From Gemmatimonadaceae bacterium (lineage in GTDB: Bacteria > Gemmatimonadota > Gemmatimonadetes > Gemmatimonadales > Gemmatimonadaceae), in contig JACVCD010000002.1 in NCBI GenBank assembly GCA_016742275.1, positions 1-64,000 on the forward strand: a DNA stretch of 64,000 nucleotides. Direction: 5' to 3'. The notes under the pieces were generated by a model that did no database searches, was not told the origin of the DNA, and saw nothing but the letters and a program-made list of their open reading frames with translations. Position numbers and translations under genes: made by a program. Positions 1 through 64,000 of the stretch are shown here, piece after piece; positions within the stretch are counted from its first letter, which is position 1; each line of letters opens with the position of its first letter.

Positions 1-11
1 ATGTTAGGCCA

Positions 12-25
12 GCACAGCGCTGTGC
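12..25. promoter_or_regulatory. 14-bp perfect palindrome upstream of susC
   Basis: A GC-rich perfect inverted repeat with 7-base arms and no loop lies 100 bases upstream of the susC start. It could be an operator half or the remnant of an upstream terminator. No regulator is encoded nearby and nothing else in positions 1-113 is recognisable. Confidence 0.25.
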
Positions 26-113
26 GCATGGGAGGTCAACGCGACGATGACGACGCATTCAACGACCGCCGGTTCCCGGGCGTACGGGGTTGTGTAGCAG
101 AGCAACCCACCCG

Positions 114-122
114 CCTGGAGGA
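114..122 (+). promoter_or_regulatory. Ribosome binding site of susC
   Basis: The purine-rich stretch ctggagga lies just before the ATG at 126 and decides the start. A longer reading from a TTG at 90 would begin upstream of this Shine-Dalgarno sequence and would place a non-signal-like stretch before the signal peptide. Confidence 0.75.
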
Positions 123-125
123 CTG

Positions 126-3100
126 ATGGTCAAACGAATTGCCGCAGCGCTGATGTTTGCGGCACTACTGGTCGGTGCATCCCGCCCTGCGCCGCTGTTG
201 GCGCAAGGGGGCGCCCCCGGCCGCGTGAGCGGTGTTGTCACCGACTCGAGCAGCGGACAGCCGCTGCAAGCTGTCCAGATCTTCCTGGCACGCGGGACTA
301 CGCGCCTCGAGGCGCGCACGAATACTGAGGGTCGGTTCACGTTCACCGCAGTGCCCGCAGGTGCGTATGGCCTCGAAGCCATTCGCCTGGGCTACAAGCG
401 TGTCGTGCGTTCCAACATCGCCGTGAGTGCTGGTGGCACGCTCACGTACGATTTCAACATGGATGTGGCGGCGCTCAATCTGCAGGCGATCGTGACCACG
501 GGTGTGGTCGATCCTGCCAGCGGCACGCGCGTGCCGTTCTCCGTTGGTCGTGTGTCGGCCGAAGATGCACCGGTGCCGGCCACCAACGCGCTCGAAACGA
601 TTTCGGGCAAGATTGCCGGCGTGAGCGTGGTGCCCACTGGTCAGGCCGGCAGTGGCACGAACATCCAGCTGCGTACGCCGACCTCCATCAGCAAGAGCAC
701 CTCGCCACTCGTCGTGGTCGACGGTGTGATTCAGTCGGCGTCGTTCGACGCGGCCAGCGCCGATCTCCAGTCCATGGATATCGAGAGCGTGGAAGTCGTG
801 AAGGGCGCTGCCGCCGCATCGCTGTACGGTTCGCGCGCGTCGTCGGGTGTTATTCAGATTCGCACGCGTCGCGGCAACAACCTGGCCGAGGGTTCGACCA
901 AGTTCACCGTGCGTTCGGAGTGGGGTTCAAACTCCCTGGCACGCAAGGTGGATTGGGCGAAGAATCACTTCTACCTCGCCGACGCGCAGGGCAACTACAT
1001 CAATGCGACGGGTCAGATCGTGCCGCGCGAGCAGCGTGTGCCCCGTCCCATTGCCGAACGCTTCCAGGACCAGCCGTACGCGGCAGGCACAGCGTTCGAT
1101 CAGGTGGATCGTTTCTTCGATCCCGGCAACTTCATGCGCAACTCGCTCAACATCGCGCAGAACGGCGGCAAGACCAACTGGTTCTTCGCCTACGTGAACC
1201 AGCGTGAAGATGGCGTGGTGCTGAACAGCGGCCGCTACGACCAGAACGACTTCCGCTTCAATCTCGATCACCGTCCGCGCAGCGACCTGCAGTTCGGTGT
1301 CAGCTCGTACTACAGCAAGTCGACGCGTCAGAATCTGTATGGCGACGTGTTCTTCGACCTGATCAATCAGGCGCCGGACGTGGATCTGCGTCAGCCCGAT
1401 CCGGACGGCACGCCTTACATCTTCCAGCCGGACTTCGAAGGCCGTGAAGAGAACCCCTTGTACGTGCTTTCGACCGAGCGCAACAACCGCAACCGCGCGC
1501 GTTTGCAGGGTAGCCTCGAAGGCCGCTACACGCCGCGCTCGTGGCTCACGGTTGACGGCAATCTGAGCTTCGACCGCTCGGACCGTGACAACAACTTCTT
1601 CCTCGATCAGGGCGTGAAGACCGAGGGTTACGCCAACGGCGGCCCGGGCGCGATTTCGCGCTTCAACGGCATCACGAACGCGCTCAATGCGTCGTTGTCG
1701 GCCAACCTGCTCAAGCGAATGGGTGACTTCACGCTGCGCAGCACGGTGCGTGGTCTCGTCGAGCGCGAAACGAACAACACGGTGAACGCCAACGGCGAAA
1801 TCTTCGCCACACCTGGCGTGGACGCGCTCAACAACGCGACGGTACGCTTCATCTCGTCGAACAGCGAAACCATCAAGACCAACTCGTTCTTCGTGAGCGG
1901 CGCGGCGGACTATCGCGGCAAGATCGTTGTCGACGCGTTGGCGCGTCTCGACGGCAGCTCGCTGTTCGGTCCTGAGGAGCAGGAGAACTGGTACTATCGT
2001 GCCAGCGGTGCTTACCGCATGTCCGAAGAGTCCTGGTTCCCGCTCAAGAAGCTGTTCAGCGAGTTCAAGATTCGTGCGTCGCAGGGTACTGCCGGTGGCC
2101 GTCCGGACTTCAGCGATCAGTACGAAACGTTCAACTTCGTTGAAGGTGGCGGTCTCGTGAAGGCGAATCTCGGCAATCGCTTCCTCAAGCCCGAGTATTC
2201 GAAGGAAACCGAAATCGGTATCGACGCCATCATCAAGAATCGGTACTCGTTCCAGATTTCCCGCGCGCGTCAGAAGACCACGGATCAGCTCCTCCTGATC
2301 CCGCTCGCCGGTTACTTCGGCTACGCAAATCAGTGGCAGAACGCAGGCACGGTGGAAGGCAACTCGTGGGAAGGCACGTTCGAAGCGCAGCTCGTGCGCA
2401 AGCCGAACTTCACGTGGCGCGCCGGCATCGTGGCCGATCGCAATCGCAACAAGATCACTGAGTTCAACCGCCCCTGCTTCACGACGGCGACCATCGCGTT
2501 CCGCTGCGCCGGTGAGACGCTCGGCAACATGTATGGCTTCAACTTCGTGAAGGATGCGAGCCAGTTGCCGGCTGCCGCGCAGGCGCGCGCGAATGAGTTC
2601 CAGAAGAACGACGACGGCCTGCTGGTGTACGTCGGACCGAACGGCAGCTACACGAGCGGTCAGTGGGGCAACACCGCGCTGAACGGCGTGCAAATCGGCA
2701 ACGCCACGTACCGTTTCGGCATGCCGATCACCCAGCTCGATTCAACGGGCAGCGCGGCCGTGGTGAGCATGGGCGACGGCAACCCGGACTTCCGCTTCGG
2801 AATCAGCAACACGATCGGCTGGCGCAGTGTGCAGCTGTTCATGCTATGGGACGCGCAGGTCGGTGGTGACGTGTACAACCAGACGCGTCAGCGCATGTAC
2901 CAGTGGGGCCGTCACGCCGATGTGGACCAGGCCGGCAAGCCGCAGGAACTCAAGAAGCCGACGGAGTACTACGTCAATCTGTACGCCGCGAACAGCCCGA
3001 CCGACTACTTCGTCGAAGACGCCAGCTTTGTGAAGCTGCGCGAACTCTCGCTCAAGTACCGGTTGCCGAGCAGCTTCAACGTGGCGCTTGCTCGCCTTGG

Positions 3101-3260
3101 TGCCAGCCAGGCCTCGCTGTCACTGATCGGCCGCAACATGCTCACGTTCACCAAGTACAAGGGCTACGATCCTGAAGTGGGTTCGGTGCTCAACCGTCTC
3201 GACAGCTTTGCCTACCCGCGCTACCGCACGATCACGGGCAGCGTTGAGATCATCTTCTGA
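126..3260 (+). CDS. SusC/RagA family TonB-linked outer membrane protein
   Basis: This 1044-residue protein is a TonB-dependent outer-membrane transporter of the SusC type, which imports oligosaccharides or peptides captured by its SusD partner. It has an N-terminal signal peptide (roughly residues 1-28, ending in a LLAQGG-like site). A carboxypeptidase-regulatory-like domain follows at about 35-115 (starts GRVSGVVTD). The plug domain at about 130-250 includes the family motif DIESVEVVKGAAAASLYGSR. The remainder is a long beta-barrel ending in the sequence SVEIIF with a C-terminal Phe, as expected for barrel assembly. The susD gene follows 15 bases downstream, so the two are probably one operon. 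No glycoside hydrolase or peptidase gene sits beside them, so the substrate cannot be inferred. The assignment to SusC/RagA is firm. Confidence 0.95.
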   Translation: MVKRIAAALMFAALLVGASRPAPLLAQGGAPGRVSGVVTDSSSGQPLQAVQIFLARGTTRLEARTNTEGRFTFTAVPAGAYGLEAIRLGYKRVVRSNIAVSAGGTLTYDFNMDVAALNLQAIVTTGVVDPASGTRVPFSVGRVSAEDAPVPATNALETISGKIAGVSVVPTGQAGSGTNIQLRTPTSISKSTSPLVVVDGVIQSASFDAASADLQSMDIESVEVVKGAAAASLYGSRASSGVIQIRTRRGNNLAEGSTKFTVRSEWGSNSLARKVDWAKNHFYLADAQGNYINATGQIVPREQRVPRPIAERFQDQPYAAGTAFDQVDRFFDPGNFMRNSLNIAQNGGKTNWFFAYVNQREDGVVLNSGRYDQNDFRFNLDHRPRSDLQFGVSSYYSKSTRQNLYGDVFFDLINQAPDVDLRQPDPDGTPYIFQPDFEGREENPLYVLSTERNNRNRARLQGSLEGRYTPRSWLTVDGNLSFDRSDRDNNFFLDQGVKTEGYANGGPGAISRFNGITNALNASLSANLLKRMGDFTLRSTVRGLVERETNNTVNANGEIFATPGVDALNNATVRFISSNSETIKTNSFFVSGAADYRGKIVVDALARLDGSSLFGPEEQENWYYRASGAYRMSEESWFPLKKLFSEFKIRASQGTAGGRPDFSDQYETFNFVEGGGLVKANLGNRFLKPEYSKETEIGIDAIIKNRYSFQISRARQKTTDQLLLIPLAGYFGYANQWQNAGTVEGNSWEGTFEAQLVRKPNFTWRAGIVADRNRNKITEFNRPCFTTATIAFRCAGETLGNMYGFNFVKDASQLPAAAQARANEFQKNDDGLLVYVGPNGSYTSGQWGNTALNGVQIGNATYRFGMPITQLDSTGSAAVVSMGDGNPDFRFGISNTIGWRSVQLFMLWDAQVGGDVYNQTRQRMYQWGRHADVDQAGKPQELKKPTEYYVNLYAANSPTDYFVEDASFVKLRELSLKYRLPSSFNVALARLGASQASLSLIGRNMLTFTKYKGYDPEVGSVLNRLDSFAYPRYRTITGSVEIIF

Positions 3261-3275
3261 CCGGCGAGCCATAAC

Positions 3276-4874
3276 ATGAACGCACTCAAGAAATTCGCGT
3301 TGCCGGTCGGCCTCGCCCTCGTCGCAGCGTCCTGCCAGGACCTCGACGTGGTGAATCCGAACCGTCCTGACGCAGGCCGCGCTACGGCGCAGCCGCTGAC
3401 GACAGAAACATTCGTTGCTTCGTCGTTCCGCACCTGGTGGCCGGTTGCCGGCCACGACGACTATCCGTCGTGGGCCTTCAGCACGATGGCGCGCGAGATC
3501 ACATCGGGCTTCGCCGACTTCGGCCAGCTCGAAATGTCGATCGAACCGCGTGTGGGCTGGAACAACAGCCCGGTGAATCAGCGTCGTCTCGTGAACGAAC
3601 AGCCGTGGTATCAGTTGTATCGCACGATCTCGTCGGTGAATGACGTGATCAGCGCGGTGAACAACGGTCTCGTGATCGAGAACGCCACACGCACCGCTCG
3701 TGCGAAGGCGATGGGCAAGTTGATGCAGGGCCTGTCGTACGGCCACGTGGCCTTCTACTTCGACAAGGGCCCGATCATCGACGAGCACACGCAACTCGAT
3801 ACGGTGCGCACCCCGCAGTTCACGGAGTACAAGGCCGTCGCCGAGTTTGCGATCAAGCAGCTCGACTCGGCCATCGCCATCGCCAACGCGAATCCCACCA
3901 TGACGTTCCCGGTGGAATCGTGGCTCTTCCAGGCGATGACGAAGGATCAGTTTGTGCGATTCGCCAACTCATACGCGGCGCGCATTCTGGTGTACAACGC
4001 GCGCTCGCGTACCGAGCGTGCAGCGGTGAACTGGGCGGAAGTCATCCGTCGTGTGGATGCCGGCATCACGGCGGACTATGCTCCGACGGCGCAGCCGGAC
4101 ATCCTGTGGGATGACTGGAAGCGTCTGGTGGCGCGTCTGCGTACCGCAGGTCGTCCGTCTGACTTTGGTCGTCCGAGCTACTGGCTGGTTGGTCCGGCCG
4201 ACTCGACGAACGGATGGGTGAACTGGGTGGCCACGGCGAACGACAGCCGTCAGCCATTCCAGATGCGCACAAAGGATCGTCGCATTGCGGGTGCGGGTGG
4301 ACCGGCCACGCCTGGCAAGTACATCGGATACAATCTCAACAACATCTTCGCCGCCGACCGCGGTAGCTACCGCTGGTCGCACTACTACTATCTGCGCGCG
4401 GGCACGGATCTGACGTGGCAGACGGGTACGCAGGTGGCGATGACGGTGACGGAGATGGATCTGCTCAAGGCCGAAGCGCTCATTCGTCTTGGCCGTGCCG
4501 CAGAAGCCGTTCCTCTCATCAACAAGTCGCGTATCGCCAACGGCCAGTTGCCGGCCGTGACGCTCGATGGTCCGCCGAACGAAGCGGGCTGCGTGCCGCG
4601 TAAGGAAAGCGGCGCCTGCGGCAGCTTGTGGGACGCGCTGCGTTATGAGAAGGGCATCGAAGGTGTGGGCGTGAACGGTGTCATCGCGTTCCTTGATGCG
4701 CGTGGCTGGCAGACGCTCCCCGAGAACACGCCGGTTCACTTCCCGATCCCTGGTCGTGAATTGCAGACGCTGCAGTTGCCGCTCTACACGTTCGGCGGAC
4801 CTGGTGGTCAGGCCAGTGCGCCGGCGCGTGATCCGGAGCGTTGCCCGGTTTCCGGGTTGGCTCGGTGCCCTTAA
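3276..4874 (+). CDS. SusD/RagB family nutrient-binding outer membrane lipoprotein
   Basis: This 532-residue lipoprotein is the surface binding partner of the SusC transporter just upstream. The first 20 residues form a lipoprotein signal (MNALKKFALPVGLALVAASC) with the lipidated Cys at position 20. The mature start has the SusD-typical pattern DLDVVNPNRPD. The body is rich in alpha-helical tetratricopeptide-like segments, including the family-type stretch EMDLLKAEALIRLGRAAEA near residue 395, where a SusD protein carries its last helical repeats. It closes a two-gene unit; the long palindrome that follows (4891-5057) probably ends transcription. Substrate unknown. Confidence 0.93.
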   Translation: MNALKKFALPVGLALVAASCQDLDVVNPNRPDAGRATAQPLTTETFVASSFRTWWPVAGHDDYPSWAFSTMAREITSGFADFGQLEMSIEPRVGWNNSPVNQRRLVNEQPWYQLYRTISSVNDVISAVNNGLVIENATRTARAKAMGKLMQGLSYGHVAFYFDKGPIIDEHTQLDTVRTPQFTEYKAVAEFAIKQLDSAIAIANANPTMTFPVESWLFQAMTKDQFVRFANSYAARILVYNARSRTERAAVNWAEVIRRVDAGITADYAPTAQPDILWDDWKRLVARLRTAGRPSDFGRPSYWLVGPADSTNGWVNWVATANDSRQPFQMRTKDRRIAGAGGPATPGKYIGYNLNNIFAADRGSYRWSHYYYLRAGTDLTWQTGTQVAMTVTEMDLLKAEALIRLGRAAEAVPLINKSRIANGQLPAVTLDGPPNEAGCVPRKESGACGSLWDALRYEKGIEGVGVNGVIAFLDARGWQTLPENTPVHFPIPGRELQTLQLPLYTFGGPGGQASAPARDPERCPVSGLARCP

Positions 4875-4890
4875 TAGCTGGATCGGAGGT

Positions 4891-5057
4891 GTTCGAGGAT
4901 CCGAGGAACAGATGGCGTGAGGATTTGAGGATCTGAGAATTTGAGGTGAAGGAAAGGGGCGGGGATGCGATCAACGCATCCCCGCCCCTTTCCTTCGTCT
5001 CAGATCCTCAAATCCTCAGATCCTCGCGCCTTCTGTTGCTCAGATTCTCAGTTGCCT
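4891..5057. repeat. Long palindromic repeat, copy 1 (susD/tkt junction)
   Basis: An imperfect inverted repeat of about 165 bases fills the space between the convergent susD and transketolase genes and runs into the last codons of tkt. Three layers are visible: outer arms around aacagatggcgtgagga and its complement, middle arms at 4919-4937 and 4999-5017 that pair perfectly over 19 bp, and a perfect 22-bp core (4948-4969 with 4975-4996). A second element at 13442-13591 shares the outer and middle arms but has an unrelated core, so this is a dispersed repeat family rather than a one-off terminator. Confidence 0.85.
4948..4996. terminator. Perfect 22-bp stem, probable bidirectional terminator
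   Basis: The core of the palindrome is a 22-bp perfect stem with a 5-base loop (4970-4974) between two convergent genes. The arms carry purine runs on one side and pyrimidine runs on the other, so each strand ends the stem in a short pyrimidine stretch. There is no classical U-tract. It should fold strongly in either transcript; the terminator role is an inference from its position. Confidence 0.6.
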
Positions 5058-7093
5058 CGGATCCGGACAGCGGCATCCGCCACCTTCTCCGCCGTAATCC
5101 CGTACTTCTCGTAGAGAACCTGGGCCGGAGCACTCGCACCAAATGTTTCGATACCGACCACGGCACCGGTGTCACCAACCCAACGATACCAGCTCATGGG
5201 GTGCGCGGCTTCGACGGCGACACGCGGAACACCGGCAGGGAGTACGTGATTGCGATACTCGATCGGCTGCTGGGAGAAGATCTCGAGACTTGTGCAGCTC
5301 ACCACGCGCGCATGAATGCCACGGCCTGACAGCTGTTCACGGGCCTTGAGTGCGATCTCGACTTCGGAGCCGCTTGCGAGCAGCACGACGTTGGGAACAT
5401 GGCCCGCAGCATCGGCCACGATGTATGCGCCCTGCTTCACGCCTTCACGTGCACGCGCGGGCTCACCCATGTACGACAGCTTCTGACGCGTCAGCACGAT
5501 CGCCGATGGGCCCGAGCGATGATGCAGCGCGGTGCGCCAGGCTTCGCTCACTTCATCGGCATCAGCCGGGCGCAACACGAGCAGATTGGGAATGCAACGC
5601 AGCGCGGTGAGATGTTCAACCGGCTGGTGCGTCGGGCCATCTTCACCAAGACCGATGGAGTCGTGCGTGAACACGTAGATGGCCTGCACACCCATGAGGG
5701 CCGCCAAACGAATGGCTGGACGCATGTAGTCGCTAAACACGAGGAACGTGCCGCCATAGGGAATAACCCCGCCGTGCAGTCCCATGCCATTCATGATTGC
5801 GCCCATGGCGTGCTCACGAATGCCGAAGTGGAAGTTGCGACCTTCGGGCGTGGCGGCGTTGAACGCGGTCGCACCCTTCACATTGGTGAGATTGGAACCG
5901 GTAAGGTCCGCACTGCCACCAATGAGTTCGGGAATCGACGGAGCGATGGCGTTAATGACCGTGCCGCTCGCGGCGCGGCTGGCCACATTACCGCTCTTGG
6001 CATCGAATGCCGGGAACGATGCATCGAGCGTGGCCGGCAATTCACCGCGCATACGACGCTCGAATTCTGCGGCCAACTCGGGGAACGCTGCACGATAGGC
6101 GTCAAACCTTGCGGTCCATTCGCCATGCGATGCCGCGCGCTGCGCGACACGCTCACGCCAATGTGCTGCCGCCGTCTCCGGCACGAAGAACGGCTCGGTG
6201 CCGGGCCAGTTGTAGGCCTGCTTCGTGAGCGAGATTTCGTCCTTGCCGAGCGGTTCGCCGTGCGCCTTGGCCGTGTCCTGACGATTCGGCGAACCAAAGC
6301 CGATGTGCGTCTTGGTGATAACCAGCGTGGGGCGCTCTGTATCGGCCTTGGCTGCAGCAATGGCGGCATCGATGGACGCGAGATCGTTCACATCGGCTAC
6401 ATGCAGCACCTGCCAGCCATACGCTTCGAAGCGCTTGGCGGCATCGTCACTGCATGTGAGCGCAGTGTTACCGTCGATGGTGATGCCGTTATCGTCGAAG
6501 AAGCCGATCAGCTTGCCGAGCTTCAGGTGACCCGCGTAGCTCGCCGCTTCGTGCGAGATGCCTTCCATGAGGCATCCGTCGCCAGCGACGAAGTACGTGT
6601 AGTGGTCAACGACATTGTGTCCCGGGCGATTGAACGCGGCCGCGAGATGCGCTTCAGCAACGGCAAAGCCGACCGCGTTTGCCACACCCTGACCCAACGG
6701 GCCGGTCGTCGTTTCTACACCCTTGGTGTGATGCACTTCGGGGTGACCCGGCGTGAGGCTCTCCCACTGACGGAAGTTGCGGATCTCGTCGAGCGGCAGC
6801 GGATAGCCTGAGAGATGCAGCGTGCCATACAGCAGCATGGACGCGTGACCAACCGACAATACAAAGCGGTCGCGATCCGCCCAATCGGGTGCGGTCGGAT
6901 CATGGCGCAGATGATTGGCATACAGCGCGTATGCCAACGGTGCGAGGGCCATGGGTGTGCCGGGGTGACCCGACTCGGCGGCTTGCACCGCGTCCATGGC
7001 AAGCGTGCGCACGGTGTCGATCGCGAGACGCACGGTCTCAGGGGACGCCGAGGATGTAGCGGAAGACGATGCAGCAGGTGACGCAGCGGACAC
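5048..7093 (-). CDS. tkt: Transketolase
   Basis: This 681-residue enzyme moves two-carbon ketol units between sugar phosphates in the pentose phosphate pathway (and Calvin cycle, if present), using thiamine diphosphate. Family motifs are in order: [18 protein letters not shown] near residue 40, the ThDP/Mg site [19 protein letters not shown] near 165 followed by [10 protein letters not shown], the pyrimidine domain with [17 protein letters not shown] near 415, and the C-terminal domain near 545-681. The length matches the family. The start is a GTG preceded by cggag at good spacing. The first 16 residues are a Ser/Ala-rich extension that is not conserved in the family. The 3' end overlaps the palindromic repeat. 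Confidence 0.96.
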
Positions 7094-7171
7094 GAAGCGC
7101 TCCGAAAGGTCGACAGTGAGTGGGCACGCCAGTCACCGGCGCGCCACAGCCCTGCAATCTAGCAAAAGCTG

Positions 7172-7200
7172 AAGGCCGATGCCCCTGGGGCACCGGCCTT
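7172..7200 (-). terminator. Rho-independent-like terminator after the chemotaxis receptor
   Basis: The ends of this 29-base element (aaggccg and cggcctt) pair, with a second GC-rich stem of tgccc/gggca inside. Read on the minus strand the hairpin is followed by cagcttttgct, a short T-rich run. It lies 41-69 bases beyond the stop of the receptor gene at 7241 and before the start of tkt. Confidence 0.65.
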
Positions 7201-7240
7201 CGTTCCAACCTTCGTTCCAATCACCCTAGCCCCGAACGGC

Positions 7241-9706
7241 TCAGCGCCGGCCAGGACGCCCGGCCGTGCCACGGGTGTGACGGCCGTTGGAAGATTGGGT
7301 GCCTCGGGACGTGGTCTGCACCCCGCCGTAAACATCACCGACTGTGGAACCGGGACCCTTGTTTGCGGTGCCCCGAGCCTCGAGGACGAACGCGCCAACG
7401 AGTTCACGTAACCGCTCAGCCTCAGAGGCCATCTCCTGCGCGGCTCCGGCGGCTTCCTCGCTGTTGGCGGCCGACTGCTGCGTAACGCTGTTCATCTGTT
7501 CGAGCGCGGTGGCAATCTGACGCGCACCTTCCGCCTGATCTTCGCTGGCGGTCGCGATCTGCTTGATGACTTCGTCCACGGCCGACACCTGCGACGCAAT
7601 GCGCTGCAATTCGCCCGAAACGTCGGAGGTAATGGCCACGCCGGCCTCGGTGGCTGCAACACTACCTTCGATCAGGTCGGCTGTTTGCTTGGCCGCCTGT
7701 GCCGAACGCAGTGCCAACGCACGAACCTCCTCGGCAACTACGGCGAAGCCACGACCGGCGTCTCCGGCACGCGCTGCTTCGACCGCAGCATTGAGCGCCA
7801 GCAGATTGGTCTGGAACGCGATCTCATCGATCGTGCGCACAATTTTCGCCGTGGCAGATGACGATTCCTGAATGCGACGCACGGCTTCGCTCAAACGACC
7901 CATGGCCTGAGTACCTGTATCAGCGGCACTGCGCGTCTCTTCCATCAGACGCGTGGCCGTCCGCGAGTCCTCGGCGTTGCGCTGTGTAATGCCACTGCTT
8001 TCCTGCAACGATGCGGACACCTCCTCGAGGCTCGCCGCCTGCTCGCTCGCACCAACGGCCAGGGCATCACTACCAGCAGCAATTTGCTGCGCACCAACCG
8101 ACACGCGGGTGCTGGCGTGATTCACTTCGCGGAGCGCGCTGGAGAGTGCTTCGGCCGCGCTGTTCACCGCGTGCTGAATGCGCGCGTGATCACCCTGATA
8201 CGCACCAGTCACGCGAGCCGTCAGATCGCGGTCAGCCAGCTGTTCGAGTGATTCGATGGCCACGCGCACGGGCTGCGTGGTGGCATCGAGTGTGTCGTTG
8301 ATACCTTGCACCAGTGACGCGTACGCACCTTGAAAGCGTGAGGCATCACCACGGGCCGCCAGATCGCCGGCACGCGCCGCCTCGATCAGCTGACCGGTTT
8401 CGGACACGAGTGCACGCACGGTATCGCGCAACGAAGTCATGGACTGACCCAACTGATCGGCGTCGCTGCGCACAGTGACCGCCACGTCGGCATCACCGGC
8501 TGCGAGGCGCTGCGATGCCGTGGCCAATTCCTGCTGCGCGACCACGATTTGCTGCACAGCTGCCGTCACGCGACCCACTTCGTCTTCACTGATCGCAGGC
8601 AGTGCGACCTGCGTATCACCGCGCGCCACTTGTTCGGCAATACCGGCCAGCGTGCCGAGCGGCTTGGCGATGTTGTTCACCGCACGAAGGATCATGAAGC
8701 CAACGAGCAGCAGTGTGCCGAGGCCAAGTGCAATGGCAAATGCCTGCAGCTGACGGACCGGTGCGAGTACCGTGGAGCGTGGCACATGGATCTCAAGCGC
8801 CCACGGGCGGTCAGAGCCACGCGCATGAACAGGCACGCGCACGATGAGCTCACCGTTGTTGTCGGGGAAGACCAGCGCTTCACCCTTCGCGATGTCGCTG
8901 ACGAGCGCAGGCAGCGCCGTGCTATCCACCGCCGACTTGCCAAGGCGCGCCGTGTCCGACGTGGCCGCAAACACACCGTTCGGTGCAATCAGCGATGCAC
9001 GCGCCGTTTCATACGGACGAATACGATGAACGCGCGCCTGAATGTCGGTCAACTGAAGATCTGCGCCAACCGCGCCAACAAAACGATCGCCGGCGATCAT
9101 GGGCGCCGAGAGCGTCACCAGCAATACGCTCTTGCCGTTGATGGAATAGGCGTACGGATCGGTGATGAAGGCTATGCGTTCATCACGTGGCTTGTGGTAG
9201 AACGGACCGTCGGTCGGATCAGAACCGCCGTCGTAGATGTCGGCCTTCTCCAGACCATTCGATCCACGAATCCAGTAGGGAGCGAACCATCCGTTGGGGC
9301 CGTGATAGGCCTGGCCGGCATACTTCACATCCGCACCGTCGAACGCGTTGGGTTCGAACACCACCCAGCTGCCAAACTGCTCCGGTTGCGCATCGAGTCC
9401 GGCGCGCACCAGCGAGTCCGCGAATGTACGTGTGAGCTTGTTCTGCGCGCTCACATTCGTGGCGAAGTTCGCAGCCACGGCTCGTGCACCTGCGAGAATG
9501 GCGGAGAATTCTCCACCGACTTCGTTGGCATGACTTTGCGCCGATGCCTTGACCGACTGAATGGCTTCGGCTTCCGCAGTACGAGCCGCCTGCCATGAGA
9601 TGAGTGTTACGAGGGCACAAAGCCCAACCAGCACACTACCACCGATAGACCGCAGCAGGCGCGGACCAATGCCGCGACCACGAAACAACGAACGCTGAAC
9701 GGACAT
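7241..9706 (-). CDS. Methyl-accepting chemotaxis protein with periplasmic dCache-type sensor
   Basis: This 821-residue transmembrane receptor probably senses a small ligand in the periplasm and controls the CheA kinase. A first membrane segment lies at about 22-40, followed by a large periplasmic region (45-325) with dCache-like features ([37 protein letters not shown]). The second membrane segment is at about 331-352, then a HAMP domain (353-405), a further HAMP-like helical stretch, and a signalling domain whose hairpin tip is [20 protein letters not shown], with [17 protein letters not shown] after it. The C-terminal tail is basic and Gly/Ser-rich and lacks the NWETF-type CheR/CheB tether. 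No other che genes are in the window. Ligand unknown. Confidence 0.93.
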
Positions 9707-9950
9707 GACTGCCTGAACAAATGTCGATACGGGGCTCTGGCGTCATCGCGCGCCCCGTCGCACGGAAGTATCGGAATCCCGGTGCGAAACTGGAGCCGGT
9801 CTTGATCGCATCAGATTCAGGATGATGGAACGCCAGCAATGCGTGACATGCAGCGACTGCCGTGACAAATGACTCATGCTTCGCCGCGTTGCGTCGATAC
9901 TGACCGATGCCGACGTGGGCATTCGCACTTTCAGCAGTCGTTCTCCTTAC

Positions 9951-10787
9951 ATGCCCATTTCCATCGAACGTCGGCGCGGCACGCGTCAGACGTTGTCCGT
10001 GATATCGCGCGCCATGCTCGCGCTGACTGGTGTTGTGAGTTTCCCCGCTGCACATGTGATGGCGCAGCCGACCGTGACCGCCGACGCCATGATGGCGAGT
10101 GGCTTTGTATGGCGCGGTATTCACTTCACGAATCGCCCGGTGGTCCAAGGCGATGTCTATCTGACGCAAACCGTTCGCAAGGCGACCCTGACCGCTGGTG
10201 CATGGATCAATGCCGAGCCCGCGGACTATCGCGCGGCTGATGCGGTTCGCATGCTGGCTCCGGGTCACCATGGTCCAGCGCTGACGGCGATTGCACCGTG
10301 GATTGATGCCACCGTGCAGACGGGTCGTGTGTCATTGACCGGTGGGGCGACCATGTACCGCTACCCAAAGAAGACCGGATTCGCCGAGGGCTACAACACC
10401 ACCGAGCTCTATGCGAAGGCCACCGCTGGTGGTGCGCTGGCTCCGCGTGTGCAAGTGTGGTGGGATGTGCAGAAAGTGCGTGGCGCCTATGTGGAAACGG
10501 CCATTGCACACACGTTCAACGCGGGCATTCCATTGGTCTCTTCATTGACGGCCGGCTGGAGCGCCGGACAGGAAGCGCGCGGTACTCAGACCGCGTACTT
10601 TGTCCGCTCCGGATTGGCTGCTCTCGATGGAGCGCTGGGTGTGCCGCTGACGCGCGGACATTTCACCATCTCACCCTCCGTGCATGCGGTGCTGGCGAAC
10701 GATGCGGCAACGCAGTTGGTGACACCGGGTGATCCGATGCGCCGCACCAAGCTCTGGTGGAGCCTGGGCGGCACCTGGACGCGCTGA
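9951..10787 (+). CDS. Exported beta-barrel protein, TorF-like putative porin
   Basis: This 278-residue protein has an N-terminal export signal (a basic start MPISIERRRGTRQ, then a hydrophobic stretch ending near VMAQP). The mature region begins with the pattern TADAMMASGFVWRGIHFTN, which resembles proteins annotated as TorF-like or Gcw_chp putative porins. Alternating polar and hydrophobic residues throughout fit a small outer-membrane barrel. The ATG at 9951 is chosen because an earlier start at 9876 would add 25 residues before the signal. The neighbour on the left is a divergent chemotaxis receptor; the DinB gene converges on the right. Function is not known; the family call is tentative. 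Confidence 0.6.
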   Translation: MPISIERRRGTRQTLSVISRAMLALTGVVSFPAAHVMAQPTVTADAMMASGFVWRGIHFTNRPVVQGDVYLTQTVRKATLTAGAWINAEPADYRAADAVRMLAPGHHGPALTAIAPWIDATVQTGRVSLTGGATMYRYPKKTGFAEGYNTTELYAKATAGGALAPRVQVWWDVQKVRGAYVETAIAHTFNAGIPLVSSLTAGWSAGQEARGTQTAYFVRSGLAALDGALGVPLTRGHFTISPSVHAVLANDAATQLVTPGDPMRRTKLWWSLGGTWTR

Positions 10788-10811
10788 GGCTACTCGCGCC
10801 TCACGCTAAGT

Positions 10812-11354
10812 CTACGCTCCGACGTACTTCTCTTTGGTGAGTCGAAGATGATGCGCCGCATGTCCGGCGATCATCCAGATCATCGCACGCGCGCTCACGT
10901 CACGGCCGCTCGCAACACCAATCTGTGCAATGGCTTCGTCATCCAGTGACGACACCAATGCCACAGTCGCGCCTCGCACGGCATCCAGTTCATCGAGTAC
11001 ATCGACAAGGGTGCGGCGCGAAGCGCGGCTTTGTGGTACCCATTCATCCTGTTCAAATGGCGGCAATGCCGTGCGATCCCCGCGTGCAAAGCGCATGAGT
11101 CGATAGGCAAACACACGCTCGGTGTCGCTTACGTGCACAATGGATTCAGCGAGTGTCCACTTGCCGGGAGCGTAGGCAAACCCGGCAAGTGATGGCGGTG
11201 CAGAATCCAGCAGCGTATGCCACGCACGCGGCTGCGCACGCAGCAGTGCAAGCAAATCCGCATGACCACCGGCGGTGATGTCGGCCGCTGCTGCATTGAT
11301 GTACGTCAATGCGTACGGCGCGTACTCTTCTTCACTCGGTCGGGCGATATGCAT
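10812..11354 (-). CDS. DinB family protein
   Basis: This 180-residue protein has the four-helix DinB/YfiT fold. It carries the three spaced histidines that bind a metal in this family: one in the first half (IVHVSDTER) and two near the end (AGHAAHH). PGKWTLAESIVHVSDTERV is the hallmark stretch. Members are often thiol-dependent metalloenzymes or stress proteins of unknown substrate. The gene follows the barrel gene (11427-12155) on the same strand at 72 bases. Its start ATG lies just before the ARPSEEEYAPYALTYI stretch. Precise role unknown. Confidence 0.85.
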   Translation of the reverse strand: MHIARPSEEEYAPYALTYINAAAADITAGGHADLLALLRAQPRAWHTLLDSAPPSLAGFAYAPGKWTLAESIVHVSDTERVFAYRLMRFARGDRTALPPFEQDEWVPQSRASRRTLVDVLDELDAVRGATVALVSSLDDEAIAQIGVASGRDVSARAMIWMIAGHAAHHLRLTKEKYVGA

Positions 11355-11426
11355 AAAACGCTGGGCTGAGTGTTGTGGAATCGCACGCGCCGATCATCCG
11401 TCGATGACCAGTCGATCAACAACCGG

Positions 11427-12155
11427 TCAGAATCCGAGTCCCACCACGACGGCGAAACCGCGATTCTTTGGCGACACTGAGGACGGCGCGTCCTTGGCGA
11501 TTGTGGCCAGACCCTGATTGTAGCGCAATTGCGCGAAGACGGAGCGTCCCATCAGCGAACCGGCAATGCCGACACCGGCGCTTGCACCGAAGTCTGTCTT
11601 CTTGATGGGGTCTTCCGAGGCAGCCTCTTCACCTTCACCCAAGTCACCGCTATCGCAGTCGGTCGCGATGTTGGTGCTGCCCGATCCAAAGCTCAACTTG
11701 CACGACGTACGCAGGGCAACCGTGGGGCCGGCGGTGATGAAGGGGCGCCACGATCCGGAGCCCAGATCGATTCGCGCGAGCACCGGAATTTCGACGTAGC
11801 CGATTTTGAGACTGAAGTCGACGGCATCGTTGCCGATCGACGCGTCGGTGACTTCGACCTTGCCGCCCTTCTGGATGTAGTGCAGTTCCGGCTGGAGCGA
11901 GAGCGCACCCTTGAGCGGAATGCGCGCGTACAGCGCGGCCTGTCCGCCAATGCGATTCTTGGTATTGAGCTGTGCGCCAAGATCACCAGCCAGACCACGA
12001 TCGAGATCGCTGATGGTGTTGACCGACGCACCGGCCAAAATGCCGTAGCGTGATTCGTAGCGCTGCGCATCAGCGCTGCAGGGGATCATCAGCGAGCCGG
12101 CCACCATGGCGCTGCTCATCATGGCGGCACGGGCCGCACGGGAAACGATAGCCAT
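11427..12155 (-). CDS. Outer membrane beta-barrel protein (porin family, OmpA/OMP_b-brl type)
   Basis: This 242-residue protein has a signal peptide (MAIVSRAARAAMMSSAMVAG, cleaved near SADAQ) followed by a small eight-stranded-type barrel. The region LQPELHYIQKGGKVEV and the closing GFAVVVGLGF with a C-terminal Phe are typical of the outer membrane beta-barrel families. An acidic loop (DSGDLGEGEEAASEDPIK) interrupts the barrel near residue 190. The start at 12155 is set by a gggag Shine-Dalgarno six bases upstream; an upstream ATG at 12185 would lengthen the signal. It lies 64 bases after the tRNA-editing gene and may be transcribed with it. Function unknown. Confidence 0.75.
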   Translation of the reverse strand: MAIVSRAARAAMMSSAMVAGSLMIPCSADAQRYESRYGILAGASVNTISDLDRGLAGDLGAQLNTKNRIGGQAALYARIPLKGALSLQPELHYIQKGGKVEVTDASIGNDAVDFSLKIGYVEIPVLARIDLGSGSWRPFITAGPTVALRTSCKLSFGSGSTNIATDCDSGDLGEGEEAASEDPIKKTDFGASAGVGIAGSLMGRSVFAQLRYNQGLATIAKDAPSSVSPKNRGFAVVVGLGF

Positions 12156-12219
12156 CAGAACTCCCATCATCGGGTCAAAGGACAAGCCCTCGACATGAAT
12201 CCGGAAGTATCCGAACGAC

Positions 12220-13419
12220 TCAGAATGCGAGGGCGTGCAACAACGTGTTCAGCAACTCCGGGACGCGCGACGCATCGGGCACGGTGCCCTGCGCCAGACG
12301 CGGCGAACCACCACCGCGTCCACCGACAGTGAGCAACGCAGGCTTGAGCACTGCGCCGGCATCCACACCACTGTCTGTTGCCGTGGCGAGCAGTACCCCA
12401 CCCGCCCGACTGTTCGTCACAAGCATCACGCACATACCGAGCGCGACATACGCTTGTGCCAACGGTTCACTCTCCCGCACCGGTGTGTCGACATCATGTC
12501 GAACACGCCGAATGCCGGCTGCATCGGGCGCCGTTTGATTCCACAACGTGCGCGCCTCATGAGATGCAAGCGCCGTACGGAGGTGTTTCATTTCAGTTTC
12601 AAGGCGCGTTAGGCGTTCGGTCTGCTGGGCAATGAGCGTGGGCAGCTCTTCCGGCGAGGCCGACAGGGGTCGAGCAGTGCGCGTGAGAAGCTCGGCGTCT
12701 GCGCGCGCGCGCCGCACTGCGCGATCACCACATACAAACTCGATGCGTGTATTCCCACGCGTCTTTTCGGCGCGGCGCAGCAGCATGGCGCCCACTTCGC
12801 CTGTGCGACTCACATGCGTGCCACCACAGGCACTGCGATCGAGACCTTCAATGGTGACGATGCGTAACTCGCCACTGCGGTCGCTTGCCTTGCGAAGATC
12901 GGCGGCTGTTGCCGCATCTTCATAGGAAATGATGACGGGATGATTGCCGACGAGCGCCGCGTTCACTTCACGCTCGATGCGTGCGAGCTGGTCATTGGAC
13001 AGGCCTTCAACACCGGAGACATCGACTGTGTTGGTGTCATCGCCAAAGTGCACGCTCACCGTGGGCCAGCCATGGCGATCGGCGAGAATGGCCGACAGCA
13101 CATGCTGCCCTGTATGCTGCTGCCGATGATGATGGCGTCGTTCCGCATCGATCTGACCCACGACCATGGCTCCCACCGGCAGCCCGACCGGTTCCGCGAG
13201 GTGATGCGCCACACGCTCGTCTTCATCCACGACATCCACGACCTGTACGTCGGCCAGGATGCCAAGATCGTGCGGCTGTCCGCCGGATGTGGGGTAGAAC
13301 GCCGTGCGGTCGAGATACACGGTCCGCCCGCCATCGGCGACGGCTACGATGGACGCACTGAACCGTGAGAGGGCGGCGTCATCGTAGTAGAGGCGTGCGG
13401 TGGGTGTGTTGCTCGACAT
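12220..13419 (-). CDS. Alanyl-tRNA editing protein (AlaX-like) with DHHA1 domain
   Basis: This 399-residue protein is a free-standing relative of the alanyl-tRNA synthetase editing module, which hydrolyses mischarged Ser- or Gly-tRNA(Ala). It has a beta-barrel-like N-terminus (RTAFYPTSGGQPHD near 38-51), then the zinc-binding editing motifs HTGQH (102-106) and CGGTH (198-202). A coiled-coil stretch runs at about 255-290, and a C-terminal DHHA1 domain ends in a glycine-rich GGRGGGSPRLAQG near 368. That order matches the longer AlaX proteins. It lacks the aminoacylation domain, so it is not alaS. The gene starts at ATG 13419, divergent from the S41-like lipoprotein gene with a palindromic repeat in between. 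Confidence 0.9.
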   Translation of the reverse strand: MSSNTPTARLYYDDAALSRFSASIVAVADGGRTVYLDRTAFYPTSGGQPHDLGILADVQVVDVVDEDERVAHHLAEPVGLPVGAMVVGQIDAERRHHHRQQHTGQHVLSAILADRHGWPTVSVHFGDDTNTVDVSGVEGLSNDQLARIEREVNAALVGNHPVIISYEDAATAADLRKASDRSGELRIVTIEGLDRSACGGTHVSRTGEVGAMLLRRAEKTRGNTRIEFVCGDRAVRRARADAELLTRTARPLSASPEELPTLIAQQTERLTRLETEMKHLRTALASHEARTLWNQTAPDAAGIRRVRHDVDTPVRESEPLAQAYVALGMCVMLVTNSRAGGVLLATATDSGVDAGAVLKPALLTVGGRGGGSPRLAQGTVPDASRVPELLNTLLHALAF

Positions 13420-13441
13420 TGGGCGGATCAGAGGGAGGGGA

Positions 13442-13591
13442 GGATCGGAGCAACAGATGGCGTGAGGATGGGAGGATCTGAGGATATGAGGTGCGGGCCC
13501 CGGGGGTACCCGGTGGGGCAGGGTATCCCCGGGGCCCGCTCTCTCATCCTCAAATCCTCTTATCCTCGCGCCATCTGTTCCTCACATCCTC
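13442..13591. repeat. Long palindromic repeat, copy 2
   Basis: An imperfect palindrome of about 150 bases lies between two divergent genes. The core arms (13493-13511 and 13521-13539) pair over 19 bp with one mismatch. The outer arms (from cagatggcgtgaggat on the left, ending gccatctg on the right) pair over about 37 bp with a few mismatches and are nearly the same as those of the 4891-5057 element. Because both flanking genes start here, this copy cannot serve mainly as a terminator. Confidence 0.85.
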
Positions 13592-13628
13592 GTATCTTTG
13601 CAGGATGACAACGAACCGGCGAGGGGGC

Positions 13629-16073
13629 ATGGTGAGGTGGAGTCGGGAGAAGACGCAAATCGCCATTACGGGCCTGCTGATTGCGGCGGGCTGTGTGCCG
13701 CCGCGCGCGCCGGTGGTAGCGGTGGCGGCTGGACCTTCTGTAACCGAAGTGCCGGTATCGGTGCCCACCTACACCATGCCGCCCGCGCCTGCCGATCCGG
13801 AACCGGATGCCGCCGCCTCCGATGCGGCCGGTACGGCGCGCCTCATGCAGCTCGCATGGATCTGGCACCTGGCGTCCTTGCATCATCCCGCAGTGGCGGT
13901 ACGCGGCGCGCCGCTCGACTCGGCGTTCATTCGCGCAGTCACGCTGGTAAGGCGTGCTGATACACCCGAAGCGCTAGCGCTTGCCTACGAACGATTCCTA
14001 GGCGCGCTGCAGGATCCGCTGTCGCGCGTGGAGCGAGTAGACGGCGGACCGTCGAGCAGCAGCCCTTCGGGCAGCGGATCGCTCACGCAGGTCAGTTCCG
14101 TCAATGTGGAGCGTTCGGCCGACAGTATTCTCGTGCTGCAGCTACCTACGGCATCGGTGTATGCCGAAGCGGCAACCGTCGGCATTCGTGATGCACTCAC
14201 GTCCGTTCCTCGCCGAGTCGTGCTGGATCTGCGCAGCACCGCGGGCACCACGATCGTGGACAGCGTCGAAGCGTTTGTGGCGCGCACGCAGTTGGTGGAA
14301 CGACTTGCTTCGGTGCCGTTCACCGAGAGCAGTGTGCGGGTGCGCCGAGTGGGTGGTGCGCGATTTGTGGCCGATCACTGGCAATTCGACGATGCGTGGG
14401 TGTTGCGTGATGGTCGTCTGATTTTGCCACAGGATACGGCGAGCAAGCGCGTGGTGGTGCTGGCCAATGTGCACACCGTGTTGCCGCGCGGTGTGCTGGG
14501 GTTGATTGCCAGCGGGCGCGCGACGCTGGTGGCGGAAGGTGGTTTGCGAGACGATGCGCTGGTTCCAAGCATCACGGTGCCACTGCGCGATGGTTTGCAG
14601 GTTCGACTACGTACCGGCGAACTGCTGCATGCCGATGGTAGCAGCGATCTGCGGGCGGATACGGTGGTCAGTGTTTCGGCAATTAGCACTCCGCTGGACA
14701 GCAATCCCGCCATGCGTACGGCGTTCGGGATGCTGCGTACGCAGCGTTTCCTGCGTGCATCGCGTCTGCCGGTGGTGCGTGCGCCGGCGTCATTGCCTGG
14801 ATACTACGATCGCGATCCCTATCCATTCATGGGTGCGCGAGTGTTGGCCGGCGCCAGGCTCTGGAGTCTTACGCGCGGACGTCATGCCCACCGCGATCTG
14901 TATGATGACGATGCCGACGCAGTGTTTGAGCGCGCGCTGCCACGGCTCGAATCGGCACGTACGGCGGTGGAGTATGCGACCACACTGCGCAGCTTTGTCG
15001 GCGCGTTCGATGATGCGCAGGTTCGTCTCGAAGGTGCGAGCATGGATTCGGTGCGTGGCATTGCGGCGTTGCCATTTCGTGTACGATGGGTGGATGGCCG
15101 CGCCGTGATCAGTGATCTCGTCCGCGATTCCGTTACCCGGGCGCTGGCGCTTGAAGCGGGACAGGAAGTCACTGCCGTCGATGGCTATCCCATGCCCTCG
15201 TGGATGATCGATCATCAGCGTGACGTGTCGGCACCCAATGAGTGGACCCGCCAGCGGCTGCTGATGGAACAGTTGCCATTCGGTGCTCCTGGCAATTCGC
15301 TCATGCGCGTGCGCGATGTATCCGGGCGTGAGCGGCAGTTGGCGGTGCCGCGCACCCGCGAATACGTGGCACTGCTTGCGCAGGTGGAGCGTCCCAATCA
15401 ACCGGCGGCCATCGCGCTTACTGGCGGTGTGTCGTACCTCGATGTGAATCGACTCACCGATCAAACGGTCGACGATGCCATTGCGAGGCATCGTGGCGCG
15501 CGCGCGTGGATTGTGGATCTGCGTGGTGCATTGGCCGACAGCAGTCTTGTAGGCGAGCGTGTGTTGCAGGCACTACGTGCACGTCCGGTGGCGGTGAGTG
15601 CGGTAGAGTTGCATCGCTATCAATCGGCCCCCTGTCTGGCACCAACGCTGCGGGAGGCTACGGCGCAGTGTCCCGACGAGCGCGAAACGCGGGCGCGTGT
15701 GATTCGTGGAGATACCGCCAGACACTACGCGGGTCGTGTGGTCGCTTTGGTGGACGAACGCACAAGCGGTGCCATGGAGCGTCTCGCGCTGGCCATCGAG
15801 GCTGCGACGGAAGTGACATTCATTGGCAGCGCGTCATCGGGCTCGGCCGCAGACGCAGTGGACGTGTCATTGCCCGGCAATCTCACGGTGCAGTTGCCTG
15901 CTATGGAGCTTCGCCGGATCGATCAGTCGCAGTGGCAGCGCATCGGCATCACTCCGGTGGTGGATGCGCGACTCACCCTGCGCGGTGTGCGAAGCGGTGT
16001 GGACGATGTGATCGAACGCGCGCAGCAATGGCTGGTGCAGCAGCTGGATGGTTCTCCCCGTCGGCGCCGGTGA
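13629..16073 (+). CDS. Lipoprotein with two S41-like protease domains and a PDZ-like domain
   Basis: This 814-residue exported lipoprotein has a signal ending in the lipobox LIAAGC (Cys22). The layout suggests a duplicated tail-specific-protease (S41) fold. A first S41-like unit (about 140-300: RRVVLDLRSTAGTTIVDSV) lacks an obvious nucleophile. A PDZ-like segment follows near 460-560. A second S41 unit (about 590-800: AWIVDLRGALADSS, then LVDERTSGAMERLALAIE and SSGSAADAVDVSLPGN) keeps a Ser-Gly in the place of the S41 catalytic serine, but no clear Lys of the Ser-Lys dyad is visible. It may be a peptidase of another dyad type or a scaffold. The start is uncertain: ATG 13605 would add eight residues. 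The stop overlaps the hrpB start. Confidence 0.65.
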   Translation: MVRWSREKTQIAITGLLIAAGCVPPRAPVVAVAAGPSVTEVPVSVPTYTMPPAPADPEPDAAASDAAGTARLMQLAWIWHLASLHHPAVAVRGAPLDSAFIRAVTLVRRADTPEALALAYERFLGALQDPLSRVERVDGGPSSSSPSGSGSLTQVSSVNVERSADSILVLQLPTASVYAEAATVGIRDALTSVPRRVVLDLRSTAGTTIVDSVEAFVARTQLVERLASVPFTESSVRVRRVGGARFVADHWQFDDAWVLRDGRLILPQDTASKRVVVLANVHTVLPRGVLGLIASGRATLVAEGGLRDDALVPSITVPLRDGLQVRLRTGELLHADGSSDLRADTVVSVSAISTPLDSNPAMRTAFGMLRTQRFLRASRLPVVRAPASLPGYYDRDPYPFMGARVLAGARLWSLTRGRHAHRDLYDDDADAVFERALPRLESARTAVEYATTLRSFVGAFDDAQVRLEGASMDSVRGIAALPFRVRWVDGRAVISDLVRDSVTRALALEAGQEVTAVDGYPMPSWMIDHQRDVSAPNEWTRQRLLMEQLPFGAPGNSLMRVRDVSGRERQLAVPRTREYVALLAQVERPNQPAAIALTGGVSYLDVNRLTDQTVDDAIARHRGARAWIVDLRGALADSSLVGERVLQALRARPVAVSAVELHRYQSAPCLAPTLREATAQCPDERETRARVIRGDTARHYAGRVVALVDERTSGAMERLALAIEAATEVTFIGSASSGSAADAVDVSLPGNLTVQLPAMELRRIDQSQWQRIGITPVVDARLTLRGVRSGVDDVIERAQQWLVQQLDGSPRRRR

Positions 16074-18610
16074 GCACGCACTCTCCACTTCCCATTGATA
16101 CGGTTCTTCCCGCGCTGACTGACGCATTGGCGGTGCGTCAGGCCGCCGTGCTGGAGGCACCGCCGGGTGCGGGAAAAACAACGCGCGTCCCACTGGCACT
16201 GCTCGATGCATCGTGGCTCGGTACGCAACGCGTGCTCATGCTGGAGCCGCGGCGACTGGCGGCACGAGCGGCTGCGCACTTCATGGCGAGGAGTCGCGGC
16301 GAGTCGGTTGGAGAGACGATCGGCTTTCGCGTACGCGGCGAAACACGTATCTCGTCGCGTACACGCGTTGAGGTGGTAACCGAAGGCGTACTGGCGCGCC
16401 TACTGTCTGCTGATCCCACACTTGAAGGCTACGGTGCGGTGGTGTTCGATGAGTACCACGAGCGTTCACTGCACGCCGACCTCGGCCTGGCGCTGGTATT
16501 GGAAGCGCAACAGGTGCGTGACGATCTGCGCGTGCTGGTCATGTCGGCTACACTCGATGGTGATGCCGTTGCTCGGCTCATTGCCGATGCGCAGGGAATA
16601 GCACCCATTGTTCGCAGCGATGGGAGAATGTTTCCGATTGCCACGCATCACCGACCGCCACGCAGCGACGAACGCCTGGAGGCTACCGCCAGTCGTGTGA
16701 TTCGCGAAGCGACGGAAGCACATGATGGTGATGTGTTGGTCTTCCTCCCCGGCATGGGAGAGCAGCAGCGTGTTGCATCGCGTCTCGAGAGTTGGGTGCC
16801 AGACAGCTGCCGCGTGCATGTGTTGCATGGCAGCATGCCACTCGCTGCGCAGGACGCGGCGTTGTCACCGGCGCCGGCGAACACTCGCAAGATCGTGTTG
16901 AGCACCAGCGTGGCCGAAACGAGTCTCACCGTGGAAGGCGTACGCATCGTGGTGGATGCCGGTCAATCGCGCGTGGCGCGATTTGATGCGGCCGCTGGTC
17001 TGACGCGATTGGCCACCGTGCGCGTGAGTCGTGCGTCGGCTGATCAGCGACGTGGACGTGCCGGGCGTGTGGCACCGGGCGTGTGCTATCGCTTGTGGGA
17101 CGCGCATGAGGAGCATGGATTCCTCGCGAGCACACGACCGGAAATTCTTGACGCCGATCTGGCCACACTGGCGCTCGAGTTGGCCGATGCCGGTGTATCC
17201 GATCCTGCGACATTGCGGTGGCTGGATGTTCCGCGCCCCGGCCCATTTGCGCAGGCACGTGAGCTTCTGCGCGAACTGGGTGCCCTCGACGAGCAGGGGC
17301 GCATCACATCGCATGGCCGCGAGGTGGCGGCGTTACCATTGCAGCCACGACTGGCGCATCTCGTGGTCGAATCCACCCGTCGCGGCGCGAGTGGTATGGG
17401 TGCTTCACTCGCCGCGCTGCTGGAAGAACGTGATATCCTGCGCGCTGAAGGGTATGGTCGCGCACCGACCGATATCCGATTGCGTATGGATGTCGTAAAA
17501 CGCGAGGGCGACGCGAGCGAAGTTTCGCTGCACGGCGCGTGGGTGGATCGCGATGGGGTGCGGCGCGTACGGCAAGCAGCACAGGATATAGGACGTCGTC
17601 TCCCTGACGGCGCCAAGCCGAAGCTCGATCGCGCAGACGATGTAGATATCGGCACGCTGCTCGCGCTCGCGTTCCCCGACCGCGTCGCACAAAGACGCAC
17701 CGGGAGCGAAGGGCGCTACCTGTTGCGCAATGGCAGCGGTGCCGTGGTGGCCAAAGGCGATGCCCTGTACGAAGAACCGTGGCTTGCCATAGCCGAACTT
17801 GAGGGACAACCGCCCGAGTATCGCATCGTGCGCGCGGCGCCTCTCACACTCGAAGAGATCAAGGACGCAGTCGGTGAACAATTTGCACGTGAGTCATTGG
17901 TCACATGGGATGATCGCGCACGAACCGTGAAGACCGTGGAGCGTGTGCGTCTTGGCGCCATCACCGTTGAGGAACGACCGCTCCGTGACGTAGACGCCGA
18001 AGCCGTTCGCGATGTACTGACACAAGAGCTCGTGCGCGCTGGCGCCGCAGCGTGGCCATGGCGCGAAGGAGCCACACGGCTACGTGAGCGTCTCGCGTTC
18101 TTGCATCATCACGATGCCTCGTGGCCCGATGTGTCTGATTCGGCACTTGCCGAATCGATCAGCGAGTGGCTGGCACCGTATCTCGACGGTGCGCGCAGCT
18201 GGGCGCATCTCGAACGAGTCGACTGGCATGAGGCGCTGGCCAGTCTGGTGCCCTGGAACTTGCGCGCGGTACTCGATCGATTGGCGCCCACACATCTCGA
18301 GGTACCGAGCGGGTCGAATATCACGGTGGACTATAGTGAGCCCGCTGCGCCCATTCTGTCTGTCAAACTGCAGGAAGTGTTTGGCTGGACGAGCACGCCC
18401 ATGCTGTTCGATGGACGCGTGCCGGTGACACTGCACCTCTTGTCACCGGCGCAGCGACCCGTGCAGGTCACACGCGATCTCGCGGGTTTCTGGAAGACCG
18501 GCTACTTCGAGGTGCGCAAGGAATTGCGTGGTCGCTACCCACGTCACCCATGGCCCGACGATCCGCTCACTGCACAAGCGACTCGTCGGGCCAAACCACG
18601 CGGCACGTAA
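16070..18610 (+). CDS. hrpB: ATP-dependent helicase HrpB
   Basis: This 846-residue DExH-box RNA helicase belongs to the HrpB family and is a usual length for it. Motifs are in order: Walker A EAPPGAGKTTRVPLALL (about 25-41), DEYHERSLHADLGLAL (motif II, near 126), LVMSATLDGD (III), TSVAETSLTVEGVRIVVDAG (near 280, V) and QRRGRAGRVAPGVCYRLW (VI, near 325). The HrpB-specific C-terminal region follows, ending near HPWPDDPLTAQATRRAKPRGT. The start is a GTG whose last two bases begin the TGA stop of the preceding lipoprotein gene, so the two genes are translationally coupled. A longer upstream reading frame only shadows that gene. The cellular role of HrpB is poorly understood in general. Confidence 0.95.
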   Translation: MSTHSPLPIDTVLPALTDALAVRQAAVLEAPPGAGKTTRVPLALLDASWLGTQRVLMLEPRRLAARAAAHFMARSRGESVGETIGFRVRGETRISSRTRVEVVTEGVLARLLSADPTLEGYGAVVFDEYHERSLHADLGLALVLEAQQVRDDLRVLVMSATLDGDAVARLIADAQGIAPIVRSDGRMFPIATHHRPPRSDERLEATASRVIREATEAHDGDVLVFLPGMGEQQRVASRLESWVPDSCRVHVLHGSMPLAAQDAALSPAPANTRKIVLSTSVAETSLTVEGVRIVVDAGQSRVARFDAAAGLTRLATVRVSRASADQRRGRAGRVAPGVCYRLWDAHEEHGFLASTRPEILDADLATLALELADAGVSDPATLRWLDVPRPGPFAQARELLRELGALDEQGRITSHGREVAALPLQPRLAHLVVESTRRGASGMGASLAALLEERDILRAEGYGRAPTDIRLRMDVVKREGDASEVSLHGAWVDRDGVRRVRQAAQDIGRRLPDGAKPKLDRADDVDIGTLLALAFPDRVAQRRTGSEGRYLLRNGSGAVVAKGDALYEEPWLAIAELEGQPPEYRIVRAAPLTLEEIKDAVGEQFARESLVTWDDRARTVKTVERVRLGAITVEERPLRDVDAEAVRDVLTQELVRAGAAAWPWREGATRLRERLAFLHHHDASWPDVSDSALAESISEWLAPYLDGARSWAHLERVDWHEALASLVPWNLRAVLDRLAPTHLEVPSGSNITVDYSEPAAPILSVKLQEVFGWTSTPMLFDGRVPVTLHLLSPAQRPVQVTRDLAGFWKTGYFEVRKELRGRYPRHPWPDDPLTAQATRRAKPRGT

Positions 18611-18638
18611 TCCGCACTACGTCAGCGTCGGGCCAGCG

Positions 18639-19811
18639 TCAGGCCAGCGCTGCCGGCAACTCGGCCACGAACTGCCGCATCTCTTCCGGCGTGCCAATGG
18701 AAACGCGGCACCAATCGAGATACGGCGGGAATGCACGGCCGATCTGAAAGCCCTTGGCGAGAAAATGCTTTTGCAGTTGCTCCACCGGCTTGCCGCTCTG
18801 GAAGAACACAAAGTTCGTTTGTGATGGCGCAGCCTTCTTGCCGAGTTTCTTGAGTGTGTCGAGCAGCATGGTGCGGCCTTCCGCGTTCTTCTGCTTTACG
18901 AATGTCTGATACTCGATGTCCTGCAGCGACGCATTGGCCGCGTGCAGACCAAACACATTCGGATCACCGGTCACGTACTGCGACAATTTCGCAATGATGT
19001 CGGGACGCGCCACCGCAAAGCCGCAGCGCAGACCCGCGAGTCCGTGAATCTTGCTGGCCGTGCGTGACACAATGATCGACTCACCCTTGAGCACGAGATC
19101 CACCATGCTCTTGTGACCCGGTACGTCGACAAAATCGAAGTACGCCTCGTCGACAATGACCGGTGTGCGCTTGGATACTGTGGTCACGAAATCACGCAGC
19201 GCACGATCGTCAGCCAGGTTGGATGTCGGATTGTTGGGATTGCACACGAACACGAGCTTCGTGCTGCCACCAATCTTCGCATCCATGGTGTAGAGATCGT
19301 GATCGAGATTGTGATCGAGCGGCACCCGATGCACTTTCGCGCGCAGAGTCTCACCCCAACGCGGCAGGTCCTCGAATGTGGGCCACGGTGCCACGATTTC
19401 TCCGCCTTCCATGCCATACGCGAGTGCGAGAATACCCAGTACTTCGCTCGATCCCTGTGTGACCAGCACGTGATCGACAGGTACACCGACATGCTGCGCA
19501 AACGTGCGACGAATCTCTTCGCGAATGGGCGGCATGTACCACGTATGCTGCCCCCACGAATTCATGAGCGCGTCCTTGGCCTTGGGTGACATGCCAAACG
19601 GATTCTCATTGAAGGAGAGCCGAATGGGTCCGGCCGCGCGGCGTGCAGTGGTTACATCACGTTCGAGCTGCGCGAGCATGTCCGCATAGGACACACCGCC
19701 GCCCAGCACACGCGCCATCTCGGCGGCAGGAAGCAATCCGGGCAGTGCAACGGAAGCGCCGATACCGAGACCGGTATTGCGGAGCCACTCACGGCGGGAA
19801 AGAGCTGACAT
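18639..19811 (-). CDS. HisC-like class I/II aminotransferase with Tat signal
   Basis: This 390-residue PLP enzyme has all the HisC-like motifs: LSFNENPFGMSPKAKDAL, the cofactor site FVCNPNNPT, DEAYFDFVD, and the PLP lysine in SRTASKIHGLAGLRCGFAV. It starts with MSALSRREWLRNTGLGIGAS, a twin-arginine signal (SRREWL) with a hydrophobic core and an Ala-rich cleavage region, which predicts export of a folded, cofactor-loaded enzyme. Soluble biosynthetic HisC proteins lack this. The start is supported by a gagg six bases before ATG 19811; an upstream ATG at 19862 would bury the signal. No other his genes are in the window, so a role in histidine synthesis is unlikely; substrate unknown. Confidence 0.85.
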   Translation of the reverse strand: MSALSRREWLRNTGLGIGASVALPGLLPAAEMARVLGGGVSYADMLAQLERDVTTARRAAGPIRLSFNENPFGMSPKAKDALMNSWGQHTWYMPPIREEIRRTFAQHVGVPVDHVLVTQGSSEVLGILALAYGMEGGEIVAPWPTFEDLPRWGETLRAKVHRVPLDHNLDHDLYTMDAKIGGSTKLVFVCNPNNPTSNLADDRALRDFVTTVSKRTPVIVDEAYFDFVDVPGHKSMVDLVLKGESIIVSRTASKIHGLAGLRCGFAVARPDIIAKLSQYVTGDPNVFGLHAANASLQDIEYQTFVKQKNAEGRTMLLDTLKKLGKKAAPSQTNFVFFQSGKPVEQLQKHFLAKGFQIGRAFPPYLDWCRVSIGTPEEMRQFVAELPAALA

Positions 19812-19927
19812 GCCGAGCCTCGGCAGAAGAGAAGGACGGAGCGTGGAGGGGCACGCGGTCAAATCATGAATCGCGTGTGTGCCATGATTCTGCGCCGGAT
19901 CCCGCGTGCGCGCGACTACTTTTCGCC

Positions 19928-20929
19928 ATGTCTCCCGCGCGCTGGCTGATCACGCTGCTTTCCTTCGCCGTCATGGCGGGCGCGTCAGCTTGGGTGGTGT
20001 TGCCCCATTGGCCGAATGACGGCATGCCATGGCTGGCCTGGCCGGTGCATGCTGTGGCCTTGGCCTCGGTAACGGCCGAGCTCATGACGCGGGCCTTCAA
20101 GATTCAGGCGTCGGCGCGTGCGTGTGGAATTCCGCTGCGGTTTGCCACGGCGCTTCGGGTGTGTCTGGCGGGTGACTTTGCCGCAGCCATTACTCCTGCG
20201 CGATCGGGCGCTGAGCCGGCGCGATTTCTGGTCCTGGCGGAGAGCGGGACCGGGGCAGCCGAACGGGTACTGGTGCTGTTTCTCGAGCTTTTTCTTGAGA
20301 TGTGGTCGCTGGTTCTGGTGTGCGGTGCGTTGGCCATCGCCTTTCAGGGTCGGGGGGCGTCTACGGTTGGGTTGTTGGCCTTGGTTGGCGGCTATAGCAC
20401 GGTGGTGCTCACGGCCGGCGCGGCGGGTTGGGTGCTTTCTCGTCGCCATGCCCGTGGGCCGACGCCCAGATGGGCCGCCCGGTTTGGCGTGACAGCCGGT
20501 GGGTGGCGGGCGGTACAGCGTCTCCTACGCGGACTGCGCAATGCGGTACAGGCGCTCAGGCATGCGCACCCCGGATTCATGGCACTCGCCCTCGGTGGTT
20601 CGGTGCTGCATGTGCTGGGCAAAGTTGCCACGCTGCCGCTGCTGGTTTTTCTGGCGGCACCGGAGTTTCCGGTCACCATGGATACGCTGGCCCCGCTGGT
20701 GCTGTGGCCGCTCGCCTTGTTCTACGGTGGTGTGGTTGTGCCGGCTCCCGGTGGCGGCGGGTTCATTGAGGGCGCGTTCGCGGCAACGCTCAAGGACGCT
20801 ATTCCGTCAGCTGTTTTTGTGGCTTCACTGCTTTGGTGGCGGTTCTACACGTTCTACCTGTACGTGATCGTCGGCGGTGTGGCCGCTGGCGATGCTGTGA
20901 TGCGAGCGCTCAGGTCGAAGCACAAATAA
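19928..20929 (+). CDS. Lysylphosphatidylglycerol synthase TM-region family membrane protein
   Basis: This 333-residue polytopic membrane protein has about eight hydrophobic segments. Its central pattern GDFAAAITPARSGAEPARF (about 90-108) and the late LFYGGVVVPAPGGGGFIEGAF match the flippase-like part of MprF-type proteins (UPF0104/LPG_synthase_TM), without the catalytic GNAT-like synthase domain. Members are thought to move or bind lipids in the inner membrane. The start ATG 19928 is followed directly by a membrane segment; an upstream reading frame back to 19643 runs over the divergent aminotransferase and is not supported. The EamA gene follows 16 bases downstream. Confidence 0.8.
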   Translation: MSPARWLITLLSFAVMAGASAWVVLPHWPNDGMPWLAWPVHAVALASVTAELMTRAFKIQASARACGIPLRFATALRVCLAGDFAAAITPARSGAEPARFLVLAESGTGAAERVLVLFLELFLEMWSLVLVCGALAIAFQGRGASTVGLLALVGGYSTVVLTAGAAGWVLSRRHARGPTPRWAARFGVTAGGWRAVQRLLRGLRNAVQALRHAHPGFMALALGGSVLHVLGKVATLPLLVFLAAPEFPVTMDTLAPLVLWPLALFYGGVVVPAPGGGGFIEGAFAATLKDAIPSAVFVASLLWWRFYTFYLYVIVGGVAAGDAVMRALRSKHK

Positions 20930-20945
20930 GACACTTATAACTCAC

Positions 20946-21914
20946 GTGAGCGACACTCAAGCTGCCGGCCATCAGACGGCGACCGCCACGCGCTTGCAGC
21001 TCATGGGCGGGTTTTTCATCATCTATGTGGTGTGGGGATCGACGTACCTGGCCATTAAGTGGGGGGTGGAAACGATTCCACCTTTCTTTATGGGCTCGGT
21101 TCGTTTTCTCACTGCTGGCTCCGCGCTGTACGGATGGAACCGCTGGCGAGGGGCGGGGGCTCCTAGCAAACGCGAATGGCGAGACGCGGCGATTGTGGGG
21201 TCACTGCTGCTGTTCATAGGAAATGGCGCCGTGTCCTGGGCCAGCCAGCGCGTCAGTTCCGGTCTGACGTCGGTCATCGTGGCGACGGTTCCTCTCTGGC
21301 TGGTGCTCTGCGAGATGTGGCAGGGCAAGCGTCCACGGGCGGCGCAGGTGGCAGGCGTGCTGGTCGGGTTGGTGGGTGTGGCGCTGCTGGTGCTGCCGGC
21401 CGGGTCGGCGCGCACCACGGCGGTGGATCCGATCGGCGCCATCGTGCTGGCGGTGGGGTCGCTGTCGTGGACCATTGGCTCACTGTATTCGCGAAGTGTG
21501 CCGCAGGCGCGTCCGGCGTCGATGGCGATTGCCATGCAGATGTTGACGGGTGGTTTTTTGCTCACGTTGCTCAGCTTTTCGATGGGTGAGTGGCAGCGTG
21601 TGAGCACCGATTCCGTCTCCATTCAATCAGCAGCATCACTACTCTATCTGATCACTTTCGGCTCACTCATAGGTTTCAGCACCTATATGTGGCTACTCAA
21701 GGTGGCTAGCCCAACGGCGGTCGGCACTTACGCCTACGTCAATCCATTGGTGGCCGTTCTGCTTGGCGTGGCCCTGGCTGGCGAGCGTCTTCCGGCTCAG
21801 GCCTGGGTGGCGATGACGGTCATTGTTGGTGGCGTGGCGCTGGTCAGTCTGGTCGACGCTCGTCGGTCCCAGGTATCCCAGCCGACGCAGACTGACACGA
21901 AACCGGCTCGTTGA
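20946..21914 (+). CDS. EamA/DMT superfamily transporter
   Basis: This 322-residue inner-membrane protein has ten predicted membrane segments in two EamA repeats. The first repeat opens with VVWGSTYLAIKWGVETIPPF, the usual DMT-exporter start, and the second contains the LKVASPTAVGTYAYVNPLVA pattern typical of YedA/RhaT-like members. Such proteins export small metabolites or amino acids. The start is a GTG at 20946 with no clear Shine-Dalgarno, so it could begin slightly further in. It is probably co-transcribed with the upstream flippase-like gene. Substrate unknown. Confidence 0.88.
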   Translation: MSDTQAAGHQTATATRLQLMGGFFIIYVVWGSTYLAIKWGVETIPPFFMGSVRFLTAGSALYGWNRWRGAGAPSKREWRDAAIVGSLLLFIGNGAVSWASQRVSSGLTSVIVATVPLWLVLCEMWQGKRPRAAQVAGVLVGLVGVALLVLPAGSARTTAVDPIGAIVLAVGSLSWTIGSLYSRSVPQARPASMAIAMQMLTGGFLLTLLSFSMGEWQRVSTDSVSIQSAASLLYLITFGSLIGFSTYMWLLKVASPTAVGTYAYVNPLVAVLLGVALAGERLPAQAWVAMTVIVGGVALVSLVDARRSQVSQPTQTDTKPAR

Positions 21915-21971
21915 ATCCAGCGGAACGGCGCTTCGTAGGGTTCTCCATCCTTTCACCCACGGAGTCAGTCG

Positions 21972-22337
21972 GTGCGTACCCACATCAAGGTCGTCGGCCT
22001 CGTCAACCTTCTCTACAGCGCCGTTGGGTTGCTGGTCGCGGTCAGCGCGCTCTTCGGCGGCTTGTTCAGCTCGCTCGCGTCGCTCAATCCTGTCGTCATG
22101 ATCGTGGGTTCGGTGACCAGCGCGATTGTGGCGGTCGTGATCGGTGTCCTCAGCCTGTTTGGACTGATTGCCGGTCTCGCGCTGCTGAATCACCAGAACT
22201 GGGCACGGTGGGTGATTCTGATCTGTTCGGTGCTCCGCCTGTTCCGCTGGCCGTTTGGCACGCTCTTCGGCGCCTACAGCATCTGGGTGCTCACGCACCA
22301 GGAAACACGCGACATCTTCGCGCTCAACAGCAACTGA
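21972..22337 (+). CDS. Small integral membrane protein of unknown function
   Basis: This 121-residue protein consists of three to four hydrophobic helices (about 6-30, 38-62, 64-85 and 90-110). A short WARW motif sits before the last helix. The start is a GTG with an ggag Shine-Dalgarno eight bases upstream. It is 57 bases downstream of the EamA gene and could be the last gene of that unit. I recognise no specific family; similar small membrane proteins are common in Gemmatimonadota and Acidobacteria genomes as hypothetical proteins. Confidence 0.7.
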   Translation: MRTHIKVVGLVNLLYSAVGLLVAVSALFGGLFSSLASLNPVVMIVGSVTSAIVAVVIGVLSLFGLIAGLALLNHQNWARWVILICSVLRLFRWPFGTLFGAYSIWVLTHQETRDIFALNSN

Positions 22338-22380
22338 GCGTCGGAACTCCCGAAGGCAGGTCCCTGTTGAATTGTCCCAG

Positions 22381-22408
22381 TCCCGCCCCGGCCTCGCCGC
22401 GGGCGGGA
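22381..22408. terminator. GC-rich hairpin after the small membrane protein
   Basis: Eight-base arms (tcccgccc and gggcggga) enclose a GC-rich loop 44 bases past the stop at 22337. There is no U-tract on the plus strand, so it is a candidate terminator or RNA end only. The rest of the 22338-22651 gap shows no other gene; it presumably holds the marR promoter, but I could not identify clear -35/-10 elements. Confidence 0.4.
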
Positions 22409-22651
22409 TTGTCGCTCAATGGTCTTGCATGAGGAAATTGCCCCTGAGTTGCGTGCCATTCGTGACGCACCTGCGGTCACCTCGTTGCGGAACACGGTTA
22501 TTGTGCCGAACGGTCAGCAGCCCCAGCCGGGCAACCTTTAGAAGATGACCGGCACCGTACGCGACAGAGCGTGCACGGTGTGTACATTACCGAACAGTCG
22601 TCGTCCGAAGTATTTGGGCGACCGACCCCCTCATCCTGCAACCCCGATCGC

Positions 22652-23206
22652 ATGAGCAAGGGTGACAAGAAGCGCCGTCGCGCGCTCGAGGCCTACGGTT
22701 CGCTGCAACGTGCGGCTGATCTGTCGGCCGGGCATGTGGACCAGGCCATTCACGCCTTCGGATTGTCGGCGTCGCAGTACGGTGTGCTCGAAACGCTGCA
22801 GCAGCGTGGTCCGGTGCATCAGCAGGAGCTCGCCGAGGCGTTGGGGCGTAGCAAGGCCCAGATGACGGCCATCATCGATGCGCTCGAAGGGCGCGAACTG
22901 GTGCGCCGGGAGCGCCACGCGGTCGATCGCCGTTTCATTTCCGTGTACCTCACCGACGCTGGACGCATCATGTTGGCTGATGCCGGTCCGGTACGGACGG
23001 ATGCGATCGTCGCCCTCATGCGCGAATTGAGTGGTGAGCAGAAGACGCGACTTACGCGCCTCTGCCGCCGGTTGCTCAAGGTGCTCGATCCATCGGAAGC
23101 CGAGGAGCCGGAAACGGACGACGACTCCGACGACGAGAGCGATGAGGCTGACGAAGTCGTTGCCAGTTCAGAAGAGACACCAGCGACGGCGCCGCCGGTC
23201 GCGTAG
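22652..23206 (+). CDS. MarR family transcriptional regulator
   Basis: This 184-residue protein is a MarR-type winged helix-turn-helix regulator. The DNA-binding core runs at about 30-115 with the recognition helix in HQQELAEALGRSKAQMTAIIDAL and the wing in RRERHAVDRRFISVYLTDAGR. A dimerisation helix follows. The last 40 residues are an unusually acidic, low-complexity tail (EPETDDDSDDESDEADE) that is not part of the family fold. The start ATG 22652 follows the SD-poor leader; an upstream GTG at 22571 is possible. A strong palindrome just downstream could be an autoregulatory or neighbour operator. Its target is not evident. Confidence 0.85.
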   Translation: MSKGDKKRRRALEAYGSLQRAADLSAGHVDQAIHAFGLSASQYGVLETLQQRGPVHQQELAEALGRSKAQMTAIIDALEGRELVRRERHAVDRRFISVYLTDAGRIMLADAGPVRTDAIVALMRELSGEQKTRLTRLCRRLLKVLDPSEAEEPETDDDSDDESDEADEVVASSEETPATAPPVA

Positions 23207-23223
23207 TCACAAGTGTAGTCTGA

Positions 23224-23254
23224 GCGGTACATGCCCACGCGTGGTGTGTACCGC
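23224..23254. promoter_or_regulatory. Palindrome between marR and the aminotransferase gene
   Basis: Eight-base perfect arms (gcggtaca and tgtaccgc) flank a second 10-base palindrome (ccacgcgtgg). It sits 18 bases after the marR stop and 59 bases before the start of the next gene. It could be a MarR operator or a terminator stem; there is no T-tract. Confidence 0.4.
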
Positions 23255-23312
23255 GTTGCTTTACCGCGCTGCTTGACCGCACTGTCTTTCTGCCCCTCCT
23301 CCTACCGCACAC

Positions 23313-24479
23313 ATGGCTGGACGTCACTTCCTGCAGATTCCGGGACCGACACCGGTTCCCGATCGACTTCAGCGGGCGATGCATCGCCAGATGGAAGACC
23401 ATCGATCTTCCACCTTTCCGACACTGACCCGCTCCATTCTGCAGCGGTTGCCGCAGGTGGTGCATCAGACGCGCGGTGAGGCGTTTGTCTTTCCGGCCAC
23501 TGGTTCGGCCATGTGGGAAGCCGCGTTGGTGAACACCGTGAATCCCGGCGCGCGTCTGTTGGCGCCGCGCTTCGGACAGTTCTCACATCTGTTCATCCAG
23601 ACCGCGCGCAACCTGGGATATCAGGTGGATGTGATCGAGGAGCCGTGGGGTGAAGCCACCGATCCCGCGCGCATCGAAGCCGCGCTGGCCGCTGATACCG
23701 CGCACGAAATTCAGGGCGTGCTGCTCGTGCACAACGAAACAGCGACGGGTGTCACGAGTGATGTGGCGGCGGTGCGCGCGGCCATGGATCGCGCCAAGCA
23801 TCCCGCGTTGCTGTTCGTGGATGGTGTGAGTTCGATCGCGAGTCTCGACTTCCAGTTCGACGGCTGGGGTGTGGACTGTGCCATCACCGGTTCGCAGAAG
23901 GGATTCATGCTGCCCGCCGGTCTTGGCATTCTCTACATGAGCGACAAGGCGTTGGCGCGTGTGGATTCCTGCACGATGCCGCGCGCGTATTTCGATTTAC
24001 GGGCGATGCGCACCAACAATGCGCAGGGCTATTTCCCGAGCACGCCGGCGTTGTCGCTGCTCTTTGGTCTCGACGAAGCGCTCACCATGCTGCTTGAGGA
24101 AGGCATGGCCAATGTGGCGGCGCGTCATGCGCGACTGGCCAGCGGTGTGCGTGCGGCAGTGACCGCGTGGGGACTCACGCAGTGCGCGCGTCGTCCGGAG
24201 ATCGCCAGCAACTCCCTGACGGCAGTCGTTGTTCCCGAAGGACATGATGCACGCCGTGTGATCGAATTGGCGTTCTCGCGCTACGACATTGCGTTGGGCT
24301 CGGGGCTCAGCGAAGTAGCAGGCAAGGTGTTCCGCATTGGCCATCTGGGCGACATGAATGCGCTCACGCTGGCTGGTGCACTTGGTGGTGTGGAGATGGC
24401 GCTCTGTGATGCCGGCATCAACGTGACGTTGGGCAGCGGTGTGGGCGCGGCACTCAACGTATGGCGGATCGGCGCATGA
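23313..24479 (+). CDS. Serine-glyoxylate (alanine-glyoxylate) aminotransferase family
   Basis: This 388-residue class V PLP aminotransferase resembles SgaA/AGXT enzymes, which transfer the amino group of serine or alanine to glyoxylate. The N-terminus has the typical QIPGPTPVPDRLQRAM pattern. The cofactor-binding loop is at FVFPATGSAMWEAALVN, the PLP-binding Asp and Ser at LLFVDGVSSIASLDF, and the PLP lysine at ITGSQKGFMLPAGLG. It shares a four-base ATGA junction with the downstream hydroxyacid dehydrogenase, which would reduce the hydroxypyruvate formed from serine. That pairing supports a serine/glyoxylate role rather than a cysteine desulfurase one. Confidence 0.88.
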   Translation: MAGRHFLQIPGPTPVPDRLQRAMHRQMEDHRSSTFPTLTRSILQRLPQVVHQTRGEAFVFPATGSAMWEAALVNTVNPGARLLAPRFGQFSHLFIQTARNLGYQVDVIEEPWGEATDPARIEAALAADTAHEIQGVLLVHNETATGVTSDVAAVRAAMDRAKHPALLFVDGVSSIASLDFQFDGWGVDCAITGSQKGFMLPAGLGILYMSDKALARVDSCTMPRAYFDLRAMRTNNAQGYFPSTPALSLLFGLDEALTMLLEEGMANVAARHARLASGVRAAVTAWGLTQCARRPEIASNSLTAVVVPEGHDARRVIELAFSRYDIALGSGLSEVAGKVFRIGHLGDMNALTLAGALGGVEMALCDAGINVTLGSGVGAALNVWRIGA

Positions 24480-25471
24480 GCACTGGTGATACGAAGACGC
24501 TGCGCGTGGTGGTCACGCGCAAGATGCCAACGGCAGTGGAAGAGGCGGTGGCCGAGCGCTACGACGCGCTGTTCAATCGCACGGATATTGCGCTGACGCC
24601 GGAACAGATGGCGCAGGTGCTGCAGCAGGCGGATATCGTGGTCACCACGGTGACCGACAAGTGGCACCCCGGCATCTTCGACACCACCAATATTCGCACC
24701 AAGATGCTCGCGAATGTGGGTGTGGGTGTGAATCACATCGCGCTCGAGTCGGCACGTCGTGCGGGCATCACGGTCACCAACACGCCGGATGTGGTAACCG
24801 ATGACACGGCCGATGTGGCGATTGCGCTCATACTCATGACCATGCGCCGACTGGGCGAAGGTGAGCGGCATCTTCGTAGCGGTGCATGGAGTGGTTTGCG
24901 TCCCACGTTCATGCTGGGTCGCACGCTGCGCAACAAAACACTCGGCGTGGTGGGTTACGGCCGCATTGGTCGTGCGGTGGCGCGCATTGCGCATGAAGCA
25001 TTTGGTATGCGCATTCTGTGGCACGCACCGCGTGATCCGCGTATCGACGATCCGTCAACGGCAGGTCCGGCATCAGCCGAACGTGCCGGCACGCTGGAAG
25101 AGCTGTTGCAGCGCAGCGATGTGGTCACGCTGCATTGCCCGGCCACGCCGGAAACGCGGCATCTCATGAATGCGCGCACGCTCTCGCTCATGCCGCCGCA
25201 CGCGCACCTGGTGAATACGGCGCGTGGTGACGTGGTGGATGAAGCGGCGCTGGTGCATGCGCTCAAGGAGCAGCAGATCGCCGGCGCCGGTCTCGATGTC
25301 TACGAGTTTGAGCCCAGTGTGACGGCTGAGCTCAAGGATATGGAGCAGGTGGTGCTGCTTCCACATCTCGGGAGTGCGACGATCGAGACGCGGACGAATA
25401 TGGGGATGCGGGCGCTGGAGAATGTGGCGGCGTTTGTTCGTGGGGAGCGTCCATCGGATCTTGTAGTGTGA
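24476..25471 (+). CDS. D-2-hydroxyacid dehydrogenase (hydroxypyruvate/glyoxylate reductase type)
   Basis: This 331-residue NAD(P)-dependent enzyme has the Rossmann motif VVGYGRIGRAVARIAHEAF near 165 and the catalytic Arg in NTARGDVVDEAAL. The catalytic Glu is in the DVYEFEP stretch and the catalytic His is in LPHLGSATIETR near the end. These features fit glyoxylate/hydroxypyruvate reductases. The start ATG overlaps the TGA stop of the aminotransferase gene (ATGA), showing translational coupling; an in-frame start at 24461 would only extend into that gene. Its last 140 bases overlap the convergent glycosyltransferase gene on the other strand. Confidence 0.92.
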   Translation: MSTGDTKTLRVVVTRKMPTAVEEAVAERYDALFNRTDIALTPEQMAQVLQQADIVVTTVTDKWHPGIFDTTNIRTKMLANVGVGVNHIALESARRAGITVTNTPDVVTDDTADVAIALILMTMRRLGEGERHLRSGAWSGLRPTFMLGRTLRNKTLGVVGYGRIGRAVARIAHEAFGMRILWHAPRDPRIDDPSTAGPASAERAGTLEELLQRSDVVTLHCPATPETRHLMNARTLSLMPPHAHLVNTARGDVVDEAALVHALKEQQIAGAGLDVYEFEPSVTAELKDMEQVVLLPHLGSATIETRTNMGMRALENVAAFVRGERPSDLVV

Positions 25472-26624
25472 TTCCGCGGTTTCGGGCGACAACATCCGCG
25501 TAGTCCGCGAACAGCTGATTCCACACCGAGGCCCAGTCACGTTGCTGGGCCTCGTGCATTCCGGCCTTCGCGATCGTACGACGACGCGCCGTATCATGCA
25601 GCAGCATGTCCACTGCGGCGGTGATGGCATCGGCGCGCTGCACATTCACGGGAAGCGCCGTGCCCGCGTGCGCAAATTCGTGTGTGGGGCCCTCGTTGTG
25701 GGCCACCACACACACACCGGATGCCATGGCTTCGAGCACCACATTGCCGAACGTTTCCGTGGTCGACGGAAAGAGAAACAAGTCCGACGACGCGTAACAC
25801 TCCGCGAGCGCCTGTCCTTCGCGGCGCCCGGCAAATACCACGCCCTTTGGTGCGGTCTCGCGCAAACGCTGTTCGGCCGGACCATCGCCCACGAGCAGAA
25901 ATCGCAACCGATCGGGATACGCGGCGAGTAGTGGTCGCATGGCCTCCATGGCCACGTCGATGCCCTTCTCTGGCGCGAGGCGACCGACGTAGGTCACCAG
26001 TACGGTGTCGTCATTGCAACCAAACGCACGCCGACGCTCGTTGCTCCGATGCTGCGGACTGAACCGCGCTGTGTCGATGCCACGTCCCCACACACGCACA
26101 TCGCGGAAGCCGTGTGAGGTGAGTTCATTCGCGACGTGGCGTGTGGGGGTGAACGTCGCCGCGCCACCATTGTGGAACCAGCGCAGGAACGGCCACGAGA
26201 TGGCATCGAGTCCGTGCAGCCGATAGTGCCGCAGATAGGCGGTGAAGTGCGTGTGATACGATGAGACCAATGGCAGATTCAAGGCACGTGCGGCCTGCCG
26301 TCCTGAGAAGCCCACGCCAAATGGTGTGGCCACATGCACGAGGTCGGGCCGGAACTGTTCCAGCAACTGCCTGGCGCGTGTCATGGATGGCGTGGCCATG
26401 TGCAATTGCGGATATGCCCAGAAGGGGCGCGCCGGCCAACGGGTGACACGACCTGTTCTCTCTGATAGCGGCTCGGGGTCGATCGTCCCGTCATGCGGCG
26501 TGAGCACGAGGGTTTCGATGCCACGGCGGTGACACTCGGCAATGAGGCGATCGAGTGTGCGCGCCACGCCATTGACCTGCGGCACCCAGGTGTCGGTGAA
26601 GAGCGCGAGACGGGCAATCGGCAT
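25332..26624 (-). CDS. Glycosyltransferase family 1/4 (GT-B, mannosyltransferase-like)
   Basis: This 430-residue enzyme has a typical GT4 layout: N-terminal RLALFTDTWVPQVNGVARTL, then a C-terminal nucleotide-sugar site with YVGRLAPEKGIDVAMEAM, LVGDGPAEQRL and the EX7E pattern in TETFGNVVLEAMASG. It is similar to proteins that transfer mannose or related sugars onto lipids. The conserved domain ends near residue 385; the last 45 residues are a Pro/Ser-rich low-complexity tail read antisense to the conserved end of the neighbouring dehydrogenase gene. The start ATG 26624 is divergent from the esterase gene. Acceptor and donor are unknown. Confidence 0.87.
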   Translation of the reverse strand: MPIARLALFTDTWVPQVNGVARTLDRLIAECHRRGIETLVLTPHDGTIDPEPLSERTGRVTRWPARPFWAYPQLHMATPSMTRARQLLEQFRPDLVHVATPFGVGFSGRQAARALNLPLVSSYHTHFTAYLRHYRLHGLDAISWPFLRWFHNGGAATFTPTRHVANELTSHGFRDVRVWGRGIDTARFSPQHRSNERRRAFGCNDDTVLVTYVGRLAPEKGIDVAMEAMRPLLAAYPDRLRFLLVGDGPAEQRLRETAPKGVVFAGRREGQALAECYASSDLFLFPSTTETFGNVVLEAMASGVCVVAHNEGPTHEFAHAGTALPVNVQRADAITAAVDMLLHDTARRRTIAKAGMHEAQQRDWASVWNQLFADYADVVARNRGITLQDPMDAPHEQTPPHSPAPASPYSSASRSSHSRDVEAAPPAPYP

Positions 26625-26741
26625 GGGACGGATTCGGGACGAGAGGACATCAGAGAAGTGCAGGATGGCGGGCGCTCGTTGCGGGAGCGCTGCAATCGTG
26701 TCGCCGATTGGTCACGATCGCCGTGATCGTTAGCATTCGTC

Positions 26742-27581
26742 ATGATTCACGCCGGTTTGGCCTCGCCCCAGGACCTGTCACCACCCGAAGCGGTGGCGGT
26801 CGGTTCACTTCTGCACTTCTCGGGCATCCGGTCGCGTTTTCTGCCGCATTCGCACGATGTGATTGTGTGTCTGCCGCCCAACTACGAACACGAGCCCACG
26901 CGCCGGTATCCGGTGCTCTATCTGCATGATGGGCAGAATGTATTCGATGATCTGCCGCTCTCGCCGTTCGGTGTGCAGTGGGGTGTGGACACCACGGCGC
27001 GCGCGCTGATGCATGCCCGCGTGATCGAGCCGGTGATTCTGGTGGCTATCGGCAACGCCGGTCGCGATCGCATCGACGAGTACACGCCCACGCGTGACAG
27101 CATGCACGACGCCGGCGGTATGGCGGATCGCTACGGGCAGATGCTCGTGTATGAGATCAAACCGTGGGTCGATCATCAGTGGCGTACGCTTCGTGGTCCA
27201 CAGGACACGGCGCTGGCCGGCAGCTCACTTGGTGGTTTGCTCAGTTTGCATTTGGGTCTCACGCATCCGGCCATATTTGGCAAGCTCGCACTGCTCAGCC
27301 CCAGTGTGTGGTGGGATGATCGCTGGATCGTGCGACAACTCGCGACGGCCGATGGCGCGCGTCCCGAACTTCGCATCTGGCTTGATGTGGGTACGGGTGA
27401 ATCACGCATGCTCAAGGGCACACGATTGCTCTATCGCATGCTTCAACGTCAAGGGTGGCGTACGGGGCACGACCTGGCCTATCTCGAGGCAGCTGGTGCG
27501 TTGCACGATGAACGTGCGTGGGCCGAGCGCACGGGACTGTTTTTGCAGTTTCTGTTTCCTTTCCGCTTCGACGCGCGCTGA
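26742..27581 (+). CDS. Alpha/beta hydrolase, putative esterase family
   Basis: This 279-residue protein resembles the esterase D/Fes-type hydrolases. It has the oxyanion region YPVLYLHDGQNVFD near 65, the nucleophile in AGSSLGGLLSLHLGL near 160, and the catalytic His in ALHDERAWAERT near the end. The Asp is likely in LRIWLDVGTGE. There is no export signal, so it is probably cytoplasmic. It lies between the divergent glycosyltransferase gene and the DUF2461 gene, 28 bases before the latter. Substrate unknown. Confidence 0.85.
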   Translation: MIHAGLASPQDLSPPEAVAVGSLLHFSGIRSRFLPHSHDVIVCLPPNYEHEPTRRYPVLYLHDGQNVFDDLPLSPFGVQWGVDTTARALMHARVIEPVILVAIGNAGRDRIDEYTPTRDSMHDAGGMADRYGQMLVYEIKPWVDHQWRTLRGPQDTALAGSSLGGLLSLHLGLTHPAIFGKLALLSPSVWWDDRWIVRQLATADGARPELRIWLDVGTGESRMLKGTRLLYRMLQRQGWRTGHDLAYLEAAGALHDERAWAERTGLFLQFLFPFRFDAR

Positions 27582-27609
27582 CCTCCATCAACTGATTCTG
27601 CCGATTGCC

Positions 27610-28332
27610 ATGGACGCGTTCACGTCATTCTCACCGAAGGCTCTCACGTTTCTGCGCGGGCTCGCGCGCAACAATCGCAAGGAATGGTTCGAAGAGCATC
27701 GCGCGGACTACGAAACGCATCTCAAGGCGCCGCTGGCAGCGCTGATCGAAGAGATGGATGTGCAACTCGCACAGTTTGCGCCGGAGATCATCGGGTCACC
27801 GAAGAAGTCGGCCTTCCGCATTCATCGCGATGTGCGTTTCAGCAAGGACAAGTCGCCATACAAGACCAACGTGGCGTGCTGGTTTTTCCATCGTGACGTC
27901 GGCACGCGCATCGTGAGCGAGGCGGTGCACGGTGGCGCCGGGTTTTATGTGCAGATCGAACCGGGCAAGAGCTTCTGCGGTGGCGGCATCTGGATGCCAC
28001 CACGGCCGGCCCTGCAGAAGATCCGGCAGTCGCTGGTAGACGACGTGGAAGGCTGGGAAGAGATCGTGAACAATCGCGCCTTCAAGCGCCGCTTTGGTGT
28101 GCTGGATCAGGAGGGCATGCTGACTCGTGTGCCGCGCGGGTTTCCCGTCGATCATCCGGCGTCGGAATGGCTGCGCTACCAGTCCTTCACCGTCGGGTGC
28201 GAGTTGTCCCCCGACGAGGTCACCAGCCCCAAGCTGCCGACTATTCTGGCCAAGCACTATGCCGCGCTCACGCCGTTTGTGCGCTGGCTAAATCAGTCGC
28301 TCGGCCTCGGACCGGCCAATTCGCGTCTCTAG
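27610..28332 (+). CDS. DUF2461 family protein
   Basis: This 240-residue protein matches the DUF2461/TIGR02453 family. It opens with SPKALTFLRGLARNNRKEWF and contains the family-typical RDVRFSKDKSPYKTNV and GGGIWMPPRPALQKIRQSLV. The biochemical role is unknown; members are widespread and cytoplasmic. The start is ATG 27610; a longer upstream frame back to 27094 only shadows the esterase gene. It is 24 bases before the VC0807-type membrane gene, suggesting one transcription unit from 26742 to 29196. Confidence 0.85.
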   Translation: MDAFTSFSPKALTFLRGLARNNRKEWFEEHRADYETHLKAPLAALIEEMDVQLAQFAPEIIGSPKKSAFRIHRDVRFSKDKSPYKTNVACWFFHRDVGTRIVSEAVHGGAGFYVQIEPGKSFCGGGIWMPPRPALQKIRQSLVDDVEGWEEIVNNRAFKRRFGVLDQEGMLTRVPRGFPVDHPASEWLRYQSFTVGCELSPDEVTSPKLPTILAKHYAALTPFVRWLNQSLGLGPANSRL

Positions 28333-28356
28333 GGTGACCCGCTAGGTTCCCTCATC

Positions 28357-29196
28357 ATGTCGAAGTCGGTCAAGCTCACGCTGGACATTCTCATCGGGGC
28401 CGTCGCACCGGTCCTGATTCTCAAGTACGGCACTGCGCCTCTGGGAACGCTCACTGCGTATCTCACGGCGGCGTTGGTGCCGGTAGCGTGGGTGCTGCTC
28501 GATCTGCTCGTCATTTCGCGGCGCTTCAATTTCATCACCACGTATGGCGGTGGGTCGGCCATCATGCGTGGGGCGCTGGCCTTCTGGTATGTGGACGGTG
28601 CGCTGTTTGCGTTCAAGGACAGCGCGAGCTACCTGCTGGCGTTCATTGTCTTCGGTCTGAGCGCATTCACTGCGGCTCCTGTGACGCGCTCCATCGCACT
28701 GCAGGGCCTCGACCCCGATACGCCTGAGCGTGCCGCGCAGATGCAGCGGTTGCTCAATGAGTCCACTGTCCGCCGCGCGATGCGCAACGCCGCGTTGCTG
28801 ATTGGCGTGACGAATCTCGCGGCGGGTGTTGTGAACTTCGTCATCAACTACCGCATGGTGGTGGCGCCATTCAATACACCGGCATTCAATGATCAGGTGG
28901 CCAATGTGAATGCCATTACGCGCATTGTGCTGGTGTTGCCCGACATGCTGGCGTTGTTCTTTGCGTTCAGCCTGATGTACAAGGCCATGTATGCGTTGTT
29001 GCCGGCCAGTGAACACGCCGATCCTGATGCCGGCGAGTTCTGGACGTTGCTCGCGCGGCGCGAAGATGCAATGACACTCGTGCACACTGGCGAACATGTC
29101 GCTGACGACGTCGAAGCAAATACCGTGACGCTGGCCGAGTCCGACGTGCAGCAGCGTGCAGCACGGCAGGCACGCGGTGAATTCGGACTCGGCTGA
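28357..29196 (+). CDS. VC0807 family integral membrane protein
   Basis: This 279-residue protein has about five hydrophobic helices and the pattern of the VC0807 family (LDILIGAVAPVLILKYG at the start, GALAFWYVDGALFAFKDSASY and later MRNAALLIGVTNLAAG). The family is of unknown function and is sometimes likened to intracellular septation proteins. The last 60 residues are polar and rich in Glu, Asp and Ala, predicted cytoplasmic. It converges on the DUF5602 gene with a 24-base gap and no visible hairpin. Confidence 0.75.
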   Translation: MSKSVKLTLDILIGAVAPVLILKYGTAPLGTLTAYLTAALVPVAWVLLDLLVISRRFNFITTYGGGSAIMRGALAFWYVDGALFAFKDSASYLLAFIVFGLSAFTAAPVTRSIALQGLDPDTPERAAQMQRLLNESTVRRAMRNAALLIGVTNLAAGVVNFVINYRMVVAPFNTPAFNDQVANVNAITRIVLVLPDMLALFFAFSLMYKAMYALLPASEHADPDAGEFWTLLARREDAMTLVHTGEHVADDVEANTVTLAESDVQQRAARQARGEFGLG

Positions 29197-29220
29197 ACAC
29201 ATTCGCAGATTGCCGAGCGC

Positions 29221-30135
29221 TTACTGGCGCTTGGTCAGACCACCCAACGCGATACGGTATTCCTTGGCTTCCGCGTCGTACTTGATGCGGAAGTTGGTCG
29301 GGTAGTAGCCCGGCTTCGCGAACTGCGCCGGCTGCGAAAGCGGCCGCGTGAGATCGGGCTGCGTGAGCAGGAACGCGCGCGTGATCATCGGTTCGTCGAA
29401 AATGAACTGCCCGTTCCACGACCCATGAATGAACGTGTAGGTGAACGCCTTGTAGTTGGGTGACGTGGGGGCCTGCAGTTCGGGTGATGCCACATCGAGC
29501 CAATGCACACCCATACGCGGCACGGCATTTACCGGAGCCGGGGGTGGCGGAAGCACCATGTAGCCGGCGGGTACGTACGCTGCGGTCGGGAAGTTGGCGG
29601 CCTTCTGCGCGAAGGCCGGATCGGTGGGGAGAATGGCTTCACGTTCGGCGGGCGAAATCGTGTAGAAGTGGAAATCGAAGTGCGGCAGATCGTAGATGCC
29701 CGGCGGCTCATGTCCCGACGCATTCCAGTCGAGCGTGATGAACTGGTACGGCGTGCCGTGTTGTGCGGGGAGCGTGAGCAGATACTCCTTGGTGTCTACG
29801 TGCGCGTGTGGATCCGTGCCTGGTGCCGGTGCAGTGGGAGCCGGCAGACCATTCATGGCTGTGGCGTCGAGGGCCACACCGACTTCGAGCGGACGATTGG
29901 CATTCTGTTCATCGAGCACCACATAGGCGCGGGCGCGACCATTGCCGACTTCGAGGGCTGCGCCGTAGTGGCGGAACGTGCCGGCAATTTCGGCGGGCAC
30001 ACGATTGGGTGAGGAATTCGGGCCGTCGGACGTCGGGTCATTGGAGCAGGCGGCCAGCAGTACCGGCAGCGCCAGAGACGTTGCCAGGGACCCTGCCAGG
30101 GGCACCAGCGCGGCAGCGCGCAGGAGTTTCGACAT
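29221..30135 (-). CDS. DUF5602-like exported lipoprotein
   Basis: This 304-residue protein has a lipoprotein signal (MSKLLRAAALVPLAGSLATS, then a hydrophobic run and LLAACSN, lipidated Cys near 32). The mature part contains a His-rich patch: PHAHVDTKEYLL near 110 and LPHFDFHFYTISPAE near 155, which could bind a metal. TP- and PP-rich linkers separate the segments. It resembles DUF5602 proteins, whose function is not known. The start is ambiguous between ATG 30135 and ATG 30159; neither has a strong Shine-Dalgarno. It is divergent from the ECF sigma operon across a 234-base gap. Confidence 0.7.
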   Translation of the reverse strand: MSKLLRAAALVPLAGSLATSLALPVLLAACSNDPTSDGPNSSPNRVPAEIAGTFRHYGAALEVGNGRARAYVVLDEQNANRPLEVGVALDATAMNGLPAPTAPAPGTDPHAHVDTKEYLLTLPAQHGTPYQFITLDWNASGHEPPGIYDLPHFDFHFYTISPAEREAILPTDPAFAQKAANFPTAAYVPAGYMVLPPPPAPVNAVPRMGVHWLDVASPELQAPTSPNYKAFTYTFIHGSWNGQFIFDEPMITRAFLLTQPDLTRPLSQPAQFAKPGYYPTNFRIKYDAEAKEYRIALGGLTKRQ

Positions 30136-30369
30136 GGAAGTATTCTCGGAAGGAGTCATGAAAAACCGCACGAATCGCTGGCGCGGTGATCGCGCCGATC
30201 GGTTCAGGTGATCAGGCAGCGAGGACTGCAGGTCCGGTTTTTCATGGGCTCGGGCGGAATTCGAGCCGCTGACCAATGGTTGGCGGGCTCATGAAACGCC
30301 CCGCCGCTGGAAATCGCTAAACCCAATGACCGTCCATTGTCCGACCTGTTGTCCGACCGAGTGTTCACC

Positions 30370-30957
30370 ATGTCCCCAGCACCCAACCCCGATCTCACCG
30401 GCTACCTGAAGCGATGGCGCGAAGGCGATGATGACGCTTTCGGAGCCATGCTGCCGCATGTGTACGACCGGTTGCAGCAGATGGCGCGTGCCAGATTGCG
30501 GCACGAAGCTGTGGGGCATACGCTCGATACGGTCGGTCTGGTGCACGAAGCGTACATGCGCATTGCCCAGGCTGGCGGGACGGACTGGCAGGATCGGGCG
30601 CACTTTTTCGCGGTCGCGTCCACGGCGATGCGTCGCGTGCTGATCGACCACGCAAAGCAGCGACGTGCCGAGAAGCGCGGTGGTGGCCGTCAGCCGATCG
30701 AACTCGACGCCGAACGGTTGGGTGATGCTGGTGTAGTTGCCGACAGCGATCCGGATACGCTGCTCAGTCTTGATGCTGCGCTGACGCGGCTTGAGGTGGA
30801 GTATCCGCGTCACGCAAAGGCGGTAGAACTCCGCTACTTCGGCGGCTTGTCCCTGGCAGAAGTGGGTGAGGCTTTGGGCGTGTCGGCGCCGACCGCCATG
30901 CGCGACCTTCGCTTTGCCCAGGCATGGCTGGCGCGCGCGTTGCAGGACGGCGCCTAG
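30370..30957 (+). CDS. ECF RNA polymerase sigma factor (kinase-associated TIGR02999/ECF43-like type)
   Basis: This 195-residue sigma factor has region 2 (about 10-85) and region 4 (about 135-190, RYFGGLSLAEVGEALGVSAPTAMRDL). Region 2.2 reads GHTLDTVGLVHEAYMRI (49-65), with Thr51 and Thr54 where typical ECF factors have the acidic DAED motif that binds RNA polymerase. The linker has DHAKQRRAEKRGGGRQPIEL, a TIGR02999-type signature. No anti-sigma gene is next to it; instead two Ser/Thr kinase genes follow 41 and 3390 bases downstream. In the known ECF43 system EcfP-PknT, a kinase phosphorylates this threonine to switch the sigma factor on. The same may hold here. An upstream TTG at 30337 is a weaker start. 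Confidence 0.88.
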   Translation: MSPAPNPDLTGYLKRWREGDDDAFGAMLPHVYDRLQQMARARLRHEAVGHTLDTVGLVHEAYMRIAQAGGTDWQDRAHFFAVASTAMRRVLIDHAKQRRAEKRGGGRQPIELDAERLGDAGVVADSDPDTLLSLDAALTRLEVEYPRHAKAVELRYFGGLSLAEVGEALGVSAPTAMRDLRFAQAWLARALQDGA

Positions 30958-30998
30958 CGCCAGGCCCCGAGGGGGCGGGGGCCAACTATCGTGGGGAC

Positions 30999-33900
30999 AT
31001 GGGGGTCGCCATTTTTGGGGCGATGTCGCCTGAGCCTCGCGAAATCCCTGAGGTAGCCACGCTATTCGGTGAATTGGCAGAGCTTTCTGCCGCCGAACGC
31101 GGGGCGCGCTTGCGCACGCTCGATAGTGAAGCGCCCGAGGTCGCACGCGAACTGCGGGCATTGCTCGATGTCGATGCGGACCGCCACGATTTTCTCGGTC
31201 TCTTCACGTTTGCGCTGACGGGCACGATCCGTCCGCTGGGTGCGTCCGGTTCTGACGCGGGTTCCAACGCGGGCGGCGATGCAGACCATGCTAGTGCAGC
31301 CGATGCGGCAAACAATGCGGTGGCGCCGGCTACATGGATCACGCCGCTACCCGTGCGCAGCATCGCTCCAGCCATGCAGATCGGACCGTACCGTCTCACT
31401 CGCGAGATCGGACGCGGCGGCATGGGCAGTGTGTGGTTGGCGCGTGATCAACGGCTGGCGCGTGATGTGGCGCTCAAGTTCCTGCCGGGTACGGCATCAA
31501 CGGGTGACAGCGGCGGCGAACGCTCAACACGCGCCTTGCAGCGAACGCGATTCCTTGTTGAAGCACGCGCCGCTGCCGCCATCGATCATCCGCATGTCGC
31601 GAGTGTGTTCGACTTCGGTGCGGATGCCAATGGCCAGTTGTTCATCGCCATGGCGTATTGTGCCGGTGGATCGTTGGCACATCGGTTGCGCAACGGCCCC
31701 ATCAGCGTGGATGAAAGTGTCGAGATTGCCACGCAGGTAGCCTCCGCGCTGTATGCCGCGCATCAGCAAGGAGTGGTGCACCGCGATGTGAAGCCGGCCA
31801 ATGTGTTGTTTGACGCATGGGGCCGTGTGCGTCTCGCGGATTTTGGCATTGCGAGCTTACCAGGACATGAGGCCACGCGCACCGGATCAGTGCAGGGCAC
31901 GCTGGGATATCTCGCACCTGAACAAATGCGCGGCGAGCGCGCTGACGCGGCGGCAGACTTGTGGGCACTTGGTGTGACGATGTACGAGTGCCTGAGTGGT
32001 CAGCGTCCGTTTGTTGGTGATTCGATGGCTAGCGTGATGCATGCCGTGTTGCATACCGATCCGCTGTCGATTGCGATGCATGTGCCGCGCATTCCGGCAG
32101 CACTGGCAGCACTGGTGCATCAGTTGCTCGACAAGGATCCGCGGCGTCGTCCGGCATCGGCTCTTGCTGTTGAACAGGCGTTGCGCGAGGGGCGCGCGCT
32201 TGCGCCGTCGGTTCCGTTGCGCGCATGGCCAACGTTTGCGACACCACCGGCGCAGCTGACATCGTTCCTCGGACGTTCACGCGATGTTGAAGCGGTGCTC
32301 GCGCGCGTGCGTACCGATCGCCTGGTCACGCTTACGGGCGCTGGCGGCAGTGGCAAGACGCGTTTGGCGTCGGCGGTGGCCAGTCGCTTTCTCGAGGATA
32401 AGGTCTTTGGTGACGGCCGCACCGCGTGGGTGGACCTCACCAGCATCGCTGAAAATGCGCAGGTCGCGACGCAGGTGGCGGCAGCATTGCGCGCGCCAGA
32501 ACGTGCCGATGGCAAGCGACTCGAAGCGATTGTTGCCGCGATTGGCGATGCGCCGATGCTGCTTGTGGTCGACAACTGCGAACACGTGCTCGATGGTGTG
32601 ACGGTGATGCTCGAAGCCGTGCTGGCGGCTTGCCCGCGATTGCACGTGTTGGCCACGAGTCGGGAACTGCTGGCGCTTGGCGTGGAGCATGCATGGCTCA
32701 CACCGGGTCTCGATGTGGGCGATGCACGCGCTCTGTTTGTGCAACGCGCGCGTGCGGCACTGGCCACCTTTGAGCTCACGACCACCATGGAGCCGGTGGT
32801 CGACGAGATCTGCCGTCGTCTCGACGGCATGCCATTGGCCATCGAGTTGGCGGCGGCGCGTGTGCGCGCGATGCCTGTTGATCTCATTCGCGATCGTCTC
32901 ACCGACATGTTCCAGCTGTTGTCGAGTGGATCGCGAACGGCGTTGCCGCGGCAGCGCACGCTACGTGGGATGATGGAGTGGAGCCACGGTCTGCTCGATC
33001 TGCGTGATCGCATCGTGCTCAGGCGGCTTGCCGTGTTCTCCGGTGGATTCCGCCTCGATCTCGCAGGGGACATTGCTGGCGGTGTGCCTGATGTCCAGGG
33101 CGATGATGCCGACGTGTGGCCCAATCTTACGTCCGAGGATGTGCAGGAGAGCGTGTTGTCGTTGGTCGACAAATCACTCGTGGTGCTGTATCACTCCCGC
33201 GAAATCCCTCGCTATCGTCTGCTGGAAACAGTGCGGCAGTACGCGACGGAGCGGCTTGTTGAAGCCAACGAGTACGCGCTGGCGCGCGAACGTCATGCGC
33301 GCACGTATCTGGCGCTGGCCGAGGAGATGTCGCCCAAGTTCATCGGTGGTGAGCACACGCCGGGCTTGATGGCGCGCCTCATTTCGGAGAACGACAATCT
33401 GCGCACGGCGGCACGCTGGACCGTGGAAGAATCAGATGGGCCAATTGATCGTGCGGAGATGGCGCTTCGTTTCTCGGCTTCGATGTTCTGGTATTGGCAC
33501 AGTAGCGCAGCATGGCTCGGGACGGCGCAGTACGGCGAAGTGAGCGCCTTCGTGGAAACAACTCTGGCGCGCAGCGGCGACTCGCCCACCCAACTACGCG
33601 CCGACGCGCTGGTCACACTTGGCCTGCTCGGACTCGCGTGCGGTGAGTGGGATCGCTCAGCGGCCGCGCTTACCGATGCGCGTCAATTGCGGATGGACGG
33701 CAATGATGCACTCGCTCAAGTATGGGTGGATGCGTGGTACTCGGCCGTCTGTCTCATGCGCGGCAAGGTGCAGGAAGGTTGGACCATCGTAGACGCCGCG
33801 TGGCGTGATCTCGCGGGCGCTCCGCCGTCCATCGTGCATACGGTCACGACATCCTGGCGTGGACTCATTGCGCAGGTGCGCGGTGATCTGGTCACAGCGC

Positions 33901-34328
33901 GTGAAATGCAGGAGATGAACTGCCGATATGGCTATGAGATTGGCCATACCACGAGCAGCGCGCACGCCGAAGCGTTTCTTGGCATGATCAATCTTACAGA
34001 AGGGCGTGTCGACGAAGCCGAACAGAACTTCCGTCGTTCGTTCCCGATGCACTTCGAGTTGCTGGATGGCTGGGGGCTTGCCCTCGATCTCGATGGCATG
34101 TGTGGCGTGTCACTGGCCCGCGGACGGTTTGTGCATGCGGCGCGTTTGATGGGTGCGGTCGATGCCTGGCGCACACGCATTGGCATTGCCATGCCGGCGT
34201 TTGCGGCGCCCGCACGTCAACACGGTGAAACACTTACGCGTGAAGCGTTGGGTGTCGTGTTCAGCACGGCGTATGACGAAGGACGCGCGATGTCGCCCGA
34301 TATGGCCATCGCTGGCGCATTCTCCTGA
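30999..34328 (+). CDS. Ser/Thr protein kinase - ATPase - repeat fusion protein 1
   Basis: This 1109-residue protein joins four parts. Residues 10-70 hold an N-terminal motif shared with its neighbour (ATLFGELAELSAAERGARL ... ALLDVDA ... DFLGLFTF). A Hanks-type kinase follows at about 127-390, with GRGGMGSVWLA, VALK, HRDVKPANVLFD and DFGIASLPG all intact. A COG3903-like STAND-type ATPase spans about 420-720, with Walker A GAGGSGKTR near 447 and Walker B MLLVVDNCEHVLD near 518. A long helical, tetratricopeptide-like C-terminus follows. No membrane segment is seen, so it is a cytoplasmic sensor-kinase candidate. It lies 41 bases after the ECF sigma gene. The start could also be ATG 31023. Confidence 0.9.
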   Translation: MGVAIFGAMSPEPREIPEVATLFGELAELSAAERGARLRTLDSEAPEVARELRALLDVDADRHDFLGLFTFALTGTIRPLGASGSDAGSNAGGDADHASAADAANNAVAPATWITPLPVRSIAPAMQIGPYRLTREIGRGGMGSVWLARDQRLARDVALKFLPGTASTGDSGGERSTRALQRTRFLVEARAAAAIDHPHVASVFDFGADANGQLFIAMAYCAGGSLAHRLRNGPISVDESVEIATQVASALYAAHQQGVVHRDVKPANVLFDAWGRVRLADFGIASLPGHEATRTGSVQGTLGYLAPEQMRGERADAAADLWALGVTMYECLSGQRPFVGDSMASVMHAVLHTDPLSIAMHVPRIPAALAALVHQLLDKDPRRRPASALAVEQALREGRALAPSVPLRAWPTFATPPAQLTSFLGRSRDVEAVLARVRTDRLVTLTGAGGSGKTRLASAVASRFLEDKVFGDGRTAWVDLTSIAENAQVATQVAAALRAPERADGKRLEAIVAAIGDAPMLLVVDNCEHVLDGVTVMLEAVLAACPRLHVLATSRELLALGVEHAWLTPGLDVGDARALFVQRARAALATFELTTTMEPVVDEICRRLDGMPLAIELAAARVRAMPVDLIRDRLTDMFQLLSSGSRTALPRQRTLRGMMEWSHGLLDLRDRIVLRRLAVFSGGFRLDLAGDIAGGVPDVQGDDADVWPNLTSEDVQESVLSLVDKSLVVLYHSREIPRYRLLETVRQYATERLVEANEYALARERHARTYLALAEEMSPKFIGGEHTPGLMARLISENDNLRTAARWTVEESDGPIDRAEMALRFSASMFWYWHSSAAWLGTAQYGEVSAFVETTLARSGDSPTQLRADALVTLGLLGLACGEWDRSAAALTDARQLRMDGNDALAQVWVDAWYSAVCLMRGKVQEGWTIVDAAWRDLAGAPPSIVHTVTTSWRGLIAQVRGDLVTAREMQEMNCRYGYEIGHTTSSAHAEAFLGMINLTEGRVDEAEQNFRRSFPMHFELLDGWGLALDLDGMCGVSLARGRFVHAARLMGAVDAWRTRIGIAMPAFAAPARQHGETLTREALGVVFSTAYDEGRAMSPDMAIAGAFS

Positions 34329-34347
34329 CTGCGTCGAGTCATAACTG

Positions 34348-37300
34348 ATGCACGACGCGCAGAGTACGCTCGCACAGGTCGCCGTGTTGTTCGGGGAGTT
34401 GGCCGAACTGACTCCTGAAGCACGGCTGGCCCGTTTGTCCGAGTTGGCGGAGTCGGCGCCAAATGTCGCGCGAGAAGTGCGTGCGCTGCTCGATATCGAT
34501 GCGGGTGGCGGAGACTTTCTGGGTCTCTTCACGATGGCACCGGGGCCACGGCAGCCGGACAATGAGATTCCGCTGGACAACATCGGCCCCTATCGACTGG
34601 TGCGCGAGATCGGGCGCGGCGGCATGGGATCGGTGTGGCTTGCCCACGATGATCGTCTGGCACGAGCGTTGGCGCTCAAGTTCCTGCCGCATGTGGATGA
34701 TGCGGAGAGTGGCGCGGCGCGTGAACAGCGGAGCGCCATGCGCTCGCGATTTCTTGTGGAAGCGCGTGCGGCGGCCGCCCTTGATCATCCGCATGTCGCC
34801 AGTGTGTACGATGTGGGCATGCACTCGGATGGACGCCTCTTCATTGCCATGGCGTATTGCTCGGGTGGTTCGCTGGCACAGCGGTTGGAGTCTGGGCCGA
34901 TGCCATCGGAGGACGCCGTGCGCATTGCCACGCAGATCGCCTCGGCGTTGGCGGCGGCGCATGAGCGCGGGGTGGTGCATCGCGATGTAAAGCCGGCCAA
35001 TGTGCTATTCGATGCTGCGGGCAACGCGCGTCTCGCCGACTTCGGCATTGCCAGTCTTCCCGGCTACGATGCCACACGCACGGGGGCCGTGATGGGCACA
35101 CTCGCGTATCTCGCGCCCGAGCAGATGCGAGGTGAGCGCGCCGATCATCGTGCCGATCTCTGGGCGTTGGGTGTGACGCTGTACGAGATGCTGGCCGGCA
35201 AGCGTCCGTTCGCCGGTGAGTCACCGGCGTCGTTGATGCATGCGGTGCTGCACCTCGAACCCCCGTCGCTCGACGAACTGGCGCCCACGGTGTCGCCGTC
35301 GGTTCGCGCTCTGGCGAAGCAGTTGCTGAGCAAGACGGCCGATGAACGGCCGTTGAGTATGGCCGATGTCGAGGCCGTGCTACGCAATGCATCCGAGACG
35401 AGCGGTTCGCGATTCTTTGAGGTGGTGCGTGAAACGACAGCACCACCGATGCATCTCAACGCCCTGATTGGTCGCGAACGCGATCTCGAAGCCGTGGCGC
35501 AGTTGCTCAGCGTATCACGGCTCGTGACCCTCACCGGCGCTGGGGGGAGCGGCAAGACTCGACTGGCCGCGGCCATTGGAGCGGCGCAGCGCGCCGTGTG
35601 GGTGGACTTCTCTGCATCGAGCGATCCGTGGCACGTGCCAGCGCAGATTGCTGCTGCGCTGCGTGTGCCGGAGATGCCGGGGCGTGAACGTCTCGATGTG
35701 CTGGTCGATGCCATTGGTTCGCGCGATGTACTGCTGGTACTCGACAACTGCGAGCATATGCTCGATGCCATTGCCTCGGCCGTTGAGCGTCTGCTGCATC
35801 GCTGTGCTGGCATGCGCATTCTGGCCACGAGCCGGGAAGCACTCGGTCTGCCAGGAGAGCGCGCGTGGCTGGTGCCTGAACTCTCGCGCGACAATGCCCG
35901 CGCGCTATTTGTGCAGCGAGCGCAGTCGGCGCAGCCGCAGTGGGAGCTCACGGCGGCCGATGCATCTGTGGTGGACGAAATCTGTGCGCGTCTCGATGGT
36001 CTGCCGCTGGCTATCGAACTGGCAGCAGCGCGTTCACGTCTATTGTCGCCCACGCAGATTCGCGAACGCCTCGACGATGCGTTTCAACTGCTGACCGGCG
36101 GCGCGCGAACCGCGTTGCCACGTCATCGCACACTTCGCGGCACGATGGAGTGGAGTCACGCGTTGCTCAGTGAACGTGAGCGTACGCTGCTCCGCCGGCT
36201 GTCGGTGTTTGCCGGTGGTTTCACGTTGCTGGCGGCGGAGGTCGTGTGTGTTGATGCCTCGCTGCCGTCATCTCCGGGCACCGGGCGTCTGCTCGTGGTG
36301 GATATTCTCGACGGCGTGTCGTCGCTAGTGGATAAGTCATTGGTGTTGGCCGATACCGACGCCAATGGCACGCGCTATCGTCTGCTGGAAACGGTGCGGC
36401 AGTACGGGCGTGAACGGCTGGCGGAAGCCGGCGAGTTGCCGCATGTCGAGTGGCGCCATGCGCACTGGGTGATGGCGCTGGTGGAGAGTCAGGAGTGGCA
36501 CTTGCAGGGCGGAGAGACCAAGCCCGGCGTGATGGCAGAGATGGTGCGTGAACACGACAACATTCGTGCCGCGCTGCTGTGGGCCACGACAGGTGATCCA
36601 TCGGTAGCTGATCGTGGCGAGATGGGGCTGCGCATGATCTCTGTGCTGTTCTGGTACCTGCACGGTGCATCCGGCTGGCTTGGCACGGCGCAGTACAGCG
36701 ACGGTGTGCGTTTCATTACTGCGGCATTGGCGCGCGATCCACGGCGCGATGTTCGCATGACCGCACGCGGGTGGTTGACATCGGGATTGTTTGGTCTGGC
36801 CACCGGTTCGTGGGAGCAGGGGATCACGCACATGCGGATTGCGATCGATCTCTTCCATCAGCTCGAGGATCGCTGGTTCGAAGGATGGGCGAAGGCGTGG
36901 TCGGGTGCGATTCTGCTCATGCTGGGTCGTCTGCGCGAGGCCTGGGATGTTCTCGCCGATGCGCAGCGCATCGCAGATAGCATGGGCCCATCAGTGCTGC
37001 AAAATGTGATCTATTCCTGGTCGGGGCTCACCGCGCGTACACAGGGTCGCTACGATGAAGCGCGTCGCATTCAGGAAGCCAATGTCGCACTTGGTTCATC
37101 GAATGGTCACAGCATCGCGCACGCGCACTCGCTGGCCTTTCTCGGCACGCTCGATTTGCTCGAACAACGTATCGAGGATGCACTGGAGCATTTCCAGCAG
37201 GCCTTCGCCATGCATGTGCGCATGCACGATGGCTGGGGGCTGTCGCTCGATCTTGATGGCTTTGCCGGTATTGCCGCACTGCGTGGTGATCCGATGGCAG

Positions 37301-37500
37301 CGGCCAGTCTGTACGGCGCGGTGGATGCGTGGCGCGAACGTGTTGGTGTTGTGCTGCCGAGTTTCGAGATAGGCGATCGGGAATCCCGCGTTGCGCAGGT
37401 GCGCGAGACACTCGGTGACACATTCGATCGCTGCTACGAAGAAGGGCGACAGCTTTCACCTGAAGCTGCCGCCCGACTCGTGGTACCGACGCTCAGTTGA
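34348..37500 (+). CDS. Ser/Thr protein kinase - ATPase - repeat fusion protein 2
   Basis: This 1050-residue paralog of the preceding gene has the same order of parts: the N-terminal motif VLFGELAELTPEARLARL, a kinase at about 81-345 (GRGGMGSVWLAHDD, HRDVKPANVLFD, DFGIASLPG, all catalytic residues kept), an ATPase with GAGGSGKTRL near 398 and VLLVLDNCEHMLD near 460, and a repeat-rich C-terminus. It lacks the 40-residue linker insertion seen in protein 1 before the kinase. It starts 19 bases after the end of protein 1, so the pair probably arose by tandem duplication and forms one operon with the sigma factor. It converges on the next gene with only 15 bases between. Confidence 0.9.
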   Translation: MHDAQSTLAQVAVLFGELAELTPEARLARLSELAESAPNVAREVRALLDIDAGGGDFLGLFTMAPGPRQPDNEIPLDNIGPYRLVREIGRGGMGSVWLAHDDRLARALALKFLPHVDDAESGAAREQRSAMRSRFLVEARAAAALDHPHVASVYDVGMHSDGRLFIAMAYCSGGSLAQRLESGPMPSEDAVRIATQIASALAAAHERGVVHRDVKPANVLFDAAGNARLADFGIASLPGYDATRTGAVMGTLAYLAPEQMRGERADHRADLWALGVTLYEMLAGKRPFAGESPASLMHAVLHLEPPSLDELAPTVSPSVRALAKQLLSKTADERPLSMADVEAVLRNASETSGSRFFEVVRETTAPPMHLNALIGRERDLEAVAQLLSVSRLVTLTGAGGSGKTRLAAAIGAAQRAVWVDFSASSDPWHVPAQIAAALRVPEMPGRERLDVLVDAIGSRDVLLVLDNCEHMLDAIASAVERLLHRCAGMRILATSREALGLPGERAWLVPELSRDNARALFVQRAQSAQPQWELTAADASVVDEICARLDGLPLAIELAAARSRLLSPTQIRERLDDAFQLLTGGARTALPRHRTLRGTMEWSHALLSERERTLLRRLSVFAGGFTLLAAEVVCVDASLPSSPGTGRLLVVDILDGVSSLVDKSLVLADTDANGTRYRLLETVRQYGRERLAEAGELPHVEWRHAHWVMALVESQEWHLQGGETKPGVMAEMVREHDNIRAALLWATTGDPSVADRGEMGLRMISVLFWYLHGASGWLGTAQYSDGVRFITAALARDPRRDVRMTARGWLTSGLFGLATGSWEQGITHMRIAIDLFHQLEDRWFEGWAKAWSGAILLMLGRLREAWDVLADAQRIADSMGPSVLQNVIYSWSGLTARTQGRYDEARRIQEANVALGSSNGHSIAHAHSLAFLGTLDLLEQRIEDALEHFQQAFAMHVRMHDGWGLSLDLDGFAGIAALRGDPMAAASLYGAVDAWRERVGVVLPSFEIGDRESRVAQVRETLGDTFDRCYEEGRQLSPEAAARLVVPTLS

Positions 37501-37515
37501 GCTCAGTGCTCCGCA

Positions 37516-38991
37516 TCAACCGCCGGTGAAGCCAAAGCGGCGACCGAGTTCGCCCAGATTGCCGAAGCGCTGATTGACGATGGTGTTGTAGATCGAGCCG
37601 AAGGTGTAGCCCATGCCCACATTCAGGTTGTAGCGGAAGTTCGTCTGCAGCTGCTGGCGTTGTGTGAGGATGTCGCTTTCCGAGAGCGCTGAGCCGGCAA
37701 TGTAGATCTGGTCGCGGACGCGGGACGCCGAGCCACGCATGTTGAGGCTGAAGCCACGACCCAGTCGCAGATCCACGAAACCAGAGAGCGTGACGTGATT
37801 GCGGTTCATGTCGTGGAGATACTGCGACCCTTCGAGCGTCAGATTGGTGTTGCCCCACTTCTGACGCTGATTGAGCGAGAGTAGCAGCGTGTGATTGAAT
37901 CGCGTTTCCTCTTCCTGTGCGAAAATGGTTTCGCGGTAGTACGAGTAATAGTTGGGGCCAACGTAGTAGAGTGCCGTGAGCTGACGACGGGTGGCTTCGC
38001 TCCACGGGAAGTAGTTGTACTCGACCGCCGGCGAAACACGCAGCGCGAGTTTCTGGTTGAGCACTTCGCTGAAGCCGGCCGATACTTTCACACCGGCGGT
38101 CCAGTGATTGTTGATGGTGCGACCGAACAAAGCATTGGTGTTGGCCGCGCGCTGCAGCACGATCACCGAAACCGTGTCACGTACTGCGGGATTGGTGGCA
38201 TTCGTCTGCAGGATCTTGAAATCGCGTTCGTTGTAACTGCCGGTGGCACCGAGATTGATCTTCCACTTCTCGGTCGTCCGCGCCGCAGACAGCGTGGATG
38301 AGAGATTGGTGGTCTTCACCAACTGCTCACCGGTCGCGTTGACGTTGCCATCGATACGATAGAGCCAGAGGTTCCAGCGATCCTTCACGGCCTTGGCGTT
38401 GAGCGCCGGTGCGATGATTCCCGGTGCAAGTCCGACACGCATGCGTGTCGCAATGGGTGTGCGCGCGACATAGGGCGCGAGGCCGAGCTGGAATGTGCGC
38501 AGGAGATCGCGACGTACAACGTCGTCCGCATCATTGGGCAACGTGGCGACCACCAGCGTATCGGTCTTGCCGGTGTACTGCTTCTGGCCAAGGAAGTTGA
38601 TGGTGATCTGTCGACCGCCATTGGCAGCATTCAGGCTCGTGAGCAGCAGATGCACATCGCTGTCGAAGCGATCGCGCACCCAGTTCACGAATCCCATTTC
38701 CTGCACGAAGAAGGTGCGATCGCATCCGCGGACGCCGCCCTGACAATCCAGGAAGACGCGCAGCGACTGTTGCAGCAGACTATCGGGAAGGACCTCGGTG
38801 ATCGGCGGGCCGGCTGGGCGACGCGAATTGGCTGCCGCTGCTCCTGCGCCACCGGGTGCACCCGGTGCACCGACCGGTCCACCGGCAGGTGGTCCTCCAA
38901 CTGGCGGCCCCCCGGCCGATTGCGCTTGGAGAATGGCGGGGGCAGCCGAAAAGGCCGCTCCGACAATGAGCGACAAGCATGACAAGCGCAT
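37516..38991 (-). CDS. Exported outer membrane beta-barrel protein
   Basis: This 491-residue protein has a signal peptide (MRLSCLSLIVGAAFSAAPAI, cleaved near LQAQS) and then an unusual Gly/Pro-rich linker (about 25-55, GGPPVGGPPAGGPVGAPG). A conserved N-terminal part with two Cys (DCQGGVRGCDRTFF) follows. The rest shows alternating strands typical of a large barrel, closing with YTFGSIYNTIVNQRFGNLG. Proteins of this kind are common in Gemmatimonadota but have no assigned function. It lies downstream of the FecR-like gene on the same strand, with a hairpin between. The start at 38991 is chosen for the signal; an ATG at 39081 would precede it by 30 residues. Confidence 0.65.
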   Translation of the reverse strand: MRLSCLSLIVGAAFSAAPAILQAQSAGGPPVGGPPAGGPVGAPGAPGGAGAAAANSRRPAGPPITEVLPDSLLQQSLRVFLDCQGGVRGCDRTFFVQEMGFVNWVRDRFDSDVHLLLTSLNAANGGRQITINFLGQKQYTGKTDTLVVATLPNDADDVVRRDLLRTFQLGLAPYVARTPIATRMRVGLAPGIIAPALNAKAVKDRWNLWLYRIDGNVNATGEQLVKTTNLSSTLSAARTTEKWKINLGATGSYNERDFKILQTNATNPAVRDTVSVIVLQRAANTNALFGRTINNHWTAGVKVSAGFSEVLNQKLALRVSPAVEYNYFPWSEATRRQLTALYYVGPNYYSYYRETIFAQEEETRFNHTLLLSLNQRQKWGNTNLTLEGSQYLHDMNRNHVTLSGFVDLRLGRGFSLNMRGSASRVRDQIYIAGSALSESDILTQRQQLQTNFRYNLNVGMGYTFGSIYNTIVNQRFGNLGELGRRFGFTGG

Positions 38992-39141
38992 GAGGTGCGG
39001 GGGGGAAATCGTCGGGAGGGAGGGGAGGGCCGCAGGGGCCACCGGCGAGGCGGGCGTGATATCTCGCACACCCGCGTGCAATTACGCATGAGCATTCCAG
39101 TTTGTTAATCCTGGATTGAGCTTGTACTGACCTCCGGTGTG

Positions 39142-39172
39142 GCAGGGCGCCTCTAGCTGTGAGGCGCCCTGC
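39142..39172 (-). terminator. Perfect 12-bp stem after the FecR-like gene
   Basis: Arms gcagggcgcctc and gaggcgccctgc pair over 12 bp around a 7-base loop, 25 bases past the stop of the FecR-like gene on the minus strand. No U-tract follows on that strand, so it is a terminator-like element rather than a classical intrinsic terminator. Confidence 0.6.
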
Positions 39173-39196
39173 TCCCAAATCCCCCGCGTTGTTCCA

Positions 39197-40474
39197 CTAA
39201 CGGGAAATTGTCGCCTTGGTGACCGGCGGCGGAGACGAGACGAATTCAATGCGGTCATTTTTACCGAACTGAATCATCAACCCTGCCGCCTGGGTGAGTG
39301 CACTGGTCGCGTCGCCGCTCGAGGTGAGTCCCACCCGCATCGATACCGGACGGTCCAGCACACTGTTGTCGGCTATCGCCGCGTTGATACCGAACCAGCG
39401 CACGAGTTCGGGGACGGCCACACGAAGCGGGGTGTTGGCAAACACGATGCTATCCCGTGTCCAGGCCAGCGCCACATCACGGGCCAATGAATCAAGCGTC
39501 AGGATCTGACCATCAGGTGTGTAGCGCACCGCGCGACCGGCCACGAGGTCTTCGGTCTTTCCGGTCTCGCGATTGCGCAGTTCCACCGTGCCCTCGGTTA
39601 CTTCAAGCACGCTACCAGCTTCGCCCGGGAAGTGCCGCACCGTAAAGACGGTGCCGCGCGCGGTGAGTGTCATGCCACCCGTGCGCACGGCGAATGGCAG
39701 ACCACGCGGATTGGTGGCGTTGGGGTCCACAGCGAAGGTTGCCGTGCCTTCGAGTTCGATGGTGCGGAGCGAGTTTCCGAATGCGGCCGGCACACGCAGA
39801 CGCGTAGCGGATCCCATCGTCGTGCGCGTTCCGTCGCGCAACGTGAGTGCGCCACGCTGTCCGTTGCCCGACGACAGTACCTGTGTCTCCCCACTCTTGA
39901 GCGCCGTGTCGACTGCGGAATCGCCGCCCACTCGATCGAGCAGGCGTTGTCCATAGATGATGACCAGCGCACCGGCAATGGCGAACAGTCCGTACATCAA
40001 CCAGCGTGGTCGATCCACGACGCGCTCCACATGCTCCTTGGCGTGGGCACGCTTGGCGGCACGTGCTTCTTCTACTGCCGCTTGGTGATCGACCGGTGTG
40101 TGCAGTGCTTGCATCAATGATTGCACGGCTTCGTCGACCGTAGCGACCGATACATGGGATTTCACCTGCCCGTGTCGGTGATGCAGCGTGGCATGCTTGC
40201 GATGCTGCACCTGCGCTTCGTGACGCACCGCTTCTTCAAGAAATGCAGCCAGTGCGGTGGGATTCTGAAAGCGCTCATGTGATTCCCACGCATCGAGCAT
40301 GGCCTGATGCGCCACTTTGCCTCGATAGTGCTCGAGCTCAGGGCCCAGTTCCTCGCGCGCCATGTCGAGCATGCCATCGTATTCGTGACGATACAGCGTC
40401 ATGAGCGCGTTCTCATCGCCGCTCGCGAACCGCGCAACAAGCGCTGGTTCCGGGGTGGGGAGTACGACCGTCAT
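39197..40474 (-). CDS. Sigma-70 region 2-like / FecR fusion membrane protein
   Basis: This 425-residue protein joins three parts. Residues 10-95 align by eye with sigma-70 region 2 of ECF factors (LVARFASGDENALMTLYRHE, then QAMLDAWESHERFQNPTALA), but no region 4 follows. A basic, His-rich linker leads to one membrane segment at about 158-178. A FecR domain lies at about 205-320 (LRDGTRTTMGSATRLRVP, VEGTVELRNRETGKTEDL), then an STN-like C-terminus at about 340-420. FecR proteins normally pair with a separate ECF sigma factor; here a partial one is fused. The start is set by gaggagg five bases before ATG 40474. It is divergent from the DUF839 gene. Confidence 0.8.
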   Translation of the reverse strand: MTVVLPTPEPALVARFASGDENALMTLYRHEYDGMLDMAREELGPELEHYRGKVAHQAMLDAWESHERFQNPTALAAFLEEAVRHEAQVQHRKHATLHHRHGQVKSHVSVATVDEAVQSLMQALHTPVDHQAAVEEARAAKRAHAKEHVERVVDRPRWLMYGLFAIAGALVIIYGQRLLDRVGGDSAVDTALKSGETQVLSSGNGQRGALTLRDGTRTTMGSATRLRVPAAFGNSLRTIELEGTATFAVDPNATNPRGLPFAVRTGGMTLTARGTVFTVRHFPGEAGSVLEVTEGTVELRNRETGKTEDLVAGRAVRYTPDGQILTLDSLARDVALAWTRDSIVFANTPLRVAVPELVRWFGINAAIADNSVLDRPVSMRVGLTSSGDATSALTQAAGLMIQFGKNDRIEFVSSPPPVTKATISR

Positions 40475-40835
40475 CGGTTCCTCCTCGCCGCACGTCGTGC
40501 GGCAGGCACGGTGCACACCAGCAGGACCCGCAGGCACGTGGTCCCGCATGCCCTTAGACACTGGTGCGGCCAGAACGGATGCGCAAACGGAAATCCCTGA
40601 CATGTCACATGACGCATCACACAGGTCGTGTGGATTTCTGTGGTCGAGTTTGCCGACTACGGCTGTTGTTCGCATGGGTGCGGAGATTTCCACGCATCGG
40701 CACAATCGCGACCAATCGTTGACGTCGCCGTGACGTGATGGTGGCGGCTCCGTCGCCGGCGTGCGCGTACGTCCCGCGTCGCGCCCGGCCCACGATGTGT
40801 CCGGTGCGCATTCCTTCAGCCGCTGTCAATCGACC
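40475..40835. other. Divergent intergenic region
   Basis: This 361-base gap separates the sigma2-like/FecR gene from the DUF839 lipoprotein gene. It must hold promoters for both. I see one candidate inverted repeat (gaaatcc near 40590 and ggatttc near 40632) and GC-rich stretches, but no convincing -35/-10 pair, no tRNA and no extra coding region. Confidence 0.5.
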
Positions 40836-42302
40836 ATGCGCACTCCATTCAATGTCAGCCGTTCGGCTCTCCTCGCCGTGTGCGGACTGACACTCGCCGC
40901 CTGCGGCGATGACAACTCTACCGGCGGCACCCGCATCGATCCGGTGCCGCTCACCAACAAGTCGGTCACACCGGTGCTGGTGAAGTCGCTCGTGTCCGGC
41001 GTCGAGATCTACAGTCTCATTAGCTCGGATGACCGTTTGCCGGGCTCGCCGAATTTCACGTTCGGCGGATCGGCTGACGGTGCGGGCTTTCTGCGCAACA
41101 CCGATGGCTCATTCACCATGCTGGTGAATCACGAAGACAACTTCTCTGTGTCGCGCATCCGGTTCGACAAGACGTTGACGCCGATTTCCGGCGACTACGT
41201 CGTGAACTCCACGGCTGGTCGTTACCGCCTGTGCTCGGCCACCATGGCGAATCCGGAAGTGCACGGCTTTGGCCCGCTCTTCATCACCGCGGGTGAAAGC
41301 AGTGAAGAGTCGGAGATTCTGGCGGTCGATCCGACAGGCGCCGCGAATACGCCGCGCTATCTCTCGGCGTTTGGCCGATTCAATACGGAAAATGCGGTGC
41401 CACTCACCAAGGACGCATTCCCCGGCCGCACGGTCGTTGTGATTGGTGACGACGATTCGAGCGCAGAAGGTGGTCAGGTGGCGATGTATCTCACCAACAC
41501 CGTTGGTGATCTCGACAATGGCAGTCTGTATGTGCTCTCGCGTTCCGACAACAACGTGCGTGAGCGTGACATGGTGGTCGGACAGACGTACCAGGTCGAG
41601 TTCCGCCAGATCCAGAATCAGAAGACGCTAACCGGCCGTCAGATCAATCAGGTTGGCGCCACGCTGAATGCGATCCAGTTCTCGCGCGTGGAAGACGTCG
41701 ACTACCGCAAGGGATCGGCCACCAACAATCGCGAGATCTACTTCATTGCCACCGGCCAGAACAACACCGGTGTCAATGCGGACTACAATCGCACGAAGTA
41801 TGGCCGTGCCTATCGTCTGCGTCTCGATGCGGCCAACCCGCTGCGCGGCACGCTGGAAGTGATTGCGGATGGTGACGACAAATCGCCGACGAATGCCGCC
41901 CGTCTCTTCCAGAACCCCGACAACGTGTTTGTTGGTACGAACTACGTGTACATCCAGGAAGATGACAACGGCTACGGCGATGAAACGCACGACGCCTACA
42001 TCTGGCAGTACAACATTGCGACGCGTGAACTCAAGCCGGTGCTTGAGCTGGATCATCGTCGTACGGCGGCCGATGCGGCGATCTACAATGCCGTCGGTGC
42101 ACGTCCCGCAGGCAAGGCGGGTTGGGAATACGGATCGCTGACCGATGTGTCCACGGAACTTGGCCAGAATGACACGTTCATTCTCGCGCTGCAGCCGCAC
42201 TCGTGGCGCGCAGACAAGTATCTCGGCGTGGACGGTGGCACCGTGCGTCCGACCGAGAACCAGGCCAGCATGCTGGTCATCGTGAAGGGCCTGCCGCGCT
42301 AA
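40836..42302 (+). CDS. DUF839/PhoX-like exported lipoprotein
   Basis: This 488-residue lipoprotein has a signal MRTPFNVSRSALLAVCGLTL ending in LAACGDD. The mature part resembles the PhoX-like (DUF839) beta-propeller fold, with LVNHEDNFSVSRI, VEDVDYRKGSATNN, FQNPDNVFVGTNYVYIQEDD and GDETHDAYIWQYN, where acidic and His residues could bind Ca or Fe as in PhoX. It is a lipoprotein, unlike Tat-exported PhoX. Whether it is a phosphatase cannot be said; key PhoX residues would have to be checked. It is 13 bases before the cytochrome peroxidase gene and probably co-transcribed with it. Confidence 0.78.
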   Translation: MRTPFNVSRSALLAVCGLTLAACGDDNSTGGTRIDPVPLTNKSVTPVLVKSLVSGVEIYSLISSDDRLPGSPNFTFGGSADGAGFLRNTDGSFTMLVNHEDNFSVSRIRFDKTLTPISGDYVVNSTAGRYRLCSATMANPEVHGFGPLFITAGESSEESEILAVDPTGAANTPRYLSAFGRFNTENAVPLTKDAFPGRTVVVIGDDDSSAEGGQVAMYLTNTVGDLDNGSLYVLSRSDNNVRERDMVVGQTYQVEFRQIQNQKTLTGRQINQVGATLNAIQFSRVEDVDYRKGSATNNREIYFIATGQNNTGVNADYNRTKYGRAYRLRLDAANPLRGTLEVIADGDDKSPTNAARLFQNPDNVFVGTNYVYIQEDDNGYGDETHDAYIWQYNIATRELKPVLELDHRRTAADAAIYNAVGARPAGKAGWEYGSLTDVSTELGQNDTFILALQPHSWRADKYLGVDGGTVRPTENQASMLVIVKGLPR

Positions 42303-42315
42303 TTGCAGGAATACT

Positions 42316-44214
42316 GTGAAACATTCGTTTGTTGTTGCTGGGCTGACCCTGCTCCTTGCGGCGTGTGCCGCGGGGAGCGATGGGTCGGCGTCTGATTCGT
42401 CGGGTGGCAATGCGTTGGCCACGGTGGCCGATGCGCCGCAGCCTCGCGCTGCGGCCGCAGTGGTGATCTGGCGTGATGCGGTGGATACGCTTGCGGTCCG
42501 GCTCGATACGCTCGATGCCGCGGCACGTCGGATCAATGGTTCCGGTGCCGATGTACAGATCGCCGAGACACGTCAGGCTTTCATGGCGGCACGTGAAGCA
42601 TTCAAGCACGCTGAAGTGGCGCTCGAGTACTATGCGCCAAGTACAGCACGTAGCATGAATGGTCCGGCGCTACCGGAAGTCGAAGAGAATGAAGGACCGG
42701 AAGCGGTGTTTCCGCCCACAGGATTTCAGGTGGTGGAAGAAATTCTCTATAGTGAGGATCCCACCGCAGAACGCGAGACCCTGGTGCAGGAAACGCGTGT
42801 ACTCACGCAGTTGGCAACACGCGCGCAGGTCATGCTGGCACCGCAATACACGACCGACGATCGGGTGTGGGATGCGGTGAAGCTTGAGCTGGCACGTATC
42901 GTCTCACTTGGATTGACCGGGTTCGATTCTCCCGTGGCCGGTCATGGACTGATTGAAGCACGGTCCGCGTTGGTTGGCATGACGCGAACGTTGGCTCCCT
43001 ATCGTGATAATGCGTCCATTTCGTGGGCGCGCGTGGACTCTCTGCTGGCCATTGCGTACACGCTGTTGGGTTCGGGAGAGTCGCGTGATGCGTTTGATCA
43101 CTTCGCCTTTCTTGCCGATGTCGCGCATCCACTCGCACGCGAGCTGCAGCGCGTGCGCAATGCGCTGACGATCGGAGTGCCAACCGAACGGCGGGCATTT
43201 CGCGTTGAGGCGGCGTCGTTGTTCGACTCCACGGCTTTCGACGCGATGGCCTTTGCTCCGGTTGGCGCGCGGGAGGCAACAGCTCCGCAGGTTGCGCTGG
43301 GACGTCAGCTCTTTCGCGATACGCGCTTGTCAGGCGATGGTACGCGTGCGTGCAGCAGCTGCCATGTCCCCGAGCGTGCGTTCACCGACGGACGCGTGAC
43401 CAACACCGCCCGAGGTGGTTCACCACTGGCCCGCAATACGCCCACGGTGATCAACAGCGGTCTTCAGTGGGGCAGTTTTGCGGATCTGCGCACCACCTAC
43501 CTGGAAGATCAGGTCACTGACGTCGTGGAAAACGTGGACGAGATGCACGGCAGTCTCGCACAGGTGGCTACTGTGTTGGCGCGTGACTCTGTGCTCACTT
43601 CGCAGTTTCGCGCGGCATTTTCTGCATCCGATACCTCATCAGCTTCGGCTGTAACAGTGCCTCGCATCAAACAGTCGCTTGCCGCCTATCAGCGGTCGTT
43701 GTCACGTCTCAATGCGCCGATCGATCGTGCGCTGCGGGGCGACGTTTCGGTGCTGTCAGCCGATGCGCGGGCCGGCTTCAATGTGTTCGTGGGCAAAGCC
43801 AAGTGTGCAACCTGCCACTTTTTGCCGCTCACCAATGGCACTGTGCCCCCGATGTATCAGAAGACCGAAGTCGAGGTGCTGGGTGTGCCAAAGAAGGTTG
43901 CCACGACACATGCCACGCTCGATCCGGACGAGGGGCGATATCGTCTCACGCGAGCTGAGCCACATCGCTACGCATTCCGTACGCCGGGGCTTCGCAATAT
44001 CGCGTTGACGGCGCCGTACATGCACAATGGTGCGTATCCCACACTCGAGTCCGTGATCGATTTCTACGATCGTGGCGGCGGTGCAGGTATCGGCATCACA
44101 CTCGATCATCAGACATTGCCGCCGGACAAGCTGAATCTTACGCCACGCGAGAAGCTGGTACTGCGTCGCTTTCTCGAATCATTGACGGACACAACAGGAA
44201 CGCTGGCGCGTTAA
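42316..44214 (+). CDS. Di-heme cytochrome c peroxidase (MauG/CcpA family) with imelysin-like N-terminal domain
   Basis: This 632-residue lipoprotein (lipobox LLAACAAG) has an N-terminal helical domain at about 45-290, with VWRD-type start AVVIWRDAVDTLAVRLD, AFKHAEVALEYYAP and FPPTGFQVVEEILY, that resembles imelysin-like domains fused to peroxidases in Bacteroidota. The C-terminal peroxidase (about 320-625) has two heme c sites, CSSCH near 346 and CATCH near 497, plus VPPMYQKTEVEVLGVP and PYMHNGAYPTLESVIDFYD. It would reduce peroxide in the periplasm using cytochrome c. The start is GTG with gcagga five bases upstream. It is in one unit with the DUF839 gene. Confidence 0.88.
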   Translation: MKHSFVVAGLTLLLAACAAGSDGSASDSSGGNALATVADAPQPRAAAAVVIWRDAVDTLAVRLDTLDAAARRINGSGADVQIAETRQAFMAAREAFKHAEVALEYYAPSTARSMNGPALPEVEENEGPEAVFPPTGFQVVEEILYSEDPTAERETLVQETRVLTQLATRAQVMLAPQYTTDDRVWDAVKLELARIVSLGLTGFDSPVAGHGLIEARSALVGMTRTLAPYRDNASISWARVDSLLAIAYTLLGSGESRDAFDHFAFLADVAHPLARELQRVRNALTIGVPTERRAFRVEAASLFDSTAFDAMAFAPVGAREATAPQVALGRQLFRDTRLSGDGTRACSSCHVPERAFTDGRVTNTARGGSPLARNTPTVINSGLQWGSFADLRTTYLEDQVTDVVENVDEMHGSLAQVATVLARDSVLTSQFRAAFSASDTSSASAVTVPRIKQSLAAYQRSLSRLNAPIDRALRGDVSVLSADARAGFNVFVGKAKCATCHFLPLTNGTVPPMYQKTEVEVLGVPKKVATTHATLDPDEGRYRLTRAEPHRYAFRTPGLRNIALTAPYMHNGAYPTLESVIDFYDRGGGAGIGITLDHQTLPPDKLNLTPREKLVLRRFLESLTDTTGTLAR

Positions 44215-44277
44215 GAGCAAAAGGGTGGCGTGATGTCAGGCAAATCCGCATGGTATGCGTGGTCGGCCTGAGGCATA

Positions 44278-44307
44278 GTGGGGTATCTCCATTTCCAGGT
44301 ACCCCAC
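44278..44307 (+). promoter_or_regulatory. Leader hairpin directly before the usp ribosome binding site
   Basis: Eight-base perfect arms (gtggggta and taccccac) enclose a 14-base loop. The next base begins aaggagg, the ribosome binding site of the universal stress gene (44308-44314). The hairpin could modulate translation or end an upstream transcript; the rest of the gap (44215-44277) is featureless. Confidence 0.45.
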
Positions 44308-44319
44308 AAGGAGGACGCC

Positions 44320-45627
44320 ATGACTGCTCCCCGCAGCGTCGGACCTCGCAGCGTCGAGGATCTGCGCCTCACTTTCGAGGCCACCCGTACACCACGTGGA
44401 CCGCTGATGTTGGCGAGTGATGCGTCGGAAGCATCCGATGCGATCTTCCCTCTCGCCAGGGAATTGGCTGCACATTGTGATGCAGATGTTGAAGTGATCA
44501 GTGCTGTGCAACCAAACGCGTTGCCCACTTATGGATTCGAGGCACTGCCGTATCCGGCCATGCCTATGGCAGAGTTGTTGACCGAGCGCTCGCAGCAGAT
44601 TGCTGCGCAGGCGACGCGACAGTCGATCGGAGCCAATGAGTGGCCGATCACGATTCGTGTGGGTGATTCGGCGCGCGAAATCATTTCTGTGGCGCGTGAG
44701 CGCGACGCCCGACTGCTCGTTGTAGGTCGCGGTCGTCACGCATTGGTGGAACGTCTGTTCACCGGGGAGACCGTGCTACGCTTGCTGCAATTGGGGGACA
44801 CGCCGGTGTTTGCCGTGGATGCGCATCTCTCGCAGCTTCCGTCGCGCGTGATGATTGCCACGGATTTCAGCGTGTTCAGTATCTATGCTGCGCAGGTTGC
44901 ATTGGACTTCGTAGCGAAGAATGCCCAGGTGGAATTGGTGCACGTCGCCCCGTCGCTCAGCGAAACAGGTGCAGCGCTCAAGGAGTTTGCGACTGAATAC
45001 CGGAACCAGGCTGCGGCGAGTTTCACGGCGCTGATTGAGCGCATTCAGCGACCGGGGATGCAGTTCACGACGACATTGCTGGATGGACACCCAGGCAACC
45101 AGCTCGTCGCGCATCTGCGTGAACATCCTGCCGATCTCGTGGTGACAGCTACCCACGGGTACGGTTTTGTGCGTCGCATGATGCTGGGCAGTGTGGCGGC
45201 CACGCTCATTCGCCAGGCCCCGTGTTCTGTACTGTGCGTACCGGGCAGCGCGCGTACCCGGGCTGCAGCGCGCGCCAAGGCGGCCTCACGAACAGAGCGC
45301 ACGCTGATGCTGGCCGATGATCAGATCGCTGCGCAATTGGATGCATTCACGGAGCGTCACCGCGGTCGTGGCTGCTTCGTTGAAGTACACCAGCATGACA
45401 TCGGCGTGCAGCCCCTCGGTCACCATCTGCCATTGCAAGGCGTCACGTGGGAGTCCGACACGCGAAGCGTTGTGCTGATGTTCGGCAGCGATCATGTCGC
45501 TGGCGCACACTTGGCTCACGCCATTGGCGGTGTGCAGCAGGTCGCGATTCTCGTAGACGCGGAAGGCAACGATCAGATTCTCGAGCTGGCGTATCCGTCA
45601 GGAGAGACGCTGGTGGTGCTCGAGTAA
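44320..45627 (+). CDS. Tandem universal stress protein with C-terminal DUF5335-like domain
   Basis: This 435-residue protein has two UspA-like domains (about 20-160 and 165-300). The second keeps a typical nucleotide-binding loop GYGFVRRMMLGSVAATLIRQ followed by PCSVLCVPG. The first has the VVGRGRHALVERLF variant. Residues 320-435 form an extra domain (RTLMLADDQIAAQLDAF, ... GGVQQVAILVDAEGNDQILELAYP) that resembles DUF5335, which I have seen as a stand-alone protein. The start is set by a perfect aaggagg five bases before ATG 44320. Such proteins respond to oxygen or nutrient stress; it lies next to the cbb3 operon in convergent orientation. Confidence 0.85.
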   Translation: MTAPRSVGPRSVEDLRLTFEATRTPRGPLMLASDASEASDAIFPLARELAAHCDADVEVISAVQPNALPTYGFEALPYPAMPMAELLTERSQQIAAQATRQSIGANEWPITIRVGDSAREIISVARERDARLLVVGRGRHALVERLFTGETVLRLLQLGDTPVFAVDAHLSQLPSRVMIATDFSVFSIYAAQVALDFVAKNAQVELVHVAPSLSETGAALKEFATEYRNQAAASFTALIERIQRPGMQFTTTLLDGHPGNQLVAHLREHPADLVVTATHGYGFVRRMMLGSVAATLIRQAPCSVLCVPGSARTRAAARAKAASRTERTLMLADDQIAAQLDAFTERHRGRGCFVEVHQHDIGVQPLGHHLPLQGVTWESDTRSVVLMFGSDHVAGAHLAHAIGGVQQVAILVDAEGNDQILELAYPSGETLVVLE

Positions 45628-45641
45628 CTGCTGGTTCGTCG

Positions 45642-45863
45642 TCAGTCGCGTTTCGCGCGCGCGGCGGGTCCACCCAACGCATGCGCTCGCACATCATCCA
45701 TGATGCGCGCCATATCGGCTTCACAACTCGCACGTTCTTCCGGCGTCCACAGGTCGCGATTGGATGCGGCCCGGATGGTGGCCATCATTTCTTCGACCAG
45801 ATCGCGCAGACGGGCATTGCGGCGACGGTCGCTGTCCAGGGGAGGGAGGGAGGAGTCGCTCAT
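45642..45863 (-). CDS. Small acidic/basic helical protein of unknown function
   Basis: This 73-residue protein (MSDSSLPPLDSDRRRNARLR start) is mostly charged helix, with a central DLWTPEERASCEADMARIMD containing its one Cys. It lies at the end of the cbb3 cluster, 49 bases after ccoS and on the same strand. I recognise no family. Its composition is that of a real gene rather than a shadow, and no better reading frame covers the stretch. A longer frame up to 46031 overlaps ccoS out of frame and is not supported. Confidence 0.5.
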   Translation of the reverse strand: MSDSSLPPLDSDRRRNARLRDLVEEMMATIRAASNRDLWTPEERASCEADMARIMDDVRAHALGGPAARAKRD

Positions 45864-45912
45864 GGCCAGAATGTCGGGTGCGTCACAGCGCCCGACAAGG
45901 GGCCGGGCGAAA

Positions 45913-46071
45913 TCAGGGGCGTCGGGTCGCAGGGGGATCGTCGCCGAGTACCCGCATGGCCGGAGTGTCGAGGTCGTCGTACTGCCCGCTGCGCGCACTC
46001 CACACAAAGGCCAGTACGGCGACGGCCACAACCAGCAGCGCGAGTGGCAGAACGAGAAAGAGAACGCTCAT
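45913..46071 (-). CDS. ccoS: cbb3-type cytochrome oxidase assembly protein CcoS
   Basis: This 52-residue protein has one membrane helix at the start ([20 protein letters not shown]), followed by [20 protein letters not shown]. This is the CcoS signature: a single helix followed by W..xxGQ(Y/F)DDLDTPA. CcoS is needed with CcoI for copper and heme insertion into CcoN. It starts 30 bases after the ccoI stop, in the same operon. It is short and easily missed in automatic gene finding. Confidence 0.88.
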
Positions 46072-46101
46072 GGGAAACTCATCAATGGGTCAACTGGTGG
46101 G

Positions 46102-48540
46102 TCAACGAGTGGTCCGGCGCGGAAACGTCATGCCATACCAACTGCCAAGCACTACGGTGATGGAACTGGCGGGCATGAGTACGGCGGCGATGAGTGGCGA
46201 CAGAATGCCCGTCATGGCCAACCCCGCGCCAATGAGGTTGTAGCCGATGGAGAAGGCGATGTTGCGGCGAATGACACGCAGCGTGTTGCGTGCGCCGTCG
46301 TGCAGAGTCACCAGCGGCGTGAGTCCGGGATGCGTGAGATAGATATCCGCTGTGGAGAGACAGGCCTCCGCGCCACCATGCACACCGATGCCGGCATGAG
46401 CCGTAGCAATGGCGGCGGCATCATTCACGCCATCGCCCACCATGACCACCGTGCCCTGTGTTTTGAGCCGCTCGACGCAGGCGAGTTTGTCCTCAGGTGT
46501 GGCACCTCCCACGATGTCAGCGTCGCCAAATCCGAGTGAATGACCGACAGCTGCAGCCACTTCGGGCGCATCACCGCTTAGGATCATGGTGCGCCAACCA
46601 CGGGCGCGCAGATCGTTCAGCGCCTGCTCGGCGTCAGCGCGGATGGCGTCACCAAGGCCTGCCGCGGCAATGAGCTCGCCATCGACTGCCACATGCACCG
46701 GTGTAAGCGTGCCGGTGATGCTCGGCAATGTGCGCAACGAGGCATTCGTTTGCGTTGCCACGAAACGTGGCGACCCTACACACACGCGATGGCCGTTCAC
46801 GCGCCCCATCAGTCCACCACCAACAACATGCTGTGCGTCTTCGGCGACCGTTGTGGTGAAATCAGGCCACGCTGAGCGAAAACCTTCCGCCAATGGGTGC
46901 GAGGATCCTGATTCAAGTGACAGGACGAGCGGCTTCACCCACTCGGGACCATGCCACTCAACCAGCGATGTGCGACCTTCGGTGATAGTGCCCGTCTTGT
47001 CGAGCACGAGAATAGCGGGCCTGGCCAACAACTCGAGCGCGTCGCCGCCCTTGATGAGCATGCCATTGCCGGCAGCGCGACCAACAGCCACGGTGATGGC
47101 GAGTGGTGTGGCCAGCGCCAATGCACAGGGACAGGTCACGATCAACAGGGCAATGGCGTCGTCGAGCGCATGCGGCGCATTCCACTGTGTCTTGAGCGCA
47201 AACGTGCCAATCGCCAGCACCAGCACGATGGCCGTGAACACACCGGCCAGTCGATTGGCGGTGAGCACGATGGGTGCGCGGCGTGCCGCACTCGATTCCA
47301 CCTGCTGCAGCAGACGTGCGATCCGACTGCTCTCGCCCGCTTCCTTGACCTGCACGCGCACCGGCGCTTCCACGTTGAGCGTGCCGGCGTACACCGCACC
47401 ACCACGCTCCACACGTGTTGGGCGTGATTCGCCGGTCAGCAGCGCGGCGTTCACGGTGGTGCGTCCCTCCAGAAGTACGCCGTCGGCAGCAAATGATTCT
47501 CCGGCGCGCACATCGAGTGTCATGCCGGGCAGCAATGCCGATGCGGGGATCTCGCGCAACCGTCCCTGCTCAACGATGCGCGCGGTGTCCGGCGCGATGG
47601 CATGCAACAATTCCGTTGAATCGGTCGCCAGTCGCTGTCCCCGTTGCTGAAGAAATCGTCCAACCAGCAAAGCGAAGATCAGCACTGCCAAGCCATCAAA
47701 GTAGATGGGACCGCTGCCGGCAATCGTATTGATGGCGCCGCGCACGAGACCAGCGGCCAGCGCGATGGCAATGGGAAAATCCATGTGCAGTGTACGCGTG
47801 CGCAGCGCAGCCCATGCGCCACTGAAGAACACGCGACCAGGCCAGATGAACGCCGGGATGGTGATGGCAAAGCTCATCCAGCGGAAGAACTGTTCATACC
47901 GCAACTCCATGCCATTCACTTCGCCGGCATAGAGCGCGAGCGATGTGAGCATGACATTGATGGCGATGGCACCGGCGATGCCAATGCGCACCAGCATGGC
48001 GCGATCTTCCTTGCGGCGCATGTCGGCACGCGCCACTCCGCGAAATGGATGCGGCGCATAGCCCAGCGCGTCGAGCGTGCGTGCAATAGTTGAAAGATCC
48101 ACCGCTGCCGAGTCCCACTCCACCACCGCGAGCGAGCGACGCACATCGAGTTCGCTGCGTACCACACCCGTCTGCAGAAGTGGCACTCGTTCCACCAGCC
48201 AGACACACGACGCGCAGTGAATGCCTTCGAGGTACAGCTCCGTACGCATCCGCCCACCGGCAGTCTCACGCACATAGAGTGACGTGAAGGCCGGATGGTC
48301 GAATTCTTCGTAGGTGCGTCCACTGGCGCGCACCGGTCCCACGCGACGTTCGGTGAAGCCGTAGTACGAATCGAGCCCGTGGTCGTGCAAAATCGCGAAC
48401 GCGGTTTCACACCCACTGCAGCAGAACTGTTCTTCCCGCGAGGACTCAATGAGACCATCGGGTACCTGCAGTCCGCAGTGTGCGCAGGTGGTGGCAGCCC
48501 GTGCCACCGATGCGTGCATGGTCAGCACATCAGTGGACAT
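46102..48540 (-). CDS. ccoI: Copper-translocating P-type ATPase CcoI
   Basis: This 812-residue P1B-type ATPase supplies copper for cbb3 oxidase assembly. The N-terminus carries a CcoI-specific Cys cluster (C19, C22, C40, C41, C44). An HMA-like domain follows with GIHCASC (C109, C112). The transmembrane metal site is TCPCALALATP near 475, the phosphorylation site is DKTGTITEGR near 514, and the hinge GDGVNDAAAIATA is near 701. The C-terminus has two final membrane helices. It overlaps the upstream safE gene by 11 bases. Confidence 0.94.
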   Translation of the reverse strand: MSTDVLTMHASVARAATTCAHCGLQVPDGLIESSREEQFCCSGCETAFAILHDHGLDSYYGFTERRVGPVRASGRTYEEFDHPAFTSLYVRETAGGRMRTELYLEGIHCASCVWLVERVPLLQTGVVRSELDVRRSLAVVEWDSAAVDLSTIARTLDALGYAPHPFRGVARADMRRKEDRAMLVRIGIAGAIAINVMLTSLALYAGEVNGMELRYEQFFRWMSFAITIPAFIWPGRVFFSGAWAALRTRTLHMDFPIAIALAAGLVRGAINTIAGSGPIYFDGLAVLIFALLVGRFLQQRGQRLATDSTELLHAIAPDTARIVEQGRLREIPASALLPGMTLDVRAGESFAADGVLLEGRTTVNAALLTGESRPTRVERGGAVYAGTLNVEAPVRVQVKEAGESSRIARLLQQVESSAARRAPIVLTANRLAGVFTAIVLVLAIGTFALKTQWNAPHALDDAIALLIVTCPCALALATPLAITVAVGRAAGNGMLIKGGDALELLARPAILVLDKTGTITEGRTSLVEWHGPEWVKPLVLSLESGSSHPLAEGFRSAWPDFTTTVAEDAQHVVGGGLMGRVNGHRVCVGSPRFVATQTNASLRTLPSITGTLTPVHVAVDGELIAAAGLGDAIRADAEQALNDLRARGWRTMILSGDAPEVAAAVGHSLGFGDADIVGGATPEDKLACVERLKTQGTVVMVGDGVNDAAAIATAHAGIGVHGGAEACLSTADIYLTHPGLTPLVTLHDGARNTLRVIRRNIAFSIGYNLIGAGLAMTGILSPLIAAVLMPASSITVVLGSWYGMTFPRRTTR

Positions 48541-49234
48541 GCTGCACCTCCATACCGGCGAAGTGACCGGTCATCGTAAGCAGTCCCATGATCAACACCA
48601 CCGCCGCGCTGAGCGCTGGCAGGCGAGTGCGAAATGGCATCAGCACGGTTTGCGCGCCCACGCCAACAGCTACGAGCGCGGGAACGGTACCAAGCCAGAA
48701 GACAAACATCGTGAGCATGGCGAGAGACACGCTGCCGGTGCCTCCAGCGGCTGCGACGAACACATAGAGCCAACCACAGGGCAGCAGTGTGGTCAGCACT
48801 CCAGTGAACAGGGCGCGAGATGTCGGTGGCATGCGCCGCACAGGAATGAGCCATCCACCAATGAGACGCTGCCACGCCACAGGCGTAGGTACACGCGCCA
48901 GTGAAACGCCCCGTCGCGCGGCGAGCGCCGAAAGCGCCCAGCCGACCATGAGGACACCGGCCACCAAGGCTGCGGCACGCGAGATGCCGGCCAGAACGCC
49001 GAGCTGTGTTACCCGACTGCCAAGCGCACCAGCGGCTGCGCCGAGTAGCAGGTATGAAACGAGACGTCCGACATTGTACATGGCATGTGCACCCAGGAAC
49101 GCTGACGATGCGAGTGCATTACCCGCGTCATCAGTGCCGTTTGTATACAGGCACACAAAACCGCCACACATGCCGGCGCAGTGCACGCTGCCCACCAGAC
49201 TTGCCAGTAGAATGCCGGACGTTGTGAGAATCAC
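48530..49234 (-). CDS. Sulfite exporter TauE/SafE-like membrane protein of the cco operon
   Basis: This 234-residue membrane protein has about six helices and the pattern GSVHCAGMCGGF near the start, which marks the SafE-type proteins often found between ccoH and ccoI. They are annotated as sulfite exporters but may instead act in copper or cofactor handling for cbb3 oxidase. The start GTG 49234 shares bases with the TGA stop of ccoH (GTGA); a longer frame up to 49336 overlaps ccoH and is not favoured. LPCGWLYVFV near 145 is also typical of this family. Confidence 0.82.
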   Translation of the reverse strand: MILTTSGILLASLVGSVHCAGMCGGFVCLYTNGTDDAGNALASSAFLGAHAMYNVGRLVSYLLLGAAAGALGSRVTQLGVLAGISRAAALVAGVLMVGWALSALAARRGVSLARVPTPVAWQRLIGGWLIPVRRMPPTSRALFTGVLTTLLPCGWLYVFVAAAGGTGSVSLAMLTMFVFWLGTVPALVAVGVGAQTVLMPFRTRLPALSAAVVLIMGLLTMTGHFAGMEVQHVH

Positions 49235-49737
49235 TTGTTCGGGCTCTCTGATGATCCCGCAGCACGCACAGCGAAAACCCGCTGTGATTCCTGCCAGTGC
49301 GACTGATCGCGTCTTGCATCCACGCGAATCTCCCATTCGCCCACATGGCCGATCGGCAGCGTGGTGACGTACTGCCCATCTACTTGTTCCGTCAGCACCG
49401 CTGTGAGTGTGTCGTTGGCCCGCGCGTTGAATCGCGCCATCACGGCCACGCGTGCATGCGTGAGCGGTGTGGCGTCAGGACCATTCAGCGTGACCACGAC
49501 ACGCGCGCTGTCGTTGGCGTTGATGGGTTCCACCTGCGCCACGACCTGCCAGCCAAGTGCGATGTTGCGACGCTCCTGTGCCATGGTGGAGTCGTACTGG
49601 ACCGCTTTGCGGTAGTAGTCGGGTTCGATGGCGAACGCCGGATCGCTCTTGGCAATGCGCATCACCGTGAGATTGCCAATGATGGTGGCGCCCAGAATGC
49701 AGGAGATGCCGATGGGCCAGCCGATGCCGGGTTTCAT
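49231..49737 (-). CDS. ccoH: FixH/CcoH family protein
   Basis: This 168-residue protein has one N-terminal membrane helix (GWPIGISCILGATIIGNL) and a periplasmic domain with the FixH pattern: EPDYYRKAVQYDSTMAQER, ALGWQVV and IGHVGEWEIRVDARR. CcoH helps to assemble and stabilise cbb3 oxidase. The ATG overlaps the TGA stop of ccoG (ATGA), and its own stop overlaps the safE start. Confidence 0.9.
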   Translation of the reverse strand: MKPGIGWPIGISCILGATIIGNLTVMRIAKSDPAFAIEPDYYRKAVQYDSTMAQERRNIALGWQVVAQVEPINANDSARVVVTLNGPDATPLTHARVAVMARFNARANDTLTAVLTEQVDGQYVTTLPIGHVGEWEIRVDARRDQSHWQESQRVFAVRAAGSSESPNK

Positions 49738-51212
49738 GGGGTACCTGCCGGATTGGGATTCGGTGTTGAGGAGGACGGGCCGAGCAGACGGTAGCGCACC
49801 GTCTCCAGGTATCCACGGTCGTCGGACACGGTGATGGTGATGAAGCGCTCGCCGCGCACGAATGCGGTGGCCGGTAGCAAGACGAACACGCTGGTGGTGC
49901 GAGTGGCGCCGGCACCGACGGTCAGTGGGTTTTCCGGTGCAACAACCGTGACCTGGGCGGCATCGATGGGCGGTGCACTTTCAACAGATGCGCCAACCAG
50001 TCCGCCAAACGCGACAGGATATCGCATCGCCTCAGCGCGGCGATTGGTGATCTTGATGCGGATCTGATTCGCGATTCGTCCATCGGCTTCAGTCGTGAAC
50101 GGCGCATCGAGTCCACGCAGTACCGTGAGATCCGCCGCCGGCTTGCTCCACATGGTGAACCCCAGTCCGCCAAGCAGTACGGCAAGCACAACCGGATACA
50201 ACACGGTGCGGAGCCGCAGAAATTTTCGCGGCTGTCCGGCAATCGCATCCTGCGACGAATATCGAATCAGGCCCTTGGGTTTGCCGATCCGCGTCATGAT
50301 GTCGTCGCAGGCATCGATGCACTGCGTGCAGTGCACGCACTCCATCTGCAGCCCATTGCGGATATCGATACCCGTGGGGCAGGTCTGCACACACGCCTTG
50401 CAGTCGATGCAGTCGCCTGCGCCGGTACTGCGTGTGGCGCCGGCATGCGCTCGCGGCTCGCCACGATTCACATCGTAGGCCACGATCACCGACTGTCGAT
50501 CAATCAACGCCGACTGCCAGCGCCCATACGGGCACACGATCAAACAGGTCTGTTCACGGAAGTACGTGAAGTTGAACCACACAATGCCCGTGAACAGCAC
50601 GACGAACAAGAATGCCGAGGGGTGTTCCGATGGACTGCGGGTCATCCAACCGTACAACTGATCCGTGCCCACGAAGAACGCGAGCATGGTGTGCGATACG
50701 TACAACGCCAGCAGGAAGAACGTGATGTACTTGCCCAACCGGCGCGGCGTGAACCATGCACCCTTCTTGTCGAGTGCGCGCGAACTCGTGTAGCCGCCGT
50801 CGAACCATCGTCCGATGGGACGGAACAGAAACTCGAGATACACCGTCTGCGGACACGCCCATCCGCACCACGCCCGCCCCCAAAGCGCCGTGATGAGGAA
50901 GATGCCAATGACACCGGCACCCATCGTGAACATGAACAGCAGCGTGTCCGTTGGCAGAAACGTGTAGCCCATGAGCGTGAACTGCCGACGCGGCAGATCC
51001 ATAAGGAACACGGGCTTGCCAAACACGCGCATGTGCGGCGCCGCGAAGAACAGCGCCATCAACACATAGGCCACGACCTGCCGACGCTTCCACCACGGAC
51101 CATGTGATGGTTTCGGACGAATCCAGCGACGCGATCCATCCTCATTGAGTGTCGGCAGGACTCGGCCTGCCCGCGGAATCGCGCCACTCTGTGGCGCGCG
51201 TGAGTTAGTCAC
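49734..51212 (-). CDS. ccoG: Cytochrome oxidase accessory protein CcoG (FixG)
   Basis: This 492-residue protein has several N-terminal membrane helices (with LWGRAWCGWACPQTVYLEF near 110) and two 4Fe-4S ferredoxin motifs (CIDCKACVQTCPTG near 267 and CVHCTQCIDACDD near 290). A final helix leads to a C-terminal Ig-like domain (about 370-490). CcoG reduces Cu(II) during cbb3 maturation. The start is GTG 51212, overlapping the TGA stop of ccoP. Confidence 0.94.
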   Translation of the reverse strand: MTNSRAPQSGAIPRAGRVLPTLNEDGSRRWIRPKPSHGPWWKRRQVVAYVLMALFFAAPHMRVFGKPVFLMDLPRRQFTLMGYTFLPTDTLLFMFTMGAGVIGIFLITALWGRAWCGWACPQTVYLEFLFRPIGRWFDGGYTSSRALDKKGAWFTPRRLGKYITFFLLALYVSHTMLAFFVGTDQLYGWMTRSPSEHPSAFLFVVLFTGIVWFNFTYFREQTCLIVCPYGRWQSALIDRQSVIVAYDVNRGEPRAHAGATRSTGAGDCIDCKACVQTCPTGIDIRNGLQMECVHCTQCIDACDDIMTRIGKPKGLIRYSSQDAIAGQPRKFLRLRTVLYPVVLAVLLGGLGFTMWSKPAADLTVLRGLDAPFTTEADGRIANQIRIKITNRRAEAMRYPVAFGGLVGASVESAPPIDAAQVTVVAPENPLTVGAGATRTTSVFVLLPATAFVRGERFITITVSDDRGYLETVRYRLLGPSSSTPNPNPAGTP

Positions 51213-51811
51213 GGCGTGACCAACTCTCCCTGCGGCGCTTTCGGATTGCTCGGCGACGAACCCTTCAGCGACGCGACGTAGGCCACTACCGACTGCAGCT
51301 GATCGGGCTTGAGCGACTTCTCCCAGGGCGGCATGCCCTTGGCCAACACACCCTGCGACACGGTTTTGTAGATGGACGCGATGTCACCACCGTGCAGCCA
51401 GTACGCGTCCGCGAGATTGGGGCCGATGATGCCACCACCATCGGGGCCATGACACGACGCGCAGTACGACGTGTACGTGTCCTTGCCTTTGGCAACTGAA
51501 CCCGCGTCGGCCAGCAGCGCGTTGAGTTGCTCAGCGGATGCGCTACCACCGGCAGGCGCCGGATGTGCCGCCGCGTACGCCTTGAGAGAGTTTTCGTAGT
51601 CGGCAATGCGACCATCGCCGTTGCCAACGGGTCCGACATTGATCACGTAGACCACCGAAAAGATGATCGTGCCAGCAAAGGTGAGCAGCCACCAGCGAGG
51701 CATCGGATTGTCGTACTCCTGAATGCCATCGTACGTGTGATCGAGCAGTTTGTCGTTCGGCGCTGACGATGAGCGTGGCTTTTTTCCGTTCTGATTGTCT
51801 TGATCACTCAC
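51209..51811 (-). CDS. ccoP: cbb3 oxidase subunit III CcoP, single-heme form
   Basis: This 200-residue subunit has a CcoP-type N-terminus (HTYDGIQEYDNPMPRWWL), one membrane helix (about 40-62) and one cytochrome c domain with a single CASCH heme site near 118 and the axial Met in AKGMPPWEKSLKP. Proteobacterial CcoP has about 300 residues and two hemes, so this is a shortened form lacking one heme c domain. The start is GTG; the TGA stop of ccoQ lies three bases upstream. Confidence 0.92.
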   Translation of the reverse strand: MSDQDNQNGKKPRSSSAPNDKLLDHTYDGIQEYDNPMPRWWLLTFAGTIIFSVVYVINVGPVGNGDGRIADYENSLKAYAAAHPAPAGGSASAEQLNALLADAGSVAKGKDTYTSYCASCHGPDGGGIIGPNLADAYWLHGGDIASIYKTVSQGVLAKGMPPWEKSLKPDQLQSVVAYVASLKGSSPSNPKAPQGELVTP

Positions 51812-51814
51812 GAC

Positions 51815-52012
51815 TCAGCGCTCCTGTCGGGTACGGGGAGTGACAACGACGTCCTCCTCGAATGGCAATCGGGCTGCCGCGTCGAGTTCACCGCGACGCG
51901 ACGGCAGAAACGTGTAGATCGACACGGCGATGAACACGCCGAGGAAGATCACGAGCGCGATCTCGGTGTAGGACGAGAGCTGCGCGTACGACATGATGTC
52001 GGAGAGTTTCAT
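51815..52012 (-). CDS. ccoQ: cbb3 oxidase subunit CcoQ
   Basis: This 65-residue protein has one membrane helix (about 18-38, EIALVIFLGVFIAVSIYTF) and ends in a charged tail with LPFEEDVV, like CcoQ. The ATG shares one base with the TGA stop of ccoNO (TGATG). Confidence 0.88.
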   Translation of the reverse strand: MKLSDIMSYAQLSSYTEIALVIFLGVFIAVSIYTFLPSRRGELDAAARLPFEEDVVVTPRTRQER

Positions 52013-54258
52013 CAGTGCGATCCTCCCGTTGCGCCTGAAGCAGAGGCGGCACTGCTGACCTTGATGTCGCGTCCAAGGCGCTGCATGTAGGCCACCATGG
52101 CCACGATCTGTTTGTCATCGAGACCGGCCGGACCACCCTGCTCCACGATAGACGCGGCAATTTGTTTGGCCTGTTCGCGTGCCATGGCCGGTGCTCTGTT
52201 GAGCGCGTCACCGTACGGCACACCCACCATGGCCATGGCATCGATACGCGCCTGAATACCGTCGAAGTCGAGCTGCTTGGTGAGGAAGTGCGCATAGGCC
52301 GGCATGATGGACTTGGCCGTGACCGCGCGCGGATCTTCGAAGTGGCGCACATGCCAGAGATCCGGATACTTGCCACCCTCACGCGCGAGATCAGGACCGA
52401 TACGACGCGAGCCCCAGAGGAACGGATGCTCGTACACACTCTCGCCGGGCTTGGAGTACTCGCCGAATCGCTCGGTCTCGTAGCGGAAAGGACGTACCAT
52501 CTGCGAGTGGCAATTGAAGCAGCCTTCAGCGATGTAGATGTCGCGGCCTGCCAGTTCGAGCGGCGTGTACGGCTTGACGCTCGCGATGGTCGGCACGTTC
52601 GACTTGATGAGGAACGTGGGCAGGATCTCGAACAGTGAGGCGATGATAACAGCCACGGTGGTGAGTACCGTGAACAGCATCGGTGCACGTTCCCACGCGC
52701 GGTGCCACTGTGCTTGACTGAAACGGCCCCACGGTGTCGACGCCGGTACTACCGGATGCTCTTCGACATACCTGGGTGCGAGCGGCGCCGCTTCTACCAC
52801 GGGCACTTCGTAGCGCGCTGGGCGCTTCTGCCACGTCTTGAGGATGTTCCAACCGAAGATCACCATGCCGGCGATGTACATCGTGCCGCCAAACACGCGC
52901 ATCCAGTACATCGGGATGAGCTTGAGCACGGTCTCCACGAAATCGGGATACGCGAGACGTCCTGTTTCGTCGAATGCACGCCACATGAGACCCTGCGTGA
53001 CACCGGCGCTATAGATGGCCACCACATAGAGCACGATGCCGACCGACGCGACCCAGAAATGCAGCTCCATCGCGCGCTTGCTGTAGATCTCCGTCTGGAA
53101 GAGACGCGGCAGCAGCCAGTACACCATGCCGAACGTCATGAAGCCGTTCCATCCGAGCGCACCCGTGTGCACGTGTGCGATGATCCAGTCGGTGTAGTGC
53201 GACAGCGCATTGACGCTCTTGATGGAGAGCATCGGCCCTTCAAACGTGGCCATGCCGTAAGCGGTCACGGCAACGACGAAGAACTTGAGAATGGGATCCT
53301 GCGCCACCTTGTGCCATGCACCGCGCAGCGTGAGGAGGCCATTGATCATGCCACCCCAGCTCGGTGCCCAAAGCATCACCGAGAACAGCATGCCCACCGT
53401 ACTCGCCCATTCGGGCAGCGCGGTGTAGTGCAGATGGTGCGGGCCGGCCCAGATGTACATGAACACCAGCGACCAGAAGTGCAGGATGGACAGCTTGTAG
53501 CTGAACACTGGCCCTTCCGCAGCCTTCGGCATGAAGTAGTACATCAGGCCGAGGAACGGCGTGGTGAGGAAGAACGCCACGGCGTTGTGTCCGTACCACC
53601 ACTGCATGAACGCATCCTGCACACCGGCATAGATGCTGTAGCTCTTGAACAGCCCCGCAGGTACCGAGAGGTTGTTGAATATGTGCAGAATCGCGACCGT
53701 CACGATGGACGCGATGTAGAACCAGATCGCTACATAGATGTGGCGTTCACGACGCTTGATCAGCGTCATGAAGAAGTTCACGGCAAAGCCCACCCACACG
53801 ACGGCGATGGCGATATCGATCGGCCATTCGAGTTCCGCGTATTCCTTGGCCTGCGTAAAGCCAAAAGGCAGCGTGAGCGCAGCGGCCACGATGATGGCCT
53901 GCCAGCCCCAGAAGTGAAAATTGCTCAGACCATCGGACCACATGCGGGTCTTGAGCAGTCGCTGCGTGGAGTAGTAGGCGCCGGTAAAGAATGCGTTACC
54001 GGCAAACGCAAAGATCACCGCGTTCGTGTGCAACGGGCGCAGGCGACCAAACGAGAGATACTCGTTGTTGAAATTGAAGATTGGGTTCGCGAGCTGCAGT
54101 GCGATCAACAACCCGGCCAGCATGCCCACGATGCCCCAAATGAGCGTCGCGAACAGAAATTTGCGGACGACCGCATCGTCGTAGGAAAACCGATCGAGCG
54201 CGGTGTCTGGCACACGGGACACCGCAGAAATGGCTGCAGCGCTGGTGGCGGAGGACAT
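52012..54258 (-). CDS. ccoNO: cbb3 oxidase fused subunits I and II (CcoNO)
   Basis: This 748-residue protein joins CcoN and CcoO in one chain. Residues 20-475 hold the 12-helix heme-copper catalytic core, with the CcoN-type RLRPLHTNAVIFAFAGNAF near 72, WYGHNAVAFFLTTPFLGLMY, WAGPHHLHYTALPEWAST and DWIIAHVHTGALGWNG. The CcoO part (about 520-748) has one membrane helix and a heme site CFNCHSQMVRPF near 578. It reduces O2 to water with high affinity and pumps protons. Such fusions are known in Bacteroidota and other groups. A gaggg six bases before ATG 54258 supports the start. It is the first gene of the operon. Confidence 0.95.
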   Translation of the reverse strand: MSSATSAAAISAVSRVPDTALDRFSYDDAVVRKFLFATLIWGIVGMLAGLLIALQLANPIFNFNNEYLSFGRLRPLHTNAVIFAFAGNAFFTGAYYSTQRLLKTRMWSDGLSNFHFWGWQAIIVAAALTLPFGFTQAKEYAELEWPIDIAIAVVWVGFAVNFFMTLIKRRERHIYVAIWFYIASIVTVAILHIFNNLSVPAGLFKSYSIYAGVQDAFMQWWYGHNAVAFFLTTPFLGLMYYFMPKAAEGPVFSYKLSILHFWSLVFMYIWAGPHHLHYTALPEWASTVGMLFSVMLWAPSWGGMINGLLTLRGAWHKVAQDPILKFFVVAVTAYGMATFEGPMLSIKSVNALSHYTDWIIAHVHTGALGWNGFMTFGMVYWLLPRLFQTEIYSKRAMELHFWVASVGIVLYVVAIYSAGVTQGLMWRAFDETGRLAYPDFVETVLKLIPMYWMRVFGGTMYIAGMVIFGWNILKTWQKRPARYEVPVVEAAPLAPRYVEEHPVVPASTPWGRFSQAQWHRAWERAPMLFTVLTTVAVIIASLFEILPTFLIKSNVPTIASVKPYTPLELAGRDIYIAEGCFNCHSQMVRPFRYETERFGEYSKPGESVYEHPFLWGSRRIGPDLAREGGKYPDLWHVRHFEDPRAVTAKSIMPAYAHFLTKQLDFDGIQARIDAMAMVGVPYGDALNRAPAMAREQAKQIAASIVEQGGPAGLDDKQIVAMVAYMQRLGRDIKVSSAASASGATGGSH

Positions 54259-54471
54259 CGATTACCCTCGTGGGTGTGGGAATTCGTGGCAGTGATCGAG
54301 AGTCTAGGCTCCAGCTGCCCTTCGCTCCGTCAGGCGGTGGCCTCAATTGCGTCGGGGAAAACCCGATGGGCACATGGGAATGCGATTTCGCAGCATGGTT
54401 TGCGTATCAACCCGTGCATTTCGACTCATTCGAACTACAAATCGCCCCTTGAGGGGGTGTATCCTTCCCGC
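54259..54471. other. Divergent promoter region of ccoNO and nitroreductase genes
   Basis: This 213-base gap must hold the promoter of the cbb3 operon. I searched for a TTGAT-N4-ATCAA Fnr/Anr box and found none; the nearest partial match is tttgcgtatcaa near 54402. A short inverted repeat (tcggg/cccga around 54350) is present. No other features were seen. Confidence 0.45.
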
Positions 54472-55035
54472 ATGACTGCTCTCAACGAAATTCTGACTTC
54501 ACGTCACTCGATTCGCCGTTTCACCGACCGCGCACCGACGCGCGAAGAACTCGAACAGTTGTTCGATGCCGCGGTGTTGGCGCCCAATCACCGTCTCACC
54601 AATCCCTGGCGCTTCTATGTCCTGGGTCCCGAAGGTCGCGCGGCCTATGGATTGGCGCTTGGCAATCGCAAGGCCAAGAAGGCCACCGACGAGGCGCAGG
54701 CCGAGGAGATGCGGAAGACCACGAGTGATCAGCATCGCGCGTGGCCCTGCATGGTTCTCGTCGCGATGACGCAGAACGAGAATCTCGAAATCCGCGAGGA
54801 AGACTACGCGGCGACCATGATGGCGACGCAGAATCTTTGCCTCAAGGCCGTGGAGCTTGGGCTTGGCACACACATTCGCAGCGGTGCCATCATGGGCGAT
54901 CCGGCCGCGCGCGCCGCGGGTGGTGTGGCCGAGAACGAGCGCATTGTCGCCGTACTGACCATTGGTACGCCGGCCGAAGTGCCGGAAGCCAAGCCGCGCA
55001 CACCGGCCCGCGAACTCACGCACTGGATTCCTTAA
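54472..55035 (+). CDS. Nitroreductase family protein
   Basis: This 187-residue FMN-dependent oxidoreductase has the family start RHSIRRFTDRAPTREELEQL, with SIRRF binding the FMN phosphate, and AAVLAPNHRLTNPWRFYVL. The middle has YAATMMATQNLCLKAVELGLG. The short C-terminus ends PARELTHWIP. A longer frame back to 52702 only shadows ccoNO. The last 34 bases belong to a 116-bp direct repeat whose second copy repeats the final ten codons (PARELTHWVP) at 56194. Substrate unknown; such enzymes reduce nitroaromatics, quinones or flavins. Confidence 0.88.
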   Translation: MTALNEILTSRHSIRRFTDRAPTREELEQLFDAAVLAPNHRLTNPWRFYVLGPEGRAAYGLALGNRKAKKATDEAQAEEMRKTTSDQHRAWPCMVLVAMTQNENLEIREEDYAATMMATQNLCLKAVELGLGTHIRSGAIMGDPAARAAGGVAENERIVAVLTIGTPAEVPEAKPRTPARELTHWIP

Positions 55036-55117
55036 TCAAGGACTGATCGGGCACCCTAAGTTCGCGGACCGCCCGAGTTTGACTACGTCACGCGGCTCAC
55101 TTTGCCGCGTGGTGTAG
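55002..55117. repeat. 116-bp direct repeat, copy 1
   Basis: This copy contains the last codons of the nitroreductase gene, a 60-base hairpin (55008-55067), and on the minus strand a fossil chemotaxis-receptor end reading ATPRGKVSRVT-stop. It aligns without gaps to 56194-56309 with about 84 percent identity by eye. Between the copies lies the propeller lipoprotein gene. Confidence 0.88.
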
Positions 55118-55205
55118 CTCTTGCAGCGAATGGCAATACAGGCTCCTTGAAGAGTGGCTTCTCGCGTCTCGCTCATTTGTGATTCAACCTACAGCTGAGA
55201 GAATG

Positions 55206-56192
55206 ATGCACAAACGAATATCGCTCACCGCGGTCGTACTGGCATTTATTGCTTCTGGCTGTGATGAAAGTTCGCCGGATTCAGTGTCTCATGCAATCGA
55301 TCTTCCCTTACATGAGCAGCGGGTCGTCTCGTTTCAGCGAGAGCCAAACGTCGCATACTTCGACGATGTGGTATTCGTGGATGACAAGATGCTTGTGGTG
55401 GAATCAACCACTGCTTCCGTTTCCGCATTCAATGTTTCAGATGGCCGCAGAGCGTGGACGGTCGGTCGTAAGGGTGCTGGACCAGGGGAATACCTCGAGC
55501 CGCGATTCTTTGTCGCGCGTCCCGACGCCACGGTCGGCGTGATCGACGTACGCCAAGGTCGCATTACGGTGCTGAACCCAAGCGATGGATCGGTCAAAGA
55601 AGTAGTGTCTGGAGAGAGAGTGACTGGAGACCTGAACAATGTTTGCGGTAGAATCGATGGCAGCTTTCTAGCGATCAAGATGCCGCAGTTCGACGTGGTC
55701 CGGATTGACGAAAGGCCAGAAAGCACACCGCTCTTCCGCATTCAGTGGCCTGTAGAAACGTACAATCAATCTCCAATGCTACAGCAAGGACTGTTCGCAA
55801 GGTCTCGCGATGGACGCTGCGTGGTGTTTCAACCCCGGGGTGATTTCTTCTACGAAGTGGACGGCGATAGTTTGCCGCGCAACAAGTTTCATAGATACGC
55901 AATCGCATATCCGCCCCAACAAATTGATCGGAGTCAGCGAACTCCTCGCGCGATACCCGGGGGAGGCGCTGCGCAGTATGCAGCGCTTAAGGGAGATACC
56001 CTATTTGTATTGAGAGGGGGGCCAAGTAAGAATGACCTTGGAAAGGTCGACCTATACCTCTTGGCAAGCGGCGCAAGGATTGGAACACTGCTGCTTCCGA
56101 GCGAAACATACATTTTCGATGTCAAAGGGTCTTCCATCGTTACACTTGTGAACACAGACGAGGGTTCTGTTCTCACGTTGTACCAGCGATAG
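55206..56192 (+). CDS. Beta-propeller-like exported lipoprotein (6-bladed type)
   Basis: This 328-residue lipoprotein has the signal MHKRISLTAVVLAFIASGC (Cys19). The mature part shows repeated short blades such as VVFVDDKMLVVESTTASVSAFN, FFVARPDATVGVIDVRQGRIT and KGDTLFVLRGGPSKNDLGKVDL, a 6-bladed-propeller pattern common in Gemmatimonadota. Function is unknown. Its base composition is clearly more AT-rich than the neighbours, with codons such as aca, ata and tta used freely, and its stop codon lies one base before repeat copy 2. Start: ATG 55206 has gagag just upstream, while ATG 55203 is also possible. Confidence 0.75.
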   Translation: MHKRISLTAVVLAFIASGCDESSPDSVSHAIDLPLHEQRVVSFQREPNVAYFDDVVFVDDKMLVVESTTASVSAFNVSDGRRAWTVGRKGAGPGEYLEPRFFVARPDATVGVIDVRQGRITVLNPSDGSVKEVVSGERVTGDLNNVCGRIDGSFLAIKMPQFDVVRIDERPESTPLFRIQWPVETYNQSPMLQQGLFARSRDGRCVVFQPRGDFFYEVDGDSLPRNKFHRYAIAYPPQQIDRSQRTPRAIPGGGAAQYAALKGDTLFVLRGGPSKNDLGKVDLYLLASGARIGTLLLPSETYIFDVKGSSIVTLVNTDEGSVLTLYQR

Positions 56193-56193
56193 A

Positions 56194-56309
56194 ACCGGCC
56201 CGCGAACTCACGCACTGGGTGCCCTGATCAAAGATTGATCGGGCACCTTGAGTTCGCGGACCGCCCGAGTTTGACTACGCCACGCGGCGCAACGACCCGC
56301 GTGGCGTAG
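56194..56309. repeat. 116-bp direct repeat, copy 2
   Basis: This copy begins one base after the stop of the propeller gene. It carries a fossil nitroreductase end (PARELTHWVP then TGA), the 60-base hairpin at 56200-56259, and the genuine last codons of the chemotaxis receptor gene on the minus strand. It matches 55002-55117. Confidence 0.88.
56200..56259. terminator. Nested 60-base hairpin, probable bidirectional terminator
   Basis: The outer arms ccgcgaactca and tgagttcgcgg pair perfectly over 11 bp and the inner arms ggtgccctgatcaa and ttgatcgggcacc pair with one bulged base. The hairpin lies between convergent genes, and its homologue at 55008-55067 is less well paired. Confidence 0.65.
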
Positions 56310-58038
56310 TGTCCCCCTCCGAGCCCACCTGAAAGCGTGCGCTCTGATCACGCAGATTCTGCGCCTGCGCCGTGAGCTCCTGTGCTGCACCGGCCGATTC
56401 CTCGGCGCTCGCTGCGGCCTGTTGCACGGCACCGTTCAGTGCCACGATCGCATCACGCATCTGATTCATGCCCTGCTGCTGTGACTCAGCAGCGTGACCG
56501 ATCTGGTTCATGACGCCTTGCACAGAGGCAATGCGTGTCTTGACCTCCTGCCACTGCGTGCCGACATCGGCCGAGATATTCACGCCGCCTTCAACACGAT
56601 GTACGGCCTGCTCAATGAGCTCCGAGGTCGTGCGCGCCGCTTCTGCGCATCGCATGGCCAGCGCACGCACTTCATCAGCCACGACGGCGAATCCACGACC
56701 GGCGTCGCCGGCACGGGCTGCTTCGACTGACGCATTGAGGGCCAGCAGGTTGGTCTGAAATGCGATTTCGTCGATGGTGCGTACGATGCGCGCAGTTTCG
56801 TTGGCAGCCTGCCGGGTTGCAGCCATGGCTTCCTCGAGACGCGCCATGTGCGACACACCGCGATCCACAGCGCCCGATGCATCGACGGTAGCCTGGCGCG
56901 CGTCGCTTACGGCTCGCACCGTCTGCGCACCCAATAGCGTCATCTCGCCAATATTGGCACTGATCTGCTCAAGCGCTGCTGCCTGCTGACCCGTCAAACG
57001 GGCGAGCGTGTCCGAGCCATGTGCCACGTCGCTGGCTGCTGCATCGATCTGGGCTGACGCCACCCGCAGCTCACCCAACGCATGGCGCATGCTGCCAAGC
57101 GCATGATCAAGATCGGATGCTGTGAGCGCGTAGGCCTCGGCGAATTCACTGCCAACGGACTGCGTGAGATCACCCTGACGCATGGCCGCGATAACGGGTG
57201 TCAGCGCATCGAGGAAGTGCGTAGTCGCGCGCTGCGCAGCTTCGTTGCGGAGACGCAGTGTCTCCACGGTGCGTGCACCTTCAACCAGACGATCCGACAC
57301 AGAGCGGAATGCGCCGTGCAATGTGTGCTGATCGTTTACTTGCATGACACGTCGTTCTGCCAGCGCCCGTCCCAGCTCTACGGCGTGCGCGTCGAGTGTT
57401 TCGACTGCATCAATCACCGTGCGCACGGCGGCGGCAACGCCTTCTCCAGACGGAATGACATCTAGTCGACCTTCACCGACGGCCTCGAGCGACTCGAACA
57501 CCTGCTGCGTTGTGCGTGCTTCGGATTCGAGATTGCGCGCGAGGAATACCAGTACTGCCGTCTCGAACACCACGAACAGCGCATGCACGATCACAATAGC
57601 GTGACCACCGGCCGTGTGATTGAGCAAAAAGACGGGACCACCGGCCACCTGAATGAAGTGAAACGCCACGTGATGCACGGCAATGAAAGCCGCCGCCGCA
57701 ACCGGCACGCGCCAGTCCCGATAGGCCAGGAGAAATGCCAGCGAAGCAAAGACGTGGAAATGCAGTTCGACCATGCCGTGCGCGAGATGAATGAACAGCG
57801 CGGAGAACGACATGAATGCGATGCCAAGCAGGAATCGCGTGGCGGCGGCACCGGCGTGCGTCCGGGAAAAGGCAAACGCGCCGAGCGACAGCGGCACACC
57901 AACCAGCAGCGCGCTGGTCCACATGCCGTGCAACGATGCGAGAAACAGCGTGACCGGCAAATGGGCGAGTAGGACAAGGCCAAGCAATCTGTCCGCGTCA
58001 CGTCGGCTGCGGCCCAACACGGTCGAACGGTCAGTCAT
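56275..58038 (-). CDS. Methyl-accepting chemotaxis protein with six-helix, His-rich membrane sensor
   Basis: This 587-residue receptor has six membrane helices in its first 170 residues instead of a periplasmic domain. These helices hold many histidines (H84, H87, H93, H95, H122, H123, H127, H141, H146, H152), with HLAHGMVELHFHVF and AVHHVAFHF, a pattern that could bind heme or copper. A HAMP-like linker region follows, then a signalling domain with hairpin tip [20 protein letters not shown]. The C-terminus ends TPRGSLRRVA. The nearby cbb3 operon makes oxygen or redox sensing an attractive idea. No che genes are adjacent. The 3' end lies in the direct repeat. Confidence 0.9.
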   Translation of the reverse strand: MTDRSTVLGRSRRDADRLLGLVLLAHLPVTLFLASLHGMWTSALLVGVPLSLGAFAFSRTHAGAAATRFLLGIAFMSFSALFIHLAHGMVELHFHVFASLAFLLAYRDWRVPVAAAAFIAVHHVAFHFIQVAGGPVFLLNHTAGGHAIVIVHALFVVFETAVLVFLARNLESEARTTQQVFESLEAVGEGRLDVIPSGEGVAAAVRTVIDAVETLDAHAVELGRALAERRVMQVNDQHTLHGAFRSVSDRLVEGARTVETLRLRNEAAQRATTHFLDALTPVIAAMRQGDLTQSVGSEFAEAYALTASDLDHALGSMRHALGELRVASAQIDAAASDVAHGSDTLARLTGQQAAALEQISANIGEMTLLGAQTVRAVSDARQATVDASGAVDRGVSHMARLEEAMAATRQAANETARIVRTIDEIAFQTNLLALNASVEAARAGDAGRGFAVVADEVRALAMRCAEAARTTSELIEQAVHRVEGGVNISADVGTQWQEVKTRIASVQGVMNQIGHAAESQQQGMNQMRDAIVALNGAVQQAAASAEESAGAAQELTAQAQNLRDQSARFQVGSEGDTTPRGSLRRVA

Positions 58039-58225
58039 GGATCGAATACGAGATCAGGGGCACGTGCGCCCGTGTTTCGGAGCGGTATCGCCGGATGGCG
58101 GATACACGGGGCCGCCAAAATGCGACGGTCCCGTTCAGGAATATCGTCCGCCCAGTGGATCTCCTTGAGCCGTCCAAGTGTTCTATGTCGTTGCTGTACA
58201 AGCATTTCGCATTCAGGAAGGAGAA

Positions 58226-58294
58226 TTGAGCCGCAGGAACATCGGTCCGACCATTTTTCTTGCACTACCAGACGCTACTATCTTGCCGAGATGA
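58226..58294 (+). CDS. Possible 22-residue leader peptide
   Basis: A TTG at 58226 with aggaaggag just upstream opens a 22-codon frame (MSRRNIGPTIFLALPDATIL start) that ends with a TGA overlapping the ATG of the DUF411 gene. The strong Shine-Dalgarno and the ATGA junction suggest a translated leader. It has no homologue I know and may simply be chance. Confidence 0.25.
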   Translation: MSRRNIGPTIFLALPDATILPR

Positions 58295-58803
58295 CACACA
58301 CTTCTGAGGAGTCGGTGGCGGCCGGACGTCGCAGCTTCCTGCGCGCGGCTGCTCTGTTGGTGGGCGGCGGCGCTGTTGGCGCGGCGGCTCTGTCACGGGT
58401 GCTCGAAGCGCAGGCCGGACAGCCGGCGATTAAGCAGATGGTTGTCTACAAGGACCCCAACTGCGGTTGCTGCAAGGCGTGGATCGAGCACGTCCGGAAG
58501 GCCGGCTTCGTCGTGGACGTCAAGGACACATCCGATATGGACAGTGTGAAGACATCCATGGGACTCCCGGCCGGATTGGCGTCCTGCCACACGGCAAAAG
58601 TCGGTAGCTATCTGGTGGAGGGGCATGTGCCCGCCGACCTGATCGTGAAGCTGCTCAAGGACAAGCCGGCCACCGCACGGGGCTTGGCTGTCCCCGGCAT
58701 GCCGGTCGGATCGCCGGGCATGGAAATGGGCGACCGCAAGGATCCGTTCGACGTGTTGCTGTTCGACAAGGCGGGCAAGACGTCTGTTTATGCCAAGCGC
58801 TGA
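58291..58803 (+). CDS. DUF411 metal-binding protein with Tat signal
   Basis: This 170-residue protein has a Tat-type signal (AAGRRSFLRAAALLVGGG, cleavage near LEAQA) and the DUF411 fold: YKDPNCGCCKAWIEHV near 52, then GLPAGLASCHTAKVGSYLVE and GHVPADLIVKLL. DUF411 proteins are periplasmic, bind copper or other metals through the Cys residues, and often lie in copper-handling loci. The GNAT gene begins 14 bases before its stop. The start is preceded by a weak gag; see the leader entry. Confidence 0.85.
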   Translation: MTHTSEESVAAGRRSFLRAAALLVGGGAVGAAALSRVLEAQAGQPAIKQMVVYKDPNCGCCKAWIEHVRKAGFVVDVKDTSDMDSVKTSMGLPAGLASCHTAKVGSYLVEGHVPADLIVKLLKDKPATARGLAVPGMPVGSPGMEMGDRKDPFDVLLFDKAGKTSVYAKR

Positions 58804-59332
58804 CCATTCTATAGATCGGGAAGACATCGTTCCCGCTCGCACGCCACCGGCCTTTCGGCTGGGTGACGTGGAAGTACATCACGCTGACGAAGAAGACATT
58901 CCCGCCATCGTCGCGCTGAACAATCTGTATGCTCCGGACGGCCTCACGCTCCAGCGCAGTGAGGCCTTCGTGACCATGCACCTGCCGGACTACCAGGTGA
59001 TCCGCGGACCCAATGGGGAAATCCGCGGACAGGTGGCGCTCGATGAATACGCGCCGTCGCTGGTGGAGATCGTGTCGCTCGCGGTGGCGCCCGATCAGCA
59101 GAGCAAGGGACTCGGTCAGTGTCTCATTACGGCGGCCGAACACCTCGCACGTGAACGCGGGCATCAGGAAATCTTTGCGATTTCGCTGGCCGAAGCGCTG
59201 TTCCTTCGTATGGGCTACACGCTCACCAGCATCGAGATCTATCCGGAAAAGATCGCACGCTATCGTTCGATTTCGCGTTCCGAATTGTCGATCGGCCGGA
59301 AGTTCTGCTTCACGAAGCGGCTGCGCGGGTAA
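58790..59332 (+). CDS. GNAT family N-acetyltransferase
   Basis: This 180-residue protein has an acetyl-CoA binding GNAT core: EIVSLAVAPDQQSKGLGQCL (motif A, with QxxGxG) and LITAAEHLARERGHQEIFAI, then FLRMGYTLTS. It resembles ArgA-type (N-acetylglutamate synthase) single-domain acetyltransferases, which is a tentative match. The ATG at 58790 lies inside the end of the DUF411 gene, indicating coupling. Its 3' end overlaps the convergent acyltransferase gene by 23 bases. Confidence 0.82.
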   Translation: MPSADHSIDREDIVPARTPPAFRLGDVEVHHADEEDIPAIVALNNLYAPDGLTLQRSEAFVTMHLPDYQVIRGPNGEIRGQVALDEYAPSLVEIVSLAVAPDQQSKGLGQCLITAAEHLARERGHQEIFAISLAEALFLRMGYTLTSIEIYPEKIARYRSISRSELSIGRKFCFTKRLRG

Positions 59333-60089
59333 GGCTACCCGACATCGCCGTGCGTAGGGGTTGCTCACGAATGGCGTCGGTGCCGACGGCATGGGCAATG
59401 GCTGCACGAGACACGCGCGCGAGACGCTGACGTACCAAACGTCGCACGCGCGCGGCCATGTCCATCGAAGGCCAGTGCCATGCCGAGTGCGATGACACGG
59501 GTGGCAATGCGGTGATGGTCACACAGGCCTCGCGCAGTCGCAGCACACGCGGAAGGCTATCGGCAAGCGTGTCACGTCCTGTCCATGATAGCGCACGCGC
59601 ATCGCCAACTGCTGTCGCCGTGAGCGCCAACGGCTGAACAGGTGCGCCAGCGCGCACGGCTGCATCAAGTAGTGAACTCTTGAATGGCAGCAGTGTGCGT
59701 CCATCGGTGGTGGTGCCCTCGGGGAACACCAGCACATTGAGTCCTGCTTTCAGTCGCGCCTCGAGTGCGGGAATGCTGCGCAACAGATCGCGTTTGCGTG
59801 TGCGATCAATCCACACGACGCCAATCGCATCGGCGCACCATCCCACAATGGGCCATGAGCGCACTTCGCGTTTGGCCACGAATGTGCAGTCCGTGCGCGC
59901 GAGCACGGCTACGATATCGATCCACGAAAAGTGGTTGGCAACCAACAGAGCGCCGCGTGTTTCCACGGCGGGCCCCTGCCACACCACACGAATATTCAAC
60001 ATGCGAAGCACGAACCGGCAAAGAAGACGCACACCACCGAGTGCCCAGGGGCGGCGCCGAAGCGGAGCGGGCAATGGATGATCGCGCAT
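59310..60089 (-). CDS. olsA: 1-acyl-sn-glycerol-3-phosphate acyltransferase family, OlsA-like
   Basis: This 259-residue acyltransferase has the PlsC motifs NHFSWIDIV (NHX4D, near 63) and FPEGTTTDG (near 138), after an N-terminal hydrophobic segment. It lies seven bases after the olsB-like gene, so a role as the second (O-)acyltransferase of ornithine lipid synthesis is likely. A phosphatidate-forming PlsC role cannot be ruled out. The start ATG 60089 is chosen because longer frames read through the upstream gene. Confidence 0.8.
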   Translation of the reverse strand: MRDHPLPAPLRRRPWALGGVRLLCRFVLRMLNIRVVWQGPAVETRGALLVANHFSWIDIVAVLARTDCTFVAKREVRSWPIVGWCADAIGVVWIDRTRKRDLLRSIPALEARLKAGLNVLVFPEGTTTDGRTLLPFKSSLLDAAVRAGAPVQPLALTATAVGDARALSWTGRDTLADSLPRVLRLREACVTITALPPVSSHSAWHWPSMDMAARVRRLVRQRLARVSRAAIAHAVGTDAIREQPLRTAMSGSLTRAAAS

Positions 60090-60096
60090 GGATTCC

Positions 60097-60939
60097 TCAG
60101 CCGAAGAAGACACGAGCTGTACGCACATCGAGCGCTTCACGATCAAGCAGGACGAAATAGTCGGTGGTGCCGAATTCACGATCCACAGCCGGCGGACTGC
60201 ACACACGCGCGCCGAGGCTGAGGTATCCGTCGAAAAGTGGCGGCAGCGCGCATTGCGGTGCATCAGCGGCAGGCAGCGTGCGACCGTCATCCGAGAGACC
60301 ACGCGCATCCATGCGAGGTCTCACGCGCACATCATCGTGAAACGCGTGACGTGCGTGCAGCGCCGCCCAGCTTTCGCTGGCAATGTGTGGAGCTGTGCCC
60401 GGAATGGAGCAGCAACCAAACAAATAGCGCTTCTCGTTCCACTGGAGGTAGCGCGCGAGCCCTTGCCACAGGAGACGCAGTACACGTCCGTTGCGATGAT
60501 CAACCGCGACACCGGCGCGGCCGATTTCGACAGCGTCACCCAGCATGGCGGCGGGCATCGCGCCCAGTTCAAACAGCGATGCGCTGTAGAAGCCGTATCG
60601 TGTGGCCGCCATCACCGCGGTCTGCAGTCGATACGTACCAACTACCGCGCCGCTTGCGCGTTCAATGATCATGAGGTGATGGAACCACGGATCGCGAGCG
60701 TCGGCATCGCGCTGGTCCGGTGCCACCGTCGATGCATCTTCGGCAAATACACGAGCCCGGAGTTGCTGCACGGCCAGCAGATCCTGGCGGGTCCATGCAA
60801 AGCGGAGTTCGTATGCACCGGCCTGCACGGCACCAGGCGGGATGAGGTCGCTGTGATGCGGAAAGACCTCCGCATCGACCGGGGACACCACAGGCGACGG
60901 CATCGAGGCCGTCGGTGAGAACGCGGATGGAGCGATCAT
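60097..60939 (-). CDS. olsB: Ornithine N-acyltransferase, OlsB-like GNAT
   Basis: This 280-residue protein fits the OlsB family (L-ornithine N-alpha-acyltransferase, GNAT fold), which uses acyl-ACP and makes lyso-ornithine lipid. The motifs are GTYRLQTAVMAATRYGFYSASLF, EIGRAGVAVDHRNGRVLRLL and LFGCCSIPGT. The start at ATG 60939 has gggaggt just upstream. Together with the downstream PlsC-like gene it forms an ornithine lipid pair. Confidence 0.85.
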   Translation of the reverse strand: MIAPSAFSPTASMPSPVVSPVDAEVFPHHSDLIPPGAVQAGAYELRFAWTRQDLLAVQQLRARVFAEDASTVAPDQRDADARDPWFHHLMIIERASGAVVGTYRLQTAVMAATRYGFYSASLFELGAMPAAMLGDAVEIGRAGVAVDHRNGRVLRLLWQGLARYLQWNEKRYLFGCCSIPGTAPHIASESWAALHARHAFHDDVRVRPRMDARGLSDDGRTLPAADAPQCALPPLFDGYLSLGARVCSPPAVDREFGTTDYFVLLDREALDVRTARVFFG

Positions 60940-61145
60940 GGCACCTCCCAGTGGGGTGGCGCCCGGACGCTTCTGCTTGTCAGGTCGTCCGGACTGTCCA
61001 AGTTCGGACGGTTCGGTGACAGCACCATGCCGCACAGGCAACGGCCGTGTCACCCTCCGGCATCAGTCTGCCGATACGTGCACGGTCGCCAGTTCACTGC
61101 CGAATCACTCTGGCCGGAAGGCAGTACAATGGACAGCTTTGGCAG

Positions 61146-61910
61146 ATGTCCCCACCGTTTGTCGATCCCGCCCTGCCCAAGCGCATCGATCGCTGGCGCA
61201 GCCCGGCCCTCGGCCTCGAGATGCCGATCGTGAGTTATGGCTGGCGTGGCCAGACCGTGCTGCTTTTCCCTACCGCTGCTGCGGACTTTCTGGAGAACGA
61301 ACGCTTCTGGCTCATCAAGGCGGTGGAGCCGCTGCTGCAGCAGGGACGCATTCGTGTGTTCTCCATCGACAGCATCAATCGCCTCGCATGGATGGATCGC
61401 GGATTGCCAGTGCGCGAAAGCGCGCGGCGACAGGCGCTGTACTCACGCTATGTCGAAGACGAAGTTGTGCCGTACATACGCCATGTGTGCGGTGATGCGG
61501 GAGCACGCGCGATTACGACGGGTGCGAGCTTCGGCTGCTTCCACGCCGGCAATGCGTTCTTCCGTCGCCCCGATCTGTTTGGTGGCGTGATCGGCATGAG
61601 CGGATTCTTCGATCTGTCGCACAGCTACTTCAACGGTTACACCGACGACAATTGCTACTTCAACAATCCGATGTGGTATGTGGCCAATCTCGAGGGACAT
61701 GCACTCGAGATGCTGCGACATCAGTCACGCATCGCGTTGGTGAGTGGACAGGGAGCATACGAACGTCCCGAATACGCGCGGGAATTTCACGATCTGCTCG
61801 ATCGAAAGGGCATTGGACACATCTTCGACCTGTGGGGACAGGATGTGAATCACGATTGGCCGTGGTGGAGGAAAATGCTGCCGTTCTACTTGGAGAGGAT
61901 CGGATGTTGA
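61146..61910 (+). CDS. Esterase/alpha-beta hydrolase, COG4947-like
   Basis: This 254-residue protein is a COG4947-like esterase with the nucleophile elbow GASFGCFHAGNAFF near 120 and a late His in DVNHDWPWWRKMLPFYLE. The start ATG 61146 follows the leader; the frame before it is not conserved. It lacks a clear export signal. The stop overlaps the start of the dipeptidase gene by seven bases. The 206-base region between olsB and this gene shows no other feature. Confidence 0.8.
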   Translation: MSPPFVDPALPKRIDRWRSPALGLEMPIVSYGWRGQTVLLFPTAAADFLENERFWLIKAVEPLLQQGRIRVFSIDSINRLAWMDRGLPVRESARRQALYSRYVEDEVVPYIRHVCGDAGARAITTGASFGCFHAGNAFFRRPDLFGGVIGMSGFFDLSHSYFNGYTDDNCYFNNPMWYVANLEGHALEMLRHQSRIALVSGQGAYERPEYAREFHDLLDRKGIGHIFDLWGQDVNHDWPWWRKMLPFYLERIGC

Positions 61911-63289
61911 GCCTTGCGAGAAGCGTAAAGGTGAACGGCGTAAGGTTGAACGGCGTAAAGGGGGTGCGCTCGACGACTTGCCGTGGGCTCTGGGCTGTGA
62001 GCTGTGGGCTTGGGTTGTGCATGGGGCTGGGAACCACAACTGCACAGCTTGAAGCGCAGGGAACGGGGCAGAAATTCCGCGACTCCTCGCTCGCGGCACG
62101 GGTGGCGCATGTACGGAGAATTCTGCGCACGTCGCCATTGGTAGACGGGCACAACGATCTGCCGTGGGCGATGAGAGAAGAAAAAGAACGCCCGCTCGAT
62201 GTGGAGGCGTACAATCTGCGTCGCACCACATCCGGCATGACCGACATTGCGCGTTTGCGCCGTGGTGGTGTTGGCGGACAGTTCTGGTCGGTGTACATCC
62301 CTGGCGAAATTCGCGACAGCGGGTATGCGCGCGTGCAGCTCGAACAGATCGACATCGCGCGTCGTGTCATTGCGCGGTATCCGGATGTGTTCACGCCGGC
62401 GTATACAGCAGCCGATGTACGCAAGGCGTTTGGCGCCGGTCGCATTGGTTCACTGATGGGCATGGAAGGTGGGCATGCCATCGAGAACTCGCTTGGCGCC
62501 CTGCGCTCGTACTACGCGCTCGGCGCGCGGTACATGACGCTCACGCACAATGTCACGCTCGACTGGGCGGACGCTGCGGCAGACGTGCCCAAGCATGGGG
62601 GGCTCACCGAGTTCGGCCGTGAAGTTGTACGGGAAATGAATAGGTTGGGCATGTTGGTTGACCTGTCGCACGTGTCACCCGGTACCATGAGCGACGCGCT
62701 CGACGTGACCGAAGCGCCGGTTATCTTTTCGCACTCGAACGCACGTGCTCGTACCGATGTACCGCGGAATGTCCCAGACTCCATTCTGGCGCGCATGCCG
62801 AAGAACGGCGGTGTGGTCATGGTGACGTTCGTTCCCGGTTTCGTATCGCAAGCTGTTGCCACTAGTGCGGCTGCACTCAACCGTCTGGGCGATTCGGTTT
62901 CGAAAGCCAATCCGGGAAACAACGATGCGGTGTTTCGGGCCGTAGCTGCGTGGCGCGCGTCTCATCCCTCACCGGTTGCCACCATTGCTGACGTGGCGGA
63001 TCATCTCGACCACATCAAGCGGGTGGCCGGCGCTGCACATGTAGGATTGGGCGGCGACTTTGATGGCATCACCGAGACGGTGCAGGGTCTCGAGGATGTG
63101 TCCAAGTATCCGGATCTGCTGGCCGAGCTCGTGAAGCGCGGCTGGACAGACGCGGAGTTGCGTGGCCTTATTGGCGAGAACGTATTGCGGGTACTTACCC
63201 GTGCCGAGGCCGTCGCTGTGCAACTGCAGAAAGCCCGCCCCGCCTCCACCAAGACCATCCAACAACTGGATCGGAGACCCACCCCGTGA
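61904..63289 (+). CDS. Membrane (renal-type) dipeptidase, M19 family
   Basis: This 461-residue zinc peptidase has all M19 ligand motifs: VDGHNDLPW (H, D), MGMEGGHAIE (E), LVDLSHVSPGTM (H), IFSHSNARA (H) and GLGGDFDGI (D). The N-terminus is odd: repeats of the type VNGVRLNGVKGV precede a hydrophobic signal segment (LWAVSCGLGLCMGLGT), so it is probably exported. The Shine-Dalgarno ggagagg lies six bases before ATG 61904. It overlaps the esterase gene, and its own stop overlaps the next gene's GTG. Confidence 0.92.
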   Translation: MLSLARSVKVNGVRLNGVKGVRSTTCRGLWAVSCGLGLCMGLGTTTAQLEAQGTGQKFRDSSLAARVAHVRRILRTSPLVDGHNDLPWAMREEKERPLDVEAYNLRRTTSGMTDIARLRRGGVGGQFWSVYIPGEIRDSGYARVQLEQIDIARRVIARYPDVFTPAYTAADVRKAFGAGRIGSLMGMEGGHAIENSLGALRSYYALGARYMTLTHNVTLDWADAAADVPKHGGLTEFGREVVREMNRLGMLVDLSHVSPGTMSDALDVTEAPVIFSHSNARARTDVPRNVPDSILARMPKNGGVVMVTFVPGFVSQAVATSAAALNRLGDSVSKANPGNNDAVFRAVAAWRASHPSPVATIADVADHLDHIKRVAGAAHVGLGGDFDGITETVQGLEDVSKYPDLLAELVKRGWTDAELRGLIGENVLRVLTRAEAVAVQLQKARPASTKTIQQLDRRPTP

Positions 63290-64000
63290 GCGTCGACCGT
63301 CGCACATTTCTCAAGACTTCCGCCGTACTTGGCGGCGGCCTTTCACTCGGCTTGCCTGCGCTCGCCGAAGCTTTCACTGCCGATGGTGTACGAGCGGCAG
63401 CGTATCGCCCTGAAACAGGTACGGCTCAGCCCAAGCCGCTCCGCATCCTCATTCTTGGCGGTACCGGATTCATCGGACCGTATCAGGTGCAGTACGCGCT
63501 CGACCGCAAGCACAAGGTCACGCTCTTCAATCGCGGCCAGACCAACAACACGCTCTTCCCCGACGTGCCGCGTTTGGTTGGCGACCGCAACGTCGCCGGT
63601 GGTCACGACGCACTCAAGAAGGGCACGTGGGATGTCGTGATCGACAATCCCACCACCAACCCCAAGTGGGTGCGTGGCGCCGGTGAAGCGCTCAAGGGAC
63701 GCGCTGGACACTACATCTTCGTGTCCACCATCTCGGTCTTCAGCGACTACTCGAAGCCGGGCATGGCCGAAGACGGTCCGCTCAATGCGCCGACCGACAT
63801 CGAAAAGGAATTCGATCGCAACGCGCAGTTCTATGGACCGAACAAGGTGCGCAGTGAGATGGAAGCGGTTGCGCAGTTCGGCAAGGACAAGGTCACCATC
63901 GTGCGCCCCGGTCTCATCGTGGGCCCCGGCGACCTGAGCGATCGTTTCTCCTACTGGCCCGTGCGCATCGACAAGGGCGGCGAAATTCTCGCGCCGGGTA
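63286..64000 (+). CDS. NAD-dependent epimerase/dehydratase with Tat signal (3' end missing)
   Basis: Only the first 238 codons are in the window. The start is GTG 63286, overlapping the TGA stop of the dipeptidase gene (GTGA). Residues 1-30 form a Tat signal (VDRRTFLKTSAVLGGGLSL). The Rossmann motif is ILILGGTGFIG near 52, and FYGPNKVRSE near 183 provides the YxxxK catalytic pair. These fit the extended short-chain dehydrogenase family. A Tat-exported NAD enzyme is unusual but such proteins occur in this phylum. Substrate unknown. Confidence 0.85.
   Translation, partial: MSVDRRTFLKTSAVLGGGLSLGLPALAEAFTADGVRAAAYRPETGTAQPKPLRILILGGTGFIGPYQVQYALDRKHKVTLFNRGQTNNTLFPDVPRLVGDRNVAGGHDALKKGTWDVVIDNPTTNPKWVRGAGEALKGRAGHYIFVSTISVFSDYSKPGMAEDGPLNAPTDIEKEFDRNAQFYGPNKVRSEMEAVAQFGKDKVTIVRPGLIVGPGDLSDRFSYWPVRIDKGGEILAPG

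Follow-up and report, generated by a model that had tools for sequence, protein, structure and literature searches.

Islands and ICEs that insert at the 3' ends of tRNA and tmRNA genes duplicate the 3' end of the conserved gene. When no integrase or transposase is involved, the settlement of single genes in bacterial chromosomes goes mostly unseen. In Escherichia coli, linear DNA that enters the cell is believed to undergo trimming and recircularisation before a single crossover integrates it, and the duplications so produced measure 109-950 bp (PMC3240628). In the minimal mobile elements of Neisseria, whole genes vary between two conserved genes without any mobility genes; they are incorporated solely via homologous recombination, and a duplicated terminator is not part of their definition (PMC3898611). 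Here we describe a locus in a 64,000-nt stretch of a Gemmatimonadaceae genome (the window), where one lipoprotein gene (lip) is enclosed by two copies of the terminator block shared by a nitroreductase gene (NR) and a convergent chemotaxis receptor gene (MCP). Insertion with duplication of the terminator very probably explains this arrangement. A sequence-only reading of the window had proposed an insertion; the idea is right in outline, although several of the arguments offered for it fail, and the phenomenon extends beyond the lip locus.

The repeat pair and the inserted gene

The two copies of the block, R1 (55002..55117) and R2 (56194..56309), form a direct repeat of 116 bp with a spacing of 1192. 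The positions given in the sequence-only reading hold, and the similarity is kept on alignment (100/116 identical, ungapped). Because the 4.57-Mb host genome contains no copy of the repeat other than these two (G000; E 3e-55 and 1.5e-33, the third-best match being 18 bp and at chance level) and no counterpart in the 148 family genomes searched, the similarity of R1 and R2 is far beyond chance. Each copy consists of an NR end, a nested hairpin and an MCP end, and the live and fossil ends are distributed as originally described. R1 holds the last 34 nt of NR with its live end (PARELTHWIP-stop), a nested hairpin at 55004-55071 and a second hairpin at 55083-55117, which is the fossil MCP end and is still in frame. 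R2 has the corresponding ten codons as PARELTHWVP-stop with the NR gene absent upstream, a nested hairpin at 56196-56263 and a second hairpin at 56275-56309, which is the live MCP end (TPRGSLRRVA-stop, 35 nt, minus strand). Both copies fold into the nested and the second hairpin, R1 with -50.1 kcal/mol (z -4.3 vs shuffles) and R2, well above R1 in stability, with -71.6 kcal/mol (z -8.3). R2 is likely the terminator of both lip and MCP. An Rfam scan of 54200-58200 gave no match.

The 16 differences between R1 and R2 show moderate clustering (permutation p 0.018), with uninterrupted identity over 29, 25 and 12 nt, and most of them fall in hairpin arms and loops. The left 34 nt of the repeat, i.e., the NR end, differ from the NR end of a relative (G012) at 3 positions in R2 and at 7 in R1; the gene ends with TGG GTG CCC TGA in G012 and in the R2 fossil, and with TGG ATT CCT TAA in the live R1 end. 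The live NR end is thus the derived copy and the R2 fossil the ancestral-like one, because it is the fossil that matches the G012 ending. A divergence of 16 percent had been taken to argue for import from a relative. The measured value is 14%, and since the differences are clustered and the live end is derived, the divergence cannot serve as a clean clock, nor does it alone require DNA from a foreign donor.

The unique insert between the copies (55118..56193, plus strand) holds a single gene, lip (55203..56192, plus strand); nothing else lies between the repeats, as noted earlier, and no integrase is seen beside lip in the reading-frame list. The gene encodes a 329-aa six-bladed propeller lipoprotein (DUF5128) with the lipobox IASGC, and its stop codon is 1 nt short of R2. 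The match to Pfam DUF5128 is weak (31.3 bits, cut-off 22.9) and covers residues 52-122 only. Homologues of lip were found in just 5 further of 179 family genomes (G008, G014, G015, G025, and G018), at other loci. The insert has a GC content of 0.528 vs 0.619 for the window, and GC3 is 0.539 in lip vs 0.718 in NR. The lower GC of the insert was therefore noted correctly, but it is no proof of recent import: all four homologues examined (G008, G014, G015, and G025) are also GC-poorer than their surroundings, and in these relatives low GC thus characterises the lip family as such. A phage source was rejected, as lip was absent from viral contigs. We found no source copy of lip inside the host genome and no repeats of the R kind around the homologues in relatives.

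The same four homologues are flanked by a gene for a secreted Cys-rich peptide and a gene for a thioredoxin-like lipoprotein. This conserved three-gene module (Cys-rich peptide with CxxTCxPMPxxC, propeller lipoprotein, and thioredoxin-like lipoprotein; L101 8700-10500, L102, L103, and L104) may be a system for peptide maturation or sensing that has not been described before. With the G008 protein as query, in a search run without a positive control, the thioredoxin-like partner had no match in the whole host genome.

The ccoNO-MCP junction in related genomes

The left conserved flank of the locus is a ccoNO fusion gene (cytochrome cbb3 oxidase; 52012..54258, minus strand), followed by NR (54472..55035, plus strand; 187 aa, PF00881, E 1e-25); on the right lies MCP, encoding a methyl-accepting chemotaxis protein (56275..58038, minus strand; PF00015, G006 orthologue 79-80%). 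In eight genus members (G006, G008, G003, G019, G025, G026, G002, and G011) orthologues of ccoNO, 87-93% identical, directly adjoin MCP without NR or lip, and so does the wider ccoGPNO cluster. Where NR is present in relatives it occupies other places; in G012 it lies behind a GNAT gene, a few kilobases off. Because ccoNO and MCP are direct neighbours in eight relatives, NR and lip are both additions here, first NR and then lip. The NR-MCP junction, which the sequence-only reading took as the ancestral site, thus itself arose by an addition. MCP DNA can be aligned with G006 and G008 until ~16 codons before the stop, whereas the tail, including its part of the repeat, cannot; the arrival of NR may therefore have involved a rebuilding of this tail.

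The search recommended earlier, for an empty NR-receptor junction with one repeat, gave none among 30 genomes of the genus and 148 of the family (queries NR+R1 and R2). Since the other genomes searched lack the NR-MCP junction, we infer rather than observe the exact state before lip entered. An arrangement common to all relatives, which had been named as speaking against insertion, was not seen either: no relative has lip at the ccoNO-MCP junction. In G012 (L026 10998-12701) the ccoNO-MCP space holds a propeller gene of the DUF5128 family next to one of thiol type, in opposite orientation and without flanking repeats.

The two fossil ends could also be explained together by a longer segmental duplication of NR through MCP, from which the inner gene bodies were deleted and lip substituted. 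Such a history requires several coincident deletions that end exactly at hairpin edges, and the second case described below is a 60-bp duplication without a larger fossil. We consider it very improbable.

A second terminator duplication at ffs-dnaX

A 1.65-Mb part of the host genome (36%) was read and scanned for hairpin-rich close direct repeats. The suggestion that other cargo genes might lie between duplicated 3' ends was borne out by one more case, at the SRP RNA gene (ffs, matching Rfam RF00169). Two copies of the 60-bp ffs terminator (G000:C7 157581-157640 and 158104-158163), 90% identical, enclose a 463-bp insert that carries an orphan ORF of 133 aa upstream of dnaX. The sister genomes G006 and G008 both have ffs, one terminator and dnaX, i.e., an empty site. 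The host stretches C7 7491-7640 and 8104-9977 (numbered from C7:150001) correspond to the overlapping G006 stretches 6182-6332 and 6272-8179; both host terminator copies map to the one G006 terminator, and the flanks are collinear. Because G006 and G008 keep the single-terminator empty site, the comparison of empty and filled sites is complete, and it demonstrates insertion with terminator duplication at ffs-dnaX.

In both cases a resident segment is directly duplicated on the two sides of the insert, the cargo and the upstream gene point the same way, and no more than 0-1 nt separates the stop codon of the cargo from the second copy. Hairpins in the host genome usually begin 10-45 nt past the stop codon. 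With n=2, the meeting of both edges with a stop codon is suggestive only. G003 and G019 carry other genes at the ffs-dnaX junction, convergent to ffs and without duplication, which fits the idea that only co-directional cargo requires a second terminator. The gene content of this junction varies between Gemmatimonas species, with genes convergent to ffs (L223, L226, L207, L224, L225, and L229).

The 1.65 Mb contained two duplicated terminator pairs with cargo, and duplicated terminators without cargo (tandem, spacing 35-400) were not found there. These counts bear on a two-step history, in which the terminator block was duplicated in tandem and the gene then entered between the copies. The genus does offer an example of tandem expansion at the 3' end of NR, in G021 (7 copies of a 188-bp unit); the two-step history predicts more empty than filled pairs, however, and is disfavoured because the sample has 0 empty and 2 filled, which makes it improbable in our judgement. 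The seven tandem hairpin units of G021 (L034 5965-7293) lie directly behind NR, and the unit has one copy in G004 and G027 and a partial one in G026. As a candidate third case this repeat was rejected, since it is a tandem array without cargo.

The remaining close repeats in the sample were attC-type arrays, dispersed giant hairpins or paralogous coding sequence. The giant hairpins are terminator-like, 140-190 bp long (AGATGGCGTGAGGAT...), and were seen at 4880-5064 and 13425-13592 of the window (C4 4880 and 13425) and at C4 93026, 95986, 97801, and 226661. Two of them start exactly at a stop codon. All six copies on C4 were rejected as local duplications of one site, as they form a dispersed family; the first samples from C12, C13, and C7 contained none. 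Separately, G000:C12 62272-63374 carries a 554-bp tandem duplication, 99.8% identical, across a gene start.

A chromosomal integron is present at G000:C4 120940-126411 (L164, L165), with an integrase (PF00589 and PF13495) and attC-type sites close to it; on another contig, at G000:C13 240169-244405 (L245), six attC-type sites and their cassettes form an array of their own. NR-R1 and lip-R2 might accordingly be viewed as cassettes of an integron or of a hairpin-recognising recombinase: the order is gene-site-gene-site, the stop codon abuts the site, and the host has a true integron integrase (C4 120940) and attC-type arrays (C4 124.9-125.8 kb and C13 240-244 kb). All of the paired attC-type sites found in the host (8/8), however, start with TAACG and end with CGTTA; R1 and R2 have neither core sequence and were rejected as integron attC sites on that ground (the strict RYYYAAC/GTTRRRY pattern was no guide, since the host's real attC-type sites escaped it as well). 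The repeat forms two hairpins rather than one, its left third is ordinary NR coding sequence common with G012, and the ffs case duplicates a different sequence, which argues against a shared site. Cassette behaviour is thus very improbable here. The proposal that cargo genes are added at a shared terminator stands insofar as addition recurs in two cases, but there is no common site, each case duplicating its own local terminator.

Possible routes of insertion

In the mechanism that we propose, a single gene was inserted at the terminator block common to NR and MCP and the block was duplicated in the process, so that the newcomer is flanked by two terminators: copy A still ends NR, and copy B ends lip and MCP. 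The incoming DNA would join the chromosome once inside the terminator block, by a homologous joint, and the second joint would be illegitimate, directly behind the stop codon of the cargo. This could happen either by a single crossover of a partly degraded, recircularised fragment or by homology-facilitated illegitimate recombination of a linear fragment, and the product would be retained by selection, neither neighbour having lost its terminator. One or the other of these is the molecular route that we tentatively favour. A ComEC homologue is present in the host genome; ComEC-type proteins are also found in control genomes of bacteria not known to be competent, and its presence is no proof of competence.

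The single homologous crossover suggested in the sequence-only reading could account for the addition of lip and has a laboratory parallel for the duplications (PMC3240628), but it does not suffice. A crossover donor must already pair the gene with the terminator, and therefore one illegitimate joint is still needed for the origin: crossover can spread the R-lip-R arrangement, while creating it needs that joint. A donor carrying the same block beside the gene was found in none of the family genomes searched, nor was a circular form. The shortness of the anchors (60 and 116 bp) counts against a crossover route, and the coincidence of duplication edges with hairpin edges is not predicted by random degradation or crossover.

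The edges are better explained by template switching triggered by the hairpin, in which the fork stalls, the nascent end copies a gene elsewhere, returns upstream and recopies the hairpin block, leaving copies that are initially identical. The duplication edges coincide with the edges of hairpins or T-runs, the stability of R2 is extreme (z -8.3), and the differences between the copies lie mostly in arms and loops. In hairpin 1, the right arm comes close to the NR end in inverted form, the pattern that foldback copying would leave. A candidate microhomology is ACCGGC: the G008 homologue of lip is followed by ATGACCGGC, and R2 begins with ACCGGCC. Templated insertions from template switching are usually short, and this process does not predict an intact gene of 1 kb that breaks off precisely at the stop codon, nor was the source of lip found within the host genome. 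Overall we regard template switching as doubtful.

The evidence base comprises two cases in one genome, one of them with a clean empty site, and points to recurrent, integrase-free addition of single genes. A stronger version, in which Gemmatimonas has a recurrent and possibly enzyme-assisted insertion of single genes at strong hairpin terminators that duplicates the whole block, strikes us as quite improbable. If such a process were true, it would be akin to CRISPR adaptation: there the repeat is duplicated around a new spacer, here the terminator would be duplicated around a ready-insulated gene. The signature can be searched for in any genome set as a duplicated terminator around one gene whose stop abuts the second copy. 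That both neighbours keep a terminator is a possible reason why some insertions are tolerated.

Comparison with known systems

The locus shares with integron cassettes genes in a row, each directly followed by a hairpin repeat; it differs in that attC cores are missing, there are two hairpins, the site varies by case, and part of it is NR coding sequence. Compared with islands and ICEs at tRNA or tmRNA genes, the insert here has no integrase and consists of one small gene only. As in minimal mobile elements, the ccoNO-MCP and ffs-dnaX junctions hold differing whole genes across Gemmatimonas. In a comparison of species, not strains, ccoNO-MCP contains NR and lip here, a propeller and thiol-type pair in G012, and is empty in eight; ffs-dnaX, compared likewise, contains the orphan in the host, is occupied by different genes in G003 and G019, and is empty in G006 and G008. 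Integration of recircularised DNA by a single crossover and homology-facilitated illegitimate recombination (PMC3240628) have in common with the proposed mechanism one homologous and one illegitimate joint and the lack of an integrase. The duplications of 109-950 bp in E. coli flank foreign DNA, whereas here a terminator block of 60-116 bp flanks a single intact gene.
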